From Natrialba aegyptia DSM 13077 (GTDB lineage: Archaea > Halobacteriota > Halobacteria > Halobacteriales > Natrialbaceae), in assembly GCF_000337535.1 (NCBI RefSeq), contig NZ_AOIP01000015.1:151112-215111 (forward strand): a stretch of DNA of 64,000 nucleotides. The letters are read 5' to 3'. The notes under the pieces are model-generated. The model did no database searches and was not told where the DNA came from. It saw only the letters and a list, made by a program, of their open reading frames with translations. Positions 1 through 64,000 of this stretch are shown in pieces. Position numbers and translations under genes: made by a program. How positions within the stretch are numbered: position 1 is the first letter of the stretch; each line of letters begins with the position of its first letter.

Positions 1-45
1 GGCGACGAAAACGGGCGTTATCGACTGAAAACGAAGCGGGCCGTC

Positions 46-882
46 CTACCCGAGATCGGCGCGTCGGAACCGCCAGATCCCGAGCCCGAGCGGAACGACG
101 ACCCAGGCAACGAGGATCACGAGCATGAACCACTCCTGTAGGTAGAACACGTCGAACCCGGACCCAACCTGTCCGGGAAACTGTTCAGCCGGGAACGCAA
201 GCTCCAATGCGTTGAGATAGGCACCCGTCGGGCTCAGACTGAAGATGAACTCGAGGTGAGAGTCGGCGTAGTTCAGCCCCAATTCCTCGAAGACGAACCG
301 GGCCATGTACGCAGGTCCGATCGGCAGGAAATTCCAGATGATATTGAAGACGAAGAAGAAGCCGATCGCACCGCCCATCGCTCGCGAGCGGCTCGCGGTG
401 GCCGCCGAAATCGCGACGGCGATGGAGACGTACGCGAGCGCATACAGGAGCGTAAGAGCGACGAAAACGGCGTAATCCCCGTACTCGACGCTCATCTCCG
501 GAACGAGCGTCCATGCGGCGACGAGGCCGATTGCGAACGAGGCGAGCAACGCGCCGCTCACGACGCCGACCCGGGAGAGCAGTTTGCCGAGGACTACGTC
601 CGTCCGCGAGACCGGTAAACTCAGCTGGTACCTGACACTCCCCGACTCCCGCTCGCCGGCGACCGAGAGGTACGCTGCGACGAGTGCGACGAGCGGGATG
701 AGTAACACTCCGCCAATCGTCGCGAGACTGAGCATAATCCGGTAGAAACTCGGATTCATGCTGTTGCTCTGCCCCCAGTAAAACAGGAGCATAAACAGCA
801 CGTACAGCGCGACTGGAACCCAGATGAGTTTGGCGCGACGGACATCCAGGAGATCCCGTTTGGCGACCGAAATCGCGTTCAT
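46..882 (-). CDS. ABC-2 type transporter permease
   Basis: Integral membrane subunit of an ABC exporter, 278 aa, with about six hydrophobic segments (roughly residues 20-38, 57-80, 105-128, 140-163, 170-190 and 250-270). The motif GERESGSVRYQLSLPVSR between the second and third helices is the usual ABC-2/NosY-type loop, followed by VLGKLLSR. Its ATG overlaps the stop of the upstream ATPase by four bases (ATGA), so the two subunits are translationally coupled. The substrate cannot be deduced; haloarchaea carry many such pairs annotated as copper/NosY-like or multidrug exporters. Confidence 0.88.
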   Translation of the reverse strand: MNAISVAKRDLLDVRRAKLIWVPVALYVLFMLLFYWGQSNSMNPSFYRIMLSLATIGGVLLIPLVALVAAYLSVAGERESGSVRYQLSLPVSRTDVVLGKLLSRVGVVSGALLASFAIGLVAAWTLVPEMSVEYGDYAVFVALTLLYALAYVSIAVAISAATASRSRAMGGAIGFFFVFNIIWNFLPIGPAYMARFVFEELGLNYADSHLEFIFSLSPTGAYLNALELAFPAEQFPGQVGSGFDVFYLQEWFMLVILVAWVVVPLGLGIWRFRRADLG

Positions 883-1865
883 GCGGTCACCTCCTGCTTG
901 CGCGTGTCGCCCTCGCCGGTCGAGCCGGTCGACTCGCGTGGTCCGCCGTGTGCAGTACCGCCGGTATACTGGTTGAACAACTCCTCGAGAGAGGTATCCG
1001 TCGAGTGGATATCCGTCACGGTCGTTCGCTGGTCGAGGGCGCGAGCCACGTCGATTTTCACGCTTGGGTCGGCGCAGACGGCCGTCACGACGCCATCTTC
1101 GACGGTCGTTTGTTGAACACCGTCGATGGCGTCGAGCGCGGGCATCTCAGGGTCCACCGAGGGTTCGGCTTCGAATTCGAGTTCGATTGTCGCTCCGCCG
1201 GTCGCCTCATCTCGCAGGCCGTCGATGCTGTCCAGGGCGACGAGTTCGCCCTCGTTCATGATTCCGACGCGATCGCAGACGGCTTCGACTTCCGAGAGGA
1301 TGTGACTCGAGAAGAAGACGGCCGTCCCCGAGTCAGCCTCCGCGCGGAGCAGGTTCCGCATGTCCTGGATGCCGGTCGGATCCAGACCGGAGGACGGTTC
1401 GTCGAGGATCAGTAGCTCCGGATCGCCGACGAGCGCCATGCCGAGGCCGAGTCGCTGGCGCATCCCCTTCGAGAACCCGCCGGTCGGTCGGTCGGCGTCC
1501 TCGAGGATGCCAACGCGTTCGAGAATCGCATCAACGTCCGCATCCGCGCGTTTCGTTTCGGCGACCCACTCGACGTGTTCGCGGGCCGTGAGCCGCTCGT
1601 AGAGGGTTGCGCCCTCCGGAAGCACGCCGATGCGTTCGCGGATCGCTTCCGTCTCCGTCTGGGCGTCGTATCCGAGCACCGTCGCGGTTCCCGAGGAGGG
1701 GCGGACGAAGTCGAGGAGCATGTTGATCGTCGTCGACTTTCCGGCTCCGTTCGGACCGAGGAAGCCGAATATCTCCCCTTCGCCGACCGTTAGATCGAGG
1801 CCATCGACGGCGAGGACAGTTTCTCCGTATCGTTTCGTCAGGGCGGTCGTTTCGATAGCGGGCAC
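879..1865 (-). CDS. ABC transporter ATP-binding protein
   Basis: ATPase of an ABC-2 exporter, 328 aa from the GTG at 1865. Walker A GPNGAGKST lies near residues 37-45, the signature FSKGMRQRLGLGMAL and Walker B LLILDEPSSGLDP follow, and the C-terminal 80 residues form the extra domain common in CcmA/DrrA-like subunits. The reading frame is open to 2081, but the extra N-terminus has no family resemblance and crosses an AT-rich stretch (about 1885-1915) that looks like the promoter, so the GTG starting VPAIETTALTKRYG is preferred. It overlaps its permease by four bases. Confidence 0.87.
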   Translation of the reverse strand: MPAIETTALTKRYGETVLAVDGLDLTVGEGEIFGFLGPNGAGKSTTINMLLDFVRPSSGTATVLGYDAQTETEAIRERIGVLPEGATLYERLTAREHVEWVAETKRADADVDAILERVGILEDADRPTGGFSKGMRQRLGLGMALVGDPELLILDEPSSGLDPTGIQDMRNLLRAEADSGTAVFFSSHILSEVEAVCDRVGIMNEGELVALDSIDGLRDEATGGATIELEFEAEPSVDPEMPALDAIDGVQQTTVEDGVVTAVCADPSVKIDVARALDQRTTVTDIHSTDTSLEELFNQYTGGTAHGGPRESTGSTGEGDTRKQEVTA

Positions 1866-2114
1866 AGTCGACCATTCAGCGAATATCTTGTAACTCTTTC
1901 TAAAAGATCCGCTATGTATCACGTTGTGCTGCTGGCGACAGATTGGCGTCGGATGACGGATGCCGCGCTTGTAGCGCTGGGAACCATGACGGTCCGAGAA
2001 GGACGAAGGCACGCCGACTACATCGGTCGTGAACACCAATCCGATGCGAGAGGGGGCCGCTGGGGCGTCTCCCATCCCCAACCGTCCGCCGTGGCTCTGC
2101 CACCGGTGTCTCGA

Positions 2115-3950
2115 TCAGACGTGCTCGTCGAGGAACTCGGCGATGGCGGAGTAGGCTTCGATGCGGTTTTCGAGCTTCGAGAACCCGTGTCCCTCGTCGT
2201 CGAAGACGAGTTTTCGAACCGGGACGCCCTGTTCGCCGGCCCGATCCGCGATCTGTTCGGCCTCCCCGACCGGCACGCGCGGATCGTTCTCGCCGTGGAG
2301 GACGAACAGCGGGGCCGCGATATCCTCGATGTTGTTCGTCGGGGAAATCTCCGCCAAGAACTCGCGATCCTCGGCCAGGCTCCCGTACTCAGCCTCGCGG
2401 AGTTCGCGCCGCCAGTCGCCGGTGTTCTCGAGGAACGTCACGAAGTTGGCGATGCCGACGATATCGATGCCGGCGGCCCAGAGTTCGGGATACGTGGTCA
2501 GTGAAGCGAGAACCATGAAGCCGCCGTAGGAGCCGCCTTTCGCGACGATGCGGTCGGGATCGACGGCGGGATGGTCTTGCAGCCACTCGACGCAGGCCTT
2601 GATGTCGGCGACCGAGTCCATGCGGTTCTCGACGTCGTCGAGGGCCGCGTAGTCGGCCCCGTAGCCGGCCGAACCGCGGACGTTCGGCTCGAAGTAGGCG
2701 TAGCCCCGATCGAGGAAGTACTGCTTGACGCTCGAGAAGGAGGGGCGGCGCTGGCTCTCGGGGCCGCCGTGGATGTCGACGATAACGGGCGTTTCGCCGG
2801 CACCGTCGCTACTCTCTGCACTGGCGCTTCGATCGTCCGGAAGCGCGAAGAATCCCGGCACTTCGAGCCCGTCGAAACTCTCGACGTGAACCAGTTCGGA
2901 CTCGTCGAACGTCTCGCGCGGAATGCCCGCCGTCGGTGCATCCGTCCAGCGCTCCGCGTTGCCGGACTCGACGTCGACGACGAAGACGTTCGTGTTGACC
3001 GTATCCCCGGTCGTCGACAGCGCGAACCGCTCCGCGTCCGGACCGAAGCTTACGCCGCCCGATACGCCGCCCGGCAGGTCGGGCACGGGGAACTCCTCGA
3101 ACGCCGTCGGGTCGTCCGCGCTGAACTCGCCGACGGTGAGTTCGGTGTACCCCTCGACGTTCTGGGAGTACACGAACCGGCCGGTTTCGTCGTCCAGCGC
3201 GATGCCGTCGACGTTCCACTCGTCCGCGACGACGGTCTCGAGTTCACCCGAGGCGATGTCGAGGTAGGCAAGCGAGAGGGTATCGCCGTCGCCGCGGTCC
3301 GTGACGAGGTAGATCCCCTCTCCGTCGGGTGCCCAACTCGCACTTTGATAGCGAACGTCGCCCTCGTGTGGTGTGAGGTGCTCGAGCTCTTCGGTCTCGA
3401 GGTCGAGAACGTACAGGTCCTGGTCGAAGTTCGAGTAGGCCTGGGAGACGAGCAGTCGGGAGTCGTCCGGGCTCCAGCCGGCGAGCGAGAGCCAGCCGTC
3501 GCCCTCGTGGAGACGGGTTGCATCGTTTCCATGTTCGCCTCGGTGCTGGACGTACACGTCGAAGACGGCCTCGTCGCGGCGATTCGACGTGAACGCGAAC
3601 CGCTCGCCGTCGTGGCTCCAGCCGCCCCAGCGGTGCTTGGCGTCGGGCATCGCCGTCAGGTTCTCGATTTCACCCGTCTCGGCGTCGAGTCGGAAGAGTT
3701 GGGCGCGCTCGTTCCCGCCCTCGTCCATTCCGAAGATCAGTTCCGGGCGCTCCGGGGACCACGAGGCAAACGTGACGCGCTCGTCGGCGAACGTCCGCTG
3801 CTGGGGCCACTCGCGCGGGCCGTCGAGCGTCCAGACCTGCGGGGTGCCGGTCGTGTCCATCAGAAACGAGAGTTCGTCGCCGTCGGGGCCGAACGAGACG
3901 CCGTACGCGCTGCGAATGTTGAGATAGCGATCGATGTCGTAGGCTGCCAT
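2115..3950 (-). CDS. S9 family (prolyl oligopeptidase/acylaminoacyl) peptidase
   Basis: Cytoplasmic serine peptidase, 611 aa, no signal peptide. The N-terminal ~360 residues are a beta-propeller of TolB/WD-like blades (repeated WSPD/WAPDG/FGPD motifs) that filters peptide access. The C-terminal alpha/beta hydrolase has the nucleophile elbow GGSYGG (Ser474), Asp556 in GENDPRVP and His588 in DEGHGF, so the triad is complete. Length and order match the acyl-aminoacyl peptidase group that removes blocked N-terminal residues or degrades short peptides. It is a single gene with its own start just downstream of an open intergenic stretch. Confidence 0.92.
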   Translation of the reverse strand: MAAYDIDRYLNIRSAYGVSFGPDGDELSFLMDTTGTPQVWTLDGPREWPQQRTFADERVTFASWSPERPELIFGMDEGGNERAQLFRLDAETGEIENLTAMPDAKHRWGGWSHDGERFAFTSNRRDEAVFDVYVQHRGEHGNDATRLHEGDGWLSLAGWSPDDSRLLVSQAYSNFDQDLYVLDLETEELEHLTPHEGDVRYQSASWAPDGEGIYLVTDRGDGDTLSLAYLDIASGELETVVADEWNVDGIALDDETGRFVYSQNVEGYTELTVGEFSADDPTAFEEFPVPDLPGGVSGGVSFGPDAERFALSTTGDTVNTNVFVVDVESGNAERWTDAPTAGIPRETFDESELVHVESFDGLEVPGFFALPDDRSASAESSDGAGETPVIVDIHGGPESQRRPSFSSVKQYFLDRGYAYFEPNVRGSAGYGADYAALDDVENRMDSVADIKACVEWLQDHPAVDPDRIVAKGGSYGGFMVLASLTTYPELWAAGIDIVGIANFVTFLENTGDWRRELREAEYGSLAEDREFLAEISPTNNIEDIAAPLFVLHGENDPRVPVGEAEQIADRAGEQGVPVRKLVFDDEGHGFSKLENRIEAYSAIAEFLDEHV

Positions 3951-4246
3951 AGCAGACGGTGCGTGTGGCGGGCCGGTAGTCGTTTGGGTTCCGGAGACGG
4001 GCCCCGACAGTAGCCGGTGACTACCGTCATTTCACAATTGAAACTGCCACGGCAGCTACCGTAACCACCGCAGTTTCCGCCGAAGCGAGCGGCTACCTCT
4101 GTTTGCGTTCAGTTTCAGCTGTGCTCGAATCGAGCGCTTGGCAGGTGCCGATACTGTAGCCTTGGCATACGCAGTAACAGTCCCCCGGTTCGGTGCCCAC
4201 CGAATTGCTGTGCTTAACAAAGGCCACACGGGGGAAGCAACGACCA

Positions 4247-5191
4247 ATGACTGGCGCGGACGAAACCGGCGAACCAACTACCGAGGGGAACGGTTCAGTT
4301 GGGATGCTCATGGTCACGATTCTGGTCGTTCTCGTCGCGTTCGGAATGACTGTCGCTGTCGTCGGTCCGGAACTAGGCGGTGAGCCCTCGACAGGAAGTG
4401 GATTCGGCGTCCTCGAGACGAACGGCGACGACAACGGGGCCAGCGATGCATCGACGAGCGATAGTGGATCGTCCACACCGAACTCGGGCGATCAGGAAGG
4501 AGGCGAAAACGGGTTCTCGATGGGGTCCGGTGAGGATGGAGATGACGAGGGTTCGGATGACGAAGATTCGGATGATGAAGACGCGGATGACGAGGATACA
4601 GAGGACGAGGCGGAAGGTGACGAAGATTCGGATAGCGAGGACGGGGATGAAAACGGAGAGAGCGACGACCAAGAGACCGGTGATGAAGACGAGACGGACG
4701 AAGAGGGGGACGAGGATGAAAGCGAGGAAGGCGGTGATGGCGGTGATGATGAAGATGCGGATGACGACAGCGATGGCGAAGATGAAGATGGAGATGGAGA
4801 TGATGACGAGGAGGATGACGACAATGAGAATGACGAGGAGGATGACGGCGGCGAAAGTGGAGACGGCGGTGACGACGGTGAAAGTGACGCCGGATCGGAC
4901 GAAACCGACGAGAGAAACCGTGACAGTGACGACGAACGTGAGGACGATGACGGCGAGAACGATGACGGTGACGACGGGGACACCGGCAACGAGGAGACCG
5001 ACGACGAAACAGCGGGTGAGAGCGACAGCACCGACGCTGAAACGGACGGTGCAGACGAAACCGGCGAGACGGAGACACCCGGCAACTCACGATCTACTGA
5101 GGACAGTTTCACGGACCGACTCGACTCGGCTATCGAGGGCGCGATGAACGATCTTCGCAGAAACATCGCTGACGAGAACAGCGACGAATGA
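4247..5191 (+). CDS. Asp/Glu-rich single-pass membrane protein
   Basis: Unrecognised protein of 314 aa. One hydrophobic helix (about residues 19-42, MLMVTILVVLVAFGMTVAVV) is followed by some 250 residues made almost only of D, E, G, S, N and T in irregular runs. The expected topology is a short cytoplasmic N-terminus and a very acidic exterior tail. The C-terminal ~45 residues regain normal composition (DRLDSAIEGAMNDLRRNI). The ATG at 4247 is preferred over 4193 because the TATA-like TTAACAAA at 4214-4221 would lie inside the longer version. The GAY-GAR triplet pattern indicates expansion by slippage. It could act as a cation-binding or surface spacer protein; no function is assigned. Confidence 0.7.
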   Translation: MTGADETGEPTTEGNGSVGMLMVTILVVLVAFGMTVAVVGPELGGEPSTGSGFGVLETNGDDNGASDASTSDSGSSTPNSGDQEGGENGFSMGSGEDGDDEGSDDEDSDDEDADDEDTEDEAEGDEDSDSEDGDENGESDDQETGDEDETDEEGDEDESEEGGDGGDDEDADDDSDGEDEDGDGDDDEEDDDNENDEEDDGGESGDGGDDGESDAGSDETDERNRDSDDEREDDDGENDDGDDGDTGNEETDDETAGESDSTDAETDGADETGETETPGNSRSTEDSFTDRLDSAIEGAMNDLRRNIADENSDE

Positions 5192-5193
5192 GA

Positions 5194-5207
5194 CTGTTGA
5201 GCAACAG
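5194..5207. repeat. Short perfect inverted repeat after the acidic-protein gene
   Basis: CTGTTG-AG-CAACAG begins three bases after the stop codon at 5191. A six-pair stem with a two-base loop could terminate or protect the transcript, but no T-tract follows, so this is only suggestive. Confidence 0.3.
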
Positions 5208-5300
5208 CCCGTGAATACCCGATCGTGGCTTTCGGGCCGTCGCCGCAGGGACAGCCATTCGCAGCCGATCAATTACTGAACCCGTTACTCGGTCCTTCCG

Positions 5301-8108
5301 CTATTCATCAGCGCTGGCGAAAGCTGGGGTGCTCGCTGGTCTCTGTCCCCCGATCCGTCGCGTATCCAACTCGAACTCGGGCGACTGCCAGGTTTCCCAG
5401 TGGTCCTCGTTTTCGGGCTCTCCGAGGGTGTGCAGGACTTCCACCTTGAGCGTGTACGTCCCCTTCGGAACCGGCCGCGTATTATCGCTTTCTCCGGCCT
5501 GCGTCAGTCCCATCCACGGGAACTCGTAGTACGTATCTGGACTCTCACTTCGCGAGAGGTACCGATCTTCCATCACGAGATACTCGTGCCCGCGCTTCTG
5601 ATCAACCGCGTATATCCGCATCTCACGCGGGAAGTGCCCGAAGAACGCCTCGACGATCGGATAGTCACCGTCCGCAACGGTGAACTCGTGGCCCTCCCCG
5701 ACCGGTTCGGTGATCGGATTCCCGTCTTCGTCTTCACCGACGATCGCCGACACCCGCGGTTCTCGCTCGACGAACTCGTCGACGCTCTCGTAGTATCCGA
5801 ACAGCGGCAGGTCGTGATAGTCTCCATCGTAACCGGCGTACGGAACCCGAAGCGTCGCCGCGGTCTCGTCCGCCGGGTCAAACTCGATGTAGCCACCGTA
5901 CTGGTGATTCGGAAGTCCAAGTGCGGGCGCAGTCAGGCGGACATCGACTTCCGCAGCGCCACCTGCAGGTACCGCGACAGTCTCCGGCGCTTCGAGCGTG
6001 CTTCCGGCTCCGTAAAACGACGGTGCGAACGTGTTACCCGCAGTACCGATCGTGCCGACGTGACCGATCGAATAGACGAGTTCCTCGTCACCATCGTTTC
6101 GAATCGTCACTGTGGCGTCGGTTCCGGACCCGTCACCAACGGCGATCTGTCCCGGAGACACCCGTTGGTTGGCTTCAATCACCTCGTCGATCTGAATCAT
6201 CCCAGCACCTTGCCGGAAGCTATGATCCAGGCCGAGATCCGGCGCGAGCGACCACGGCGCGGGTTCGGCCGTATTCTGGAGCCGATCGCGTACCTCGACC
6301 GGATCGAGACCCGACTCGGATTCACACAACAGTGCGACTGCGCCAGCGACGTGTGGGGCACTCATCGACGTTCCCGATAACATCGCGTACCCGTCTAGCG
6401 CCAGTGGATACGTGGAGGTAATCAAGCCCCCCGGCGCCGTGACGCTCGGGCCGAACTCGAGTTCAACATCCTGTCCGTACGAACTGAAATCCGACAACAG
6501 GCCGCCGTTCGGATTCGGAACGGTCGCTGCGTCGCTTGTGAACTCGAGCGAGACGTCGGTCCCGTCTTCGAGGAGCGTCGCGAGCGATTGACCGTCGGTA
6601 TCGCTGATCCCGGCACTCCAGACGCCGTCGACACCGGCGTCTTGGACCGTCCCCGAGAAGAGTCCCGAGACGTTATTGTAGATCACGACGCCCGTGGCAC
6701 CGGCTTCGACGGCGTTCAGGTACTTCTGTGCGAACGAACAGTGGCCGCGCTCGATCAGGGCGACATGGCCCTCGGGGAACTCGTCGAAATCACTGCTATC
6801 GCAGCCGAAGTAACCGCTTTCACCCTCGAGTTCACTCGCACTGGGGAGTGCGAGTGGCGCAGATTCGCCCTCGGTTGGGGGCCGTTCTGCGCCGGTCATC
6901 TCGAGATACGGGACCGGCTCTGTACGGTGGTCGACGCCGAAAAGCTGCGCTTCGAGGTGCGTGTTCTCGGCACTAGCGACGCTAATGATATCGTGGCCGT
7001 TCGCCGGCGCGCTCATGCTCCAGGTGCCGAGTCCGCCATCGTTGCCGGCGGAGTTGACGACGACGACGCCCTGTGCGGCGAGTTCGTTACTCGCTGCTGT
7101 CGTCGGGTATTCCTGCCCCCACGCCAGCGTTGCCCCGAGTGACATGTTTATGATATCCATGCCGTCTTCGTAGGCGTCCTCGAGAGCCGCGACGATAATG
7201 TCGGCTGAACTCGAGCCGACGTCGAATATCTTGTACGCGCCGAGTGCCGTATCGGGGGCGACGCCGGAGACACCGTCTTCGGCTGCTGCATCTGCACCGA
7301 CGATTCCGGCGACGTGGGTCCCGTGTCCCTGTCTGTCCATCGGGTCGGGGCTCGGGTTCGGCTCCGAGGTAGCAGGATCGCCAGTATCGAAGCCTTCGCC
7401 GACGTAGTCCCAGCCGTGGCTGATTCGGGGATGGTGTTCGCCGTCGGGGTCGGTGAGGGTCCGGTCGTGCTCGGCGACAGCAGTATACGTCTCGTTTTGG
7501 TTTCCACTGCCGCCGAGGTCCGGATGATTGTAATCGATGCCCGTGTCGACGACTGCAACGCGTTGACCGGCACCGGAGTATCCAAGTTCGGACTGGGCGG
7601 TCGCAGCACCGGTCATTTCGAGTGCGGTGTCGAGCGCTGGCGATGCGTCTTCGGGCTCGGGACGGTCGACGATCGCAACCGGATACACCGCGTTGACGCT
7701 CTCAAACGTGCTTACCGTGATGGCGGTCGCTAGATCGGCGTCGACTGATAAGCCGTTCCACAGCGTGGTGTAATCGAACTGCTCCGTAAACTGGGCCTCT
7801 TCTCGACGAGCCTGTGCGCGCAGATTCGCTCGTTCGGATGCGTGAGCGTGCACGTTGCCGCCGCGAGCAGTCGGCGGTGCGTCTAGCTCGACGAACCATC
7901 GATTTCGTGCCCACCGATCCGGGAGGTCATCGCGACTCTCCCACGGTGGGGAGCGTTCCGGATCGACCGACAGATCGTCTCTCGAGTTCGTGTCGGCGAG
8001 TGCCGTTCCCGAAAAGACCGCACCGAGGCCGACCACGCTGGCGAGTTTCAGCGTCGTTCGTCTGTCTATTCGATGCTCGTCCCCCACATGAGAGTTATCA
8101 TCTACCAT
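5301..8108 (-). CDS. Tat-exported subtilisin-like serine protease (S8) with PA domain
   Basis: Extracellular protease of 935 aa. The N-terminus IDRRTTLKLASVVGLGAVFSGTALA is a Tat signal. The subtilase fold carries Asp188 (VAVVDTGID), His262 (GHGTHVAG), the oxyanion Asn356 (NSAGNDGG) and Ser581 (LSGTSMSAPHVAGA). A protease-associated insert lies between His and Ser (about 385-530), as in the Vpr/C5a-peptidase/lactocepin group and unlike the shorter halolysins. A Fn3-like region follows to about residue 760 and a C-terminal domain ends the protein. No C-terminal anchor or PGF-CTERM is visible, so it is probably released. It may be autoprocessed via the I9-like propeptide (about 65-150). Confidence 0.93.
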   Translation of the reverse strand: MVDDNSHVGDEHRIDRRTTLKLASVVGLGAVFSGTALADTNSRDDLSVDPERSPPWESRDDLPDRWARNRWFVELDAPPTARGGNVHAHASERANLRAQARREEAQFTEQFDYTTLWNGLSVDADLATAITVSTFESVNAVYPVAIVDRPEPEDASPALDTALEMTGAATAQSELGYSGAGQRVAVVDTGIDYNHPDLGGSGNQNETYTAVAEHDRTLTDPDGEHHPRISHGWDYVGEGFDTGDPATSEPNPSPDPMDRQGHGTHVAGIVGADAAAEDGVSGVAPDTALGAYKIFDVGSSSADIIVAALEDAYEDGMDIINMSLGATLAWGQEYPTTAASNELAAQGVVVVNSAGNDGGLGTWSMSAPANGHDIISVASAENTHLEAQLFGVDHRTEPVPYLEMTGAERPPTEGESAPLALPSASELEGESGYFGCDSSDFDEFPEGHVALIERGHCSFAQKYLNAVEAGATGVVIYNNVSGLFSGTVQDAGVDGVWSAGISDTDGQSLATLLEDGTDVSLEFTSDAATVPNPNGGLLSDFSSYGQDVELEFGPSVTAPGGLITSTYPLALDGYAMLSGTSMSAPHVAGAVALLCESESGLDPVEVRDRLQNTAEPAPWSLAPDLGLDHSFRQGAGMIQIDEVIEANQRVSPGQIAVGDGSGTDATVTIRNDGDEELVYSIGHVGTIGTAGNTFAPSFYGAGSTLEAPETVAVPAGGAAEVDVRLTAPALGLPNHQYGGYIEFDPADETAATLRVPYAGYDGDYHDLPLFGYYESVDEFVEREPRVSAIVGEDEDGNPITEPVGEGHEFTVADGDYPIVEAFFGHFPREMRIYAVDQKRGHEYLVMEDRYLSRSESPDTYYEFPWMGLTQAGESDNTRPVPKGTYTLKVEVLHTLGEPENEDHWETWQSPEFELDTRRIGGQRPASTPAFASADE

Positions 8109-8588
8109 GATTTTTCGAGCGGCGGTAACACGTCGAACGTGTGCTCTCAGACCACTGAGGCGGCCGACCGATTCTCGATCCGGTATCGATCAGTCAATCA
8201 CGTTTTCGATCGGTTTCCCTGACAGTCGCCGCTCAGTGAAATTATATGAAAGAATACACTCGTTACTCTAGTGGAATAGGAAATTAATTCCGGTAATCTC
8301 TATCACTGGCTGTGGGATGTCCAGTTGTGAAACCCGCCGACCCCGATAGTACCGGCCCTACAACGGCTATGCGGTCGGGCGTGCAGTAACTTGCAGTGGC
8401 CACTATGGGAATCGTAATCGAATTGAAACCAGTCCGAGAAAGAACTCGTTCGAGATGCAAACCATCTCTCCGGAGAATTGATCCGTCTTCAAACACTTCA
8501 GCGGCATTCGGCCGGTGCTGCCCACGGAGTGGATTGGTCGAATACGAAAGAAGTGATTTTTTATCCTCTCGCTTCGTGGCCGTGGCAT
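8109..8588. other. Divergent intergenic region with AT-rich island
   Basis: Separates the protease (minus) from the glycosyltransferase (plus). Bases about 8235-8300 are much richer in A/T than the surroundings (for example ATTATATGAAAG and GGAAATTAATTCC, a near palindrome). TTTTTATCC at about 8562-8570 sits about 25 nt before the ATG at 8589 and fits a leaderless promoter for the plus-strand gene. Open frames across it have no coding character. Confidence 0.5.
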
Positions 8589-9650
8589 ATGCGCGTCGCG
8601 TTCGTCTCCTCTGAAACGGTTTTCCACCACGACACCGAGACGAACCAGCGACTCCAGACCGTTCTCGAACTCCTTCGAGACGCCGGCCACGAGATCCACG
8701 TCTACTGTACCCAGTTTTGGGACGGCGAACACTCGACGTTCGAACGCGAGGATATCACCTATCACGGCGTCTCCGTCGGTCCCGACGCCCGAGCGTCGTT
8801 TCTCGTTCGACTGCCGTTCGTCCTCGCCGCTTCAAACCCCGACATCATCCATGCCAGTGCCGACCGACCAAAACAGGTTCTCGCCGCCAGTTTGGGCGCA
8901 ACGCTCGCTCGAACCCCGGCTGTGGCCGACTGGTACGGCCACGGCGGTCTCCCGACGGACCGCTGGCGACAACTCGCCGCGCGTTCGGTCGACCGGAACT
9001 TCGTCCCGTCGGAACTGGTCGCAACCTGGGTCCGCAAACTCGGCGTCACCGAACGCGCCGTCGACACGTTTCCGAACCCGATCGATATCGACCGCATCCG
9101 CTCGGTCACGCCTGGCGAGCGCGCCGACGTACTCTACGCCCGTCGCCTCGACGACGGTGCGAACCTCGAGAGCCTCCTCCTCGCACTCGCCGAACACCGG
9201 ACCCGCGACTGGCGCGCCACCGTCATCGGCGACGGTCCCGAACGAGCGGCCTACGAACAGCTCGCGCGTGACCTCCGGATCGACGACCGCGTCACTTTCG
9301 CCGGTACCCTGTCGCTCGACGACCGGATCGCCGCCTACCGCGGCGCTCACGTCTTCGCCCAGACCGCAGAACGCTGCGTCTTCCCCACCGAAATGCTCCG
9401 GGCATTGGCCGCGGGCTGCGTCGGCGTCGTCGAATACCACGCCAACTCGAGCGCCCACGAACTCGTCGAAGGCTGGGACCGCGGCTTTCGAACCACCAGC
9501 GAAGACGAACTCGGCGACACGATTCTCGACGCCGGTGAACTCGAGTTCCGCGACATCGACGACCACTTCGCGACGTACGACCGAGACGACGTTCGCGACC
9601 GGTATCTAACGACCTACCGAGCGTTACGGGAGTCGGCGGGTATTTTCTGA
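8589..9650 (+). CDS. GT4-type glycosyltransferase
   Basis: GT-B fold glycosyltransferase, 353 aa. It opens with MRVAFVSSETVFHHD (first Rossmann strand and Gly-poor variant of the acceptor loop). The donor domain contains TVIGDGPERAAYEQLARDL and the GTLS/ERCVFPTEMLRALAAGCVGVVEY block, the GT4 equivalent of the EX7E nucleotide-sugar site. Here the first Glu is replaced by the C-V-F-P-T-E arrangement. The frame extends upstream to 8478, but the ATG at 8589 aligns with the family start and sits about 25 nt after a TATA-like box. It is likely to decorate lipids, glycoproteins or exopolysaccharide; no glycan cluster surrounds it. Confidence 0.85.
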   Translation: MRVAFVSSETVFHHDTETNQRLQTVLELLRDAGHEIHVYCTQFWDGEHSTFEREDITYHGVSVGPDARASFLVRLPFVLAASNPDIIHASADRPKQVLAASLGATLARTPAVADWYGHGGLPTDRWRQLAARSVDRNFVPSELVATWVRKLGVTERAVDTFPNPIDIDRIRSVTPGERADVLYARRLDDGANLESLLLALAEHRTRDWRATVIGDGPERAAYEQLARDLRIDDRVTFAGTLSLDDRIAAYRGAHVFAQTAERCVFPTEMLRALAAGCVGVVEYHANSSAHELVEGWDRGFRTTSEDELGDTILDAGELEFRDIDDHFATYDRDDVRDRYLTTYRALRESAGIF

Positions 9651-9661
9651 GCGCGAAGACG

Positions 9662-9687
9662 GGCAGACGGGTATATAATCGTCTGCC
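9662..9687 (+). promoter_or_regulatory. Palindrome bracketing the HIT-gene TATA box
   Basis: Perfect 8-bp arms GGCAGACG (9662-9669) and CGTCTGCC (9680-9687) enclose GGTATATAAT, whose TATA box lies 23-30 nt before the ATG at 9702. The geometry is that of an operator whose occupation would block TBP/TFB. It could instead act as a 3' hairpin of the glycosyltransferase mRNA, which ends at 9650. Confidence 0.6.
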
Positions 9688-9701
9688 GAGAGGGCGTTCG
9701 T

Positions 9702-10175
9702 ATGAGCGACGACGGGAGAATTGCAATCGACGGCATTGCGGAGCGAGAGTACGGCGAGCCACAACGCGAGACCCCCTGTGAGTTCTGTCACATCGTCGCC
9801 GGAGACGAATCAGCTGCCCGCCTCTATGCCGACGAGCAAACGGTCGCGTTCCTCGATCAACGGCCGGCCGTCAGGGGCCACACCCTGATCGTGCCCCGCG
9901 CACACGAGGGGGAACTGTTCGACCTCGACGCGGCGGAAACGGCTGCGGTGTTCGAGACAGTACAGACGATGACCGACGCACTCGACGCCGCGCTTGAGCC
10001 AGCCGGATTCAGCGTCTTCTACACGAGCGGGCCGCTGGTCGGAACCGTCGAGCACGCCCACGTCCATCTGGTTCCGCGGTTCGAAGACGATTCCGTGTCT
10101 CTGGCGCTGTCGCGCCGTCGCCTCGACGATTCGGATGCGAATGAACTCGTCTCGGCGATTCGAGAATACTGCTAG
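9702..10175 (+). CDS. HIT family nucleotide hydrolase
   Basis: Histidine-triad protein of 157 aa, acting on nucleotidyl conjugates (AMP-amidates or dinucleoside polyphosphates). The metal-binding N-terminal CEFCHIVAG motif, the fold-typical FLDQRPAVRGHTLIVPRAH and the catalytic histidine triad HAHVHLVP (near residues 114-121) are present. A short N-terminal extension of about 25 residues precedes the domain. It ends three bases before the convergent stop of trpB. The promoter is strong and carries the palindrome at 9662-9687. Confidence 0.92.
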   Translation: MSDDGRIAIDGIAEREYGEPQRETPCEFCHIVAGDESAARLYADEQTVAFLDQRPAVRGHTLIVPRAHEGELFDLDAAETAAVFETVQTMTDALDAALEPAGFSVFYTSGPLVGTVEHAHVHLVPRFEDDSVSLALSRRRLDDSDANELVSAIREYC

Positions 10176-10178
10176 TCG

Positions 10179-11357
10179 TCAGAGTTCGAACTTTTCTGCG
10201 GCGGTCTCCATGTCCTTGTCGCCGCGACCCGAGAGATTGACCAGGATCGTTTCGTGTTCGCCGCGTTCGGCGAGTTCAATCGCGCGGGCGACGGCGTGAC
10301 TGGACTCGAGTGCCGGGATGATCCCCTCGGTTTCGCTCAGTTCTCGAAACGCCGCAAGCGCCGCCTCGTCCGTAATGCCGGTGTACTCACAGCGGCCGAC
10401 GGCGCGGAACATGGCGTGTTCGGGGCCGACGCCGGGATAATCCAAGCCGGCCGAGACCGAGTGTACCTCGACATCGTCGTCGAGGACGCGGGTCTTCATA
10501 CCGTGGATAGTGTCGTCCGTCCCCTTCGCGAGCGGGGCCGCGTGCCGGCTCGAGTTCGTCCCCTCACCGCCGCCTTCGGCACCGTAGAAGTCGACCGGAT
10601 CGTCGCGGAAGGCGTGGAAGAGTCCGATGGCGTTCGAGCCGCCGCCGACGCAGGCGACCGCGGCGTCGGGGAGGCCGCCGGTCCGCTCCCGGAACTGCTC
10701 GCGGGCTTCCGTACCGATGACGCTCTGGAAGTCCCGGACCATCCGCGGGAACGGGTCCGGACCGACGACGCTGCCCACGAGGTAGTGGGTGTTGTCGACG
10801 TTTTCGGCGAAGTCCTCCAGCGCGGCGTCGACGGCGTCCGCGAGCCCCTGCCCGCCGCGGGTCACCTCGTTGACCTCGGCTCCCAGCAGCCGCATCCGGA
10901 AGACGTTCATCGTCTGGCGCTCGACGTCCTTTTTCCCCATGTAGATTTCCGTCTCGAGGCCGAGCAACGCGCCGACCATCGCCGTCGCGGTGCCGTGCTG
11001 TCCGGCCCCGGTTTCGGCGATGAGTCGGTCCCGTCCGGCGCGCTTCGCGAGTAGTGCCTGCCCGAGACAGTTGTTGATCTTGTGTGCGCCGCCGTGGAGC
11101 AGATCCTCGCGCTTGAAGTAGAGTTCCGCGCCGTAGCGCTCGCTCAGGTTCTTCGCGTAGTAAAGCGGCGTCGGTCGCCCCGCGAACTCCTCGAGACAGT
11201 CGCGAAACGCCGTCTCGAACTCGTCGGTCGCCGCCACCTCGTCGTAGGCGTTTGCAAGTTGCTCGAGCGGCTCCTGTAGCGGCTCCGGGACGTACCGCCC
11301 ACCGTATCCCTCGAACTCGCCCCCGCTCTCGTCTCCGTCGAACTCTCGTTCAGGCAT
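10179..11357 (-). CDS. trpB: Tryptophan synthase beta chain, stand-alone paralogue
   Basis: PLP enzyme that condenses indole with serine, 392 aa from the ATG at 11357. Recognisable blocks are GRPTPLYYAKNLSE, KREDLLHGGAHKINN (PLP lysine), ETGAGQHGTATAM, GSVVGPDPFPRMVRDFQ, CVGGGSNAIGLFHAF and LSGRGDKD. The frame is open to 11483, but the extra residues (arginine- and alanine-rich) do not resemble TrpB. No trpA, trpC or trpD flanks it, unlike the usual haloarchaeal trpCBA cluster. It may be a second copy, for example for indole salvage or another beta-substitution. Confidence 0.88.
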   Translation of the reverse strand: MPEREFDGDESGGEFEGYGGRYVPEPLQEPLEQLANAYDEVAATDEFETAFRDCLEEFAGRPTPLYYAKNLSERYGAELYFKREDLLHGGAHKINNCLGQALLAKRAGRDRLIAETGAGQHGTATAMVGALLGLETEIYMGKKDVERQTMNVFRMRLLGAEVNEVTRGGQGLADAVDAALEDFAENVDNTHYLVGSVVGPDPFPRMVRDFQSVIGTEAREQFRERTGGLPDAAVACVGGGSNAIGLFHAFRDDPVDFYGAEGGGEGTNSSRHAAPLAKGTDDTIHGMKTRVLDDDVEVHSVSAGLDYPGVGPEHAMFRAVGRCEYTGITDEAALAAFRELSETEGIIPALESSHAVARAIELAERGEHETILVNLSGRGDKDMETAAEKFEL

Positions 11358-11820
11358 ATATCCGGCCTGTCGGGCCTCACCGGCAAGTAAGTTCCGCGCT
11401 CGGAGCGCCGCTGCCGCGGAATCGGCGCGTCGCCTGCTAGCTGGGTAGTATCCGGTCAGCCGTGGTATTTCCCGCGCACCCATTATGACGGAAGATACCG
11501 CCGCTCCGGCCTGGGAACCCGGGCGAATCGATTCCGTTCGACGCGATGTCCGACCCGAGGTGGCGATGTGGCCCGAAGGATTTCACGGCTGCTCGCTGGC
11601 GAGCGGTCGACGCCACCGGGACTGCCAAACTTCGACTCGACGACGGTGTTCATCCGGACGGTCGGGATCGATCGGCTCGGAAATCGAGAGCACTAGCGCC
11701 CGATCGTCGGACGGATCGCCCTTTCAGCGGTTCGCGAAAGAATAGGAAAGTATTCCCGCTACCTTCGACGGACGTTTGATTTCGACGCGGCGGTACGGCG
11801 ACTCGAAGGCTGCGGACCGC
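11358..11820. other. Intergenic region without a supported gene
   Basis: Between trpB and the YeiH-type gene. The only notable frame starts at an ATG at 11485 (86 codons). Its composition becomes Arg/Ser/Cys-rich after residue 40 and looks like a shadow. No repeat or terminator stands out. Confidence 0.4.
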
Positions 11821-12849
11821 TCACGCCGACGAGAACGCCAGTAGAAGCACCGCGAGCGACAGCGTGCTGGCGACGAGCAGCGCCAGCAGCACGACGAACG
11901 CAGGCGTCACGCCGGTCTGTCGCAACTCGTCCAGCCGGATTTCGGTCCCGAGGCCGACGAACGCGACCAGGAACAGCCAGTTGTAGGCATTCTCGAACGA
12001 GGCCCGCTGTGCCGCCGAAAACGCGCCGAGGCTCGAGAGCACGGCGAGCGCGAGGAAGCCGAGCACGAACTTCGGGAACTCGCTCCAGAGCGTTCGAACC
12101 GTCGAGTTCGCGACGCCGGCGGACGGAGCGCTACGACCGCCGTCCGTGCGATTCGCCTCTCGGGCGTAGTAACTGGCGTACGCGAGGACGACGACGCCGA
12201 TCAGCGCGTTGCGCGCGAGCTTCGTTATCGTCGCCCACTGGCCGGCGACGTCCGAGTGGGCGAAGCCGACGGCGACGGCGGGCCCCGTCGAGAACATGCT
12301 GATTCCGGCCCAGATGCCGAACACTCGCCCCGACAGACCGAACAGTTCGCCGATCACCGGGTAGATCGCGATCGTCACGGCGTCGAACAGGAGCACCGTC
12401 GCCGCGGCGTAGGCGACCTGTTCCTCCCGGGCGCGGATCGCACCGGCGACGGCGACGACGGCCGAGACGCCGCAGATGCTGCTTCCCGCCGCGAGCAGCG
12501 AGCCGAGCCGATCGGTCAACCCGAAGACGAACCGCGAGAGGAGCTCGACGACGAGCAGCGTGGTTCCGACCACGGTGAGGATCGCGAGGAGGACGAGCCA
12601 GCCGGCGTCACGGACCGCACCGAGGGAAACGGACGCGCCCATGAGGACGATACCGGCGCCGAGCCAGAGTTTGTGCGTCGCGATGCCCGGCTCGAGACGG
12701 GCCGGAACGCCGACCGCGTTGGTCAGGACGAATCCGAGCGCGATGGCGAGGAGCAGGTGGTTGAACCCGATAACTGGAGCGAGCGCTCGGACGAAAAACG
12801 CACCGATACCGAGGACGGCGAGCCCCGGAAAGAGCCGGTGAACCGCCAT
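11821..12849 (-). CDS. YeiH/UPF0324 family putative sulfate exporter
   Basis: Polytopic membrane protein of 342 aa with about ten helices. Family features are NHLLLAIALGFVLTNAVGVP, HKLWLGAGIVLMGASVSLG, the GSSICGVSAVVAVAGAI block and GTEIRLDELR near the C-terminus. The family is annotated as putative sulfate or taurine-derived anion exporters; direct evidence is limited. Its start lies three bases after the stop of a 46-codon membrane ORF on the same strand, suggesting translational coupling. Confidence 0.9.
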   Translation of the reverse strand: MAVHRLFPGLAVLGIGAFFVRALAPVIGFNHLLLAIALGFVLTNAVGVPARLEPGIATHKLWLGAGIVLMGASVSLGAVRDAGWLVLLAILTVVGTTLLVVELLSRFVFGLTDRLGSLLAAGSSICGVSAVVAVAGAIRAREEQVAYAAATVLLFDAVTIAIYPVIGELFGLSGRVFGIWAGISMFSTGPAVAVGFAHSDVAGQWATITKLARNALIGVVVLAYASYYAREANRTDGGRSAPSAGVANSTVRTLWSEFPKFVLGFLALAVLSSLGAFSAAQRASFENAYNWLFLVAFVGLGTEIRLDELRQTGVTPAFVVLLALLVASTLSLAVLLLAFSSA

Positions 12850-12852
12850 CCG

Positions 12853-12993
12853 TCACCAGGGGATCTGCACTTCGAGTAGGCCGGTCGTGACGATGATCGT
12901 CGCGGCGACGACGACGCTCTGCCAGTCGCGTTCGAGTCCCGTCCAGCGGGACCGAACGACTGTGACACCAGACTCCCATCGATCGAGCGACAT
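12853..12993 (-). CDS. Small single-pass membrane protein upstream of the YeiH gene
   Basis: ATG at 12993 to TGA at 12853 encodes 46 residues beginning MSLDRWESG. A basic/Trp-containing N-terminal half is followed by one hydrophobic segment (about residues 27-41, VVVAATIIVTTGLLE). It ends three bases before the transporter start, so the pair would be cotranslated. A TATA-like GTTAAG lies about 25 nt upstream. It may be a small transporter accessory subunit or a leader peptide; no family is recognised. Confidence 0.55.
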   Translation of the reverse strand: MSLDRWESGVTVVRSRWTGLERDWQSVVVAATIIVTTGLLEVQIPW

Positions 12994-13069
12994 TCGTTCG
13001 GTTGCACCGGACCCGCGAACTTAACGCTTGTCGATTCGTCAGGGATATAGGACTATATTGCATCTTTCT

Positions 13070-13517
13070 GTGACGCGTGAACGTGCCGACGAGACGGCTC
13101 TCCGGTCGCTGGCACGTGCTCACTCGGTCTAGATCCGGTTCCCGCTCGTACGACGAACTCTTCCCGCCGAGGACGCCGAGAACAGTAAGGACGGCACGGA
13201 CCTCCTCGATCGAGCCCGCGAGCTCCTGCGTCGAGCGAGCGACGCGGCCGACCGAACGGTTCAGAAATGGGGTCGACTCGCTAAACGAGGGGCCGTCCGA
13301 GGAACAGGACGGGCACAGGACGCAGACGGAACCAGGACCGAAACCCGATCGGATCGCCGAGGTGGCGAAAAAACTCGACGGGCTCGAGTCGGAGGCGGCG
13401 GGGACGGCAAGCGAGCACATCGCAGCAGATCGGGACTGCTGTCTGGAGTACCTGGACGGGATCGAAGAGGAGGACGGAGATGAAGGCGGGAACGGGAACG
13501 GAGATCGAGACAGGTGA
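13070..13517 (+). pseudogene. Decayed gene with an in-frame stop and a frameshift
   Basis: A GTG at 13070, about 25 nt after a TATA-like GATATAGG, opens a frame reading VTRERADETALRSLARAHSV before a TAG at 13130-13132. The same frame then continues with protein-like sequence (AEDAENSKDGTDLL, RARELLRRASDAADRT). Near 13270-13310 coding character moves to the frame that reads DRIAEVAKKLDGLESEAAG, HIAADRDCCLEYLDGIEEED and ends at 13517. The pieces together would make an acidic, helical protein of about 145 residues. No family is recognised. Sequencing errors are an alternative to true decay. Confidence 0.45.
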
Positions 13518-13645
13518 GCAGAGAGCGGAGACGCGGGTAAAGACCGGGACGGGGTGAGCGGAGGGCGGAACGAGGACAGGAACAGAAACGGAGAACGGGG
13601 CGGGCGGCCGAATGCCGATCATCCATCACCCGACGCGTCAGACTG

Positions 13646-15328
13646 CTACCGGTCGACGCTTCCGAGCACGATATCCAGACTGCCGAGTGAGGCGATCAAA
13701 TCCGGGACGTACTCCCCCTCGGACATCTCGGGAAGCGCGGACAGGTTGTGAAAGCACGGGCTCCGAATCTTGAACCGGGCCGGCTTGTTCGACCCGTCCG
13801 TTCGGAGGTAGATACCGAGTTCACCCTTCGCCGATTCGACCGCGCGGTACGTTTCGATGTCCGGATCCGGTTTCAGCGTTCGCGGGACGTTGCTCTGGAC
13901 GGTCCGCTCGTCTTCCGGCCAGTCCTCGATCAGGTCGAGACACTGCTCGATGATCTTCGCCGACTCCTCGACCTCGCGCATGCGGACGAGCACCCGCGCG
14001 TGATTGTCGCACCCGTCCGCCGTGACCACGTCCCAGTCCAGGCGTTCGTAGTAGCCGTACGGATCGTCCCGCCGCAAATCGTAGTCGATGCCGGACGCGC
14101 GGGCGACCGGCCCCGTACAGCCGTAGGACTTCGCGACATCGGGCTCGAGAACTCCCGTGTTGACCGTCCGAATCTGGAAGATTTCGTTGCCGCTGATGAG
14201 CGCGTGATACTCGTCCATCTTCGCCGGCAACTCGTCGAGAAACGCCCGACACTTGTCGATGAACTCGTCGCGAGGCTCCGGCAAGTCCCAGGCGACGCCA
14301 CCCAATCGGAAAAAGTAGAACATCATCCGCTGGCCGGTCAGATCCTCCAGGATGTCCTGGACGACCTCGCGGTCGCGGAACGCGTACTGGAAGATCGCCG
14401 TGAACTCGCCGTACACGTCGAGTGCAAAGGTGCCGAGCGCGAGGAAGTGTCCGAGCATCCGGCCGAACTCGGTCGCCATCGTGCGAAGGAGTTGCGCGTA
14501 CGTCGGGACCTCGATATCGGCCACGTCCTCGATAACGCGGGCGACCGCCCACTCGTTCGGCAGGTTCGCCGTGTAATCCCACCGGTTCGAGTAGGGGATG
14601 ATCTGGTAACGATAGGTCCCCTGTTCGCACATCTGCTCCTCACAGCGGTGGAGGTAGCCGACGTCCGGATCGACATCGACGACCGTTTCGCCGTCGAGGG
14701 TCGCCTTGAGGTGCAACACGCCGTGGGTCGCCGGATGGTGCGGCCCGATGTTCAGGACCATCGTATCCGTCTCGGTTCTGCGGTCGGGCTGGAGCGGATT
14801 CGCGTGTTCGGCGTATTTGACGACTTGCGGTTTGGTCTGGTCGTACTCTCGCGACAGCGGGTGGCCCTGCCAGGAGTCGGGGAGGAGGATTCGTCGCGGG
14901 TCTGGATGGCCCTCGTACTCGATGCCGACGAGATCGAATATTTCCCGTTCGTGCCAGTCAGCGGTCCGAAAGACCGGCTCGGCTGTTTGAGAGACGGGCG
15001 CGTCCGTCGGGAGTTGCACGACGAGCGTCACCTCGTGGGTCCGCCGGTCGTACTTCGTCACGTGTAAGAGCGACTCGTAGCGATCCTCGTACTCCTGGCC
15101 CGTGATACACGAGAGGTGATCGAACCCCGCCTCGTCCCGAAGGAGGGTCAATACCGCTTGCACGTCGTCGGGTCGGATGACGAACGCGGGCGCGTTCTCG
15201 TGGTCGTCCCGCCCGACGGTGTACCCAGCCAGCAGCGATTCGAGTTCGGACTCGTCGACGCCATCCTCGCGGCGGTGGTCGTACTCGGGATCGATCTCCG
15301 CGCGGGTGCGCTGTGATTGGTCGCTCAT
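13646..15328 (-). CDS. nuoCD: NADH dehydrogenase-like subunits C and D, fused (NuoCD)
   Basis: Peripheral-arm subunit of respiratory complex I, 560 aa. Residues ~1-180 form the 30-kDa (NuoC) domain with its signature EREIFDLVGIEYEGHPDPRR. Residues ~190-560 form the 49-kDa (NuoD) domain: GPHHPATHGVLHL, GYLHRCEEQM, YGCTGPVARASG and the C-terminal ASLGSLDIVLGSVDR. The fusion is normal for haloarchaea, where it sits between nuoB and nuoH. Here both flanks are unrelated, so this is an orphan, either a relocated gene or an extra copy. The quinone-site region is intact at this level of inspection. Confidence 0.92.
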   Translation of the reverse strand: MSDQSQRTRAEIDPEYDHRREDGVDESELESLLAGYTVGRDDHENAPAFVIRPDDVQAVLTLLRDEAGFDHLSCITGQEYEDRYESLLHVTKYDRRTHEVTLVVQLPTDAPVSQTAEPVFRTADWHEREIFDLVGIEYEGHPDPRRILLPDSWQGHPLSREYDQTKPQVVKYAEHANPLQPDRRTETDTMVLNIGPHHPATHGVLHLKATLDGETVVDVDPDVGYLHRCEEQMCEQGTYRYQIIPYSNRWDYTANLPNEWAVARVIEDVADIEVPTYAQLLRTMATEFGRMLGHFLALGTFALDVYGEFTAIFQYAFRDREVVQDILEDLTGQRMMFYFFRLGGVAWDLPEPRDEFIDKCRAFLDELPAKMDEYHALISGNEIFQIRTVNTGVLEPDVAKSYGCTGPVARASGIDYDLRRDDPYGYYERLDWDVVTADGCDNHARVLVRMREVEESAKIIEQCLDLIEDWPEDERTVQSNVPRTLKPDPDIETYRAVESAKGELGIYLRTDGSNKPARFKIRSPCFHNLSALPEMSEGEYVPDLIASLGSLDIVLGSVDR

Positions 15329-15447
15329 ACTGGATCGGTCGCCGACGTGGCGACAGTTCCTCGGAGCTACAACCGACCGTGAAATGAGAATTTTCCCGTC
15401 TTTGGGTGACTGTCAGCGAGAGCGGACGGGAGAAATAGCGCCCGCCC

Positions 15448-16209
15448 TCAGGTATCGGCGTCGGCGTCGTCGGTGTCGGACTCCACTTCGTCGTCGGTCA
15501 CGTCGGATGAGCCCTCACCATCGTCTTCGGCTGCCCCATCCTCGTCACCGGATTCCACCGCTGTATCCGACGCTTCTTCGTCGCCCGAACCCGAATCGCC
15601 GTCCGGCGTCCGCTCCGGTTCGGTGGCCTCGGTCTGGACGGGCTCGGCCTGTTCGGGGTCGGGACCAGTCGCCTCCGAGACCTCGTCTCTCGTCGCCGAC
15701 TCGGAGACGTCGATCTCGAGGTGATCGTCGTCGTCGGTGTTCCGTCGCGGATCGTGCTCGTCGGAGTCGAGTTCGGGCTTCGAACCCGTCGGCGATGCCG
15801 CCTCCTCCTCGTCGTCGACGAACTCGATTCCGGACGACGCGTCCTCGTCTGCGGTCTCGTCACTGGGGGTCGACTCCTCGGCCGTCTCGGCGAACGACGC
15901 GAGTGCAGTCTGGGTGCTGCCATCCTCACGGCGCTTTCGTAGCCCGTAGCCCAGCAGGCCCAGGCCGGCAGCGCCGATCGGAAGCGAGCGGAGCCGCCCG
16001 CGAAGCAGCGATCGAAGCCCGGAGAGGGCCAGAATCGCACCGCCGACGACTGGCAGCGTTCCGGGGGCGGAAACGGAACTGGAAACGGAATCGGGAACGG
16101 AAACGGAAACCGAATCCGCGTTCGGCCCCGTCGGGAGCGCCGTACCGGAGCCGTACTCGTCGCGTTGCTCTTCACCGTCGCCGTGATCTGACGGATGCTC
16201 TCCTGTCAT
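15448..16209 (-). CDS. Acidic protein with a glycine-rich hydrophobic core
   Basis: Unrecognised 253-aa protein. A polar, Ser/Val-rich N-terminus (1-48) precedes a hydrophobic stretch with two weak helices (about 50-90, PVVGGAILALSGLRSLL and PIGAAGLGLLGYGLRKRRE), resembling the glycine-zipper elements of small haloarchaeal membrane proteins. The remaining 160 residues are an unstructured Asp/Glu/Ser tail. It lies upstream of nuoCD on the same strand, separated by about 120 bases. No function is assigned. Confidence 0.7.
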   Translation of the reverse strand: MTGEHPSDHGDGEEQRDEYGSGTALPTGPNADSVSVSVPDSVSSSVSAPGTLPVVGGAILALSGLRSLLRGRLRSLPIGAAGLGLLGYGLRKRREDGSTQTALASFAETAEESTPSDETADEDASSGIEFVDDEEEAASPTGSKPELDSDEHDPRRNTDDDDHLEIDVSESATRDEVSEATGPDPEQAEPVQTEATEPERTPDGDSGSGDEEASDTAVESGDEDGAAEDDGEGSSDVTDDEVESDTDDADADT

Positions 16210-16341
16210 CGAAAGACACCGAGCACCGAGCGTAAGCGATCGGGCTCGTCGGTGCTATGCGCTCCTTACGGTTGAAAGTTAGACCGGCAACTGACTACCG
16301 AAGCCGATCCGGTCAATCGAAATCGGACCGCGACCGGCGAC

Positions 16342-19047
16342 TCACCACTCGAACCGCTCCGGATCGCGCGTCGCAAGCGCCGTCCGCACCGCGGCGACGT
16401 TCTCCGGCACGTCGTGGACCCGGACGATGTCGGCCCCCCGATCCGCCGCCAGCGCACTCGCCGCGACCGTCGCCTCGCCCCGCTCGCCCGCATCCCGTCC
16501 GACGTGCGCAAACATCGACTTGTGAGAGTGGCCGACCAACACCGGACACCCGAGCGCGCTGAACTCGTCGATCCGGTCTAGCAGCTCGAAACTCTCGGCC
16601 GCGGACTTGCCGAAGCCGATACCCGGGTCGACGACGATGCGGTCGCGGTCGACGCCCGCCTTCTCCGCGAGCAACACGCGCTCTGCGAGCTGGTCGATCA
16701 CGTCTTCGACGACGTCGTCGTAGGTCACCTCGCGGCCCGGCACGACCGGTGCGTCGATGCTGTGCATCACGATCAGCCCCGCATCGTGGTCGGCCGCGAC
16801 GAACCGCATCTCCGGATCTTCGAGCCCCGACACGTCGTTGATGATGTCCGCGCCGGCCTCGAGCGCGGCGTCTGCCACCGCGGCCTTTCTGGTGTCGACC
16901 GAGAGTTCGACGTCGAGTTCGGCGAGCCGTTCGACGACGGGCACCACGCGATCGATCTCCTCGTCGGTCGGGACGGGATCGGCACCGGGACGCGTCGACT
17001 CGCCGCCGATGTCGATCACGTCCACGTCGGCCTCGACCATCGCCTCTGCGCGCTCGACGGCATCGGCCAGCGCGCTGAACTCGCCGCCGTCGTGGAAGCT
17101 ATCGGGCGTGACGTTCAGGATGCCCATGACTGCGGTGCGGTCGTCGGTCCAGGGGCGGGTCACGGCGTTGTTTGCGTCCGCGTCCGTCTCCATATCTACA
17201 GCTACAGCTACAGCTCCATCTGCATCCGCGTCATCGCCGGGGACCGAGAGTTCGAGCGTGTCTACGAGTTCGCGAGCGACGGTGTCGAGTCCGTTTCCGT
17301 CCGCATCCGCCCCCGTCGACGCGAGCGTCTCGACGAGCCGTTCGAACTGCTCGAGCGTGCCCATCAGCACGGCATCGACGCGCTCGTCGTGCTGGCGGTC
17401 GGCTCCCGACAGGACGCATTCGCCGTCGAGGCGCACCAACTCCTCCCGGAGACGATTCGCCTGTCGAGCCTGTAGATTCGTCCTGACGACGCGATGGACG
17501 GCCTGCTCGTCGAACCGGTCGACATCGCCCGGAGCGACCTGCGCCGATTCGAGCGCGTTGCGGGCGTCCGCCCGGTCGCGGATACGCTTCGTCACACCGG
17601 TCGTCGTCCAGCGCGAACGCGCCTCCGCGACCGCGAACAGCGACCCAGCGACGAGCACGCAGTCGTCCGCACCCGCCCGCTCGAGCGCCATCGAAAGGCC
17701 ATCTTGAACGCTCCGGGTCGTTTCGACGGCCGACGCCCCGGCGTCCTCGAACACCGTCGCAAGCACGTCGCGGTCCTCCGCCCGATCGAGACCCGGCTCC
17801 GTCGTGACCACCGACGCCGGCGTCGGCAACGCCGCGGCCATCTCGCGGTGATCCTTGTCGTGCATCGCCCCGAAGACGAGGTGCAACTCGCTGAACTCGT
17901 AGGTGTCGAGCGTCGCCGCGAGCTGCTCGCAGGCTCCGGGGTTGTGCGCGCCGTCGAGGACGACGAGCGGGTCGGTATCCATGACCTCGAACCGGCCCGG
18001 CCAGTGGGCGTTCCGAAGCCCGCGGGCGAGTTCAGCGTCGGAGATCTCGGTAACCTGCCGAGCGAGGGTTGCGGCGATACCGGCGTTTTCGGCCTGGTGG
18101 GGACCCAGAAGCGGAATTTGGGTTGAGACACCCCAGTCGTCGGCGTCGATCGAGATGGCGGCTTCGGTGTGGTTCGCACGGCCGTCGTAGGAGACGCGGA
18201 TATCGGGAGCCGCCGAAGTGGAGTCAGCGTCTCCGTCCTCGGACGCTTTCGGTTCGGTCTCCGCTGGCGCGCCGTCGTCTGCGTCCTGCCCGTCGCTCTC
18301 GTTGTGTTCGTCTCTCTCATCGCTCGCGTCGCTTGCGTCGCTCCCGTCGCTCGAATCCTGATCGGCGCCGGTTCCCGTGGCCACACCCCTCGATCCGACT
18401 GTAACGACCTCGCCTGCAACGTCGCGAATCGCATCGAGCGTCGGTCCCGAAACGCCGGTGACCAGCGGCGTGTGCTCGTCCTCGGGGGCGACGTGGGCCT
18501 TGTCGCGCGCGATCTCGGCCTCGGTCTCGCCCAGGATACCGGTGTGTTCGAGCGTCACGCTCGTCACCGCGCTCGCGACGGGATCGACGACGCTCGTGGC
18601 ATCGTAGCGCCCGCCGATACCGACTTCGAGCACGGCGACGTCGACGGCCTCGCGGTCGAACTGCCACAGCGCCATGGCCGTCATCGCCTCGAAGAACGTC
18701 GGCGATTCGCCGGCCGCAGCCCGCTCGGTTAGATAGTCGTGAATCGTCTCGACGTACGCACAAACCGCAGATCGGGGCATCTTCCGTCCGTCGACCTGCA
18801 CGCGCTCGCGGAGGTCCTCGAGGTGTGGGGAGGTGTAGAGTCCGACCGAGAGCCCGGCCTCGCGGAGCGTCCGCTCGACCATTCGCGCCGTACTTCCCTT
18901 TCCGTTCGAGCCGGCGACCTGCACGAACGCGACCCCGTCGTGTGGGTCCTCGAGGTGGGCGAGCAGCTGTGCCGTCGACGCCGTCCCCGGCTTGGGTCGA
19001 AAGCGCCGCAAGCCAAAGAGAACGTCCGCCGCCTCGTGATACTCCAT
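16342..19047 (-). CDS. folCP: Folylpolyglutamate/dihydrofolate synthase fused to dihydropteroate synthase (FolCP)
   Basis: Bifunctional folate enzyme, 901 aa. The N-terminal FolC part has the P-loop VAGSNGKGST (about 44-53), LYTSPHLEDLRERVQVDG and EVGIGGRYDATS. The C-terminal FolP part (about 630-901) has MGILNVTPDSFHDGG, DIGGESTRPG, DPGIGFGKSA and GHSHKSMF. Such fusions are known in haloarchaea. Two things differ from a plain fusion. An acidic low-complexity insert of about 60 residues lies inside FolC (about 215-275), and an uncharacterised stretch of roughly 150 residues (about 480-630, starting VTKRIRDRADARNAL) lies between the enzymes. A single gene, no other folate genes nearby. Confidence 0.95.
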   Translation of the reverse strand: MEYHEAADVLFGLRRFRPKPGTASTAQLLAHLEDPHDGVAFVQVAGSNGKGSTARMVERTLREAGLSVGLYTSPHLEDLRERVQVDGRKMPRSAVCAYVETIHDYLTERAAAGESPTFFEAMTAMALWQFDREAVDVAVLEVGIGGRYDATSVVDPVASAVTSVTLEHTGILGETEAEIARDKAHVAPEDEHTPLVTGVSGPTLDAIRDVAGEVVTVGSRGVATGTGADQDSSDGSDASDASDERDEHNESDGQDADDGAPAETEPKASEDGDADSTSAAPDIRVSYDGRANHTEAAISIDADDWGVSTQIPLLGPHQAENAGIAATLARQVTEISDAELARGLRNAHWPGRFEVMDTDPLVVLDGAHNPGACEQLAATLDTYEFSELHLVFGAMHDKDHREMAAALPTPASVVTTEPGLDRAEDRDVLATVFEDAGASAVETTRSVQDGLSMALERAGADDCVLVAGSLFAVAEARSRWTTTGVTKRIRDRADARNALESAQVAPGDVDRFDEQAVHRVVRTNLQARQANRLREELVRLDGECVLSGADRQHDERVDAVLMGTLEQFERLVETLASTGADADGNGLDTVARELVDTLELSVPGDDADADGAVAVAVDMETDADANNAVTRPWTDDRTAVMGILNVTPDSFHDGGEFSALADAVERAEAMVEADVDVIDIGGESTRPGADPVPTDEEIDRVVPVVERLAELDVELSVDTRKAAVADAALEAGADIINDVSGLEDPEMRFVAADHDAGLIVMHSIDAPVVPGREVTYDDVVEDVIDQLAERVLLAEKAGVDRDRIVVDPGIGFGKSAAESFELLDRIDEFSALGCPVLVGHSHKSMFAHVGRDAGERGEATVAASALAADRGADIVRVHDVPENVAAVRTALATRDPERFEW

Positions 19048-19117
19048 ATCCGAACCACAGAGTCAGCCCGCTTTAGGGTGTCGGACTCGGGTTTCAGGTC
19101 GCCCCTCCTCACCCCCC

Positions 19118-19951
19118 TCACGCAGACTGATGATCGGCGAATCGGCCACCGTTCCAGCCGCGCAGCCGCGACCGGAGCCAGTTTTCGAACGCCGCACCGA
19201 TGAGGAGACCGACTGCGTAGGGGCCGAACAACAGAATGTGGACGGGGCTGTCGGTCGCGGTGAACACCTCGATCGTCAGAAAGTACGGCACCAACAGCGC
19301 GAACAGGACGGTCGGCAACAACAGTCCCCGCGTCAACAACGCTGCGAGCGGAACGGCAGCCACGGCGGCCGCGGCGACGAAGACGAACGGCGCTGCCGCC
19401 CGCGGGTTGATTCCCGCTCGGAGCACGAGCCGCGTCGTCGCAACGCCGAGCAATCCGGCACCCACTGTAACCATCCCCAGCACTGCGGTGCGCGAGAGCG
19501 GTATCGACGGCAGATTTCGGAGCCGCCGATCGCCGAGTCCGTAGCCGCGTCGAACGCCGAACTCGACCAGTCCGGCGATCAGTAGCAAGGAGAGCCAGAC
19601 ATCCCACGAGTTCGCGTAGCTCCAGACGTGAGTCGGTCCCTCGACGACGACGTAGCCGCCCAGCTCGCTCCACTCGGGCATCGGCGTGGTGAGTTCGGCG
19701 AAGACGGTGCCGAGGAGGACGACGACGAAGCCGACCGCGGGCGTCAGCAAGCGGGTGTGTGCCGAGACGAACAGCGAGACGAACCCGAGCGCGAATCCGG
19801 TCGCCGCGAGGACGGCGAGTTCGGGCGGCGATTCGAGTGCCGGATAGTCCGCGCGGGCGAACAGCGCGAGAACGGCGACGACGTTGGCGGCCCCGCCCAG
19901 CGCGGCGAGTGCGAGCGTCGGCGGCGACGGACGGAGGGATGAACGCGTCAT
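19118..19951 (-). CDS. Polytopic membrane protein downstream of an ABC ATPase
   Basis: 277-aa protein with about eight hydrophobic helices and short charged loops, starting at the ATG at 19951 (MTRSSLRPSPPTLALAALGG). The longer frame to 20068 overlaps the ATPase gene and is Arg/Ser-rich, so it is rejected. It begins 37 bases after the stop of the ABC ATPase on the same strand and is probably in its operon, but it lacks ABC-2 motifs. The function is unknown. Confidence 0.72.
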   Translation of the reverse strand: MTRSSLRPSPPTLALAALGGAANVVAVLALFARADYPALESPPELAVLAATGFALGFVSLFVSAHTRLLTPAVGFVVVLLGTVFAELTTPMPEWSELGGYVVVEGPTHVWSYANSWDVWLSLLLIAGLVEFGVRRGYGLGDRRLRNLPSIPLSRTAVLGMVTVGAGLLGVATTRLVLRAGINPRAAAPFVFVAAAAVAAVPLAALLTRGLLLPTVLFALLVPYFLTIEVFTATDSPVHILLFGPYAVGLLIGAAFENWLRSRLRGWNGGRFADHQSA

Positions 19952-19988
19952 TCGTACCGGTGAGTGGTGGCGTCGACTGTCGGCCGGC

Positions 19989-20810
19989 TTACTCGAACGA
20001 CGGCTCGACGCTCGCGCCAGCTTCGCGTCGTTCGTCTGACGATTCCTTCGTGACTTCGAGGAACGCATCCTCGAGACTGCGAGTCTCGCCTGTTTCGGCG
20101 CGGGATTTCAGCGTCTCGGGGTCGTCTTCGGCGACGAGTTCGCCGCCGTGGAGGACGCCGACGCGGTCGGCGAGGTCGTCGACGACGGAGAGGATGTGCG
20201 TCGAGAGGAAGATGGTCATCTGCTGGTCGGCCAGTTCGGCGATCGTCTCGCGCATCGTCCGAGCGGCGCGGGGGTCGAGACCGCTGGTCGGTTCGTCGAG
20301 GAAGGCGACGGCGGGTTCGTGGAGGACGGCCTGGATGACGCCGACCTTCTGGCGCATCCCCTTCGAGTAGTCCGAGATCCGTTTGTCGGCGTCGGCTGTG
20401 AGATCGAAGCGAGCGAGCAGGGACTCGATACGCTCCGTCGATTCCGCTTCGGGGAGGTCGCGCAAGCCGGCGGCGTACTCGAGTTGCTCGCGACCGGTGA
20501 GTTCGTCGTAGATCGGCGGCTCTTCGGGAAGGTAGCCGATGTGGGGCGTGACGGCCTCGCGGTCGGTGATCGGATGGCCGGCGACGCGTGCAGAGCCCGA
20601 CGTCGGCTTCGTCAGCGTCGTCAGCATCCGCATCGTCGTTGTCTTGCCCGCGCCGTTCGGCCCGAGGAAGCCGTAGACCGTTCCGCGCGGGACCTCGAAC
20701 GTCAGATCGGAGACGGCACTCGTCTCTCCGTAGTGTTTCGTAAGCCCGTCGGTGGCGATCGCGGGAGCCGTTTTCGGGGTCGGAGACGCTGTGTCGAACT
20801 CGGGGGCCAT
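19989..20810 (-). CDS. ABC transporter ATP-binding protein
   Basis: ATPase of 273 aa. Walker A is FLGPNGAGKTTTMRML, the Q-loop region is GYLPEEPPIYDELTGREQL, the signature is DYSKGMRQKVGVIQA, Walker B is VAFLDEPTSGLDP and the H-loop is STHILSVVDDLADR. It belongs to the ABC-2 exporter group. The likely partner is the large divergent permease at 20985, transcribed from the shared 174-base promoter region, and possibly also the membrane protein just downstream. The substrate is unknown. Confidence 0.9.
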   Translation of the reverse strand: MAPEFDTASPTPKTAPAIATDGLTKHYGETSAVSDLTFEVPRGTVYGFLGPNGAGKTTTMRMLTTLTKPTSGSARVAGHPITDREAVTPHIGYLPEEPPIYDELTGREQLEYAAGLRDLPEAESTERIESLLARFDLTADADKRISDYSKGMRQKVGVIQAVLHEPAVAFLDEPTSGLDPRAARTMRETIAELADQQMTIFLSTHILSVVDDLADRVGVLHGGELVAEDDPETLKSRAETGETRSLEDAFLEVTKESSDERREAGASVEPSFE

Positions 20811-20984
20811 ACGTCCCGTTTTCTCTCCAGAGAGTTAAATTCATGACATTCCGCGTTGACGGGCGGGAATGACAACGATTCAAATTGTTTATCACCGCCA
20901 TCGTTGAAGTGACCGTATGGTCCGTGATCCGCCCGTTCTCGCGTCCTTCCACGTCCCGGTTCAGCTTCCGATAGGTGGTCCTCG

Positions 20985-22646
20985 ATGAACTCGCGTGCAA
21001 CCGTCATCGCTCGGACGGAAGTCCGTCGAACCGTTCGGACGGTCGTCGGCAACCGGACGAAACTGCTCATGATGGCGATCATGGTCGCCCTCATGCTGGG
21101 ACCGATAACAGCCGCTGGGGCATTTTTACTTCCATCTCTCGGAGAGGAGGCAGCCACCGGTGTTATCGATCCAGAGACAGCGTCCATGCTCGTAGAGGTG
21201 CTCGCAGGAGGTACTGCACTCGTCTGGCTGTTCGCAGTGCTGATGGCATCAATAAGAACGGTAACGGCGGCCGCCGATGTCGATCAACCTGCTCTGTTGT
21301 TACTTTCGGCACCGCTTCGATCCACCGTTATCGGTATCGTAAGTGCGGAAATCATCCTCTTTGCGATTTGGCCGCTTCCGTCAGTGATTGTCCTCTCAAT
21401 TGCGTTCGCAAATGGCACAGGATCAGTACTTCCTATCCTCGTTGGGCCGCTTCTCGTCATTTTGTTGCTCGTCACTGCGGTCCCCCTCGGTTTTGTCATC
21501 GGAATCTGGGTGCGACACCTACTCACAGTCTACGAACCCGTCGCTCGCTATCGAACGCCGGTGATCGCCGTCCTCGCACTCGCGTACTTCGGCTCAATCG
21601 CGACCGGCTGGTTCGATACGATCACCGCCGGGCTGTTCGACCTTCTCGGCGGTGGCCCACTCGGCTGGTTCGGCCACATCCTCGTTCTCGGTATCCCGAA
21701 TGTCGACCCCTCGATGGGTGCGATCGTCGGCGCACTCGTCGGCTCGGCCGTCCTGGTTCCGCTGATGATCGGTGCCGGCGTCGTCTCCGCACGAGTTCAC
21801 TGGTACGCCGATCCGGCGCGGGTTGAAGACGACACGGAGGCGACACCGGAGTCCGAGAGTCGCCTCGACGGAGTTTTAGAATACGGTCTCTCGAAACAGC
21901 TTCGAACGCTGACGCTGACGACGATCCGGCGGACGAAGCGCGCTCCGATTCGGCTCATGTACGCCGCCTATCCGCTGTTCGGGTCGCTCTTTTTCGCGCA
22001 GGAGATCATTCAGACGGGCACGGTGCCGTCGTACATCGCCGTCATGCTCTGTCTGTACGTCATCTGGGGAACCGGTGTGTTGTTCTCGCTGAACCCGCTC
22101 GGGGACCTCGGCCAGACGCTGCCGGCGGTGTTGTCCTCGCCGGTCAGTGGGACGACGATGATTCGCAGCCGGATGATCGCGAGTTCGCTCGTCGGCGTGC
22201 CACTCGGCGTGCTCGTGGCGCTGGCGGCGGGACTCGCGAGTCCGATCTCGCTCGAGTCGACCGCGGTTTTGCTCGCGGGGACGGTTCTTGGCGCGCTCGC
22301 CTCACCGGCGCTGGCCGTCGGCGTCGGGTCGGCGTTCCCGCGCTTCGGAAGCGTTGCGATCACCGGCAACCGCGAGGCCGTCATGCCGAGCAAGATGTCG
22401 TTCGTCGTTTATACCGCCGGAATTATCTTCCCGATCGGGGCCGCCGTCGTGCTCTATACCGACGCCGCGGCGCTGGTCGCTCAGATCGCAACGGCGATGG
22501 CCACGATGCTCCCGCAGGTCGAAGTCGGGCTGACGGCGAGTCAGGTCACGATGATGGCGTGGATAGTAGTCGCGATCGGCGTCGTCGCACCGCCGGTCGC
22601 GTATCGGTACGCGGTCGAGCGGTTCGACTGGTACGCGCTCGAGTGA
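20985..22646 (+). CDS. Large ABC-2-like permease
   Basis: Membrane protein of 553 aa with about twelve helices arranged as two halves, consistent with a fused-dimer ABC-2 permease. The N-terminus MNSRATVIARTEVRRTVR is the amphipathic entry helix typical of such subunits. Loops such as LSSPVSGTTMIRSRMIASSLVG correspond to the cytosolic coupling region. It is divergent from the ATPase at 19989-20810. A TATA-like GTTTATCACC lies about 95 bases upstream. The substrate is unknown. Confidence 0.85.
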   Translation: MNSRATVIARTEVRRTVRTVVGNRTKLLMMAIMVALMLGPITAAGAFLLPSLGEEAATGVIDPETASMLVEVLAGGTALVWLFAVLMASIRTVTAAADVDQPALLLLSAPLRSTVIGIVSAEIILFAIWPLPSVIVLSIAFANGTGSVLPILVGPLLVILLLVTAVPLGFVIGIWVRHLLTVYEPVARYRTPVIAVLALAYFGSIATGWFDTITAGLFDLLGGGPLGWFGHILVLGIPNVDPSMGAIVGALVGSAVLVPLMIGAGVVSARVHWYADPARVEDDTEATPESESRLDGVLEYGLSKQLRTLTLTTIRRTKRAPIRLMYAAYPLFGSLFFAQEIIQTGTVPSYIAVMLCLYVIWGTGVLFSLNPLGDLGQTLPAVLSSPVSGTTMIRSRMIASSLVGVPLGVLVALAAGLASPISLESTAVLLAGTVLGALASPALAVGVGSAFPRFGSVAITGNREAVMPSKMSFVVYTAGIIFPIGAAVVLYTDAAALVAQIATAMATMLPQVEVGLTASQVTMMAWIVVAIGVVAPPVAYRYAVERFDWYALE

Positions 22647-22664
22647 GCCGGACGAAAGGGTCCG

Positions 22665-23795
22665 CTACGTCGGCGTGATCCACTCCCCTTCGACGTAGCG
22701 CTCGACCGTCAGCGGTTCCGCGTCGGGTACGTCCAGTGCGAGGGCTGTAGTGTCGACCGCCGTCGAATTCGTTTCGTTCCCGTCGCTGTCGGAGTCGTCG
22801 GAGTCACCGGAGTCGACGGCCCGCTCGAGGATCGTCCCGCCGTCGCCGACCGCGACGTCGTACGACGATCCCGTCGCGACGCCCTCCAGTTTGGACTCGA
22901 GTTCGGTTTCGTACTGTCGCCACTGGCCGGCGGATTGGCGTTCGTACAGCGCGCCGCCGTTGCCGGCCGCGAGGCCGTCGGCTCCGTCGCGGTCGATCGC
23001 GCGGACGGCCCGTCGGGCGTCGTCGACGACGTGGGGCGTCCAGCGGAAACCGTCGTAGCGGTAGACGATCCCGGAGCCGGCGGCGACGTTCACGTCTCGC
23101 TCTCCCTGGCTCGCGAGATCGAAGAACGCGCCGCCCGCGAAGTCGATACCGATCTGCTCCCACGTCTCCCCGCCGTCGACCGTCTCCGCGACGAACTGGC
23201 TCGTGCTGCAGACGTGCCCCGCGTCCTGGGAATGACAGTCGATAGCTGGGATCGTCGAACCGCCGCCGGGTTTGATTACCTCCGCGTACTCGATCGCGCC
23301 GCTGTCTTGGCGGATGCCGACGAGCAACTCGCCGGACCCGTTGACGAAGTAGAGGCGCTCGTTCTCGCCGGCCCTTCCCCGTACGGTGCAGTCTTCCCAC
23401 GTGCTCGTCTTCCCGTTCGGCGCGGAGTAATTCGTCAGGGTCTGCGTCTCGACGTCGTACTCGCCGATGACGCCGCTTCCGCCGACGAACCAGACCGCCC
23501 GCCCGTCGTCGGTGGCGTCGACGCCGGTTAGACGACGGCTCCGGGCCTGCGGGCCGTACGCGACGACCGTCTGCCAGCCGTCTTCCCGCCGGGCGAGGAC
23601 GTTACCGTCGGCACCGACCGCGAACGGCCCCGCGGCGGTATCGACGGCGTCGTTGAGCGCCTTTCCGGTCGGCGACTCAGCCTGTTGCCACTCGGTCTCG
23701 TTCGTTTGGGCGGCCGCCGATCCGAGCGCGAGAACGCCGGTTGCTACCGATGCGGTCGCGAACTGAAGGACGTCGCGTCTGGTCTGTTCGGACAT
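22665..23795 (-). CDS. Tat-exported beta-propeller protein, paralogue 1
   Basis: 376-aa protein with a Tat signal (QTRRDVLQFATASVATGVLALGSAAAQ) and no lipobox cysteine, so probably secreted or cell-wall associated. The mature part consists of BNR/YCF48-like blades: AVGADGNVLAR, AVWFVGGSGVIGEYDV, NGSGELLVGI, IKPGGGSTIP, AAGSGIVYRYDG, VGDGGTILER. It is a clear paralogue of 34569-35552 and 47304-48479. After the propeller come an Asp/Ser-rich linker and a C-terminal tail (about residues 335-376, LALDVPDAEPLTVERYVEGE) that the other two lack. It converges on the permease gene. Confidence 0.85.
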   Translation of the reverse strand: MSEQTRRDVLQFATASVATGVLALGSAAAQTNETEWQQAESPTGKALNDAVDTAAGPFAVGADGNVLARREDGWQTVVAYGPQARSRRLTGVDATDDGRAVWFVGGSGVIGEYDVETQTLTNYSAPNGKTSTWEDCTVRGRAGENERLYFVNGSGELLVGIRQDSGAIEYAEVIKPGGGSTIPAIDCHSQDAGHVCSTSQFVAETVDGGETWEQIGIDFAGGAFFDLASQGERDVNVAAGSGIVYRYDGFRWTPHVVDDARRAVRAIDRDGADGLAAGNGGALYERQSAGQWRQYETELESKLEGVATGSSYDVAVGDGGTILERAVDSGDSDDSDSDGNETNSTAVDTTALALDVPDAEPLTVERYVEGEWITPT

Positions 23796-24033
23796 GGGTC
23801 GCGACCCGGGGTAGCGGCTGAACGGGGAAAAGAATGTGAGATGGTATACATTTCTACACCGAATGCCGCAAGCCGTTCGCGCCGAGGAACAAAATCAGTT
23901 CGCCGCCGGATGCTACAGCTACGTCGGTGTCGACGAAGCTAACGCCGTAATTGGATTCGCTCTGAAGGATCGGATCATCGCTGGCGATGGCGTCGCACGG
24001 ACCGACGGTGGGACCACAACGAGGGGCGACGAC

Positions 24034-27000
24034 TTACTCCGACACGCCCCACCGGGCCGTTCTCTTCGGACGGTCGGTCACGGACGCAACCTCGAGTTCA
24101 CCCGCGAAGCTCTCCAGTCCTCCGACGTAGGCCTCGGCGCTCGCTTCCGTCGAGAGGTACGGCACTTCCTCCTCGACGGCCATCTCGAGGGTGTCGCGGT
24201 CGCGGCTGACGACGAAGTCGACCTCGCCCTCGCGGATCGCCTGGGGCACGTCGTCGAAGTCGGCCACGTCGAAGTGGTTTTCGAAGCCCGCAACGTCGAG
24301 GTCGACGACGGCGGTACCCTCGTTGACGTCGTTGTGGGCCGCCTGTTGGGCTTTCCAGTAGGCCGTGCCGAACTCGCTTGCGGTGCCCATGACCTCGCCG
24401 GTCGATTTCATCTCCGGGCCGAGACGCGGGTCCGAGCCCGGCAGGCGGTCGAACGGCAGAACGACTTCCTTGATCGAGGTGTGTTCGGGCACCTGTTCCG
24501 TCGCGTCGAGGCTCGAGAGCGTCTCGCCGGCCATGACCTTCGCGGCGAGTTTGGCGATCGGGACGCCGGTCGCCTTGGAGACGAACGGGACGGTCCGCGA
24601 GGAGCGCGGGTTCGCTTCCAGGACGTACACTTCACCGTCGCGGACGGCGAGCTGGACGTTCAACAGGCCGCGCGTCTGCAGCGCCTCGGCGATGTCTTCC
24701 GTGACCTCGCGGACGCGGGCGAGGGTGTCGTCGTCGAGCGAGCGCGGCGGGATCATACAGGCCGAGTCACCGGAGTGGACGCCGGCGCTCTCGACGTGTT
24801 CCATGATGCCACCGATCAGCACCGAGCGGCCGTCCGAGACCGCGTCCACGTCGAGTTCGATCGCGTCTTCGAGGAAGTCGTCGATCAGGATCGGTTTCTC
24901 GGGGCTGACGCGGACGGCCTCCTCGATGTAGGTTTCGAGTTCGGCGTCGTCGTAGACGACGTCCATCGCCCGGCCGCCGAGCACGTAGGAGGGGCGCACG
25001 AGGACGGGGTAGCCGATGTCGTGGGCCAGATCGAGCGCTTCGTCCTTCGAGAAGGCGGTGCCGCCCTCGGGCTGGGCGATCTCGAGTTCGTCCATCAGGG
25101 CGTTAAAGCGGTCGCGGTCCTCCGCTAAGTCCATGGCCTCGACGGAAGTGCCCATGACCTCGCAGTCCAGTCCGCGGCGGGCGAGTTCGTCCTCGAGCGG
25201 TTCGCCGATGTTGACGGAGGTCTGGCCGCCGAACTGGACCATCACGCCGTCGGCACCGGTCGCCTCGGCGACGTCCGCGACCTCCTCGGCCGTGATCGGT
25301 TCGAAGAACAGCCCGTCGGAGGTGTCGTAGTCGGTCGAGACGGTTTCTGGATTGTTGTTCACCACGTGCGCGTCGATTCCCAACTCTCTGAGCGCGCGGA
25401 CCGCGTGGACCGAACAGTAGTCGAACTCGACGCCCTGGCCGATGCGGATCGGGCCGCCGCCGACGACGATCACGCTCTCGACGTCGGGGTCGACCTCGAG
25501 TTCACCCGCGGCGGCCATCCCTTCGTACGGTCCGGTTTCGAACTCGTTCTTGCGCGCGGAGTAGTAGTAGGGGGTTTCGGCTTCGAACTCGCCGGCGCAG
25601 GTGTCGACCTGTTTGTACGTGCGGCCGGGGACTTCTTGCTCGACGGTTCCAACGTCGGATCCGGCGGTGGCGGCGATCGACGCGTTGGTGTGGCCGGCGA
25701 TGGCGGCCTCGGTGAAGTCTCCCTCCTGCGCGGCGAGCGTCGAGTCGGCGATGTTCTTGTAGCGCTCGGTGTACCACTCGAAGATGCCGGTCAGATCGAC
25801 GACCTCGTCGAGGGTGTAACCGCGTTCGAAGGCCTCGAACATGGCGTACGGACGGTCGGGGGACGGCCGTTCGAGGTAGTGCGCCTCGAGTTCGTCGTCG
25901 CTGACCTCGGCCCAGTCGACGTCGGGCTCGTATTCCGTGGAGCGAAGCGCCTTCAACAGACTCTCCTCGAAGGAGCGGCCGATGGCCATCGCCTCGCCGG
26001 TCGATTTCATCGCCGTCGTCAGCTCGAAGTCGACGTCGTCGAACTTGTCCTTGGGCCACCTCGGAACTTTCGTAACCACGTAGTCGATCGCGGGCTCGAA
26101 GGCGGCGGTCGTCTCGCCCGTGATCTCGTTTTCGATCTCGTGGAGGCGCTTGCCCAGAGCGACCTTCGCGGTCACGCGGGCGATCGGGTACCCCGTCGCC
26201 TTCGAGGCCAGCGCGGAGGAGCGGGAGACGCGCGGGTTCACTTCGACGACGCGGTACTCGCCGCCGGGCGTGCCGTCGTCGTGCCAGGCGAACTGGATGT
26301 TACAGCCGCCCTGAATGCCGAGTTCGCGGATCACGTCGAGCGCCGCGGTGCGCATCTCCTGGTGGCCCTCGTCGGGGACGATCTGGGAGGGCGTGACGAC
26401 CGTCGACTCCCCGGTGTGGATGCCCATCGGGTCGATGTTCTCCATGTTGCAGATGATGATACAGGAGTCGTCGGCGTCGCGCATGACCTCGTACTCGTAC
26501 TCGACCCAGCCGGCGATGGACTCGGTGATCAGGACCTCGCTGTTCCGGGAGAGGCGCAGTCCCTTGCGGACGCGCTGGAGGAGTTCGTCCATCTCCGCGA
26601 CGACGCCCGATCCGGAGCCGCCGAGCGTGTACGTGGTGCGAGCGATGACCGGGAGCCCGCCGACCTCGTCGACGGCGGCCTGCACGCGCTCTTTCAGATC
26701 CTCCTCAGTCATCTCCGATACCTCCTCGCCCTCGTCGAGCGAGATGGTCGTCGAGGCGGGCACCGGCTGGCCGATCTTCTCCATGCGCTGGCGGAAAAGG
26801 TCGCGGTCTTCCGTCGCGTAGATCGTCTCCAGGGGCGTGCCCATGATGTCCACGTCGAACTCTTCGAGGACGCCCTCTTCGGCGAGTTCGGCGGTGACGT
26901 TCAGTCCGGTCTGGCCACCCAGGCCGGCGATGACGCCGTCGGGGTTTTCCTTCCGGATGATCTCGGCGATGGCGTCGGTCGTGATCGGCTCGATGTACAC

Positions 27001-27201
27001 CTCGTCCGCCATCTCCGGGTCCGTCATGATCGTCGCCGGATTCGAGTTCACCAGGACGACGCGGGCACCTTCCTCCTGAAGCGCCCGGCAGGCCTGGGCT
27101 CCCGAATAGTCGAACTCGGCGGCCTGCCCGATCTGGATCGGGCCGCTCCCGATGAGGAGGATCGTGCGTCCGTCCCCTGCTGTATCGTTGTCCGTACTCA
27201 T
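24034..27201 (-). CDS. carB: Carbamoyl-phosphate synthase large subunit
   Basis: Makes carbamoyl phosphate for arginine and pyrimidine synthesis, 1055 aa from the ATG at 27201. The two homologous ATP-grasp halves are visible: ILLIGSGPIQIGQAAEFDYSG and TTYTLGGSGSGV in the first, VIVVGGGPIRIGQGVEFDY and RPSYVLGGRAMDVVYDD in the second. The MGS-like allosteric domain follows (about 930-1055). The upstream extension to 27312 is rejected because a TATA-like CTTATTACG lies about 30 nt before 27201. carA is not adjacent on either side in this window. Confidence 0.96.
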   Translation of the reverse strand: MSTDNDTAGDGRTILLIGSGPIQIGQAAEFDYSGAQACRALQEEGARVVLVNSNPATIMTDPEMADEVYIEPITTDAIAEIIRKENPDGVIAGLGGQTGLNVTAELAEEGVLEEFDVDIMGTPLETIYATEDRDLFRQRMEKIGQPVPASTTISLDEGEEVSEMTEEDLKERVQAAVDEVGGLPVIARTTYTLGGSGSGVVAEMDELLQRVRKGLRLSRNSEVLITESIAGWVEYEYEVMRDADDSCIIICNMENIDPMGIHTGESTVVTPSQIVPDEGHQEMRTAALDVIRELGIQGGCNIQFAWHDDGTPGGEYRVVEVNPRVSRSSALASKATGYPIARVTAKVALGKRLHEIENEITGETTAAFEPAIDYVVTKVPRWPKDKFDDVDFELTTAMKSTGEAMAIGRSFEESLLKALRSTEYEPDVDWAEVSDDELEAHYLERPSPDRPYAMFEAFERGYTLDEVVDLTGIFEWYTERYKNIADSTLAAQEGDFTEAAIAGHTNASIAATAGSDVGTVEQEVPGRTYKQVDTCAGEFEAETPYYYSARKNEFETGPYEGMAAAGELEVDPDVESVIVVGGGPIRIGQGVEFDYCSVHAVRALRELGIDAHVVNNNPETVSTDYDTSDGLFFEPITAEEVADVAEATGADGVMVQFGGQTSVNIGEPLEDELARRGLDCEVMGTSVEAMDLAEDRDRFNALMDELEIAQPEGGTAFSKDEALDLAHDIGYPVLVRPSYVLGGRAMDVVYDDAELETYIEEAVRVSPEKPILIDDFLEDAIELDVDAVSDGRSVLIGGIMEHVESAGVHSGDSACMIPPRSLDDDTLARVREVTEDIAEALQTRGLLNVQLAVRDGEVYVLEANPRSSRTVPFVSKATGVPIAKLAAKVMAGETLSSLDATEQVPEHTSIKEVVLPFDRLPGSDPRLGPEMKSTGEVMGTASEFGTAYWKAQQAAHNDVNEGTAVVDLDVAGFENHFDVADFDDVPQAIREGEVDFVVSRDRDTLEMAVEEEVPYLSTEASAEAYVGGLESFAGELEVASVTDRPKRTARWGVSE

Positions 27202-27393
27202 TGGTCTTGTCCGTTCGAAGTTCGCACATCGTAATAAGCCCCACGATACAGTACGATTCTCGAAATCAGTTTTCGAATTTCGTACCGGTGCGAACGCGAA
27301 CGAATTCCCCACCGCTCGAGCCGTTTACCCGACCACCCGCTCGCATCGCAAGGTAACACGCCCGTTAGTCGGTGATACTGATGTCCAAGAATC

Positions 27394-27402
27394 GATATAT
27401 AG
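27394..27402 (+). promoter_or_regulatory. TATA box of the leader ORF / DoxX unit
   Basis: GATATATAG lies about 26-34 nt before the ATG at 27428, the spacing expected for a leaderless haloarchaeal transcript starting at or next to that ATG. It supports the small ORF as the first translated cistron. Confidence 0.6.
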
Positions 27403-27427
27403 GTTCGAGTTCGTACCTGGTAACGTA

Positions 27428-27508
27428 ATGCAATCAGTAACCGGTATCGACGCGACTCGTGCGAATCCAATCAGAACCGACGAGTCCGAACGCGAGGTGC
27501 TCGCCTGA
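27428..27508 (+). CDS. 26-residue leader ORF coupled to DoxX
   Basis: ATG at 27428 to TGA at 27506-27508 encodes MQSVTGIDATR followed by a charged tail ending SEREVLA. The final A of the TGA is the first base of the DoxX ATG (TGATG), so ribosomes finishing here can restart on the membrane gene. The TATA box at 27394-27402 places transcription start at this ATG. The peptide has no hydrophobic segment or attenuator-type codon run. Confidence 0.55.
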   Translation: MQSVTGIDATRANPIRTDESEREVLA

Positions 27509-27921
27509 TGTTCGACGCGACCGGAACCGATCTCCTCTTTCTGGTTTCGCGGCTGCTCTTCGGCGGCGTCCTCGCGTTTATGGGGCTAAACCACTTCCTG
27601 GACATCGAGGAGATGGCCGGCTACGCGGAGTTCAAGGGCATCCCGGCACCCACGGCCTCGGTGCTGCTCAGCGGCGGATTGCTCGTCCTTGGCGGGCTCT
27701 CGCTCATCGTGGGCGTCTTCCCGGCGCTCGGAGCTGCCGGACTCGCGCTCTTCTTGCTCGTCTCGGCCGCGACGATGCACGACTTCTGGAACGCCGACGG
27801 CGCGGACGCCCAGGACGAGTTCACGAGTTTCCTCAAGAACGTCTACGGCACGGGGGCCGCCCTGCTCTTTCTCGCCGTCAGCACCGTTCACTGGCCCTAC
27901 GCGCTGAACGTCGGACTATAG
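27508..27921 (+). CDS. DoxX family membrane protein
   Basis: 137-aa protein with four helices: FLVSRLLFGGVLAFMGLNHFLD, PTASVLLSGGLLVLGGLSLI, ALGAAGLALFLLVSAATMHDF and the C-terminal GAALLFLAVSTVHW. The FMGLNHF and MHDFW motifs fit the DoxX/DoxD-like superfamily, named for a subunit of the archaeal thiosulfate:quinone oxidoreductase; most members have no proven substrate. The start overlaps the stop of the 26-codon leader ORF by one base. Confidence 0.85.
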   Translation: MFDATGTDLLFLVSRLLFGGVLAFMGLNHFLDIEEMAGYAEFKGIPAPTASVLLSGGLLVLGGLSLIVGVFPALGAAGLALFLLVSAATMHDFWNADGADAQDEFTSFLKNVYGTGAALLFLAVSTVHWPYALNVGL

Positions 27922-28047
27922 GGTTCGACTCGTAGCCCTCGGAGAACGAAGCTCTTCTCTCGCCGTGCGAGCCGCCGGATCGATCACTATCTGTCTCTCG
28001 TATCATCATCAGAAGATGTATTGAACGTGACCCGGGATATCAGGTAA

Positions 28048-28224
28048 ATGAACGAAACGGCGATTCGACGCCGGCTCGATCTCATTATCGGGCTCCTACT
28101 GGTGAGTATCGCGCTTCGCCTCTTTCCGATCGCACCGGACGCCGCCCGCGCCGCCGTTCTTCTCTTGCTCCTCGTCGGCACCGGCGTCCTGCTCTGGCGG
28201 CTGAACGACGCCTTTCGATTGTAG
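28048..28224 (+). CDS. Small two-helix membrane protein
   Basis: 58 codons from the ATG at 28048 to TAG. A basic start MNETAIRRRLD is followed by two hydrophobic helices (about 12-28 and 33-50) joined by LFPIAPDAARAA, and the tail is LWRLNDAFRL. Composition and third-position GC are those of a real gene, and nothing on the other strand competes. It lies between DoxX and the convergent zinc-ribbon protein. The function is unknown. Confidence 0.6.
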   Translation: MNETAIRRRLDLIIGLLLVSIALRLFPIAPDAARAAVLLLLLVGTGVLLWRLNDAFRL

Positions 28225-28277
28225 CCCCCAAACCGCCGGGCTAGCGCTTCCGTCCCGCATCGCCCCACCGACTCTTC

Positions 28278-28817
28278 TCAGACCGGCCGGTCGTGCTCGC
28301 TCTCGAAATCCCGCTGCCGGCGGTACTGCTCGACGAATTCCGAGACGTCGAACTCGAGCATCTGCGACTCGAACTCGCTCACCGCCGCGTCGTCCTCCGC
28401 GTGACTGATCGCGTGCTCCATCAACTCCACGACGAGTTCAACGACGATCTCGTGCAGCCGTCGGGAGTCGAAGTCGGTGACCCAGACCATCGAATAGCCG
28501 ACCGCCCCGTCGTCGCTCGCGTCGTGCGTGACGACTCGTTCCGGAAACTCCTCCAGCACGACGCCCATGAGGTGGGGCGTGCCGAAGTCGCCGAAGTCGT
28601 CCTCGGTATCGATCGTCTCCTGGAGAATCGTCACGAGCGATTCCGGGAAAAAGCGAGACGGCGGATGCACGTCGGTGACGACCGCGTGGGACTCCCCGCA
28701 GGACGGACAGGTGAACTCGCGCATCCCGAGATCGATATCGTGCGGATCGATCGTCGCACCGCAGGGTAACTCGAGTTGCCGTTCGTCCTCGGGACCCGGC
28801 ACGCGGGGTGTTGCCAT
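28278..28817 (-). CDS. Conserved haloarchaeal zinc-ribbon-containing protein (DUF5815-like)
   Basis: 179-aa acidic cytoplasmic protein. The start reads MATPRVPGPEDERQLELPCG and a half zinc ribbon CPSCGESHAVV follows, with another Cys at residue 19. The central part (HPPSRFFPESLVTIL, GTPHLMGVVLEEFPE, YSMVWVTDFDSRRLHEIV) matches from memory a family known only in Halobacteria. The function is unknown. The family number is recalled and not verified. Confidence 0.75.
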   Translation of the reverse strand: MATPRVPGPEDERQLELPCGATIDPHDIDLGMREFTCPSCGESHAVVTDVHPPSRFFPESLVTILQETIDTEDDFGDFGTPHLMGVVLEEFPERVVTHDASDDGAVGYSMVWVTDFDSRRLHEIVVELVVELMEHAISHAEDDAAVSEFESQMLEFDVSEFVEQYRRQRDFESEHDRPV

Positions 28818-28906
28818 CAGCTATCGTTGGGCCGGGCCGGCCATAAGCGCGACGACTTCGCCGCTCGTGAACTCGGAACGGAACTCGGTGAAAAGGAAAC
28901 AATGCG

Positions 28907-29317
28907 TTACGGCCAGTCGTCTCGCACTGGTTCCGAGTCGTCCGTCTCCTCCTCGACGCTCGTCGCCAGCACCCAGTCGGCCGCCTCCGCAGCGTCCTCC
29001 ACGTCGAGATACTCCCACTCGACGTCCTCTGCGAGTTGTTCGTCCGCGTCGTCGATGCCGACGTAGACGTAGCGTTCGGTGTCGAACTGGTCCTTGACGC
29101 CCGCTAGACTCTCCTCCTTGCCGCGCGGACCCGAGAAGAAGTCCTGCCGAATGCGATTCTTTCGGGTGAAGTTCGTCACGACGTACGTCGGCTTCTCGGA
29201 GACGACGCCGATGTACTCGGTCCAGCCGCGGGCGTCCTCGAAAACGTTCTCCGGCGATGCGAACTCCTTCAACGCCTCGAGTTCGAACGCCAGGGTCATG
29301 TCGCTACCGCCGTTCAT
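28907..29317 (-). CDS. Conserved haloarchaeal hypothetical protein (DUF7124-like)
   Basis: 136-aa acidic protein with the pattern FASPENVFEDARGWTEYIGV, TRKNRIRQDFFSGPRGKEES and FDTERYVYVG, recalled as a small halobacterial family. The ATG at 29299 (MTLAFELEAL) is an alternative start that matches the usual family N-terminus. It is separated by about 90 bases from the zinc-ribbon gene downstream on the same strand. The function is unknown. Confidence 0.7.
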   Translation of the reverse strand: MNGGSDMTLAFELEALKEFASPENVFEDARGWTEYIGVVSEKPTYVVTNFTRKNRIRQDFFSGPRGKEESLAGVKDQFDTERYVYVGIDDADEQLAEDVEWEYLDVEDAAEAADWVLATSVEEETDDSEPVRDDWP

Positions 29318-29479
29318 ACTGTCTCAAAACGGTGCACCGGGGAAAACGGCTTCGATACGTCGGACGGCGGACGACGATGCCGTGCCGCCTCGTCCCTGTC
29401 GTCGTGCTATTACCACCTTGACACGAGACGGCCAAGGCGTCAAGTTGATAGCGAGAGAGTCCTTCGGATTAGCCTGACT

Positions 29480-30511
29480 ATGCCGCTCGCTTCAGCCGCG
29501 GCCGACGCAGCGCCGGCCGCCGGCCTCGAGTTCGCAGGCGACGCCGTCGCGCTCACAACCCCATCCCTCTCGGCGATCCTGAACTCGCCGCTGACGGACG
29601 CGCTCGCGTGGATCGCGATCGGCGCGTTCATGTTTGCGGCCCTCCTGCAGTGGTTCGGAAACGTCGATTCGGCGCGCCTTCTGGCCGGAGCCGCCTGGCT
29701 GGTATTCGGCGTCTTCTGGCTGACGATGGTGCCGTACTACTTCGCGGACGCCCAGAGTCCGATCAAGACGCTCCTCGCGCTCGCGGCGTTACCGTTGTCC
29801 GCGTACACCGCGTACCTCCTCTACGGCGGTCGCACGTCGTTGCTCTTGCTCTCGAAGGCGGTCGCCTTTATGGGCCTGATCTACCTGCCGGCCGAGACGA
29901 TACCGGTCGTTCGGACGTGGCTGATCGAGACGACGGCGGCCCAGACCCACTACGGGATGGAACTGCTCGGGTACAGTCCCGGGCTCATTGAAGGGGCAAA
30001 CGGCTACCAGAGCAAGTTCGCCTTCGATCCGTCCGAGACGGTGACCGGCCGGACGACCTACATCGTCCTCTCCTGTACCGGAATCGGGAGCATGGCGATC
30101 TTCGGCGGGCTGATCGCGTCGGTGACGGCACCGCTAAAGCGAAAGGTCTCGGCGTTCGCCGTAGCGATCGGCGTCATCTGGATCTTGAATCTCGGACGAA
30201 ACATCTTCATCGGCCTGGCATCGCCGTGGGGCTGGTTCCAGCAGGATGTGCTGGTCTCACTGCTGACCACCTACATGGGCGCCGAACCCGACCGCGTCTC
30301 GTTTCTCGTCTCCCACAATTACATCGCCCAGTCGCTGTCGATCGTCGCCCTCCTCGGGATCACCTACATCGTCGTCAAACTCGTTCCCGAGGTGCTCGCG
30401 CCCCTGGAAGATGTGCTCTACATCCTGACCGGCACCGAGTACGACCTCTTCGAAGCCCTCGACGTCGAGGATCGGCGGCCCGCGTACGCGCCGAGCGCCC
30501 TCGAACAGTAG
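29480..30511 (+). CDS. artA: Archaeosortase A
   Basis: Membrane transpeptidase-like enzyme that removes the PGF-CTERM segment of surface proteins (notably the S-layer glycoprotein) and links them to lipid, 343 aa, about eight helices. The exosortase/archaeosortase active-site set is in place: Cys199 in VLSCTGIGSM, Arg240 in ILNLGRNIFI and His279 in VSHNYIAQSLS. No PGF-CTERM protein is encoded in this window, so it acts on substrates elsewhere. The metallophosphoesterase gene starts seven bases after its stop and is likely cotranscribed. Confidence 0.94.
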   Translation: MPLASAAADAAPAAGLEFAGDAVALTTPSLSAILNSPLTDALAWIAIGAFMFAALLQWFGNVDSARLLAGAAWLVFGVFWLTMVPYYFADAQSPIKTLLALAALPLSAYTAYLLYGGRTSLLLLSKAVAFMGLIYLPAETIPVVRTWLIETTAAQTHYGMELLGYSPGLIEGANGYQSKFAFDPSETVTGRTTYIVLSCTGIGSMAIFGGLIASVTAPLKRKVSAFAVAIGVIWILNLGRNIFIGLASPWGWFQQDVLVSLLTTYMGAEPDRVSFLVSHNYIAQSLSIVALLGITYIVVKLVPEVLAPLEDVLYILTGTEYDLFEALDVEDRRPAYAPSALEQ

Positions 30512-30518
30512 CGAAACA

Positions 30519-31295
30519 GTGACTCCACGCCCACCCGACGTTCCGTTCGTCCTCCGCTCGCGCGCCGCCTTCGTTCCCGACTCGGCAACGCTCGTCGTCG
30601 CGGATCTCCACCTCGGCCGCGGCACCGCCTCCTCCGTCGACGCTCCGATCGCCGACAGCACGAACGCGAGTTCACGAGCGCGCCTTCGAACTCTGCTCGC
30701 GGAGCTGGGGCCGGCGACCGTCGTCGTCGCCGGCGACCTGCTGCACGCGTTCGATCGCGTTCCCCGGGGAGTCACGGACGCGCTGGCTGCGCTCGAGTCG
30801 ACGGTCGCCGGTGCCGGCGCATCGCTCGTCGTGACACCCGGCAACCACGACGCGATGCTCTCGTCGGTGTTCGACGGGGAAACGAGGGCGGCGTGCCGAC
30901 TCCCGCCCGCGAGTAAGAACGAGAACGAGAATGAGAACGAGAGTGAGTGTAAGAGCGAAGCCCAAGAGAGCGTGGTCGTCTGTCACGGCCACGAACCGCC
31001 CACTCTCGACGCCTCCCTGTACGTCGTCGGTCACGACCACCCCGCCCTCTCGATCGAGGGCCGCAAACGCCCCTGTTTTCTCTTCGGTTCCGGGGCCTAC
31101 AACGGGGCGGACGTACTCATGGTGCCGGCGTTTACTGAACTCGCCGCCGGAGCGGCGGTAAACGGCATGTCCGCTCGGGACTTTCAGTCGCCGCTGGTCA
31201 CCGACGCGGACGCGTTCCATCCGATCGTCTGGGACGCCGGGGCCGAAGAACCGTTGTGGTTCCCGCCGCTCGGCGAGTGCCGGCAACTGTTATAG
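30519..31295 (+). CDS. Metallophosphoesterase, ICC-like
   Basis: 258-aa calcineurin-like phosphoesterase starting at a GTG. Metal ligands are seen in VVADLHLGRG (D-x-H), VVAGDLLHAF (GD), VTPGNHD (GNHD), CHGHEP and VGHDHP. Haloarchaeal relatives are often encoded beside DNA-repair helicases; here the neighbour is archaeosortase A. A run of N-E repeats (about residues 130-141) between the GNHD and GHE motifs comes from an AACGAG hexamer-like microsatellite and should form a flexible loop. Confidence 0.88.
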   Translation: MTPRPPDVPFVLRSRAAFVPDSATLVVADLHLGRGTASSVDAPIADSTNASSRARLRTLLAELGPATVVVAGDLLHAFDRVPRGVTDALAALESTVAGAGASLVVTPGNHDAMLSSVFDGETRAACRLPPASKNENENENESECKSEAQESVVVCHGHEPPTLDASLYVVGHDHPALSIEGRKRPCFLFGSGAYNGADVLMVPAFTELAAGAAVNGMSARDFQSPLVTDADAFHPIVWDAGAEEPLWFPPLGECRQLL

Positions 31296-31311
31296 CGTTC
31301 CGAACTCGCGG

Positions 31312-31446
31312 TCACAAATCCGTCAGTATCCGAAGCACGATTCCCAGCACGAGCGCGATCGGACCGAGAATCATCCCGACCGGTGGAATCGGTGCGATGA
31401 TGAGGACGATCCCGAGAAGGATCAAGATCGTTGATGGTTTGACCAT
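31312..31446 (-). CDS. Small hydrophobic membrane protein
   Basis: 44 codons from the ATG at 31446 (MVKPSTILILLGIVLIIAP) to TGA. Almost the whole peptide is two hydrophobic segments split by PIPPVGMILG, ending LRILTDL. The frame has normal haloarchaeal codon use and converges on the phosphoesterase gene, 17 bases from its stop. It is probably a real short membrane protein of a type common in this class. The function is unknown. Confidence 0.6.
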   Translation of the reverse strand: MVKPSTILILLGIVLIIAPIPPVGMILGPIALVLGIVLRILTDL

Positions 31447-31621
31447 ACGAACTCATTACCGCCCAAACGGGTAGCAGTACGGCCGGCATTCACAACGACT
31501 CCAGAACCAGTACCGCACTCGTTGATCCTCACTCAGATAGACTGCTGGAAGTCAATTCCGGCACAACTGCGACCCGTTACCCGTCCTGCGGTTGTGCCGT
31601 GAACTCGGTGCAGCAGACCGC

Positions 31622-32626
31622 TCAGTCGTCGGCCGCGACGACGTGGTCGAGATCGAGTTCACCGGCGTCTTCGAGGAGGCGGTACTCCCCGTCGTCGAAT
31701 TCGACGATGCCCTCGTGGTGGAGGTGATCGAGGTGGGCGTAGGCTTCGCCGGGGCCGTGGACGATGTGGATCCCGTCGAGGTCGCCGAAGAGGTGCGCGC
31801 TGACGGTCCAGGGGTTCGCCGGGCCGTGGTCCGCGAGCACGTCGAGGACGTTCTCCGTTCGCTCGCGGTGGTGGTCGACGATGGTCGTCGCGCGATCGCT
31901 CGGGTCCGTAATCGGGTCCCGGTGGCCGGGCCAGACGCGGTCGTAGTCGCGGTCCGCAATCGTTCGCAGCGTCGTGAGGTACTTTTCGAGCGGCCGCTCG
32001 ACGCGGACGTCAGCCCCGCCGACGTTCGGCGTGTAGACCGGCAGGAGGGCGTCGCCGACGAACGCTGTGTCGTCGTCCGCCGTTTCCGGCCCGTCCACGA
32101 GTTCGAAGCAACAGAGACCCGCCGCGTGGCCGGGTGCGTGTACCGCTTCCAGCGTGCGACCGCCGACCGCTATCGCGTCGCCGTCCTCGATCGGCGTCGC
32201 GTCGACCGGTTCGCCCTCGAGCCGCGAGGAGGCGTCGACGAACGCGAGCAGTTCCGATTTCGGGCCCTCGGGAACGCCCCACTCGTCGAGGGACGCCCGT
32301 CTGCGATCGTGGAGCGCAGCGGTCGCTTCGGCGTCTTGTTCGACCAGCGGCGCGTCGGCCTCGTGGACGTAGACCGTCGCCCCGCTTGCGTCCTGAATCT
32401 CGCCGGCGAGGCCGGCGTGGTCGACGTGAAAGTGCGTGAGAACGATCGCGTCGACATCGGCGAACTCGTAGCCGCGGTCTGCCAGCCCCTCCCGAAGGTC
32501 GTCGCGAACGTCGGGGGTCGCAACGCCCGTATCGACGAGTGCGAGTTCGTCGCCGTCCGGGTCCTCGAGCACGTAGGAATTGTTGTGTCCCTCGAACTCG
32601 TCGTTACCCAGCGAAATACGATCCAT
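31622..32626 (-). CDS. MBL-fold metallohydrolase (glyoxalase II-like)
   Basis: 334-aa zinc hydrolase. The metallo-beta-lactamase motifs are THFHVDHAG (HxHxDH), HAPGHAAG, FVGDALLP and PGHRDP. The C-terminal third (about 245-334) is a winged-helix-like domain (RTENVLDVLADHG, AYAHLDHLHHEGIVE), the arrangement of LACTB2-like hydrolases acting on thioesters or RNA. Start choice: the TATA-like TTATTATC at 32648-32655 lies about 24 nt before the ATG at 32626, favouring it over the ATG at 32638. Confidence 0.88.
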   Translation of the reverse strand: MDRISLGNDEFEGHNNSYVLEDPDGDELALVDTGVATPDVRDDLREGLADRGYEFADVDAIVLTHFHVDHAGLAGEIQDASGATVYVHEADAPLVEQDAEATAALHDRRRASLDEWGVPEGPKSELLAFVDASSRLEGEPVDATPIEDGDAIAVGGRTLEAVHAPGHAAGLCCFELVDGPETADDDTAFVGDALLPVYTPNVGGADVRVERPLEKYLTTLRTIADRDYDRVWPGHRDPITDPSDRATTIVDHHRERTENVLDVLADHGPANPWTVSAHLFGDLDGIHIVHGPGEAYAHLDHLHHEGIVEFDDGEYRLLEDAGELDLDHVVAADD

Positions 32627-32850
32627 ACCGGGATGCATCCGTCGAGCGATAATAACTCACTGGGTACCGGAACGACGCGCGGGGATCGACGGTGGTGAGT
32701 GAGAGAGCGAGCGGCTGCGGAAGGGTGAATGCGGGTGAGAATGTGGGTCAGCGCGAGCGCGAGTCCGAACGTGAGTGATCGGCTGAGTGAACGCGAGCGT
32801 GGACGCGAGTTCGTCTGTGTGAAACTGAGCGAACGAGCGAGGAAAACCCG

Positions 32851-34341
32851 TTAGCTCTCGAGTTCAGTCCGGAGCAACTGATTCACGTCGCCGGGATCGG
32901 CGCTGCCGCCGGTCTTTTGCATGACCTGGCCGACGAGGAAGTTGATCGCGCCGTCGTCGCCGGACTCGTAATCCTCGACCGCCCCGGGGTTCTCGTCGAT
33001 GGCTTCGACCACGGCCTGCTGTACTTCGTCCTCGCCGGTCTTGCCGAGTCCCTCCTCGGCGACGACCTCGTCCGGCGTGCGGCCGTCGTCGAGCATCGAC
33101 CGGAGGACGGTCTCGCGGGCGTTCTTCGCCGTGATCTCGTCCGTCGCGACGAGTTCGACGAGGCGGGTGACCTCGTCGAACCGACCTTCGAGGTCGGTGA
33201 TTTCCATGTCGCGGTAGTTGAGCTCGCCGAGCAGGTTGTCCGCGACCCAGGTCGCCGCGAGGTCGGGATCGAACTCGCTGGCCACGTCCTCGTAGAAGTC
33301 GGCGACCTGCTTCGTCGAGGTCAGTTTCGAGGCGGCCTCCTCGCTCAGACTGAACTCGTCCTGGAATCGTTCGCGGCGGGCCGAGGGGAGCTCCGGAATC
33401 GAGAGTTCGTCCTTCCAGTGGGAGACGCGAAGCGGCGGCAGGTCGGCTTCCTCGAAGTACCGGTAATCCTTCTCTTCTTCCTTCGAGCGCATCGAGACCG
33501 TGATGCCGCGGGATTCGTCCCAGTGGCGGGTTTCCTGTTCGACGGCGCGGCCGCGCTGGATGGCGTTTTTCTGGCGGGTCTCCTCGTACGCGAGCGCTTT
33601 CTCCGCGCCCTTGTGACTCGAGATGTTCTTAACTTCGGTGCGGTTGGCGGCGGCGAGTGCGTCCGCACCGATCTCGTCGATGCCGTCGCCGGCGATTTCG
33701 TCCGCGGGGATGATCGAGAGGTTCGCGTCGATGCGCAGGCTGCCGTCGCGCTCGGCGTCGAAGACGCCCAGGTACTCGAGCACTTCCTCGAGTTCGGCGA
33801 GGAAGGCGCGGACTTCGCTCGGACTGCGGAAGTCGGGGGCGGTGACGACCTCCATGAGCGGCGTGCCGGCGCGGTTGTAGTCGACCAGCGTGTAGTCGGC
33901 GGTGTCGATGCCGCCGCCGACGTGCTGGAGGCTACCGGGGTCTTCCTCCAGGTGGGCGCGCTCGATGGCGATCGTGCGGCGGTCGCCCTCGACGGCGACT
34001 TCGAGTTCGCCGTCGGCGCAGATTGGTTCGTCGTACTGCGTGATCTGGAAGTTTTTGGGCAGGTCGGGGTAGTAGTAGTTCTTGCGGTGAAAGCGGGTTT
34101 CCTCGGGGATGTCGGCGTCGATGGCCTTCCCGACCTTGACGGCGGCTTCGACGGCACCTTCGTTCAACACCGGCAGCGCGCCCGGGAGGCCGAGACAGAC
34201 GGGGCAGACGTTCTCGTTCGGCTCGTCGGTCTGGTCCGTCGAGCAGCCACAGAAGATCTTCGTGTCGGTCTCCAGCTGGACGTGGACCTCGAGCCCGATG
34301 ACGGTCACGAGGTCGCCCTGCTGGACGGTTTGGGCAGTCAT
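32851..34341 (-). CDS. gatB: Asp-tRNA(Asn)/Glu-tRNA(Gln) amidotransferase subunit B
   Basis: Makes Gln-tRNA(Gln) and/or Asn-tRNA(Asn) by the indirect route, 496 aa from the ATG at 34341. VIGLEVHVQLETDTKIFCGC, the zinc-binding CGC...CPVCLGLPG, FHRKNYYYPDLPKNFQITQYD and DYNRAGTPLMEVV are diagnostic. The C-terminal YqeY-like tRNA-binding domain ends with NFLVGQVMQKTGGSADPGDVNQLL. The N-terminal extension to 34431 is rejected as non-homologous. gatA and gatC are not adjacent, as is common in archaea. Confidence 0.95.
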   Translation of the reverse strand: MTAQTVQQGDLVTVIGLEVHVQLETDTKIFCGCSTDQTDEPNENVCPVCLGLPGALPVLNEGAVEAAVKVGKAIDADIPEETRFHRKNYYYPDLPKNFQITQYDEPICADGELEVAVEGDRRTIAIERAHLEEDPGSLQHVGGGIDTADYTLVDYNRAGTPLMEVVTAPDFRSPSEVRAFLAELEEVLEYLGVFDAERDGSLRIDANLSIIPADEIAGDGIDEIGADALAAANRTEVKNISSHKGAEKALAYEETRQKNAIQRGRAVEQETRHWDESRGITVSMRSKEEEKDYRYFEEADLPPLRVSHWKDELSIPELPSARRERFQDEFSLSEEAASKLTSTKQVADFYEDVASEFDPDLAATWVADNLLGELNYRDMEITDLEGRFDEVTRLVELVATDEITAKNARETVLRSMLDDGRTPDEVVAEEGLGKTGEDEVQQAVVEAIDENPGAVEDYESGDDGAINFLVGQVMQKTGGSADPGDVNQLLRTELES

Positions 34342-34460
34342 TGAGCCACGATTCGGCCCGGTGGGGGTAAAGCGTAACGGGATCGCATTCGCGGGGGAGT
34401 CGTTTGCGGCCGCGGTTGCGACCCGGGTCACGGGTGCGAGCGCCGGTCGGCCGGCGGTTA

Positions 34461-34568
34461 TACTGTCGGACAGAAGTCAATACGAAGTCAGTCGCTCCGC
34501 TGCGGCCGTCCCCACTGGCGACGGCCGCAGCGGAGCGACCGATCTTCACGTAGTTCTGTCCGACAGTA
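34461..34568. mobile_element. 108-bp MITE-like element with 3-bp target duplication
   Basis: Perfect 15-bp terminal inverted repeats TACTGTCGGACAGAA (34461-34475) and TTCTGTCCGACAGTA (34554-34568) are flanked on both sides by TTA (34458-34460 and 34569-34571). Inside is a perfect 20-bp inverted repeat (34491-34510 and 34520-34539) around a 9-nt loop. There is no coding capacity. This is the anatomy of a non-autonomous transposable element. The right TTA is the stop codon (TAA on the minus strand) of the propeller gene. Confidence 0.8.
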
Positions 34569-35552
34569 TTAGTACTGCCGCTCGATCACCATCCCCGACT
34601 CGCCGACGACGAGTTCGGGTGCGCGGGACGTGCCGAGCGCGATCGCGAGCGGATCGTTTTGGGCTGGGAGCGTCGTTTGCGTCGTCCAGCCGTCGAAATC
34701 GCGCTCGAAGAGGTCGCCGGAGGAGGCGATCGCCAGCGCGTCGTAGCGGTTCCGGACCAGGGCCGTGATCGCCGTTTCGGCGAGCGACGCGCGCGACCAG
34801 TCGACGCCGTTGTAGGACCAGACGGTGCCGTCGCCGCCGGCGACGGAGACCGCCCCGGAATCGACCGCGGCGACGGCGTCGAAATCGACGGCTGCCGCAT
34901 CGATGCCGATACGCGTCCAGGTATCGCCGCCGTCCCGCGATTCGAACGCCCCGCCGTCCGTGTCGACGGCGTAGACGTACGACAGCGGCGTGATATCGAC
35001 GTCGGTGACGCTCGAGCCGGTGCCGGGTTCGATCACCTCGGCCCACTCGACCGACGTGCCGTCGCGTTGCCCGTGGAGGAGTTCGCCCGAGCCGTTGAGC
35101 GCCGTAATTCGCTCTTCGCCGGCGAGACCGGCGACGGCGACCGCCGTCCAGGAGGACGTCATCTCCTTCGGTGCCGAGAAGTCCACGGCCTGGTCGGCGA
35201 CAACATCGTAGAGGCCGAGTGCACCGCTATCGCCGGCGGCCCAGACCGCCCGGCCGTTGTTCGTCACCGCGAGCGAACGAAGCGTATCGGCTGTCTCGCC
35301 GGGGCCGTTCGGAAGTGCGACGCTCCACGACTCGTCGTCTCGAGTCAAGACGATCCCGTCCTCGCCGACGACGACAGCGCCGGTCGCCGTCGTTCCGACG
35401 TCGTACAGCGTCGCGTCGGTCGGAACGGCGGCCGGCGTCCACTCGGCGGTCGTCTCGCCGCAGCCGGCCAGCGACGCCGAGACTGAAACCGCAGCCCCGC
35501 CGATCGCGGCGAGGACGGTCCGCCGACGGATTCGATCACGCCCCGTCGCCAT
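34569..35552 (-). CDS. Lipoprotein beta-propeller, paralogue 2
   Basis: 327-aa paralogue of the proteins at 22665-23795 and 47304-48479. The N-terminus DRIRRRTVLAAIGGAAVSVSASLAGC combines a Tat RR motif and a lipobox (LAGC), so it is probably anchored outside the membrane by a lipidated Cys. Blades share AVWAAGDSGALGLYDV, NGSGELLHGQ, VIEPGTGSSVTDV, VAGGDGTVWSYNGVDW. Its stop codon coincides with the target duplication of the MITE-like element. Its first 17 bases overlap the end of the upstream membrane-protein gene, so the two form an operon. Confidence 0.85.
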   Translation of the reverse strand: MATGRDRIRRRTVLAAIGGAAVSVSASLAGCGETTAEWTPAAVPTDATLYDVGTTATGAVVVGEDGIVLTRDDESWSVALPNGPGETADTLRSLAVTNNGRAVWAAGDSGALGLYDVVADQAVDFSAPKEMTSSWTAVAVAGLAGEERITALNGSGELLHGQRDGTSVEWAEVIEPGTGSSVTDVDITPLSYVYAVDTDGGAFESRDGGDTWTRIGIDAAAVDFDAVAAVDSGAVSVAGGDGTVWSYNGVDWSRASLAETAITALVRNRYDALAIASSGDLFERDFDGWTTQTTLPAQNDPLAIALGTSRAPELVVGESGMVIERQY

Positions 35553-37044
35553 GGGTCTCGACCTCCCGTTCCTGCTCTTGAACTCGGGTGCTCGACGGGC
35601 CGTTGTTCAGCCGCTGGTCCGGGGCGGTCGCCGCCGGTTCGCCGTCGGCGGTTTCGATTCCGGCTTCGGATGGACGGCTCGGCGGGGACGACGGCGTGAA
35701 CGCGCCGGGGGCGGACGTACGTTTGAGGACCGCGGAGATGCGAACGACGTACGCGAAGAGGACGCCGAGCGGGCTGAACGCGACCGCGAGCGCGAGGCTC
35801 ACGAGGACGAGCAGCGGGCCCTCGTGGGCGACCGGCGGATAGCCGCTCGCGTAGATCATGATGACCAGGGTCGAGAGCAACAGCGCCGCGGTGCCGCTGT
35901 AGGTGATCCATCGCGACAGCCGCGCGAGGTCGCGCTGGAGGTAGATCGTCGTGAAGTACTGTCGCGTGGCGTCCGCGGCGACGAACAGTTCCCGGAGTTC
36001 GGAGAGCAGTTCCGACGCCCGGTCGGACAGTTCGTCGTCGAACCGTCGCCGAAACCGCCGTGCCTCGGTAGCGGCACCCGCGTAGTCGTGGTCGATCGTC
36101 GGCAAGACGACGTCGAAGACGGAGTCCGTTCCGCCGGTAAGCGTCGACGAGAGGTCGCGCGTGTGGTCGCGGGTTTGCGATGCGAAGCGTCGAATGGACT
36201 CGAAGGCGTCCATCGAACAGCCCGCGGTTTGGTCGTCGGCCGTTGACTCGGATGCGGCTTCCCCGTCGCGTTCGCACTCCGAGACGAGCGCGTCGGCGCG
36301 GCTGCCGAGCGTTCCGGCCAGGCGGGCGAGAAACGGTGCAGGATTGGTCGGGCTCACGCCGTCCCCTTCCGTCTGTTGCTCGATACGCGTGCGAAACTCC
36401 TGGACGCCATCGATGCGATCGGTCAGTCGGTCCGGCGTGCCGAACAGCCGCGAGATGATCAACTGGTTGACCGCGACGACGATCGGGATGAACGAGAACA
36501 GGCCCGCGATCATCGTGCTGAACATCGTCGTCACGAAGCGACTCTCGCGGACCCCGATGACGTCGCTCACGCCGAGCAAAAGTGCGATGAGGAAGATACC
36601 GACGACGAATCCGCCGATGATCACGCGACGATCGCCCTCGAGTAAGAGCCAGCGGTGGCTGTCGCGGCGGGATTTCGTTTCGGTGAGCAGTCGAATGCCG
36701 ATTCGAGCGCCGACCCAGAGCAAGCGTCCGCCCACGAGGAGTCCGGCGACGGTCAGCCGAACGATGTAGACCGCGAGGGAGAGACCGAGCGATGACTCCT
36801 CGTCACCGGAACGATCTGACTCGGAGTGCGACCGCTCGGAGAGGGTTGTCGAGTCGTCAGCGGGAGCGTCAGCGGTTGTGTCGGCGTCATCGCGGACGGT
36901 TTCGCCGGCCGTCTCGGAATCGCCGTGGTCGGGCGCACCGAGTGCAGTCGAGTCCTGTGCCGTGTCGGAGGACGTTTGCGAGGTCGCAGTGTCCGGGTCT
37001 GGGTCGGTCGATGTGGGGTCGGGCGATGAGGAATCGTCAGTCAT
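35536..37044 (-). CDS. Membrane protein with a large cytosolic or external central domain
   Basis: 502-aa protein. An acidic Ser/Thr/Asp tail (1-85) is followed by hydrophobic segments at about 87-115, 145-165 and 173-200, a charged helical region of about 190 residues (RFRRRFDDELSDRASELLSELRE), and two more helices (about 395-445). No known family was recognised. It overlaps the start of propeller paralogue 2 by 17 bases, so the two are cotranslated and may form a membrane complex with the lipoprotein as the outer part. Confidence 0.75.
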   Translation of the reverse strand: MTDDSSSPDPTSTDPDPDTATSQTSSDTAQDSTALGAPDHGDSETAGETVRDDADTTADAPADDSTTLSERSHSESDRSGDEESSLGLSLAVYIVRLTVAGLLVGGRLLWVGARIGIRLLTETKSRRDSHRWLLLEGDRRVIIGGFVVGIFLIALLLGVSDVIGVRESRFVTTMFSTMIAGLFSFIPIVVAVNQLIISRLFGTPDRLTDRIDGVQEFRTRIEQQTEGDGVSPTNPAPFLARLAGTLGSRADALVSECERDGEAASESTADDQTAGCSMDAFESIRRFASQTRDHTRDLSSTLTGGTDSVFDVVLPTIDHDYAGAATEARRFRRRFDDELSDRASELLSELRELFVAADATRQYFTTIYLQRDLARLSRWITYSGTAALLLSTLVIMIYASGYPPVAHEGPLLVLVSLALAVAFSPLGVLFAYVVRISAVLKRTSAPGAFTPSSPPSRPSEAGIETADGEPAATAPDQRLNNGPSSTRVQEQEREVETHGDGA

Positions 37045-37105
37045 GGGATGGGGAGTGAGCTCGTGTGGTGCTGGGATCGTCCAGCGGCTGGGCGCAGTCG
37101 GCGGA

Positions 37106-38125
37106 TCAGAGGAGGGCCGAGACGAGTTCGAGCAGGCGGAGTGCGAGGACGAGTAGGATGATCAGTACGACGACGCGTCGCAGGATGGCGCTTCGCGTCG
37201 TTCTGATGCGGGCGCGGTCCGACGGGTGAAAGCCGACGGTCCAGAGCGTTGCGATCGACCCGACGTTGATCGCGATGAGGTTGACGGCGACGACGACGAA
37301 CGATCCGAGCGTCGCTTCGGGTGCGCCCCAGGCGACGCCGACGCCGATGACGCCGATCGGCGGCATGAGTGCGGCGGCGATCATCACCCCGATCAGGTCC
37401 GTAATGCCCGTGGTTGCCATGCCGAGCCCGCCGGCGACGCCGGAGCAGATGGCGACGGTGACGAGCAGGGATGGCGGTAAGCCATGGCTGCCGAGTCCGA
37501 GGCTCGCCTCGAGATCGACGACGGAAGAGATGATCGTCGACGTGCGTGCGAACGCCGCGAAGGACAGGGCGCTGACGAGGGCGACGACGATGCCGAGCAG
37601 TTGGAGTTTGACGCCGCGGGCGAACAGCGGTCGGTCGTCGAGGACCGTCGCAACGCTTGCGGCCATCGCCGGGCCGAGCAGCGGGGCGATGACCATCGAG
37701 CCAACGAGGACGGGCAGCGAGTTCAGGAGGACGCCGGTGGTTGCGACGACGCTGCTTATCGCCGTCATCGTGGCGAAGATGATGAACGAGGGGAGCTGCG
37801 AGCGGGCTTTCGACCGCAATTCGCTTCTGGAGACGCGCTCGAACGAGAGCCATTCGGGCCGTCGGTTGGACCGATTGCGCGCGGAGTCGCTGCCGGTTTC
37901 GAGGATCGCCATCGGCGCTTCGACGATGACGGTAACGTTCCCGGTGATCGCCTCCAGCTGGTCTTCGACCGGTTCGACCGCGTGTGCGGGGACCGGAACG
38001 GTAAGCGTCCAGTGCTCGCCGTCGGAATGATCGGTGAGGCTGTACGTGAGGTCGTGGGACTCGAGGACGGCCATCACCTCGTCGATACTCGGCTGTGTGT
38101 CTGCGAGTACCGTCACGAGGCGCAT
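37106..38125 (-). CDS. DUF389 (TIGR00341-like) membrane protein
   Basis: 339 aa from the ATG at 38125. An N-terminal alpha/beta domain of about 75 residues (MRLVTVLADTQPSIDEVMAVL) precedes six or seven helices with the family blocks SFIIFATMTAISSVVATTG, VLVGSMVIAPLLGPAMA and AALMPPIGVIGVGVAWG. The family is widespread in haloarchaea and its transport substrate is not established. The longer upstream frame reads Arg-rich shadow sequence and is rejected. It shares orientation with the neighbouring membrane protein at 35536 and lies upstream of it. Confidence 0.88.
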   Translation of the reverse strand: MRLVTVLADTQPSIDEVMAVLESHDLTYSLTDHSDGEHWTLTVPVPAHAVEPVEDQLEAITGNVTVIVEAPMAILETGSDSARNRSNRRPEWLSFERVSRSELRSKARSQLPSFIIFATMTAISSVVATTGVLLNSLPVLVGSMVIAPLLGPAMAASVATVLDDRPLFARGVKLQLLGIVVALVSALSFAAFARTSTIISSVVDLEASLGLGSHGLPPSLLVTVAICSGVAGGLGMATTGITDLIGVMIAAALMPPIGVIGVGVAWGAPEATLGSFVVVAVNLIAINVGSIATLWTVGFHPSDRARIRTTRSAILRRVVVLIILLVLALRLLELVSALL

Positions 38126-38178
38126 ATTCGACCGCCACGTTCGTCTCGGTGATGATCGTCGAACGCCGTCGCGATCGA

Positions 38179-38745
38179 TCACAGTAGCGTGAGTGCATCG
38201 GCCTCGGACAGTGAATAGGTGGGAAACGTTCGATTGAGAAGCGAACGGACGAGGTGGCGGATCACCGCGAGTTGATCCCTTCCAGTGTCCGTGCACACGG
38301 TTCCACAGCGGCCGATCAATCCGTCCGCTCCGTCGAGGTACGTCAGGCGGCCGCCGCAGTTCTGACATCGCGGCTCGACGTGGTTGGTCATCCACTCGAC
38401 GGCGAACTCGTCACGAGCGAGTCGCTCGCCGAGTGCGTACCAGACGATGACGTCGCGCTCACCTCGGCCCGACGCCGTCCGCTTCAATCGCGTGAGCGTG
38501 ACCGCGGCGCGGGCGTACAGTTCATCGTCCGGGACGGCGTGTCGTTGGTGACAACGCCGGAAGTACGTCAGCAGTGCTCGCTTCGACGACCGTCGCTTTC
38601 CCGTCGTCAGTGGCGTCTCGAGAGCGACGTTCTGCGAACAGCCGTCGGCCTCCGGCGCGCGTTCCGGACGGCCGCGTTCGTCGTAATGGCGCTCTCGCGA
38701 GAGAGACGCACCGCTGGTCGGACAGAATGCGTGTTCACCAATCAT
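38179..38745 (-). CDS. Zinc-ribbon-containing hypothetical protein
   Basis: 188-aa protein with possible metal sites: C8 in HAFCPTSG and a C-terminal CQNCGGRLTYLDGADGLIGRC type ribbon (three to four Cys), followed by a helical tail ending AVIRHLVRSLLNRTFPTY. The middle contains RALLTYFRRCHQRHAVPDDELYARAAVTL. No family is recognised. The gene lies 53 bases upstream of the DUF389 start on the same strand. Confidence 0.6.
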   Translation of the reverse strand: MIGEHAFCPTSGASLSRERHYDERGRPERAPEADGCSQNVALETPLTTGKRRSSKRALLTYFRRCHQRHAVPDDELYARAAVTLTRLKRTASGRGERDVIVWYALGERLARDEFAVEWMTNHVEPRCQNCGGRLTYLDGADGLIGRCGTVCTDTGRDQLAVIRHLVRSLLNRTFPTYSLSEADALTLL

Positions 38746-38958
38746 TTGTTAGTTGTTGGGACGGCCGAACCGGGCACCGGTCCGACCGACTACCTCAGCG
38801 TAGCGGTGCCAACGGGATAAACTGACACAGTATTGAGAGTATCTAAAATAAATAGAGCGACCCATATCCTACTCTAGAAACGTGTTACAGATGTTTTCCA
38901 TATATTTCTAATGTTTGTTGATACCTTATCCGTGCCCGGCTACTACGACGATTGCACC

Positions 38959-39402
38959 ATGTCACGTGGTGATCTTCCAGCCGTCGATTCGACCGATTTG
39001 GCACCGTGGTACTGGTACATACTGATCGGCTACCCCGTATTGAGTCTGCTCGGGATCATCTCGCTCGCCCGCCTCACCGGCGGCGGCTCGGTACTGGCCT
39101 CGAGTGTCGGCAGTATCGCACTTCTGATCGTCATCGTCGCCGCAAGTGCCATTACGCTTCCGGCGATCTGGCGGGACGCCGAGTTCGTTGCGACCGAAAC
39201 CGATGCGTGGGACCCCGACCGACAAATCTACGTCGGTGCAGCCGTCGCCGTTCCGCTGCTTCTCGGCGTTCTCTCCGGACTGGCGGCCGGGTTCGGAATC
39301 GCGATCGCGATCACCGTCCTCGGCTTCCTGCTGTCGACGGTCACTGTCTGTTCGGCGTACCTGTACAACCGCCACCGCAGCGTCGGATTACTCGCTCGCT
39401 GA
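38959..39402 (+). CDS. Four-helix membrane protein
   Basis: 147 aa from the ATG at 38959 (MSRGDLPAVDSTDLAPWYWY). Helices at about 19-38, 45-68, 87-107 and 110-135. The alternative ATG at 38911 falls within AT-rich promoter-like DNA. A TATA-like ACCTTATCC about 30 nt before 38959 supports the shorter form. The function is unknown; the size and topology resemble many small halobacterial membrane proteins. Confidence 0.65.
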   Translation: MSRGDLPAVDSTDLAPWYWYILIGYPVLSLLGIISLARLTGGGSVLASSVGSIALLIVIVAASAITLPAIWRDAEFVATETDAWDPDRQIYVGAAVAVPLLLGVLSGLAAGFGIAIAITVLGFLLSTVTVCSAYLYNRHRSVGLLAR

Positions 39403-39891
39403 TACCGCCGGGCACCGCTCCCGTCGCCGCTGCGAGTCGATACACGCCCGATTGCACGACTGCTCTGCGATCGGTGGGTGACTCGTTGCAGCGCGGGCGC
39501 AGCGGCCCCCACTCGACGACGACAGCGAGTTCGGATCGCGGTTTCACCGACGTCTGGCCGACAGGATACCTGCCCGATACCTACCACCGACCGCCGCGGC
39601 AGTCCGGTTTCGATCCGCTCACGCCGCGTTGGTCTATATTCTCTAGGTTTTGCCCATATTTATGTGGTCACAACTTCTGGCTATAACTGTTAGTAGCCCG
39701 GACGACACGCCACCGTCGCCGGCGTGGATGACCTCCTGGCCAACCGACACAGCCGCCACTATCCTCACTTCCCCGTCGCGGTATCCGGTTTCGACCTTCG
39801 CGCGTCGCTCCCTGCTCGACCGGTGCCGATTCCCCGTCACCGCTCACCCCACGCCGACAAGCCACCGCCTCGACACCGAGTTCACCCAGCC
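39403..39891. other. Intergenic region upstream of the permease operon
   Basis: 489 bases with no supported gene. The stretch 39640-39700 is AT-rich (CCATATTTATG, CTATAACTG) and may carry a promoter, but it lies about 200 bases before the permease ATG at 39892. The permease frame is open back to 39724; the intervening residues are Pro/Arg/His-rich and not family-like. Confidence 0.4.
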
Positions 39892-41460
39892 ATGCTCTCA
39901 GAGATACACCTGCTCACCGACCAGGCCAGTCTCTGGCCCGTGTCCGGCCACCAGTTCGTCTCGCTGCTCCGATTACTGCTCGTCCAGAGCCACCTCGAAT
40001 CCGGGTCGGCCACCATCAACACTAGCACCAACATCACCACGGCCACCACGGCCACCACCACCATCGCTATCGCCCTCTCGGCTGAACTCGGCTTCGTTTT
40101 CGGACCGGTCACCGGCGGCGGACTCGACCTCGCGGCCAGGCTCGCCGGGCTGCTCGGTGCCCTCCTGATCCAGCTCGTGACGGCCCTGGTCATCGCGCTC
40201 GAGATGGCCTGGGATACCTGGTGGGCGCTCGTCCTCGGCTTTACGATCACCGGTGCCATCCAGGAGTTCGTCGACGAGGATCGGCTCACCGACTACCTTG
40301 GCGACGACGGCTGGCGGGAGATCGGCTACGGGACCGTCTTCGGCACGGCCTCCTCGAGTTGCTCGTTCTCCGCGGTCGCGATGACCCGATCGCTGTTCAC
40401 CAAGGGTGCCTCGGCCGCGTCCACCCTCGGAGCGTTCCAGTTCGCGAGTACGGATCTCGTCCTCGAACTCGCACTCGTCGTCCTGACGCTGCTCGGCTGG
40501 CAGTTCGCCGCCGCGGAGATCACCGGCGGGCTAATCGCCGTCGTCGTCCTCGGCATCGTCTACCGGCGGTTCGTCCCCCCATCGTGGATCGAGCGGGCAC
40601 GCGCCCACGCTCGCGCGCTCGACGAAACCGAATGCGCGACCTGCGGCATGGCCGCCCCGCCGACCGACGAGGAGACGATCACGCGAACGTTCGCCGGCGA
40701 GCGCCGCTACTTCTGCTGTGGCGGCTGTCTCAACGCGTACGACCCGGCCGACGACCGCGAGGCCGTTACCGCCGGCCCCGAACTCCTCTCGGGAGACCGC
40801 TGGCAAAGCGCGATCGCGAACACGATTCGCGAATGGGACATGCTCTGGCGGGACATCCTCTTCGGATTCCTCCTCGCCGGACTCCTCGCCGCATTCGTCC
40901 CCGACGCCTGGTGGACCGCCCTCTTCGGCGTCGGTCCCGAGGGAAGCCTCACGCGCCTCCTCTCCAACGTCGTGCTCGGAGCCATCGTCGGCGTGCTGAC
41001 GTTTCTCTGCTCCGTCGGCAACATTCCCTTCGCCGTCGTCCTCTGGCAAAACGGCGTCTCGTTCGGCGGCGTCCTCGCGTTCATCTTCGCCGACCTGCTG
41101 ATCCTCCCGCTGGTCCGAACGTACCACCGCTACTACGGCCTCCGCATGGCCGGCGTCATGTTCGCCGCGTTCTTCGCCGCCGCCGTCATCGCCGGCTTCC
41201 TCGTCGAACTCGTCTTTTCCGGACTCGGACTCGTTCCGTCACCCGGCACGTCCGGCGGGACGGTCCCCGGAGCGTACACGTCCCTGTTCAACGTCGTTAC
41301 GCTCCCCCTCTTCGCCGTGCAGGTGTACGTCGCCCTCGAACCGGACCAACGCGTCCGCCTCGGCAACCGAATCGCACCGTACGTCGCGGGCGTTCTCTAT
41401 CACGCCTACGACCTCGTGAGACGAGTCGCGTACGCGCTCGAATCGCGCGGCCTGAAGTAA
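39892..41460 (+). CDS. Permease (YraQ/DUF318, SO_0444-like) with cysteine-rich insert
   Basis: 522-aa membrane protein built from two permease halves. The first half contains GTASSSCSFSAVAMTRSLF and the second LCSVGNIPFAVVLWQNG, the paired motifs of the metalloid/metal efflux permeases related to ArsP. Between them is a soluble insert with CATCGM (Cys248, Cys251) and FCCGGC (Cys275, 276, 279), a TRASH/YHS-like metal-binding pattern. It probably exports or senses a soft metal (Cu, Zn, Hg) or metalloid. An MFS-like gene starts 13 bases downstream, implying an operon. The start matches the first hydrophobic family region. Confidence 0.82.
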   Translation: MLSEIHLLTDQASLWPVSGHQFVSLLRLLLVQSHLESGSATINTSTNITTATTATTTIAIALSAELGFVFGPVTGGGLDLAARLAGLLGALLIQLVTALVIALEMAWDTWWALVLGFTITGAIQEFVDEDRLTDYLGDDGWREIGYGTVFGTASSSCSFSAVAMTRSLFTKGASAASTLGAFQFASTDLVLELALVVLTLLGWQFAAAEITGGLIAVVVLGIVYRRFVPPSWIERARAHARALDETECATCGMAAPPTDEETITRTFAGERRYFCCGGCLNAYDPADDREAVTAGPELLSGDRWQSAIANTIREWDMLWRDILFGFLLAGLLAAFVPDAWWTALFGVGPEGSLTRLLSNVVLGAIVGVLTFLCSVGNIPFAVVLWQNGVSFGGVLAFIFADLLILPLVRTYHRYYGLRMAGVMFAAFFAAAVIAGFLVELVFSGLGLVPSPGTSGGTVPGAYTSLFNVVTLPLFAVQVYVALEPDQRVRLGNRIAPYVAGVLYHAYDLVRRVAYALESRGLK

Positions 41461-41473
41461 GTCGCTTCCACCC

Positions 41474-42952
41474 ATGACGACATCCCACCCACAGTCCCAA
41501 TCCCAGGGCCAGTCCCAGTCTCGGCCCCAGCCACGGCCACGACCACCCGGCGGACGGTTCGATCCCGTCCGGATCGTCCTGCTCGTCACCCTCGTCACGA
41601 GCCACGGGTTGATCCGCGTCGCCGAACGCTACTTCCCCGAGTTCCTGTCGGCACTCGGCTACGGGCCGATCGTCGCCGGACTGCTCGTCAGCACCGGCCT
41701 CGGTGTGGCCGTCGTCGTGACGGCATCCGCGACCGCCGGGCTGAACTCGAGTGACGAGGCAGAAACTGGTGATAGAAACGCCGAAACTGGCAGCCTCCAG
41801 GCGCAGGTGATCGCAGTTGCCTCGGTGTTGTTGGCGACCCTCGGACTGTTCGTCTGGACGGGCGCACCGACGCTCGATACGCTCCTCGGCACGCCGCTTT
41901 CGGCGCTCGGATGGCTCGCAGTCGGGGTCGTGCTCCTCCAGGCCTGGCACAGTTTCGGCCCGGTGCGGACCCTCTGGCCGATCGATACCAGGATCGTCGG
42001 TCGAAAAACGCGATCGACCCGAACCGAAGCCGACGAGTTCACTCCGTCGGGAGCCGGTCGAGCCCACGACGCCCGTGCGGACGCCGTCGTCGGAGCGCTG
42101 GGAATCGGTGCCGGCGCGCTGGTCGTGACCGCAGCGATCGCGATCGTCGGCGGCGTCAAAACCGGGTTTTCGATCGTCGCGGCGACGGGTGCGGCGGTCA
42201 CGCTCGTCGCGGCGATTACGCGGGGGGTCGTCGGCGAGACCGACCGGCTTCCGCTCGTCGGTCGCACCGAAGCGCCGAGTGCGGCGAGGAGCCGGGTTCC
42301 CGATTCGGTCGCGTCGGTTCGCCGGGCGATCGCCGCCCTCCCCGACCGTCGGCGGTGGACGATCACCGGCGACGCGCTCGTCAGGCTGGCGCTCGTGGGG
42401 AGCACGCCGTACCTGGTGTTGCTGTTCGTCGAGGAACAGCCGCTTTCGCTCTCGGTCGGCGGGCGGTCGCTGATGCCGGCTGCGCTGTTCGGCGCGTTCG
42501 TCCTCGCGGAGGCGGGCGGGGCGCTTCTCGGCGCGCTCGCCGCTCCGCGACTCGTCTCGGCGGTCGATCGGCGGTGGCTCCTGGCCCTCGGTCTCGCGGG
42601 CGTCTCGCTTGTTCCGATGGCCCTCGTCGCGACGTCGTCCGTCGCCATCGTCGCGCTGCTGTTCGCCGTGCTCGGCTGTCGGACCGCGATCGAACCGCTC
42701 AGACCGACCGTCGGACCGACCACCCGGCCGAGCCACGACGTGAGCCCCGACGCGGACGCAACGGCGCTCGGTCTCCCGCCACCCGAGCCCCTCCAGACGG
42801 CGGTTCGGGTCGCACTCGTCCCGGCCCCGCTCGTCGGCGGCCTCCTGTACGCGATCCACCCCGTTGCGGCGTTTACCGTCGCGACGACCGTCTCGCTGCT
42901 CGGCGTTCGCGAACTGCTCAGATCGTTCGATTCCGAACGAGCGGGCGACTGA
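41474..42952 (+). CDS. MFS-like multi-helix transporter
   Basis: 492-aa membrane protein with about twelve helices. A Gln/Pro-rich start (residues 5-30) precedes ILLVTLVTSHGLIRVAERYFPEFLSALGYGP, an MFS-like first helix pair. A polar linker lies near residues 170-205, and the second half contains LAGVSLVPMALVATSS. The motifs are weak, so the assignment to MFS is by topology. It starts 13 bases after the metal permease stop and lies 52 bases before the oxidase-like gene. Confidence 0.7.
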   Translation: MTTSHPQSQSQGQSQSRPQPRPRPPGGRFDPVRIVLLVTLVTSHGLIRVAERYFPEFLSALGYGPIVAGLLVSTGLGVAVVVTASATAGLNSSDEAETGDRNAETGSLQAQVIAVASVLLATLGLFVWTGAPTLDTLLGTPLSALGWLAVGVVLLQAWHSFGPVRTLWPIDTRIVGRKTRSTRTEADEFTPSGAGRAHDARADAVVGALGIGAGALVVTAAIAIVGGVKTGFSIVAATGAAVTLVAAITRGVVGETDRLPLVGRTEAPSAARSRVPDSVASVRRAIAALPDRRRWTITGDALVRLALVGSTPYLVLLFVEEQPLSLSVGGRSLMPAALFGAFVLAEAGGALLGALAAPRLVSAVDRRWLLALGLAGVSLVPMALVATSSVAIVALLFAVLGCRTAIEPLRPTVGPTTRPSHDVSPDADATALGLPPPEPLQTAVRVALVPAPLVGGLLYAIHPVAAFTVATTVSLLGVRELLRSFDSERAGD

Positions 42953-43004
42953 TCGCACGAGAACCGATTCGAACTGAGACGAGCGCTTGTACTGACTTTA
43001 CGCG

Positions 43005-44594
43005 GTGACCAGCATGCCACTACCCAACTCATCCGACGACAGTGACGATGACGCTGGCGACGCCGACGGCACTGAACTCGACGCGGCGAGCGAGCCCGTC
43101 GAAACGGGCCGGCGATTGATCGCCGTCGACCACGTCCGACTCGGGCGGTGGTTCCTCGTCTTCGCGCTGGTGATGGGGCTCTGGGGCGGCCTCGACGCCG
43201 TGCTCCTTCGGACGACGCTCGTCACGCCGACGCTGGATCACTGGTCGGCCGACGTCTACAGTTCGCTCTTCACGACTCACGGGCTGACGATGTTGTTCCT
43301 GTTCGCGGTCCCCGCAATATGGGGCTTTGCGTACGCGACGATTCCGTCGCTGATCCGGGCCGAGCGAACCGCGTTTCCCGCCGTCGCTGCGGCGGCGTTC
43401 TGGCTGCAGATCCCGGCTGCGATACTGGTTCGGGCCGGAACGATCGGCAGTGCCCTCGACGTGGCGGGACTCGACCCCGTCGCGATCGGCTGGACGCTGT
43501 ATCCCCCGATGAGCGTTGCATCGTCGAATCCCGCCGTCGACGCGCTGGTCGCCGGCCTCCTGCTCGTCGCGATCAGCACGTCGCTGACCGCGGCGAACCT
43601 CGTCGCCACGATCTGTCGCCGGCGGACGATTCCGTGGAGCGACGTCGACACGTTCACCTGGACGGTGGTGACGAGCGCAGCGATGGCGGTCGTCGCCTTC
43701 CCGGTTCTGGCCGGTTCGCTCGCGCTCTTGCTCCTCGAACGGGCGGCTGGGGTCGGGCTCCTCGTCGGTCGGAGCGGCCCGATGGTCTGGCTGAACCTGT
43801 TCTGGTTCTTCGCCCATCCACTGGTGTACATCCTGGTATTGCCGCCGATGGGTATCGCCAGTCACGTGCTGCCGCGGTTTGCCGGGCGGCGACTGTTCGG
43901 CCGCCGATCGGTCGTCTACTCGACGTTTGCGATCGGCATCCTCTCGTTTACCGTCTGGGGACACCACCTGTTCATGGCCGGGATGGGCGTCGGCGTCCGC
44001 GCCGTGTTCATGTTCGTGACGCTGGCGGTCGCCGTCCCGAGTTCAGCGAAGCTCTGTACGTGGCTCGGCACGCTGTGGGGTGGCGCGATCCAGCACACAG
44101 CGCCGATGACTGCAACCATCGCGGCGATCGCCTTCTTCATCGTCGGCGGCGTGACCGGCGTCTTCCTCGCGGTGGCTCCGATCAACGTCCTCTACAACGG
44201 GACGTACTACGTCGTCGCCCACTTCCACATGATGCTCGTCGGATTCGTCGCGTTCACGCTCGTCGCCGGAGCGTACTACTGGTTTCCGCTGCTTACCGGC
44301 CGGTGGTACGATCCGACGCTCGCTCACCTGCACGTCTGGCTCACCATCGTCGGAATCATCGTGACCTTCGGCGCGCTCTTCGTCGTCGGCTTCGCGGAGT
44401 TGCCGCGACGAATCGCGACCTACCCGCCCGCGTTCGCGCCGATTCACCAACTCGCCACCGTGGGCGCCTACGTCATCGCCGTGGGACAGCTCGTCTTCCT
44501 GCTCAACCTCGGTCGGTCGCTCTGGGTCGGCGAGCGCGCCGGCGACGATCCGTGGGGCCTCGCCGACGAGCCGTCACACGCACGAGAATGGTGA
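43005..44594 (+). CDS. Orphan heme-copper oxidase subunit I-like protein
   Basis: 529-aa, about twelve-helix protein; start GTG 43005 or ATG 43014. All heme and CuB ligands are visible: His92 (TTHGLTML), His271 with Tyr275 (FFAHPLVYIL), His320/His321 (WGHHLF), His406 and His408 (VAHFHMM). The K-channel Lys349 (VPSSAK) is kept. The Glu of the usual HPEVY is Leu273, so the D-pathway proton relay is altered. No subunit II with a CuA site, nor subunit III, is in this window. It may be an alternative terminal oxidase or NO-related branch. An acidic N-terminal extension of about 40 residues precedes the first helix. Confidence 0.88.
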   Translation: MTSMPLPNSSDDSDDDAGDADGTELDAASEPVETGRRLIAVDHVRLGRWFLVFALVMGLWGGLDAVLLRTTLVTPTLDHWSADVYSSLFTTHGLTMLFLFAVPAIWGFAYATIPSLIRAERTAFPAVAAAAFWLQIPAAILVRAGTIGSALDVAGLDPVAIGWTLYPPMSVASSNPAVDALVAGLLLVAISTSLTAANLVATICRRRTIPWSDVDTFTWTVVTSAAMAVVAFPVLAGSLALLLLERAAGVGLLVGRSGPMVWLNLFWFFAHPLVYILVLPPMGIASHVLPRFAGRRLFGRRSVVYSTFAIGILSFTVWGHHLFMAGMGVGVRAVFMFVTLAVAVPSSAKLCTWLGTLWGGAIQHTAPMTATIAAIAFFIVGGVTGVFLAVAPINVLYNGTYYVVAHFHMMLVGFVAFTLVAGAYYWFPLLTGRWYDPTLAHLHVWLTIVGIIVTFGALFVVGFAELPRRIATYPPAFAPIHQLATVGAYVIAVGQLVFLLNLGRSLWVGERAGDDPWGLADEPSHAREW

Positions 44595-44961
44595 GCTGTC
44601 GGCCGAGTAACGTTAATATCGTATTACGACGGCGGTCAGTCCCAACTCCGATATCGAGGCTTCCCGTAGCTAGCGCTGCCTCAGACACGATCCTGACCCG
44701 ATCCCGACTCGATTCCGAGTCGCGAGCGACGGGCCTGGCACTGGCCCAGATCCAGCCCAGACCCAGCCCGACCGGACTCCGACGGGAGACATCCCCCGAC
44801 CTACCCGCCGATCAGCCCTACCGCTGACCACGACAGTAGCCCCCTCGGTCGTGACCGCAGCGACTCACCCCGTCCTCCCCACTCCTCGCACAGACATCTC
44901 ACCACTCACCGAGACAGCACACCCGCTGCGCATCGGTATCCCGACTTCTGACCCACAACCT
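44595..44961. other. Intergenic region, pyrimidine-rich
   Basis: 367 bases between the oxidase-like gene and the small membrane protein. An AT-rich patch (TAACGTTAATATCGTATTACG, near 44610-44630) follows the oxidase stop. The rest is C-rich with CCCAG-type short repeats. A frame from 44851 joins the next gene but adds a Pro/Thr-rich extension without family character. Confidence 0.4.
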
Positions 44962-45285
44962 ATGGCATCCACCACAAGCACCGACGTTGCACTGATGCTC
45001 CTGCAGTTGATCGCACTAACGATTCCACCGGCCGTCGTCCTGATCGACCAGCTCCGCCGAACGCAGAACCTCGAATGGACCGTGCGAAAACTGAGCTTCG
45101 GTCTCGTGTTCTCGAGTGTCACCCTCCTGCTCGGCGGCGCAGTCGCCGTCCTGCTGTACTTCCTGACCGTATCGCTACCCATCACTCTCATCGCAGGGCT
45201 GCTCCTCGTTTTGCTCGGCCTCCTCCCGCTCGGGGCGTTCGTCCTCGTCCTGTACCGAGAACACCGGAAAGAACACGGCCCCTAA
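44962..45285 (+). CDS. Small three-helix membrane protein
   Basis: 107 aa from the ATG at 44962 (MASTTSTDVALMLLQLIALT). Three hydrophobic helices (about 8-27, 43-67, 70-93) and a basic C-terminus (YREHRKEHGP). It is found between the oxidase-like gene and the regulator. It has no copper or heme motif, so a role as a small oxidase subunit is only a guess from position. Confidence 0.65.
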   Translation: MASTTSTDVALMLLQLIALTIPPAVVLIDQLRRTQNLEWTVRKLSFGLVFSSVTLLLGGAVAVLLYFLTVSLPITLIAGLLLVLLGLLPLGAFVLVLYREHRKEHGP

Positions 45286-45295
45286 TCCGGCCCTT

Positions 45296-45342
45296 GCTAC
45301 GTCCGGACTCGGCCGGGAGTGGGTTCGACCCCCACACGTAGC
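45296..45342 (+). ncRNA. tRNA-like mini-fold (acceptor stem plus T-arm)
   Basis: GCTACGT (45296-45302) pairs perfectly with ACGTAGC (45336-45342) as a 7-bp acceptor-like stem. Immediately before the 3' strand is a canonical T-arm: GTGGG (45319-45323), the loop TTCGACC, which fits the T-loop consensus, and CCCAC (45331-45335). The D and anticodon arms are missing and replaced by 16 bases holding a CCGG/CCGG hairpin. It starts 11 bases after the stop of the membrane gene. It could be a tRNA remnant, an integration scar, an RNA terminator or chance pairing. Confidence 0.4.
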
Positions 45343-45344
45343 TT

Positions 45345-45361
45345 CGGCGGTCTTCCCGCCG
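45345..45361 (+). terminator. Perfect 6-bp hairpin before the PadR-like start
   Basis: CGGCGG (45345-45350), loop TCTTC, CCGCCG (45356-45361). Directly follows the tRNA-like fold and ends 11 bases before the regulator ATG. It could end the upstream transcript or shape the regulator leader. Confidence 0.35.
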
Positions 45362-45372
45362 ATGATGCACCG

Positions 45373-45741
45373 ATGTGTAGGAACATCCCTACCAACCACG
45401 ACGACAACGACGAGCACGAATCGAGTATCGACGGGTCGACACCCCCTCGCCCACTGACGAACCTGACCGGGTTCAAACGCGACCAGCTATTCGTCATCCG
45501 ACTGCTGGCCGAACGCAACCCCCACGGGCTCGTGATCAAAGACAAACTCGACTGCTACTACGACGAGGACATCAACCAGGGCCGACTCTACCAGAACCTC
45601 AGTGAACTCGTCGACGAGGGGTACGTCGAAAAGCACCCACTCGACGGACGAACCAACGCCTACCGGCCGAGCACGCACGCCAACAGGCGTCTCGAAGAGC
45701 ACCACGAGTGGGAACGACACTGTCTCTTCTGTGACCCCTGA
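45373..45741 (+). CDS. PadR-like winged-helix transcriptional regulator
   Basis: 122 aa. After an unstructured N-terminus (about 30 residues, Asn/Asp/His-rich) comes LTNLTGFKRDQLFVIRLLAE, then the recognition region GRLYQNLSELVDEGYVEK and the wing KHPLDGRTNAYRPST, typical of haloarchaeal PadR-like proteins. The tail HHEWERHCLFCDP has a C-x-x-C pair that could sense metal or redox. The ATG at 45373 is preferred over the GTG at 45319, which lies inside the tRNA-like fold. The candidate targets are the neighbouring operons. Confidence 0.82.
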   Translation: MCRNIPTNHDDNDEHESSIDGSTPPRPLTNLTGFKRDQLFVIRLLAERNPHGLVIKDKLDCYYDEDINQGRLYQNLSELVDEGYVEKHPLDGRTNAYRPSTHANRRLEEHHEWERHCLFCDP

Positions 45742-45933
45742 CGCGGAGACGGAACTGCCACACCTGAGACACTGAGAGACACTAAGCGACACTGAGACAC
45801 GGCTGCATTCAGACCGGTAACCGGTATTCAGCCACACGCGATCGAAACAGCCGGTGCTGTGCAGACTGGCTGTGTCGACGCGGTCGAACCAAGCGCACCA
45901 CCAACGCACGCACAAAACTGCTCGAAACAACCG

Positions 45934-47307
45934 ATGACTACTCCGCACGATGCTTCAACCGACACGACCAGCCGAACCGCTCCCGCACTCGATGCTCCGT
46001 GGAGCCACCTCCGAACCGCCGCCCACCGTCTCTCGGTCCCAGATGATATCGAACAGCGGCTCCTGTACGCGCGCCAGCGCCAGCAAATCGCCATTCCGTT
46101 CGAACGCGACGATGGGACGATCGACGTTCGAGCAGGGTACCGCGTTCGCCACGACGACGTTCGCGGCCCCTACATCGGCCCGCACCGCTACGTCCCCGGG
46201 CTGACAATCGGCGACTGTGCCGGACTCGGGGTCGCAACTGCCGTAACCGCCGCACTCGCCGATGTGCCGTTCGGCGGCGCAGCGGGCGGCATCGACTGCG
46301 ATCCGGAAACACTCTCGTGGGACGAACGCGCCAGACTCACGCGCTCCTACGCGCGACGAATCACCGACCTCGGCCCGAACAGCGACGTTCTCGTTCCCGA
46401 TCTGGGAACCGACGAACGCACCATGGCTCGCGCCGCCGATGCCGTCGCCGAACGCGTCGACGGCCCCCACACCGCGACGGCCGCCGGAAAACCGGCCGTT
46501 CTCGGCGGCTCGCGAGAGTTCACCTGTGCCGGCGGCCACAGCGTCGCCCACGTCGTCCGTGATATTCTCGAAACGGATCTCGACCGCTCGCTGGACGAGG
46601 GAACCGTCGCCGTGTACGGCACCAGCACCGTGGGTGCGACGACGGCGCGCTTGCTCGACCGCTGGGGCAGCACTATCGTCGCGCTGTGTAGCGATCACGT
46701 CGGGCTTGCTGCCGACGCCGAGGGTGATGGCGACGGCGATAGTGATAGTGACGGGGAGAGCGAGACGCTCGAACAGGGAACTGGCGATGAGGACGGTGAC
46801 GACGACGCTACCGACGACGGCATCGATACGACCGTCGCACCCAGCTACCTCGACGGACCGGGTGCGATCGACGAGTTCAGCGGCGGCACGATGACCGGCA
46901 CCGAGAACGTCCTCGAAGCGGATGTCGATGCGCTGGTTCTCGCCGGATCGGGGACGGCGGTGACGGCCAGAAACGCGGAGACGATCCGGGCGGATCTCGT
47001 CGTCGAAGGCGCGTACGGCGCGGTGACCGCCGGCGGGCAGCGCGTTCTCGAGGAACGGGATGTCGCCGTCGTGCCGGCCGTGCTGTCGCTCGCCGGCAAA
47101 CTATCGGCCGCGAGCCTCGAATGGCGTCGTCACGTCGGCCGCAGCGAGATGAGCGACACGCGCATGGCGAACGAACTCTCGTATGCGGTTATCGACGCCG
47201 TTTCCGACGTTCGGGCCCACCGCGTGCGCCGCGACGTGGGCTGGCGCGACGGCGCGTACGAACTCGGGCTCTCGCGGCTCGTCTCGGCTCACGAGGTGGT
47301 TCGATGA
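45934..47307 (+). CDS. Glu/Leu/Phe/Val dehydrogenase-like pseudoenzyme
   Basis: 457-aa member of the glutamate dehydrogenase fold: VRHDDVRGPYIGPHRYVPGL, ALADVPFGGAAGGIDCDPETL, VPDLGTDERTMA, AGKPAVLGGS and a Rossmann entry VAVYGTSTVGATTA. The active-site lysines are lost. The K of GPYKGG is Ile81, the K of the MTWKxAV helix is Thr105 and the catalytic K of GGAKGG is Ala117. The Asp of PDxGT is kept. The nucleotide domain carries an acidic insert of about 60 residues (about 262-322). Its TGA overlaps the next gene's ATG. Glutamate dehydrogenase activity is unlikely; a regulatory, binding or scaffolding role is inferred. The ATG at 45934 is used because the first 25 residues of the longer frame are not family-like. 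Confidence 0.85.
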   Translation: MTTPHDASTDTTSRTAPALDAPWSHLRTAAHRLSVPDDIEQRLLYARQRQQIAIPFERDDGTIDVRAGYRVRHDDVRGPYIGPHRYVPGLTIGDCAGLGVATAVTAALADVPFGGAAGGIDCDPETLSWDERARLTRSYARRITDLGPNSDVLVPDLGTDERTMARAADAVAERVDGPHTATAAGKPAVLGGSREFTCAGGHSVAHVVRDILETDLDRSLDEGTVAVYGTSTVGATTARLLDRWGSTIVALCSDHVGLAADAEGDGDGDSDSDGESETLEQGTGDEDGDDDATDDGIDTTVAPSYLDGPGAIDEFSGGTMTGTENVLEADVDALVLAGSGTAVTARNAETIRADLVVEGAYGAVTAGGQRVLEERDVAVVPAVLSLAGKLSAASLEWRRHVGRSEMSDTRMANELSYAVIDAVSDVRAHRVRRDVGWRDGAYELGLSRLVSAHEVVR

Positions 47308-48479
47308 TCGATCGTCTCGACGACTCGCTCGGCGACGCGATCGAGTGGCTGACCGAGATCGGTCCCGAGATCGACCCGTCAGCCAACTCCGAATCCGATT
47401 CTGACTTCGACTCCAACCCTGACTCTGAATCCGGATCCGACTCCGAGTCGGAAGCCGCCGATTCCGCATCGAACGCCGCATCCCGGGACGGGGCTGTACC
47501 GCGGTCGGACGGCGGTCGCGAGACCGATCCGTCGGGTGCCCAAGCGGCCGCCGACTGGGAAGAAGCCGACTCGCCGACCTCGAGAACGCTGCACGGCGTC
47601 GTCCACGGCGCGGACGGTGCCTACGCCTGTGGCGAGGGCGGTATCCTGTTGCACCGGCGCGACGACGGGTGGCAGACGCTGATCGAACGCGGTCCGGGCG
47701 TCGCGGACAACACGTTGCGGACGATCGACGCAACGGCCGACGGCTGTCGGCTCTGGTTTGCCGGCGACAGCGGTGCACTCGGGTACTACGACGTCGCCGA
47801 CGGCTACTTGAGCGACTACTCGGCACCGGGGGAAAAGACGAGTACCTGGGAGGGAATCGCCGTGTCCGGGCCAACTGGCGAGGAGCGCATCCGCATCGCG
47901 AACGGCTCCGGCGAAGTTCTCGACTGCACCGTCGAGGACGGCTGTCCGGCCTGGGGAGACGTCGTCGAACCCGGCGGCGGGTCGACGATACCCGGCCTGA
48001 CCGCCGGCCCGGACGGATTCTACGCCATCGACACCAGCGGCGGCGCGTACTACGCGGACGCGAACGGCGAGTGGGAACGAATCGGCGTTCGCAACGCCGA
48101 AGTCGACTTCTACGACATCTGGGCCGGCGATGAAACCGTCTTCGTCGCCGGTGCCGACGGCGTCGCGTATCGGTACGACCCGCGCTGCGAGAACTGGACC
48201 CCGATCAACGTCGGACAGGGTGCGCTCCAGTCCATCCAGGTGGACGAAGGCAGCAACACTGCCGTCGCCGTCGCAACCGGCGGACGCGTCTACGAGCGCA
48301 TCGAAAGCATCCGCTGGGAGGAACGGGACACGCCGACGGAACAATCCCTTCTCGATCTCGCTCTCGCCCGCCAGCGGTCGGACGACGAGGGACTGGCGAC
48401 CGTTCCCGTCGACATCGCCGTCGGTGCTGGCGGCACCGTTCTCGAGCGCCACCGAGACCGTTCGGACACCACGGACTAA
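47304..48479 (+). CDS. Cytoplasmic beta-propeller protein, paralogue 3
   Basis: 391-aa paralogue of 22665-23795 and 34569-35552 with no signal peptide. Instead it opens with MIDRLDDSLGDAIEWLTEIG and about 50 Ser/Asp/Glu residues. Blades share LWFAGDSGALGYYDV, TSTWEGIAV, NGSGEVLD, VEPGGGSTIPGL, VAGADGVAYRYDP and VGAGGTVLER. The ATG lies within the ATGA overlap with the dehydrogenase-like gene, so the two proteins are made together and may bind one another. The predicted cytosolic site contrasts with the exported paralogues. Confidence 0.85.
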   Translation: MIDRLDDSLGDAIEWLTEIGPEIDPSANSESDSDFDSNPDSESGSDSESEAADSASNAASRDGAVPRSDGGRETDPSGAQAAADWEEADSPTSRTLHGVVHGADGAYACGEGGILLHRRDDGWQTLIERGPGVADNTLRTIDATADGCRLWFAGDSGALGYYDVADGYLSDYSAPGEKTSTWEGIAVSGPTGEERIRIANGSGEVLDCTVEDGCPAWGDVVEPGGGSTIPGLTAGPDGFYAIDTSGGAYYADANGEWERIGVRNAEVDFYDIWAGDETVFVAGADGVAYRYDPRCENWTPINVGQGALQSIQVDEGSNTAVAVATGGRVYERIESIRWEERDTPTEQSLLDLALARQRSDDEGLATVPVDIAVGAGGTVLERHRDRSDTTD

Positions 48480-48685
48480 CGCGCCGCCCGCCGGCCCGCA
48501 CTACCGCTCACAACCCCTTCCACCCCCACCCCCCACCCTCACCCTCACCCCCACTCGCGCAACGGACCGATCCGCATGACAGCCCCACCGTTTCTGTCTC
48601 TTCCACCACCGTTCGGTACCGTCGTACGAACCGTTTTATCGTCGAAATCCGACCCCGAACCGCCGATCGTCCTGCTACTCACTCG

Positions 48686-49504
48686 ATGCTCCCAGACAAT
48701 CCACTCTCGTTCACCGCTCGTATCGATTCCGACTCGCTCCCCATCGCCGAACTCGCCACCCTCTCGCTCTCGGCACTCCTTTGGCTCGTCCTCTTCGAAG
48801 GCTGGCTTCCCGACCTCGGCCCCGCTCCCGCTGAACTCGAGGCACCGATGGCCGCCCCCGGCGTCCCCGAAGCGATGGCGACGGCAAACGGACTCTCGGG
48901 TACCGTCGCGTACCTGCTCATGTGGGGCACGATGATGCTCGCGATGATGCTTCCGTCGCTGATCCCGGTCGTTCGACAGCACCTCGATGACGTGTGCCAG
49001 AATCCGTCCGTCGCCGTTCCGTCGATCGCCGGATTTCTCGGCGGCTACGGTCTCGTCTGGACGGCGATCGGCGCAGTGCCCCTCGCGGTCGAACTGCTCG
49101 TCTCGATTCACGAGTTCTCGACCGCGTCCGCGTTCGGGCTCGGTGCGGGGGTGGTCCCAATCGCCGGACTGCTCGCGTTCGCCGGCGGCTACCAGCTGAC
49201 GCCGTTCAAACGCCGGCTGCTCTCGCGGTGTGCGTCCTGCCAATCGATTCCGCACTGTCCCAACGTGAATCGGATGGTTCGCAGGGGGATCTCCTACGCG
49301 ACGAACTGCGTCGCGTGCACCTGGCCGCTGTTCGCGCTGATGGTTGCGCTCGGGTCGATGAATTTCCTCGTGATGGTCGGCCTGACGCTCGTGGTTTCGA
49401 TCGAGCGCCTGACGCCGGACGGCGAACGCGTCGCGTTCGCTATGGGCGTCCTGTTGATCGGTGCCGCCGTGTTCTCGCTGCTGTTCGGCGTTCCGGCGGT
49501 CTGA
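48686..49504 (+). CDS. DUF2182 predicted metal-binding membrane protein
   Basis: 272 aa with about seven helices. Family blocks: YLLMWGTMMLAMMLPSL (Met-rich helix), FAGGYQLTPFKRRLLSRC and NCVACTWPLFALMVALGSMNF. The paired Cys (CASC, then NCVAC) and Met residues suggest soft-metal handling. An internal CASCQSIPHCPNVNRM loop adds three Cys. It has its own intergenic region of about 200 bases after the propeller gene but continues the same orientation. Members often sit near metal or cytochrome genes; the function is unproven. Confidence 0.87.
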   Translation: MLPDNPLSFTARIDSDSLPIAELATLSLSALLWLVLFEGWLPDLGPAPAELEAPMAAPGVPEAMATANGLSGTVAYLLMWGTMMLAMMLPSLIPVVRQHLDDVCQNPSVAVPSIAGFLGGYGLVWTAIGAVPLAVELLVSIHEFSTASAFGLGAGVVPIAGLLAFAGGYQLTPFKRRLLSRCASCQSIPHCPNVNRMVRRGISYATNCVACTWPLFALMVALGSMNFLVMVGLTLVVSIERLTPDGERVAFAMGVLLIGAAVFSLLFGVPAV

Positions 49505-49694
49505 TCGGCGCGTAACGCCGACGACGTAGTAGTCGGTCGCCGCGATAGAACCGGCCACATCGTCACGCATTCCCCTGATTTCTCTCGGGCCATCGTGCCT
49601 AGCTATACCGGTACCGACGCCGTCGACGGCGGTTTGCATCCGTAAAAATAGACGGTGCACCTGCGTATCGCAGGCTGTGCGTTCTCGGGACCGG

Positions 49695-49975
49695 CTAGTC
49701 GGTTCGCTTTTGACGATCCTCGACCGGTGCCGATCCGAGCGTTACCTCCGCAGTGCCGAACGGCTGCAAAACGTCGTCGAACGTCGCGGTCAGTTCGGTA
49801 CCCGGGAAGAATCCGATAATCGACGTTGTCTCGTCGCCGTCGTTGTGAAGTTCGTGCGGTTCCATTTCGGGGACGACCGCACACTGTCCGGCGTGCAGCC
49901 CGATCGTCTCGTCGCCGTGTGAACGGTGGTCTCCAATTCGATACGGACGGCCTGAATCACGTATTCAAAGGCTCG
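49695..49975 (-). pseudogene. Cupin-domain gene remnant
   Basis: On the minus strand one frame reads FEYVIQAVRIELETTVHT (about 49915-49970) after an upstream stop. Coding then shifts to the next frame, reading HGDETIGLHAGQCAVVP, EPHELHNDGDETTSIIGFF and ending at TAG (49695-49697). Joined across a one-base shift near 49915, these make the C-terminal cupin barrel (HxH...E and a second His motif), but no start codon or N-terminal half is found. The rest of the 49505-50067 gap shows nothing else. Confidence 0.6.
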
Positions 49976-50067
49976 TCAGGACGATAACGGTTTTTCAGAA
50001 TCCTGGGAAACACCGTCCCACCGACAGAGATCCGCTCAGTCGAGACGTAACGTTTCGACAGCGTGCG

Positions 50068-52092
50068 TTATCGGGCGGCCTCGAGTTCATCGAGCGCCGC
50101 CGGGTTTTCGATACTGCTCATATCGCCGAGGTCCTCGCCCGTGTAGGTCGCTTCGATCGCGCGACGGATAATCTTGCCCGACTGCGTCTTGGGGAACTCG
50201 TCGACGAACAGGATTTCACGCGGGCGGAAGGGCTTGCCTAACTCCTCGCCGACCTGGGCGCGCAGTTCCTCGCGAAGGGCGTCGGTTTCGTCGATGTCGT
50301 CTGCGAGGATCGCGTATGCGACAACCGCGGTGCCGGTGGTGTCGTCCGGCGCGCCGATGGCGGCGGCCTGGTTGACCGCCGCGTGGTCGATGAGTGCGCC
50401 CTCCACTTCGGCGGGGCCAACCTTGCGGCCGGCGACGTTCAGCGCGTCGTCGGCGCGGCCGTGGAGGAACCAGAAGCCGTCCGCGTCTTTTTGGGCCCAG
50501 TCGCCGTGGTCCCACATCGCCGGGTCCTCGAAGGTCGACCAGTACTCGTTCAGATAGCGCTCGTCGCCGGACCAGAGGGACTTGGTCATGGAGGGACAGG
50601 AGTCGCGGGCGACGAGGAAGCCGCGCTCGTGGTCGTCCGCAACCGATTCGCCCGCGGAGTCGACGATGTCGATGTCCATGCCGATCCCCGGCCCGCCGAG
50701 CGTGCAGGGTTTGAGCGGTTCAGTCGGCATCGGCATCAGGAAACAGCCGCATATTTCGGTGCCCCCGGAGATGTTGATGATCGGGCACTCGCCGCCGCCG
50801 ACGTTTTCGTAGAACCACCGCCAGGATTCGGGGTCCCAGGGTTCGCCGGTCGAACCGAGCAGGCGCAGCGAGGAGAGATCGTGGCCCTCCAGCCAGTCGT
50901 CCCCGTGTTTACGAAGTGCTCGGATGGCGGTCGGCGAAATACCGAACTTGGTGAGCTCGTGGCGGTCGATCATCTCCCAGAAGCGATCCGGCTCGGGGTA
51001 GTCGGGCGCACCCTCGTACATGAAGACGGTGCCGCCGAAGGTGTGCGTCCCGATGAGCGTCCAGGGGCCCATCATCCAGCCGATGTCCGAAACCCAGAAG
51101 AACCGATCTGCAGGTTTGAGGTCCATGCCGAAGGAGACCTCCTTCGCGCACTGGACCTGCACGCCGGCGTGGGTGTGGACGATCCCCTTCGGCTTCCCGG
51201 TGGTGCCCGAGGAGTAGAGAAGCATCGACTCCTGATCCGAGGGCAGCGACTTCGTTTCGAACTCGTCGTCCGCGGTTTCGACGGCCTCGGCCCACCACTC
51301 GTCGCGGTCATCGTTCCAGGGAATCTCGCGCTCCGCCTCGTCCCCGCCGGAACCGAGCCTGTCGAAGACGATCGTGTCCTCTACGTAACCCGCCTCTTCG
51401 ATCGCCTCGTCGGCCCCTGACTTGAGGTAGACCGGATCTCCGCGGCGGTAGAAGCCGTCGCCGGTGAAGAGAACCGAACACTCCGAATCGGCGATCCGAG
51501 TCGCCGCCGCGTCGACGCCGAAGCCCGAGAAGATGGGCACCGCAATCGCGCCGACCTTGAAACAGCCGTACAGGATCGAGACGACCTCCGGCACCATCGG
51601 CATGTAGAGCCCGACCGTGTCACCCGTTTCGATACCGCGCTTTTCGAGCGCGTTCGCCACCTGGTTCGACTGCCGGTGGAGTTCGTGGTACGTGATTTCG
51701 CGAACCTCCCCGTCCTCGCCCTCCCAGATAGTCGCAACCTTGTTGCGGCGCTCCTCGTCGACGGCGGCGTGGCGGTCGACGACGTTGTGCGCAACGTTCA
51801 GTTCGCCGCCGGGATACCAGTCGGTGAACTGCGGTCCCTCGCTGTCATCTCGGACCGTCTCGTACTCCTCGTAGAACTCGATGTCGAGATAGTCGACGAT
51901 CTCGTCCCAGAACCAGTCGACGCCCGACGCCTCGACACCCTCGAGTTCAGTTGTCGTCCGTTCGATCAACGCCTCGTAGTCCTCGATCCCGTGGGTTCGC
52001 ATGAACTCGGCGACGTTCGTCGACTCGACGAACTCCCGGCTGGGTTCGTGGACGATCTCGTCAACGTCGTCGAGGCTGGTGTTCGCGGTCAT
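50068..52092 (-). CDS. acs: Acetyl-CoA synthetase-like AMP-forming acyl-CoA ligase
   Basis: 674 aa from the ATG at 52092. The ACAS N-terminal domain is followed by the AMP-binding core: LLYSSGTTGKPKGIVHTH (P-loop), WVSDIGWMMGPWTLIG, INISGGTEICGCF and DALNVAGRKVGPAEVEG. The C-terminal lid ends with the acetylatable lysine region FPKTQSGKIIRR. It activates acetate or a related short acid. Where canonical acetate enzymes have a bulky Trp acyl pocket (GxxxWW), this protein reads ISGGTEICGCF. The substrate may therefore be propionate or another acid. Confidence 0.92.
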   Translation of the reverse strand: MTANTSLDDVDEIVHEPSREFVESTNVAEFMRTHGIEDYEALIERTTTELEGVEASGVDWFWDEIVDYLDIEFYEEYETVRDDSEGPQFTDWYPGGELNVAHNVVDRHAAVDEERRNKVATIWEGEDGEVREITYHELHRQSNQVANALEKRGIETGDTVGLYMPMVPEVVSILYGCFKVGAIAVPIFSGFGVDAAATRIADSECSVLFTGDGFYRRGDPVYLKSGADEAIEEAGYVEDTIVFDRLGSGGDEAEREIPWNDDRDEWWAEAVETADDEFETKSLPSDQESMLLYSSGTTGKPKGIVHTHAGVQVQCAKEVSFGMDLKPADRFFWVSDIGWMMGPWTLIGTHTFGGTVFMYEGAPDYPEPDRFWEMIDRHELTKFGISPTAIRALRKHGDDWLEGHDLSSLRLLGSTGEPWDPESWRWFYENVGGGECPIINISGGTEICGCFLMPMPTEPLKPCTLGGPGIGMDIDIVDSAGESVADDHERGFLVARDSCPSMTKSLWSGDERYLNEYWSTFEDPAMWDHGDWAQKDADGFWFLHGRADDALNVAGRKVGPAEVEGALIDHAAVNQAAAIGAPDDTTGTAVVAYAILADDIDETDALREELRAQVGEELGKPFRPREILFVDEFPKTQSGKIIRRAIEATYTGEDLGDMSSIENPAALDELEAAR

Positions 52093-52424
52093 GGTGATGA
52101 TGACACGCACAGGTTGGCGTCAGCCCCCTATCAAACAACAGGTCGTAGCGCGCTGACTCGCGGACAGTGGTGGCGTCTCCTGGCGTCCAAGCTCCATCTA
52201 CCGACAGATCTGTGCGAAAGAGAGTGTGGGACCGATAGTAGCCACTGCAAGTCAGTGCACACCTGATCGCACGAGGGCTGTACGATCAGTGTGGAACCCG
52301 TTTCAGTTGTTCCTCTAGCCGGCGGCAGTAGTTTCAGTTGTTCCTCTAGCCGGCGGCAGTATGTACCAAAACAGGTAGGTGTGTCTGACGTACGTTTATG
52401 TGGCAGGCAACAGCCCTAGAACGT
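52093..52424. other. Divergent intergenic region with tandem repeat and promoter
   Basis: 332 bases between the acyl-CoA ligase (minus) and the coiled-coil/smc cluster (plus). It holds the perfect 31-bp tandem repeat at 52300-52361. A TATA-like GTTTATG at 52394-52400 lies about 25-31 nt before the ATG at 52425. Confidence 0.5.
52300..52361. repeat. Perfect 31-bp tandem duplication
   Basis: Bases 52300-52330 and 52331-52361 are identical and adjacent; each starts GTTTCAGTTGTTCC and ends CGGCGGCAGTA. Perfect identity suggests a recent duplication in the control region of the segregation genes. No hairpin or coding content. Confidence 0.85.
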
Positions 52425-52757
52425 ATGTCGAACAACCGCGTCGAGCAGCTCGAATCGACGGTCGCAGAACTCGAATCGACCGTAGAGGGCCTGACCGACG
52501 AACTCATCGAAGCCAAAGAACGCATCCGCGTTCTCGAAGCCGAACTCGATACGGAGACGCCGACTCGCGTTCCCGAGCGCCGCCAGAACGAAGCCGGAAC
52601 CGGTGCCGGTACCGATGCCGCCGACCGCGATTCGGAGACCCCGGAAGCCGCTCCGGAGGAAGTCGAAGAGGCGACGGCCGATGCCGATACGGAAACCGAG
52701 TCCCAATCCGGCGACGAAGCGGAAGACTCAGGTAGCGACGACATTATTGTCGCATAA
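52425..52757 (+). CDS. Short coiled-coil protein upstream of smc
   Basis: 110-aa acidic protein. Residues ~1-45 form an unbroken coiled coil (MSNNRVEQLESTVAELEST, LTDELIEAKERIRVLEAEL). The rest is an Ala/Glu/Asp-rich tail ending GSDDIIVA. It is recalled as a halobacterial family regularly placed before smc-scpA (DUF7518-like). A role in SMC loading or folding is possible but inferred from location only. The ATG at 52425 is leaderless-compatible with the TATA-like box at 52394-52400. Confidence 0.75.
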   Translation: MSNNRVEQLESTVAELESTVEGLTDELIEAKERIRVLEAELDTETPTRVPERRQNEAGTGAGTDAADRDSETPEAAPEEVEEATADADTETESQSGDEAEDSGSDDIIVA

Positions 52758-52862
52758 CTGCACGGCGGTTCGCTTTCGGGGGATCGGACCGGCTCGTCGC
52801 AAGCCGGAATCCGCCGGAACCCCGAGTGCGATCCCCCACGGCACGGAGGGCTCGAGAAGAGA

Positions 52863-55800
52863 ATGTACATCAAGGCAGTCGTTCTGGACAAGTTCAAGAG
52901 CTTCGGTCGAAAGACGAAAATTCCGTTCTACGAGGATTTCACCGTCGTCACGGGCCCGAACGGCTCGGGAAAGTCGAACATCATCGACGCCGTTCTCTTC
53001 GCACTCGGACTCGCACGGACCCGCGGCATCCGCGCGGAGAAACTCACCGATCTCATCTACAACCCCGGCCACGAGGACGGCGCTGACTCCGGCGGCCCGC
53101 GCGAGGCCATCGTCGAAGTTATCCTCGACAACTCGGACGCAACGCTCGATCGGTCGCAGGTCGTCAACGCCGCAGGTAGCGAGGATGTCGGCGACGTCGA
53201 CGAAATCCGCATCCGTCGCCGCGTCAAGGAAACCGAGGACAACTACTACTCCTACTACTACGTAAACGACCGCTCGGTCAACCTCTCGGACATTCAGGAC
53301 CTGCTCGCCCAGGCCGGCGTCACGCCGGAGGGGTACAACGTCGTCATGCAGGGCGACGTGACCGAGATCATCAACATGACCCCCCACGCCCGCCGGGAGA
53401 TCATCGACGAAATCGCCGGCGTCGCCGAGTTCGACGCGAAGAAGGAAGACGCCTTCGAGGAACTCGACATCGTCGAAGAACGCATCGACGAGGCCGAACT
53501 CCGCATCGAGGAAAAGCGCGACCGCCTCGACCAGCTCGCCGACGAGCGCCGGCAAGCCATGCGCTACCGACGGCTCCGCCGCGAGAAAGAGGAGTACGAG
53601 GGCTACAAGAAGGCCAGCGAACTCGAAGAAAAGCGCGCCGAGCTGGAGACGGCCGCAGCGGCCGTCGACGACCTCGAATCCGACCTCGAGGAGCTCCAGC
53701 GCGAACTCGACGAGCGCCAGGGGAAAGTCGTTCGCCTCCAGGAGGACCTCGAGGACTTAAACGCCGAAATCGAACGCAAGGGCGAGGACGAACAGCTCCA
53801 GATTAAAAGCGAAATCGAGGAGATCAAAGGCGACATCTCGCGGCTCGAGGACAAAATCGAAGCCAGCGAGGAGCAAATCGAGGCGGCCGAATCGAAGCGG
53901 CGCGAAGCCTTCGTCCAGATCGATCGCAAGCAGGAGACGATCGAGGAACTCGACGGAGAGATGCGCGAGCACAAACTCGAAAAGGCCTCGCTCAAGACCG
54001 AAATTCAGGAACGCGAGGCCGAGCGCGACGAACTCGAAGCCGAAATCGACGCCGTCGACACCGAGTTCGACGAACTCAAAGCCGATCTCGCGGCGCGAAA
54101 GGACGACCTCGAAGACGCAAAGACCGAGCGCAACGACCTCCAGCGCGAGCAGGACCGACTCCTCGACGAAGCGCGACGACGGTCGAACACGATCAGCGAG
54201 AAGGAGACGACGATCGAGGAGCGCCGCGAGGAACTCCCCGAACTCGAAAACCGGCGCAGCGACCTCCAGCGCGAACTCGAGAAGGCAAAGAAAAATCGCT
54301 CGAACATCGCCGAGGTCGTCGACGACCTCAAAGACGAGAAGCGCCGTATTCAGGCCGACATCGACGAGGCCGACGACAAACTCCAGGCGAAACAACAGGA
54401 GTACGCCGAACTCGAAGCCAACGCAGGCGAGAGCGGCGACTCCTCGTTCGGCCGCGCGGTGACCACGATCCTGAACTCGGGGATCAACGGCGTCCACGGC
54501 GCGGTGGCCCAGTTAGGAAACGTCCCCGGCGAGTTCGCCGTGGCCTGCGAGACGGCGGCGGGCGGTCGACTCGCAAACGTGGTCGTCGACGACGACGTGG
54601 TCGGCCAGCAGTGTATCGAACACCTCAAGTCGCGCAACGCCGGGCGGGCGACCTTCCTCCCGCTGACCGACATGAGCCAGCGCCGGCTTCCGAACGCCCC
54701 GAGCGATCCCGGCGTCGTCGACTTCGCGTACAACCTCGTCGACTTCGACGACCAGTTCGCCGGCGTCTTCTCGTACGTGCTGGGCGACACCCTCGTCGTC
54801 GAGGACATCGAGACCGCCCGTTCGTACATGGGCGACTACCGGATGGTCACCCTCGACGGCGACTTGGTCGAAAAAAGCGGTGCGATGACCGGCGGCTCCC
54901 GGAAGGGCTCGCGCTACTCCTTTACCGGCGGCGGCGAAGGCCAACTCGAGCGCGTCGCCAAACAGATCACGGACCTGCAAGAGGAACGCGAGTCCCTCCG
55001 AGAGGACCTGCGCGGCGTCGAGGACCGCCTCGACGACGCCCGCGACCGCAAGACCGACGCCGCAGACGAGGTCCGCTCGATCGAAAGCGAACTCGACTCC
55101 CTCGATTCCACCCGCGAGTCCATCGAGAACGAAATCGAAACGCTCGAGGCCGAACTCGACGACCTCCGCGAGGAGCGTGAATCCGTCGACGAGCGGATGA
55201 ACGAGATCGCCGGCGAGATCGACGAGCAGACGGCCGACATCGAGGCCATCGAGGCCGACATCGACGACCTCGAAGCCGAACTCGCGGACTCGAAAATCCC
55301 GGAACTCACCGCCCAGATCGAAGCCCTCGAAAGCGAAATCGACGACCGCGAGGACCGGATCGACGACCTCGACGGCACGCTCAACGAACTCGAACTCGAG
55401 AAAGAGTACGCCGAAGACGCCATCGAAGATCTCCACGACGACATCGAGACCGCCCAGAACCGCACGGCCGAACACGAAGAGCGCATCGCAGACTGCGAGG
55501 AAACCATCGCCGAGAAACGCGAGACTCTGGAGGCGAAACATGAAGCCGTCGAAGAACTCGAGGCTGAACTCGCCGAGCTGAAAGACGACCGTAGCGACCT
55601 CAAAGAGGATCTTTCGGAGGCCCGGACGAAGCGCGACCAGCAACAGGACCGCGTCAACGCCGTCGAGAGCAAACTCGAAGACAAACGCGAGCGCGTCGGC
55701 GACCTCGAATGGGAGATCGAGAGTCTCGAAGCCGAGGTCGGCGACTACGACCCCGAAGACGTCCCCGACCACGAGACCGTCCTCGAGATGATCGACCTCC

Positions 55801-56453
55801 TCCAAGCCGACATGGAGGCGATGGAACCCGTCAACATGCTCGCGATCGACGAGTACGACGAGGTCCGCGCCGATCTCGACGAACTCGAAGACGGGAAAGC
55901 GACGCTCGTCGAGGAGGCGGCGGGGATTCGAGACCGAATCGAACAGTACGAAACGCAGAAAAAACAGACGTTTATGGACGCCTACGACGCGATCTCCGCC
56001 CAGTTTACGGAGATTTTCGAACAACTCTCGGAAGGGACCGGCACGCTGCACCTCGAGAACGAGGACGATCCGTTCGACGGCGGCCTGACGATGAAGGCCC
56101 AGCCCGGCGACAAGCCGATCCAGCGCCTGGACGCGATGTCCGGCGGAGAAAAATCCCTGACGGCGCTGGCCTTCATCTTCGCGATCCAGCGGCACAACCC
56201 GGCCCCGTTCTACGCGCTCGACGAGGTCGACGCCTTCCTCGACGCCGTCAACGCCGAGCGGATCGGCGAGATGGTCGAAGAACTCGCCGAAAAGGCCCAG
56301 TTCGTCGTCGTCTCCCACCGCTCGGCGATGCTCGATCGCTCCCAGCGAGCGATCGGCGTGACGATGCAAGACGACAACGTCAGCGCGGTGACGGGGATCG
56401 ACTTGAGCGAGGAAGGCGAGGGCGAGGGCGAGGAGGTACCGGCTGATGACTAA
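52863..56453 (+). CDS. smc: Chromosome segregation protein SMC
   Basis: 1196-aa structural-maintenance-of-chromosomes ATPase. N-terminal head with FTVVTGPNGSGKSNIIDAVL, then a long coiled coil (about 165-500), the hinge (about 520-690, INGVHGAVAQLGNVPGEFAV) and the return coil (about 695-1020). The C-terminal head has the signature MSGGEKSLTALAFIFA and Walker B APFYALDEVDAFLD. It forms a ring complex with ScpA, which is encoded 21 bases downstream. Length and domain order are complete, with strong Glu/Asp enrichment as in other haloarchaea. Confidence 0.97.
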   Translation: MYIKAVVLDKFKSFGRKTKIPFYEDFTVVTGPNGSGKSNIIDAVLFALGLARTRGIRAEKLTDLIYNPGHEDGADSGGPREAIVEVILDNSDATLDRSQVVNAAGSEDVGDVDEIRIRRRVKETEDNYYSYYYVNDRSVNLSDIQDLLAQAGVTPEGYNVVMQGDVTEIINMTPHARREIIDEIAGVAEFDAKKEDAFEELDIVEERIDEAELRIEEKRDRLDQLADERRQAMRYRRLRREKEEYEGYKKASELEEKRAELETAAAAVDDLESDLEELQRELDERQGKVVRLQEDLEDLNAEIERKGEDEQLQIKSEIEEIKGDISRLEDKIEASEEQIEAAESKRREAFVQIDRKQETIEELDGEMREHKLEKASLKTEIQEREAERDELEAEIDAVDTEFDELKADLAARKDDLEDAKTERNDLQREQDRLLDEARRRSNTISEKETTIEERREELPELENRRSDLQRELEKAKKNRSNIAEVVDDLKDEKRRIQADIDEADDKLQAKQQEYAELEANAGESGDSSFGRAVTTILNSGINGVHGAVAQLGNVPGEFAVACETAAGGRLANVVVDDDVVGQQCIEHLKSRNAGRATFLPLTDMSQRRLPNAPSDPGVVDFAYNLVDFDDQFAGVFSYVLGDTLVVEDIETARSYMGDYRMVTLDGDLVEKSGAMTGGSRKGSRYSFTGGGEGQLERVAKQITDLQEERESLREDLRGVEDRLDDARDRKTDAADEVRSIESELDSLDSTRESIENEIETLEAELDDLREERESVDERMNEIAGEIDEQTADIEAIEADIDDLEAELADSKIPELTAQIEALESEIDDREDRIDDLDGTLNELELEKEYAEDAIEDLHDDIETAQNRTAEHEERIADCEETIAEKRETLEAKHEAVEELEAELAELKDDRSDLKEDLSEARTKRDQQQDRVNAVESKLEDKRERVGDLEWEIESLEAEVGDYDPEDVPDHETVLEMIDLLQADMEAMEPVNMLAIDEYDEVRADLDELEDGKATLVEEAAGIRDRIEQYETQKKQTFMDAYDAISAQFTEIFEQLSEGTGTLHLENEDDPFDGGLTMKAQPGDKPIQRLDAMSGGEKSLTALAFIFAIQRHNPAPFYALDEVDAFLDAVNAERIGEMVEELAEKAQFVVVSHRSAMLDRSQRAIGVTMQDDNVSAVTGIDLSEEGEGEGEEVPADD

Positions 56454-56474
56454 GGAGGGCCCGAGGAACTGAAG

Positions 56475-57689
56475 ATGACACAAGAGCCCTCGACAGATGC
56501 GAACGACGAAGCCGCGAGCGGGGAACGAGGAGACCCGCGAGATAGCGACGGAACCGAAGAGCCGTCGCCAGCGCGGGACTCGTCGACGGACGAGACAGCC
56601 ACCGAGAGAGACGACGGACCGGATAACGAGGACGAGGACGAGGATGAGGATGTGGATGTGGATGAGGGCGAGGACGACATCCCCCTCCAGATCGTCGGCC
56701 ACGACGACCGAGAACGACCCGGAGCAGCCACCGATACGCAAGGCGAGGAGGGCACGCTACTCGAGTTCAGCGAACCCGACGACGCTGGTTCGCGGGCGGC
56801 TGTCGGAGACGAGAGCGATATCGGTGCCGGTACCGGCACCGGTGACGAAGACACCGAAGGCGGCGAAGACGACGAAGTCGAACCCGTCGAACTCCTCGTC
56901 CAACTCGCCGAAAACGGCGACATCGACCCCTGGGATATCGACGTGGTCCAGGTCACGGACAAGTTTCTCGAAGCGCTCGACGGCGCCGACCTGCGGACCT
57001 CGGGGCGGGCGCTGTTCTACGCGAGCGTGCTGCTCCGGATGAAAAGCGATGAACTCTTCGCGACGGACGAGCCCGAGGAGGACGAACTCCCGCCGTGGGA
57101 GGCACCATTCGCCGACGAGGGGGGGATGGGCGGCGGTGCGTCCGATCCTGCCGGCGGCGACGTGCCCGGTGACGGATTCGATCCCGTCGAAAGTCTCGAA
57201 GCCGAGATGGATCGCCGACTCGAACGCAAGCACGTCCGCGGGAAGCCCGAGACGCTAGACGAGTTGGTCCGCGAACTCCGCAGTGCAGAACGGGGGACCT
57301 GGTGGAAAGAATCCCGCAGCTACGACACGAGCGACTCGCCGCACGGCTACGACCGCGGCGTCCAAGAACTGAGCTACCACTCGGGCGACGACTTCCGGGT
57401 GGATGACGAGCCGACCAGCGACGACGTGACCCACACCACCCACGAGGAAGACATCGAAACCGTCATCGACGACGTCGAGGCCGAACTCGCCGCGCGCTAC
57501 GAGCGCGGACGCGACGAAGTGCTGTACGCGGAGATCGCAGAAACGGGCGGTTCGCGCGTGATGACGTACCTCGCGCTGCTCTTTCTCGCCCACCGCGGCC
57601 GCCTGACTCTCGACCAGGACGAACTCTTCGGGGATCTCTGGATCCAGGATGCGACGACGGCCCCGGCGAACGATGCAGTCGCCGAGTGA
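56475..57689 (+). CDS. scpA: Segregation and condensation protein A (kleisin)
   Basis: 404 aa. An acidic disordered N-terminus of about 130 residues (Glu/Asp runs from GAGGAY repeats) precedes the kleisin core VELLVQLAENGDIDPWDIDVVQVTDKFLEAL and LRTSGRALFYASVLLRMKS. An Asp/Gly-rich middle and a C-terminal winged-helix (SRVMTYLALLFLAHRGRLTLDQDELFGDL) follow and would bridge SMC heads. It begins 21 bases after smc. No scpB is seen here. The N-terminal extension is unusual in length compared with bacterial ScpA. Confidence 0.9.
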   Translation: MTQEPSTDANDEAASGERGDPRDSDGTEEPSPARDSSTDETATERDDGPDNEDEDEDEDVDVDEGEDDIPLQIVGHDDRERPGAATDTQGEEGTLLEFSEPDDAGSRAAVGDESDIGAGTGTGDEDTEGGEDDEVEPVELLVQLAENGDIDPWDIDVVQVTDKFLEALDGADLRTSGRALFYASVLLRMKSDELFATDEPEEDELPPWEAPFADEGGMGGGASDPAGGDVPGDGFDPVESLEAEMDRRLERKHVRGKPETLDELVRELRSAERGTWWKESRSYDTSDSPHGYDRGVQELSYHSGDDFRVDDEPTSDDVTHTTHEEDIETVIDDVEAELAARYERGRDEVLYAEIAETGGSRVMTYLALLFLAHRGRLTLDQDELFGDLWIQDATTAPANDAVAE

Positions 57690-57877
57690 CGAGTGCTCGG
57701 GAGCGGGATTAGGGATCACGGAACTCTTCGGTTCGAGCGGCCGTCTGATGCCACAGATAGCGATATACCGTCCCGAAAAGCCTGTCGTAACCACTCGAGG
57801 CAGCGAAAAACGAGTGCAAGCACGACATCGTATGAACGGTAGGAAGTGCCAGTGCCGACTCCAGTCTCGGACGCAGT

Positions 57878-58501
57878 TCAAGCGAGTTGACTCACGACAG
57901 CCAGTGCCAGCACGACCGTCGCAATGACGGTGCTGCTGGCCGTAAGAGCGGGCGACGCGAACACTCCCAGCGATGCGATTCCGAACAGGCTCACGGCTCT
58001 CTCGGCAATGATATTCGACGACTCGTCGCCTGCGTTCACCGCCGGTTTCTCGGTCGTCACAGTCCCCGTCTGCTCGGCCGTGCCCCCGCTCGTTGGCTCG
58101 GGCTCACTCTCCGTGAACTCGAGGGTGGACTCGACAGCTGCGCGGTCGGCCGTCAAGCGAACGGTTCCGCGAGCTTTGTCGTACTCGACGATGTCTTTGT
58201 CGTCGAGTTCAGGGAGCAGCGACTGGTAGAGGGCGACGTAGACCGGTTGCCGCTGATCGGCGGAGAGAGCTGTTGGAGCGGTTTCGTGTTCCGCGGCTGC
58301 CACGTGATCCGTTACGGCACGGATCGTGACGGGGCCGTCAGTATCGAGGAGAAATTGCAGCGTGTCGCGCTTTCGAGGGGAAATCGGGGTCTCGAGCGAC
58401 AGCGAGCGGTCTCGGTCGGACGGAGTGGCCGTCAGACTGGCGTGCGCTTGACCGGCCGAGTCGTCTGTCGGGCGAGAGTGGCACTCGGAATCGGGGCTCA
58501 T
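57878..58501 (-). CDS. Winged-helix protein with C-terminal membrane segment (DUF7344-like)
   Basis: 207-aa protein. Residues ~38-125 hold a winged helix (SPRKRDTLQFLLDTDGPVTI, YVALYQSLLPELDDKDIVEYD) of the kind common in haloarchaeal regulators. A Glu/Thr linker and one or two hydrophobic helices at the end (about 170-207, SLGVFASPALTASSTVIATV) follow. It is probably a membrane-tethered regulator. The promoter region upstream has 11-bp direct repeats on both sides of the TATA box. Confidence 0.72.
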   Translation of the reverse strand: MSPDSECHSRPTDDSAGQAHASLTATPSDRDRSLSLETPISPRKRDTLQFLLDTDGPVTIRAVTDHVAAAEHETAPTALSADQRQPVYVALYQSLLPELDDKDIVEYDKARGTVRLTADRAAVESTLEFTESEPEPTSGGTAEQTGTVTTEKPAVNAGDESSNIIAERAVSLFGIASLGVFASPALTASSTVIATVVLALAVVSQLA

Positions 58502-58522
58502 ATCTTATGCTATGTCCCCGAT

Positions 58523-58567
58523 GGTGATAGTCAGTGTGCCAATTATATTTGGTTCGGGTGATAGTCA
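58523..58567 (-). promoter_or_regulatory. Direct repeats flanking the promoter of the winged-helix gene
   Basis: GGTGATAGTCA occurs at 58523-58533 and again at 58557-58567 (34 bp apart, about three helical turns). Between them is CCAATTATATTTGG, an AT-rich box with CCAA/TTGG symmetry that fits a TATA element for the minus-strand gene starting at 58501. This looks like a tandem binding site for a transcription factor, possibly autoregulatory. Confidence 0.55.
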
Positions 58568-58597
58568 CCCACATGTATTTATTTCGTGTGTGATAAA

Positions 58598-59458
58598 TCA
58601 GTCGAGGTACTCACCGGCCAGCAGATCCACGCGTTCGCGCGTCTCGTCGGGGACCGCCTCCGTCGGCGTGTTGATCGTCCCCTCGAGTGCACTCCAGGCG
58701 TCGCTTTCGAAGTCCTCGGGCATCGTTCGGATCGCGCGTTCGATCACGGCGTTGATCGAGTCCTGATTTGCCGCGGCGTTCTCGAGGACCTCCTCGAGCG
58801 TCACCTCGTTGTCCTGCTTCCAGACGTCGTAGTCGGTTATCCCCGCGACCGTCGCGTAGCTCAGTTCGGCCTCGCGGGCGAGTTTGGCCTCCGGAATCGT
58901 CGTCATGCCGACGACGTCCCACCCCTGCGAGCGATAGAACTCGCTCTCCGCTCGCGTGGAGTACTGTGGGCCCTCGATGCAGACGTAGGTGCCACCCCGC
59001 TCCGTCTTCGTCTCCGCATCGGTCACCGCTGCGGCCGCATCGGCGAGGTGCTCGACCATCTCGGGACAGTACGGTTCGGCAAAGCCCATGTGGACGACGA
59101 TGCCGTCACCGAAGAACGTCGGCGAGCGGTGTTTCGTCCGATCGAAGATCTGATCCGGAACGACGAGCGTCTGAGGCGGCAGATCCTCGCGGAGGCTGCC
59201 GACCGCGTTCGTCGAAATGACGCGGTCGACGCCGACCGATTTGAGCGCGTAAATGTTCGCCCGGTACTGCGCGTCGGTCGGCGTGTGCTGGTGGTCCTCG
59301 CCGTGGCGCGGCAGGAACGCTACCTCCTTGCCGGCGAGTTCACCCAGCGTCACGTCGTCGCTGGGGTCGCCGTAAGGCGTGGTGACGGTCTCCGTACGTG
59401 TATTTTCGAGCGGAAGCGCCTCGTAGATGCCGCTGCCGCCGATAACTCCGATCGTCAT
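58598..59458 (-). CDS. mtnP: 5'-methylthioadenosine phosphorylase
   Basis: Phosphorolysis of MTA to adenine and methylthioribose-1-phosphate, 286 aa from the ATG at 59458. MTIGVIGGSGIYEALPLEN, FLPRHGEDHQHTPTDAQYRAN, the family signature around ISTNAVGSL, CIEGPQYSTRAESEFYRSQG and MTTIPEAKLAREAELSYATVAGITDYD are typical MTAP/PNP-II blocks. The open frame to 59569 is rejected as it overlaps the divergent MATE promoter. It is divergent from the MATE gene. Confidence 0.93.
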   Translation of the reverse strand: MTIGVIGGSGIYEALPLENTRTETVTTPYGDPSDDVTLGELAGKEVAFLPRHGEDHQHTPTDAQYRANIYALKSVGVDRVISTNAVGSLREDLPPQTLVVPDQIFDRTKHRSPTFFGDGIVVHMGFAEPYCPEMVEHLADAAAAVTDAETKTERGGTYVCIEGPQYSTRAESEFYRSQGWDVVGMTTIPEAKLAREAELSYATVAGITDYDVWKQDNEVTLEEVLENAAANQDSINAVIERAIRTMPEDFESDAWSALEGTINTPTEAVPDETRERVDLLAGEYLD

Positions 59459-59594
59459 GGGCGAGCATCGTCGGAGGAGCACCGTAAACGGTCCGGATTC
59501 TCGGGTGCACACACGCCCGGCGCTCTCGCCGACGAGTGCAATACGGTACCACATCTCCCGAGTGGTCAAGTACGCCGCCCGACACTGTGCGGAT

Positions 59595-61154
59595 ATGTCT
59601 GCTGGCGCGACGGCGGACGAGAACTCCCTTACCGAAGGTGAACTCGTCCGACCGATGTTTCGGTTGGCCTGGCCGCTCGTCGTTATTCAACTGTTGCAGG
59701 TCGCCTACAACGTCGGCGACACGCTGTGGCTCGGGGCGCTCTCGCCCGCCGCCGTCGGTGCGGTGAGCCTCGCGTTTCCGTTGCTCTTCTTGCTGATTGC
59801 GGTCGGGAGCGGGTTTACGACTGCCGGAGCGATCCTGATCGCCCAGCACACGGGGGCCGACAGCGACGAGGACGGGATCATCGCCGGGCAAACGCTGTCG
59901 TTTATTTCGCTTGTCGCGGTCGGACTCGGTATCCTCGGGTATCTACTGAGCGATCCGATGCTCGCCGCGTTACCGTCCGATCCCGACACCGAGGCGGCGA
60001 TCATCCCGCTCGCCGCGGAGTACCTGGAGGTGTTCTTCCTCGGGTTGCCGTCCGTATTCGGCTTCTTCGTCTTCGTCGCGCTCATGCGCGGCTACGGGAA
60101 CACGCGCGCGCCGATGCGAGTGATGTTCATCAGCGTCATCATCAACGTCGCGATCGACCCGCTGCTGATCTTCGGGGTCGGCCCGCTCCCGCGACTCGAG
60201 GTTCAGGGAGCGGCCGTTGCGACGGTCATCTCGCGCGCTATTGCGACGGCGATCGGATTTTACCTGTTGTACTATACGGACACCGGACCGGCGATCAAGG
60301 CGTCACATATTCGGCCGCGCCTCGAGTACGTCCGCGAGATTACGCGATTGGGCGTTCCGACGGCGTTCGAGCAGTCGATGACGGCGCTTGCGCTGGTTGC
60401 GATGATGGCGATCGTCGTCACGTTTCCAGCCGAAGTCGTCACCGCTTACGGGCTCGGGAACCGGCTGGTATCGCTCGCGTTCCTGCCGGCGCTCGGCATG
60501 GGACAGGCGACGGACTCGATCGTCGGCCAGAACCTGGGTGCAGGAATGGCGGATCGCGCAAAGCGGGCCGTCTGGATCGCTGCGGGGGTGATCGGATCGA
60601 TCATGTTCGTCGCGGGCGTGCTCGCGTTCTTGCTGCCGGAACCGTTCGTCTCGGTGTTCCTGACGGCGGAGGCGGAAGGACGGGCGGCGACGATCGACTA
60701 CGGTGTGACCTACCTGCGGTTCTCCGCGGTCGCGTTCGTCTTCATGGGCGTCATGCAGGTGGTTCAGGGCGCGTTCCGCGGCGCGGGGAACACGAAGACC
60801 GCACTCGCGTTCGCCGTCCTCGGCCTGTGGGTCGTCCGCGTCCCCGTCACCTACATCCTCGCCTTCGTCCTCGATTGGGGCCCGACGGGCATCTGGGCCG
60901 GCGTCGTCATCGGCGACATCGTCGGCGCGATCGCGGCGACTGCGTGGTTTACCCGCGGGACCTGGACGGAGTCGATCGTCGACGAAACGAGCGAAACCGA
61001 CTCCACGGACGCCGCGTCAGCGACTGCAGGCGAGGCGGGGACGGTCGGCCCGGACCGCGAAGCGGAAACGAGGACGGAATCGAAAACGGGAACAGCAGCG
61101 GAAACGGACGCAGAACCCGACCCCACGCCAGATTCCGAATCGTTCGCGGAATAG
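59595..61154 (+). CDS. MATE family efflux transporter
   Basis: 519-aa, twelve-helix cation-antiport exporter of the MATE superfamily. Features are LVRPMFRLAWPLVVIQLLQ, YNVGDTLWLGALSPAAVGAVSLAFP, TTAGAILIAQHTGA, MRGYGNTRAPMRVMFIS and the mirrored second half (YGLGNRLVSLAFLPALGMGQATDSIVGQNLGAG). A Glu/Thr/Ala tail of about 50 residues ends the protein. The ATG at 59595 precedes the first helix; longer frames overlap the mtnP promoter. Its substrate is unknown. Confidence 0.93.
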   Translation: MSAGATADENSLTEGELVRPMFRLAWPLVVIQLLQVAYNVGDTLWLGALSPAAVGAVSLAFPLLFLLIAVGSGFTTAGAILIAQHTGADSDEDGIIAGQTLSFISLVAVGLGILGYLLSDPMLAALPSDPDTEAAIIPLAAEYLEVFFLGLPSVFGFFVFVALMRGYGNTRAPMRVMFISVIINVAIDPLLIFGVGPLPRLEVQGAAVATVISRAIATAIGFYLLYYTDTGPAIKASHIRPRLEYVREITRLGVPTAFEQSMTALALVAMMAIVVTFPAEVVTAYGLGNRLVSLAFLPALGMGQATDSIVGQNLGAGMADRAKRAVWIAAGVIGSIMFVAGVLAFLLPEPFVSVFLTAEAEGRAATIDYGVTYLRFSAVAFVFMGVMQVVQGAFRGAGNTKTALAFAVLGLWVVRVPVTYILAFVLDWGPTGIWAGVVIGDIVGAIAATAWFTRGTWTESIVDETSETDSTDAASATAGEAGTVGPDREAETRTESKTGTAAETDAEPDPTPDSESFAE

Positions 61155-61246
61155 TCGCGGGTGCCGACCACCGCTGGCACTGGTTCCCATCGCTGGCGAA
61201 CCGGGTCGTTTCGGCGGTCGAAATCGTCGCACTGCGTGTCGTTCAC

Positions 61247-61270
61247 AAACTCAAAGGGATCTTTGAGTTT
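61247..61270 (+). promoter_or_regulatory. Operator palindrome upstream of the ArsR-like regulator
   Basis: Perfect 10-bp arms AAACTCAAAG and CTTTGAGTTT with a 4-nt spacer (GGAT), 24 bp in all, about 46 bases before the ATG at 61316 and just before a TATA-like AATATATC (about 61279-61286). It is nearly identical to the palindrome at 61984-62003, so it is a strong candidate site for the adjacent regulator. Confidence 0.72.
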
Positions 61271-61315
61271 CGCGTACGAATATATCACCCCGGTGAAAAC
61301 GGGACTGTAGGTACG

Positions 61316-61957
61316 ATGAGCTCTCTCTTTCCGCTGAAACCATCGTCGGCATTGGACGACCGCGAAACCGAGCCGAAACTCGTCGAGTTCACCGAGACGG
61401 AAGCCGAACACATACTGTCATCCGTCTCGTCGACGACGGCGCGGACGATTCTCGCGATGCTCTACGAGGAGCCGCGGACGGCGTCGGATATCGCCGATCG
61501 GATGGACGCCTCGGTGCAGAACGTCAGCTATCATCTCGAGCGCCTCGTCGAAGCGGATCTGATCGTCGTTGCCGGGACGTGGTACTCGAGCCAGGGACGG
61601 GAGATGGACGTCTATGCGCCGGCGAACGGTCCGCTGGTGCTGTATACTGGGGCCGAGCAGACGACGCCGTCGCTTTCGGGTGCACTGCAGCGAGTGCTCG
61701 GTGCGAGCGTGTTCGTGGGTCTCGTGAGTGCGCTCGTTCACACGCGGTGGAACGCACCGCAACCGGCACAGCCGAGACTGCTCAGTACCGCACAGCCACC
61801 CGAGCCGACGCTTCGCGAGTCACTTCTCGAGTTCGCAACCGGGCCCGGCGGGTTCGTGCTCGGGGCTGGACTGTTCGCGATCGGGTGTTGGGTGGGCTAC
61901 TGGTACTGGATGCGGTATCGACCGGCGACGCGGCGACGAGCCGGCGGCGGCGAGTGA
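61316..61957 (+). CDS. ArsR-type winged-helix regulator with membrane segments
   Basis: 213-aa protein. The helix-turn-helix lies at about residues 38-90 (TARTILAMLYEEPRTASDIAD, SVQNVSYHLERLVEADLI) with wing sequence VVAGTWYSSQGREMDVYAP. Two hydrophobic segments follow (about 125-140 and 185-205, FVLGAGLFAIGCWVGYWYW), which would tether it to the membrane, a design seen in several haloarchaeal regulators. Two near-identical palindromes, one before itself and one before the next gene, suggest autoregulation and control of the lipoprotein. The ATG at 61316 fits the promoter. Confidence 0.82.
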   Translation: MSSLFPLKPSSALDDRETEPKLVEFTETEAEHILSSVSSTTARTILAMLYEEPRTASDIADRMDASVQNVSYHLERLVEADLIVVAGTWYSSQGREMDVYAPANGPLVLYTGAEQTTPSLSGALQRVLGASVFVGLVSALVHTRWNAPQPAQPRLLSTAQPPEPTLRESLLEFATGPGGFVLGAGLFAIGCWVGYWYWMRYRPATRRRAGGGE

Positions 61958-61983
61958 CCGGTGGAATTCGGGCGACGAACGGG

Positions 61984-62003
61984 ACTCAAAGGCGGCTTTG
62001 AGT
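61984..62003 (+). promoter_or_regulatory. Second operator palindrome, upstream of the lipoprotein
   Basis: Arms ACTCAAAG (61984-61991) and CTTTGAGT (61996-62003) with a 4-nt spacer GCGG. It has the same arm sequence, spacer length and approximate distance (40 bases) to the start codon as the palindrome at 61247-61270. Both genes also share the element CGGGACTGT just before the start. Confidence 0.7.
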
Positions 62004-62042
62004 TTGGGATAGTGGGAAGGACCTCCCACCGAACGGGACTGT

Positions 62043-63011
62043 ATGGAACGACGAACCGTTCTGGCATCGATCGGAATCGGACTGACGACCGCGGCAGCCG
62101 GCTGTCTCTCTGAAACGGACGCGACGGCCGATCCGGGATCGGAGTCGGAACCGGACTCGGAATCAGAACCCGAAAGCGACGCCCGATCGCTGGCGACGCA
62201 GGCGGAATCCCAACCGACCACCGTCGAGAGCGGGGCGACCGCGGATCGGCGCATCGGTGACGAGACGCTCGCGGACAGCGGCCTTCGAAAGCCGGTGCAG
62301 GTCGCCCTCACGAACCGAGCGAGCGAGACGCACACGCCCGCGCTCGTCATCGAGCGAAACGGAACGACCGTTCTCGAGGAATCGTTCGAACTCGGCGCGG
62401 ACGCGGCGGTTCACGTCTTGCTCTCCGATCTCGACGAGTTCACCGTTCGCGCGACCCTCCCGGACGCCGAGCAGGCGGAAACGGTCACCGTCGGCCGCGA
62501 TCAGTTCGACTGCAACGCGACGACGGCGACCGTCGCCGTGCGGGACGACGGCACGCTCGAGTCGTCCGTCGTCTCCACGCTCATGGCCTGCCGGGGAGTC
62601 GTAACGACGACCGTCGAACGCGACGAGACGAACTCGACGACCGTCGGAGCCGTGCCGGGTGCTTCCGAACGGGAATCGGCCGACGCCCAACACGGAGTCG
62701 TCGTTCACAATCCGACAGCACAGACCTGGACGACGCGCATCCTGCTCGAAGAATCGTCCGATCCGACCTTCGACGGCGTGTACACGCTCGAACCGGGTGC
62801 GACCGCCGAGATCGAACTCGCGGAGAGCGGCGAGTACAGTCTCGACGTGACCGTCCTCGAAACGGACGCGACCGACCACGAACGCATCGGCGCGACGTAC
62901 TTCGATTGTAACACCTCGACGACGCAGGCTGAACTCGACGCGGCGGGAACGGTGGATCTAACGACGATTTCGACGCGAATGGCGTGCCCCGATGACGAGT
63001 TCAGCGAGTAG
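62043..63011 (+). CDS. Lipoprotein with a duplicated Cys-pair domain
   Basis: 322-aa exported protein: MERRTVLASIGIGLTTAAAGC carries an RR motif and a lipobox with Cys21 lipidation. An acidic linker (22-80) is followed by two repeats of about 100 residues (about 84-183 and 218-315). Each starts as a beta-rich segment and ends FDCN...GT...ST-x-MAC. The cysteines are spaced identically (157/183 and 289/315, 26 apart), so each domain probably has one disulfide. The fold is unknown. A small membrane protein follows 25 bases downstream and may be cotranscribed. The operator at 61984 suggests control by the neighbouring regulator. Confidence 0.78.
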   Translation: MERRTVLASIGIGLTTAAAGCLSETDATADPGSESEPDSESEPESDARSLATQAESQPTTVESGATADRRIGDETLADSGLRKPVQVALTNRASETHTPALVIERNGTTVLEESFELGADAAVHVLLSDLDEFTVRATLPDAEQAETVTVGRDQFDCNATTATVAVRDDGTLESSVVSTLMACRGVVTTTVERDETNSTTVGAVPGASERESADAQHGVVVHNPTAQTWTTRILLEESSDPTFDGVYTLEPGATAEIELAESGEYSLDVTVLETDATDHERIGATYFDCNTSTTQAELDAAGTVDLTTISTRMACPDDEFSE

Positions 63012-63036
63012 CGTGATTCCGGATAGGTGGTAATCG

Positions 63037-63315
63037 ATGTCGACTTCCGTCGAATCAACGGACCGTTCCGTCGGGAAGCGACTGCAGGAAACTGCCGTCG
63101 CCGGTGTGCGTGCGATCGCGTTCTGGATCGCGGTCGTGCTGCCTGTTGCGTACCTGCCGGTGCTGTCTACGCTGCTGTTACCGAGATCTCTGACGGTTGT
63201 ACCGCTCGATCCGTTCCTCGCGCTGGTCGCGTCGCTCGGAATACACGGGAGCTGCGTGCTTCTCGGACACGAGCACGCGCCAGGGTACGAGCGACGCGTC
63301 TCGTCCGTTCGTTGA
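63037..63315 (+). CDS. Small two-helix membrane protein
   Basis: 92 aa starting at the ATG at 63037. Two hydrophobic segments (about 23-48, AIAFWIAVVLPVAYLPVLSTL, and 55-78) end in a polar tail with GHEHAPGYERR. It follows the lipoprotein by 25 bases and shares its orientation, so both may form one unit. No family is recognised. Confidence 0.6.
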   Translation: MSTSVESTDRSVGKRLQETAVAGVRAIAFWIAVVLPVAYLPVLSTLLLPRSLTVVPLDPFLALVASLGIHGSCVLLGHEHAPGYERRVSSVR

Positions 63316-63416
63316 CTCGAGTTCGTGTCCGTCAGTCGACCGTCGTACGGATAGCGAAAGCGTGGTTCACCGGGCTGGTGACTGCAATCGGAGACATCGA
63401 GGCGGTCGGCGAATCC

Positions 63417-64000
63417 CTACGAATCGCTACAAAGCGCCCACTCTCCGTGGTCGCGCATCTCGAGTTCCTCTCGGCGTTCCATCTCCGAAAGGACTTCCGT
63501 GAGCCGGTTCGGCTGGGCGATTTCCATCTCGATCCGTTCGATCCCGTGGAACTCGGTGAGATAGTGGCGCAGATCCTCCTGCGAGAACGTCTCCTGGTCG
63601 GCTTGCTCCATCGCGCTCGAGAGCAGGTCGATCATATCTTCGATGAAGTTCCAGGGGTAGACGACCCAGGTCCAGGTCTCTAGTTGTTCGCCGACGTAGT
63701 CCGGATCGAACTCGCTCGTGCCGAGCAGTTGCAGGGTTGCAGTGCGGACCTCGCCAGCGTTTCGGTCCTCGACGTACTCGTATGCGCGTTTGATCGAGCC
63801 GCCGGTGTCGGCGATGTCGTCGATGATCAACACGTCCTTGCCTTCGACGCTGCCCTCCGGCATCGGATACCGGACGGTCGGCTCGCCCGACTTCTCCGCC
63901 GTCCCGACGTAGTGTTCCATCTTCAGGCTCGTCAGGTCGTTCAGGCCGAGGAAGTCACACAGACACCGTCCCGCGAACCAGCCACCGCGTGCGAGGGCGA
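63417..64000 (-). CDS. Phosphoribosyltransferase, 5' end outside the window
   Basis: Visible part of about 194 codons. The window edge cuts the N-terminus: the frame continues upstream of 63920 as ALARGGWFAGRCLCDFLGLN, so the start is beyond 64000. The PRPP-binding loop VLIIDDIADTGGS (DDxxDTGG) is clear. A C-terminal half of about 110 residues (TWTWVVYPWNFIEDMIDLL and beyond) matches haloarchaeal hypoxanthine/xanthine-type PRTases. It would salvage purine bases; the exact base cannot be told. Confidence 0.85.
   Translation of the reverse strand, partial: ALARGGWFAGRCLCDFLGLNDLTSLKMEHYVGTAEKSGEPTVRYPMPEGSVEGKDVLIIDDIADTGGSIKRAYEYVEDRNAGEVRTATLQLLGTSEFDPDYVGEQLETWTWVVYPWNFIEDMIDLLSSAMEQADQETFSQEDLRHYLTEFHGIERIEMEIAQPNRLTEVLSEMERREELEMRDHGEWALCSDS

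Follow-up and report, generated by a model that had tools for sequence, protein, structure and literature searches.

Catalytically inactive members of the glutamate dehydrogenase (GDH) family have a described precedent in Thermus thermophilus, in which GdhA is the inactive regulatory subunit of the GdhAB heterohexamer (PDB 3AOE; PMC9570180). GDHs can also act on a transcription factor, as in the trigger-enzyme system of GDH and GltC in Bacillus subtilis (PMC6794564), and among propeller proteins Ycf48 assists photosystem II assembly and is positioned at a metal site (PMC10403576). Here, we analysed a window of 64,000 nucleotides from the haloarchaeon Natrialba aegyptia DSM 13077 (contig NZ_AOIP01000015.1, positions 151,112 to 215,111), in which the gene of a putative GDH-fold pseudoenzyme (GDHL) is followed by that of a beta-propeller (PROP). 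A literature search found no paper on the GDHL-PROP pair or on the gene block carrying it; given the inactive GdhA of T. thermophilus, the earlier note on this DNA nevertheless went too far in stating that no described system resembles it. That note had also missed the 13-gene block, the occurrence of PROP in blocks without a GDH, and two lysine-bearing relatives of GDHL in related clusters.

GDHL (457 aa; 45934-47307, plus strand) runs from an ATG at 45934 to a TGA at 47305-47307 and is a member of the Glu/Leu/Phe/Val dehydrogenase fold family, scoring 106 bits against ELFV_dehydrog_N (PF02812, cut-off 25.3) and 92.9 bits against ELFV_dehydrog (PF00208, cut-off 23.4). Its AlphaFold2 model, built like that of PROP on a shallow alignment and of low confidence (mean pLDDT 65), resembles GDHs, which supplied all top Foldseek matches (E 1e-23). 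The best NCBIfam match was haloarchaeal GdhB (NF041398), with about 40-45% identity across the first 260 residues; the score of 331.5 bits lies below the equivalog cut-off of 620, and assignment to GdhB fails on this ground. Alignment to solved GDHs placed Ile81, Thr105 and Ala117 exactly at the three active-site lysine positions, as had been read from the sequence earlier (GPMKGG to GPYIGP, MTWK to TAVT and GGAKGG to GGAAGG), and the window copy also lacks the catalytic Ser (GGVTVSY to GKLSAAS) and Asn (EGAN to EGAY). The PDxGT (here PDLGT), AGKP and GGS blocks that the earlier note described as kept are indeed present in this protein, but the PDxGT Asp and the GGS Ser vary among orthologues. 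An acidic insert, previously put at 60 residues, extends about 31 residues beyond the orthologues and is lineage-specific, occurring in only three Natrialba genomes (the window, L084 and L085); being confined to Natrialba, it was rejected as a component of the module.

Across 125 Natrialbaceae genomes, a family search gave 23 with a GDHL match at E <= 1e-62, to which two divergent copies (L088 and L103) were added through their propeller and synteny, so that GDHL is present in 25 genomes of nine genera. Its presence is patchy, extending to three of the seven Natrialba genomes, and in a contig scan the only true orthologues were those of N. taiwanensis and N. asiatica, the nearest named relatives of the window. 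An 18-orthologue profile run against 391 genomes of the class gave 536-778 bits for GDHL and <=473 bits for other GDHs, a clear separation. Every one of the 25 orthologues is without the three lysines and the EGAN Asn, which excludes the loss in a single genome that was previously named as a sign of decay; the Ser after GGVTV is missing in 24, L103 being the exception, and the PDxGT Asp is absent from about half. By the same counts, GDHL fails as an active GdhA or GdhB. Another 46 GDH-invariant positions remain conserved, and six formerly invariant positions carry the same replacement in 24 of the 25 copies (G83P, W101A, C106A, K117A, S393A and F395L), while position 81 is I, L, V, M or A and position 105 is S, T, A, G, Q or R. 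GDHL is under purifying selection, with pairwise dN/dS of 0.08-0.21, like the neighbouring genes, in keeping with the earlier picture of a conserved fold stripped of its catalytic residues. The conservation and dN/dS point to a functional gene, and the loss of catalytic residues makes a role as glutamate dehydrogenase very unlikely. Two ordinary GDHs are encoded on another contig (C13) of the N. aegyptia genome, and the GDHL copy would therefore have been freed from that role.

PROP (391 aa; 47304-48479, plus strand) begins with an ATG at 47304 and ends with a stop codon at 48477-48479. As previously described, the stop of GDHL overlaps this start exactly (ATGA) and no signal is evident; the N-terminus is acidic and predicted to be disordered, and the protein is predicted to be cytoplasmic. 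A Pfam score of 30.4 bits against Beta-prop_HVO_0234 (PF23366, cut-off 27), together with an AlphaFold2 model that is a seven-bladed propeller (mean pLDDT 76) and matches other seven-bladed propellers, qualifies PROP as HVO_0234-like by profile and modelled fold. A further propeller of this kind, the third in the window (22665-23795), has a signal-like N-terminus and is about 42% identical to PROP.

The earlier note had asked whether a propeller gene always follows, and had taken its absence from relatives as a sign of decay; PROP lies directly after GDHL in 25/25 genomes and is translationally coupled to it in 24, with a -4 overlap, against a +6 gap in L103. This conservation in 25 genomes makes the pairing more than chance. 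When six further same-strand junctions from the block's right half were compared, only that between the MFS and COX1 genes proved similar (-4 in 16/20), the rest being gapped; therefore, the overlap alone is no proof of a complex. Distance matrices correlated at r = 0.96 for GDHL and COX1 and 0.87 for GDHL and PROP, values that shared descent alone could give. Outside Natrialbaceae, moreover, most clusters have PROP but no GDHL; PROP is thus not specific to the pseudoenzyme and has a role that needs no GDHL.

The pair lies within a block of some 13 genes whose synteny is conserved in Natrialbaceae (20/20 loci compared), with variable flanks (gatB, acs, smc) and a few members missing in single loci. 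On the minus strand, the block comprises prop2, a YCF48-like second propeller with a twin-arginine/lipobox-like leader as read from the sequence (34569-35552), tm35.5, a membrane protein of no assigned family (35536-37044), a DUF389/TIGR00341 membrane protein (37106-38125) and a Zn-finger-like protein with conserved Cys/His (38182-38745). The plus strand carries, in addition to GDHL and PROP, the membrane protein tm38.9 (38911-39402), an ArsP_1 permease into which a TRASH-like metal-binding domain with conserved Cys248, 251, 275, 276 and 279 is inserted (39892-41460), an MFS-like transporter (41474-42952), the haem-copper oxidase subunit I COX1 (43005-44594), the small membrane protein tm44.9, part of the core of the wider cluster (44962-45285), a PadR-family regulator (45373-45741) and, after PROP, a PpoB2/DUF2182 copper-chaperone-like membrane protein with conserved Met and Cys (48686-49504). 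The copper assignment of PpoB2 comes from Marinomonas (PMC2855505).

In Natrinema zhouii (L110), the block is carried on a 465-kb plasmid. A 135-base PLSDB resistance call on this plasmid ('MCR-7.1', L110:1757-1891) is probably spurious, and annotation of its tm35.5 (L110:8269-9744) as a cbb3-type oxidase subunit I is probably also mistaken; Pfam and NCBIfam scans gave no oxidase match for the window tm35.5. Between gatB and prop2, a long inverted repeat (34460-34570; ends ATACTGTCGGAC / GTCCGACAGTAT), read by eye, is possibly a small mobile element. PADLOC anti-phage defence models matched none of ten cluster proteins, and the block was rejected as a defence system on this basis. A promoter and terminator scan, which does not cover archaeal promoters, found nothing.

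In every COX1 copy, from Natrialbaceae and other families alike, the haem and copper histidines are intact. The equivalents of E286 and D132 are lost in most Natrialbaceae copies (L084-L103), although L103 and L101 retain the Glu; outside Natrialbaceae (L188-L201), the E286 equivalent is kept and D132 mostly kept. Since L103 and L101 still have the Glu, this loss seems to have come later than that of the GDH lysines. A2- and B-type oxidases function without E286, and we therefore do not claim the E286/D132 loss as proof of an inactive oxidase. Nor did we retain the absent K-channel Lys as evidence of inactivity, since it is missing from the other oxidase subunits of the genome too. The window's cluster has no COX2 beside prop2; however, a CuA-type COX2 adjoins prop2 in four Natrialbaceae loci (L086:14618-15502, L102:2595-3470, L087:1504-2352 and L088:3249-3905), and the idea of COX1 as an orphan without COX2 was rejected.

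With the Zn-finger protein, the best marker of the wider cluster, as the query, related blocks were found in several other haloarchaeal families (L168-L201). Gene order and extra genes vary, and the contents include the Zn-finger protein, DUF389, tm35.5, one propeller, ArsP, MFS, COX1, PadR, PROP and tm44.9, mostly without a GDH. Some of these blocks have a Na+/H+-exchanger-type protein and a TrkA_C protein after COX1, and in L189 PROP is followed by nitroreductase-like and formate/nitrite transporter genes. Two blocks, L188 and L196, do encode a GDH, in which 9/9 tested catalytic and cofactor residues are kept. It lies near PROP, non-adjacently, in L188, where it adjoins a HalOD1-domain protein (L188:8699-9049), and overlaps PROP by 4 bases in L196, with a GTG start (GTGA). 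In a tree, a branch with 100/100 support set these two GDHs and the 25 pseudoenzymes apart from 35 other GDHs, and the grouping kept 94/100 support when the longest branches were removed. Because L188 and L196 retain the tested residues and group with the pseudoenzyme, an active GDH was probably in the block first. L103 is the deepest pseudoenzyme, its lysines gone and its GxGxxG and Ser retained, and the simplest reading is that the lysines were lost before the Ser and the dinucleotide motif, with coupling to PROP predating the loss. Two lysine-bearing copies and the positions of long branches in the tree underlie this reading of the origin. A fuller scenario, which we put forward only tentatively, would have an active GDH recruited into the block, coupled to PROP and converted stepwise (substrate Lys, later Ser and dinucleotide motif) until it served as a structural or sensor component of a new regulatory complex linked to the oxidase, with the COX1 proton-entry residues lost in the same lineage.

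Our preferred interpretation, to which we assign a probability of roughly 0.45, is that GDHL and PROP may form a non-catalytic complex serving as a scaffold or a regulatory or sensor module for the oxidase/metal block. GDHL, probably the descendant of an active GDH already resident there, would no longer be an oxidoreductase and would persist as a non-catalytic oligomer that binds PROP, the two being co-translated stoichiometrically; the fold class modelled for PROP commonly mediates binding, which we count towards this interpretation. The cytoplasmic pair would then serve membrane products, namely COX1, the metal-handling permease and the chaperone, possibly by way of the adjacent PadR regulator.

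By analogy with the catalytically inactive regulatory GDH subunits already described (PMC9570180), GDHL could instead co-assemble with an active GDH encoded elsewhere, the propeller being an accessory. The dimerisation domain is intact in Pfam, the same genome encodes active GDHs, and Foldseek identity was highest to chains C and D of 3AOE (29-30%, others about 25%). We nonetheless consider this unlikely, as no active gdh lies beside GDHL, whose immediate neighbours are PadR and PROP, and the conserved neighbourhood is one of oxidase/metal genes rather than nitrogen metabolism. In the profile search, moreover, Thermus 3aoe_E (293 bits) fell below the Thermotoga GDH (325 bits) and others, and there is therefore no special kinship to the Thermus lineage; classing GDHL as a Thermus-type GdhA was rejected.

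Less probable still is a metabolite sensor that would control PadR by direct contact, the propeller acting as an adaptor. In 25/25 genomes the gene immediately upstream of GDHL encodes PadR, and a large part of the pocket frame (GGAAGG, GKP, RGP..G) is conserved despite the lost catalytic groups, but PadR is also found in clusters without GDHL, and PadR proteins commonly act alone. The analogy would be with GDHs known to bind a transcription factor (PMC6794564). The conserved frame and the several newly fixed residues could also be taken for a pocket reshaped around another substrate, that is, for an enzyme of changed chemistry. This we regard as improbable, given that the old catalytic positions are variable or occupied by small or hydrophobic residues, that GxGxxG is broken in several copies, and that the 25 aligned copies showed no newly conserved acid, base or nucleophile there. 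That GDHL is a decaying pseudogene retained by chance, as the loss of catalytic residues and patchy presence might suggest, is contradicted by the selection data, the frames intact in 25 genomes, the conserved start-stop overlap and the fixed replacements, and is highly improbable.

Enzymes that have turned into non-catalytic partners are usually known only as end points. Haloarchaea offer a natural series here, from a working enzyme to a probable structural or regulatory protein. Lysine-bearing forms (L188 and L196) and 24 fully converted copies are available, with L103 as an intermediate; the sequence of losses and the acquisition of the partner are therefore directly testable. The findings also draw attention to a block, present in multiple haloarchaeal families, that joins haem-copper oxidase subunit I, metal-handling genes and propellers, and to GDH-like proteins that automatic annotation still calls dehydrogenases.

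Among described systems, the nearest canonical family to GDHL is haloarchaeal GdhB (NF041398), from which GDHL differs in being without the catalytic lysines. Like Thermus GdhA, its closest precedent, GDHL appears to be a GDH fold without catalysis that is kept beside active GDHs in the same cell; unlike it, GDHL has no active gdh neighbour and is coupled to a propeller in an oxidase/metal block. The RocG/GudB-GltC system of B. subtilis, in which a GDH is regulatory through binding, offers a possible model for GDHL and PadR, but RocG is an active enzyme and the system has no propeller. In strain 168, inactive GudB is the product of a laboratory-strain allele that carries a short duplication, whereas GDHL is a conserved family. 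PROP, finally, is alike in fold to Ycf48 and HVO_0234-like propellers, and is set apart by its predicted cytoplasmic location and acidic, disordered N-terminus.
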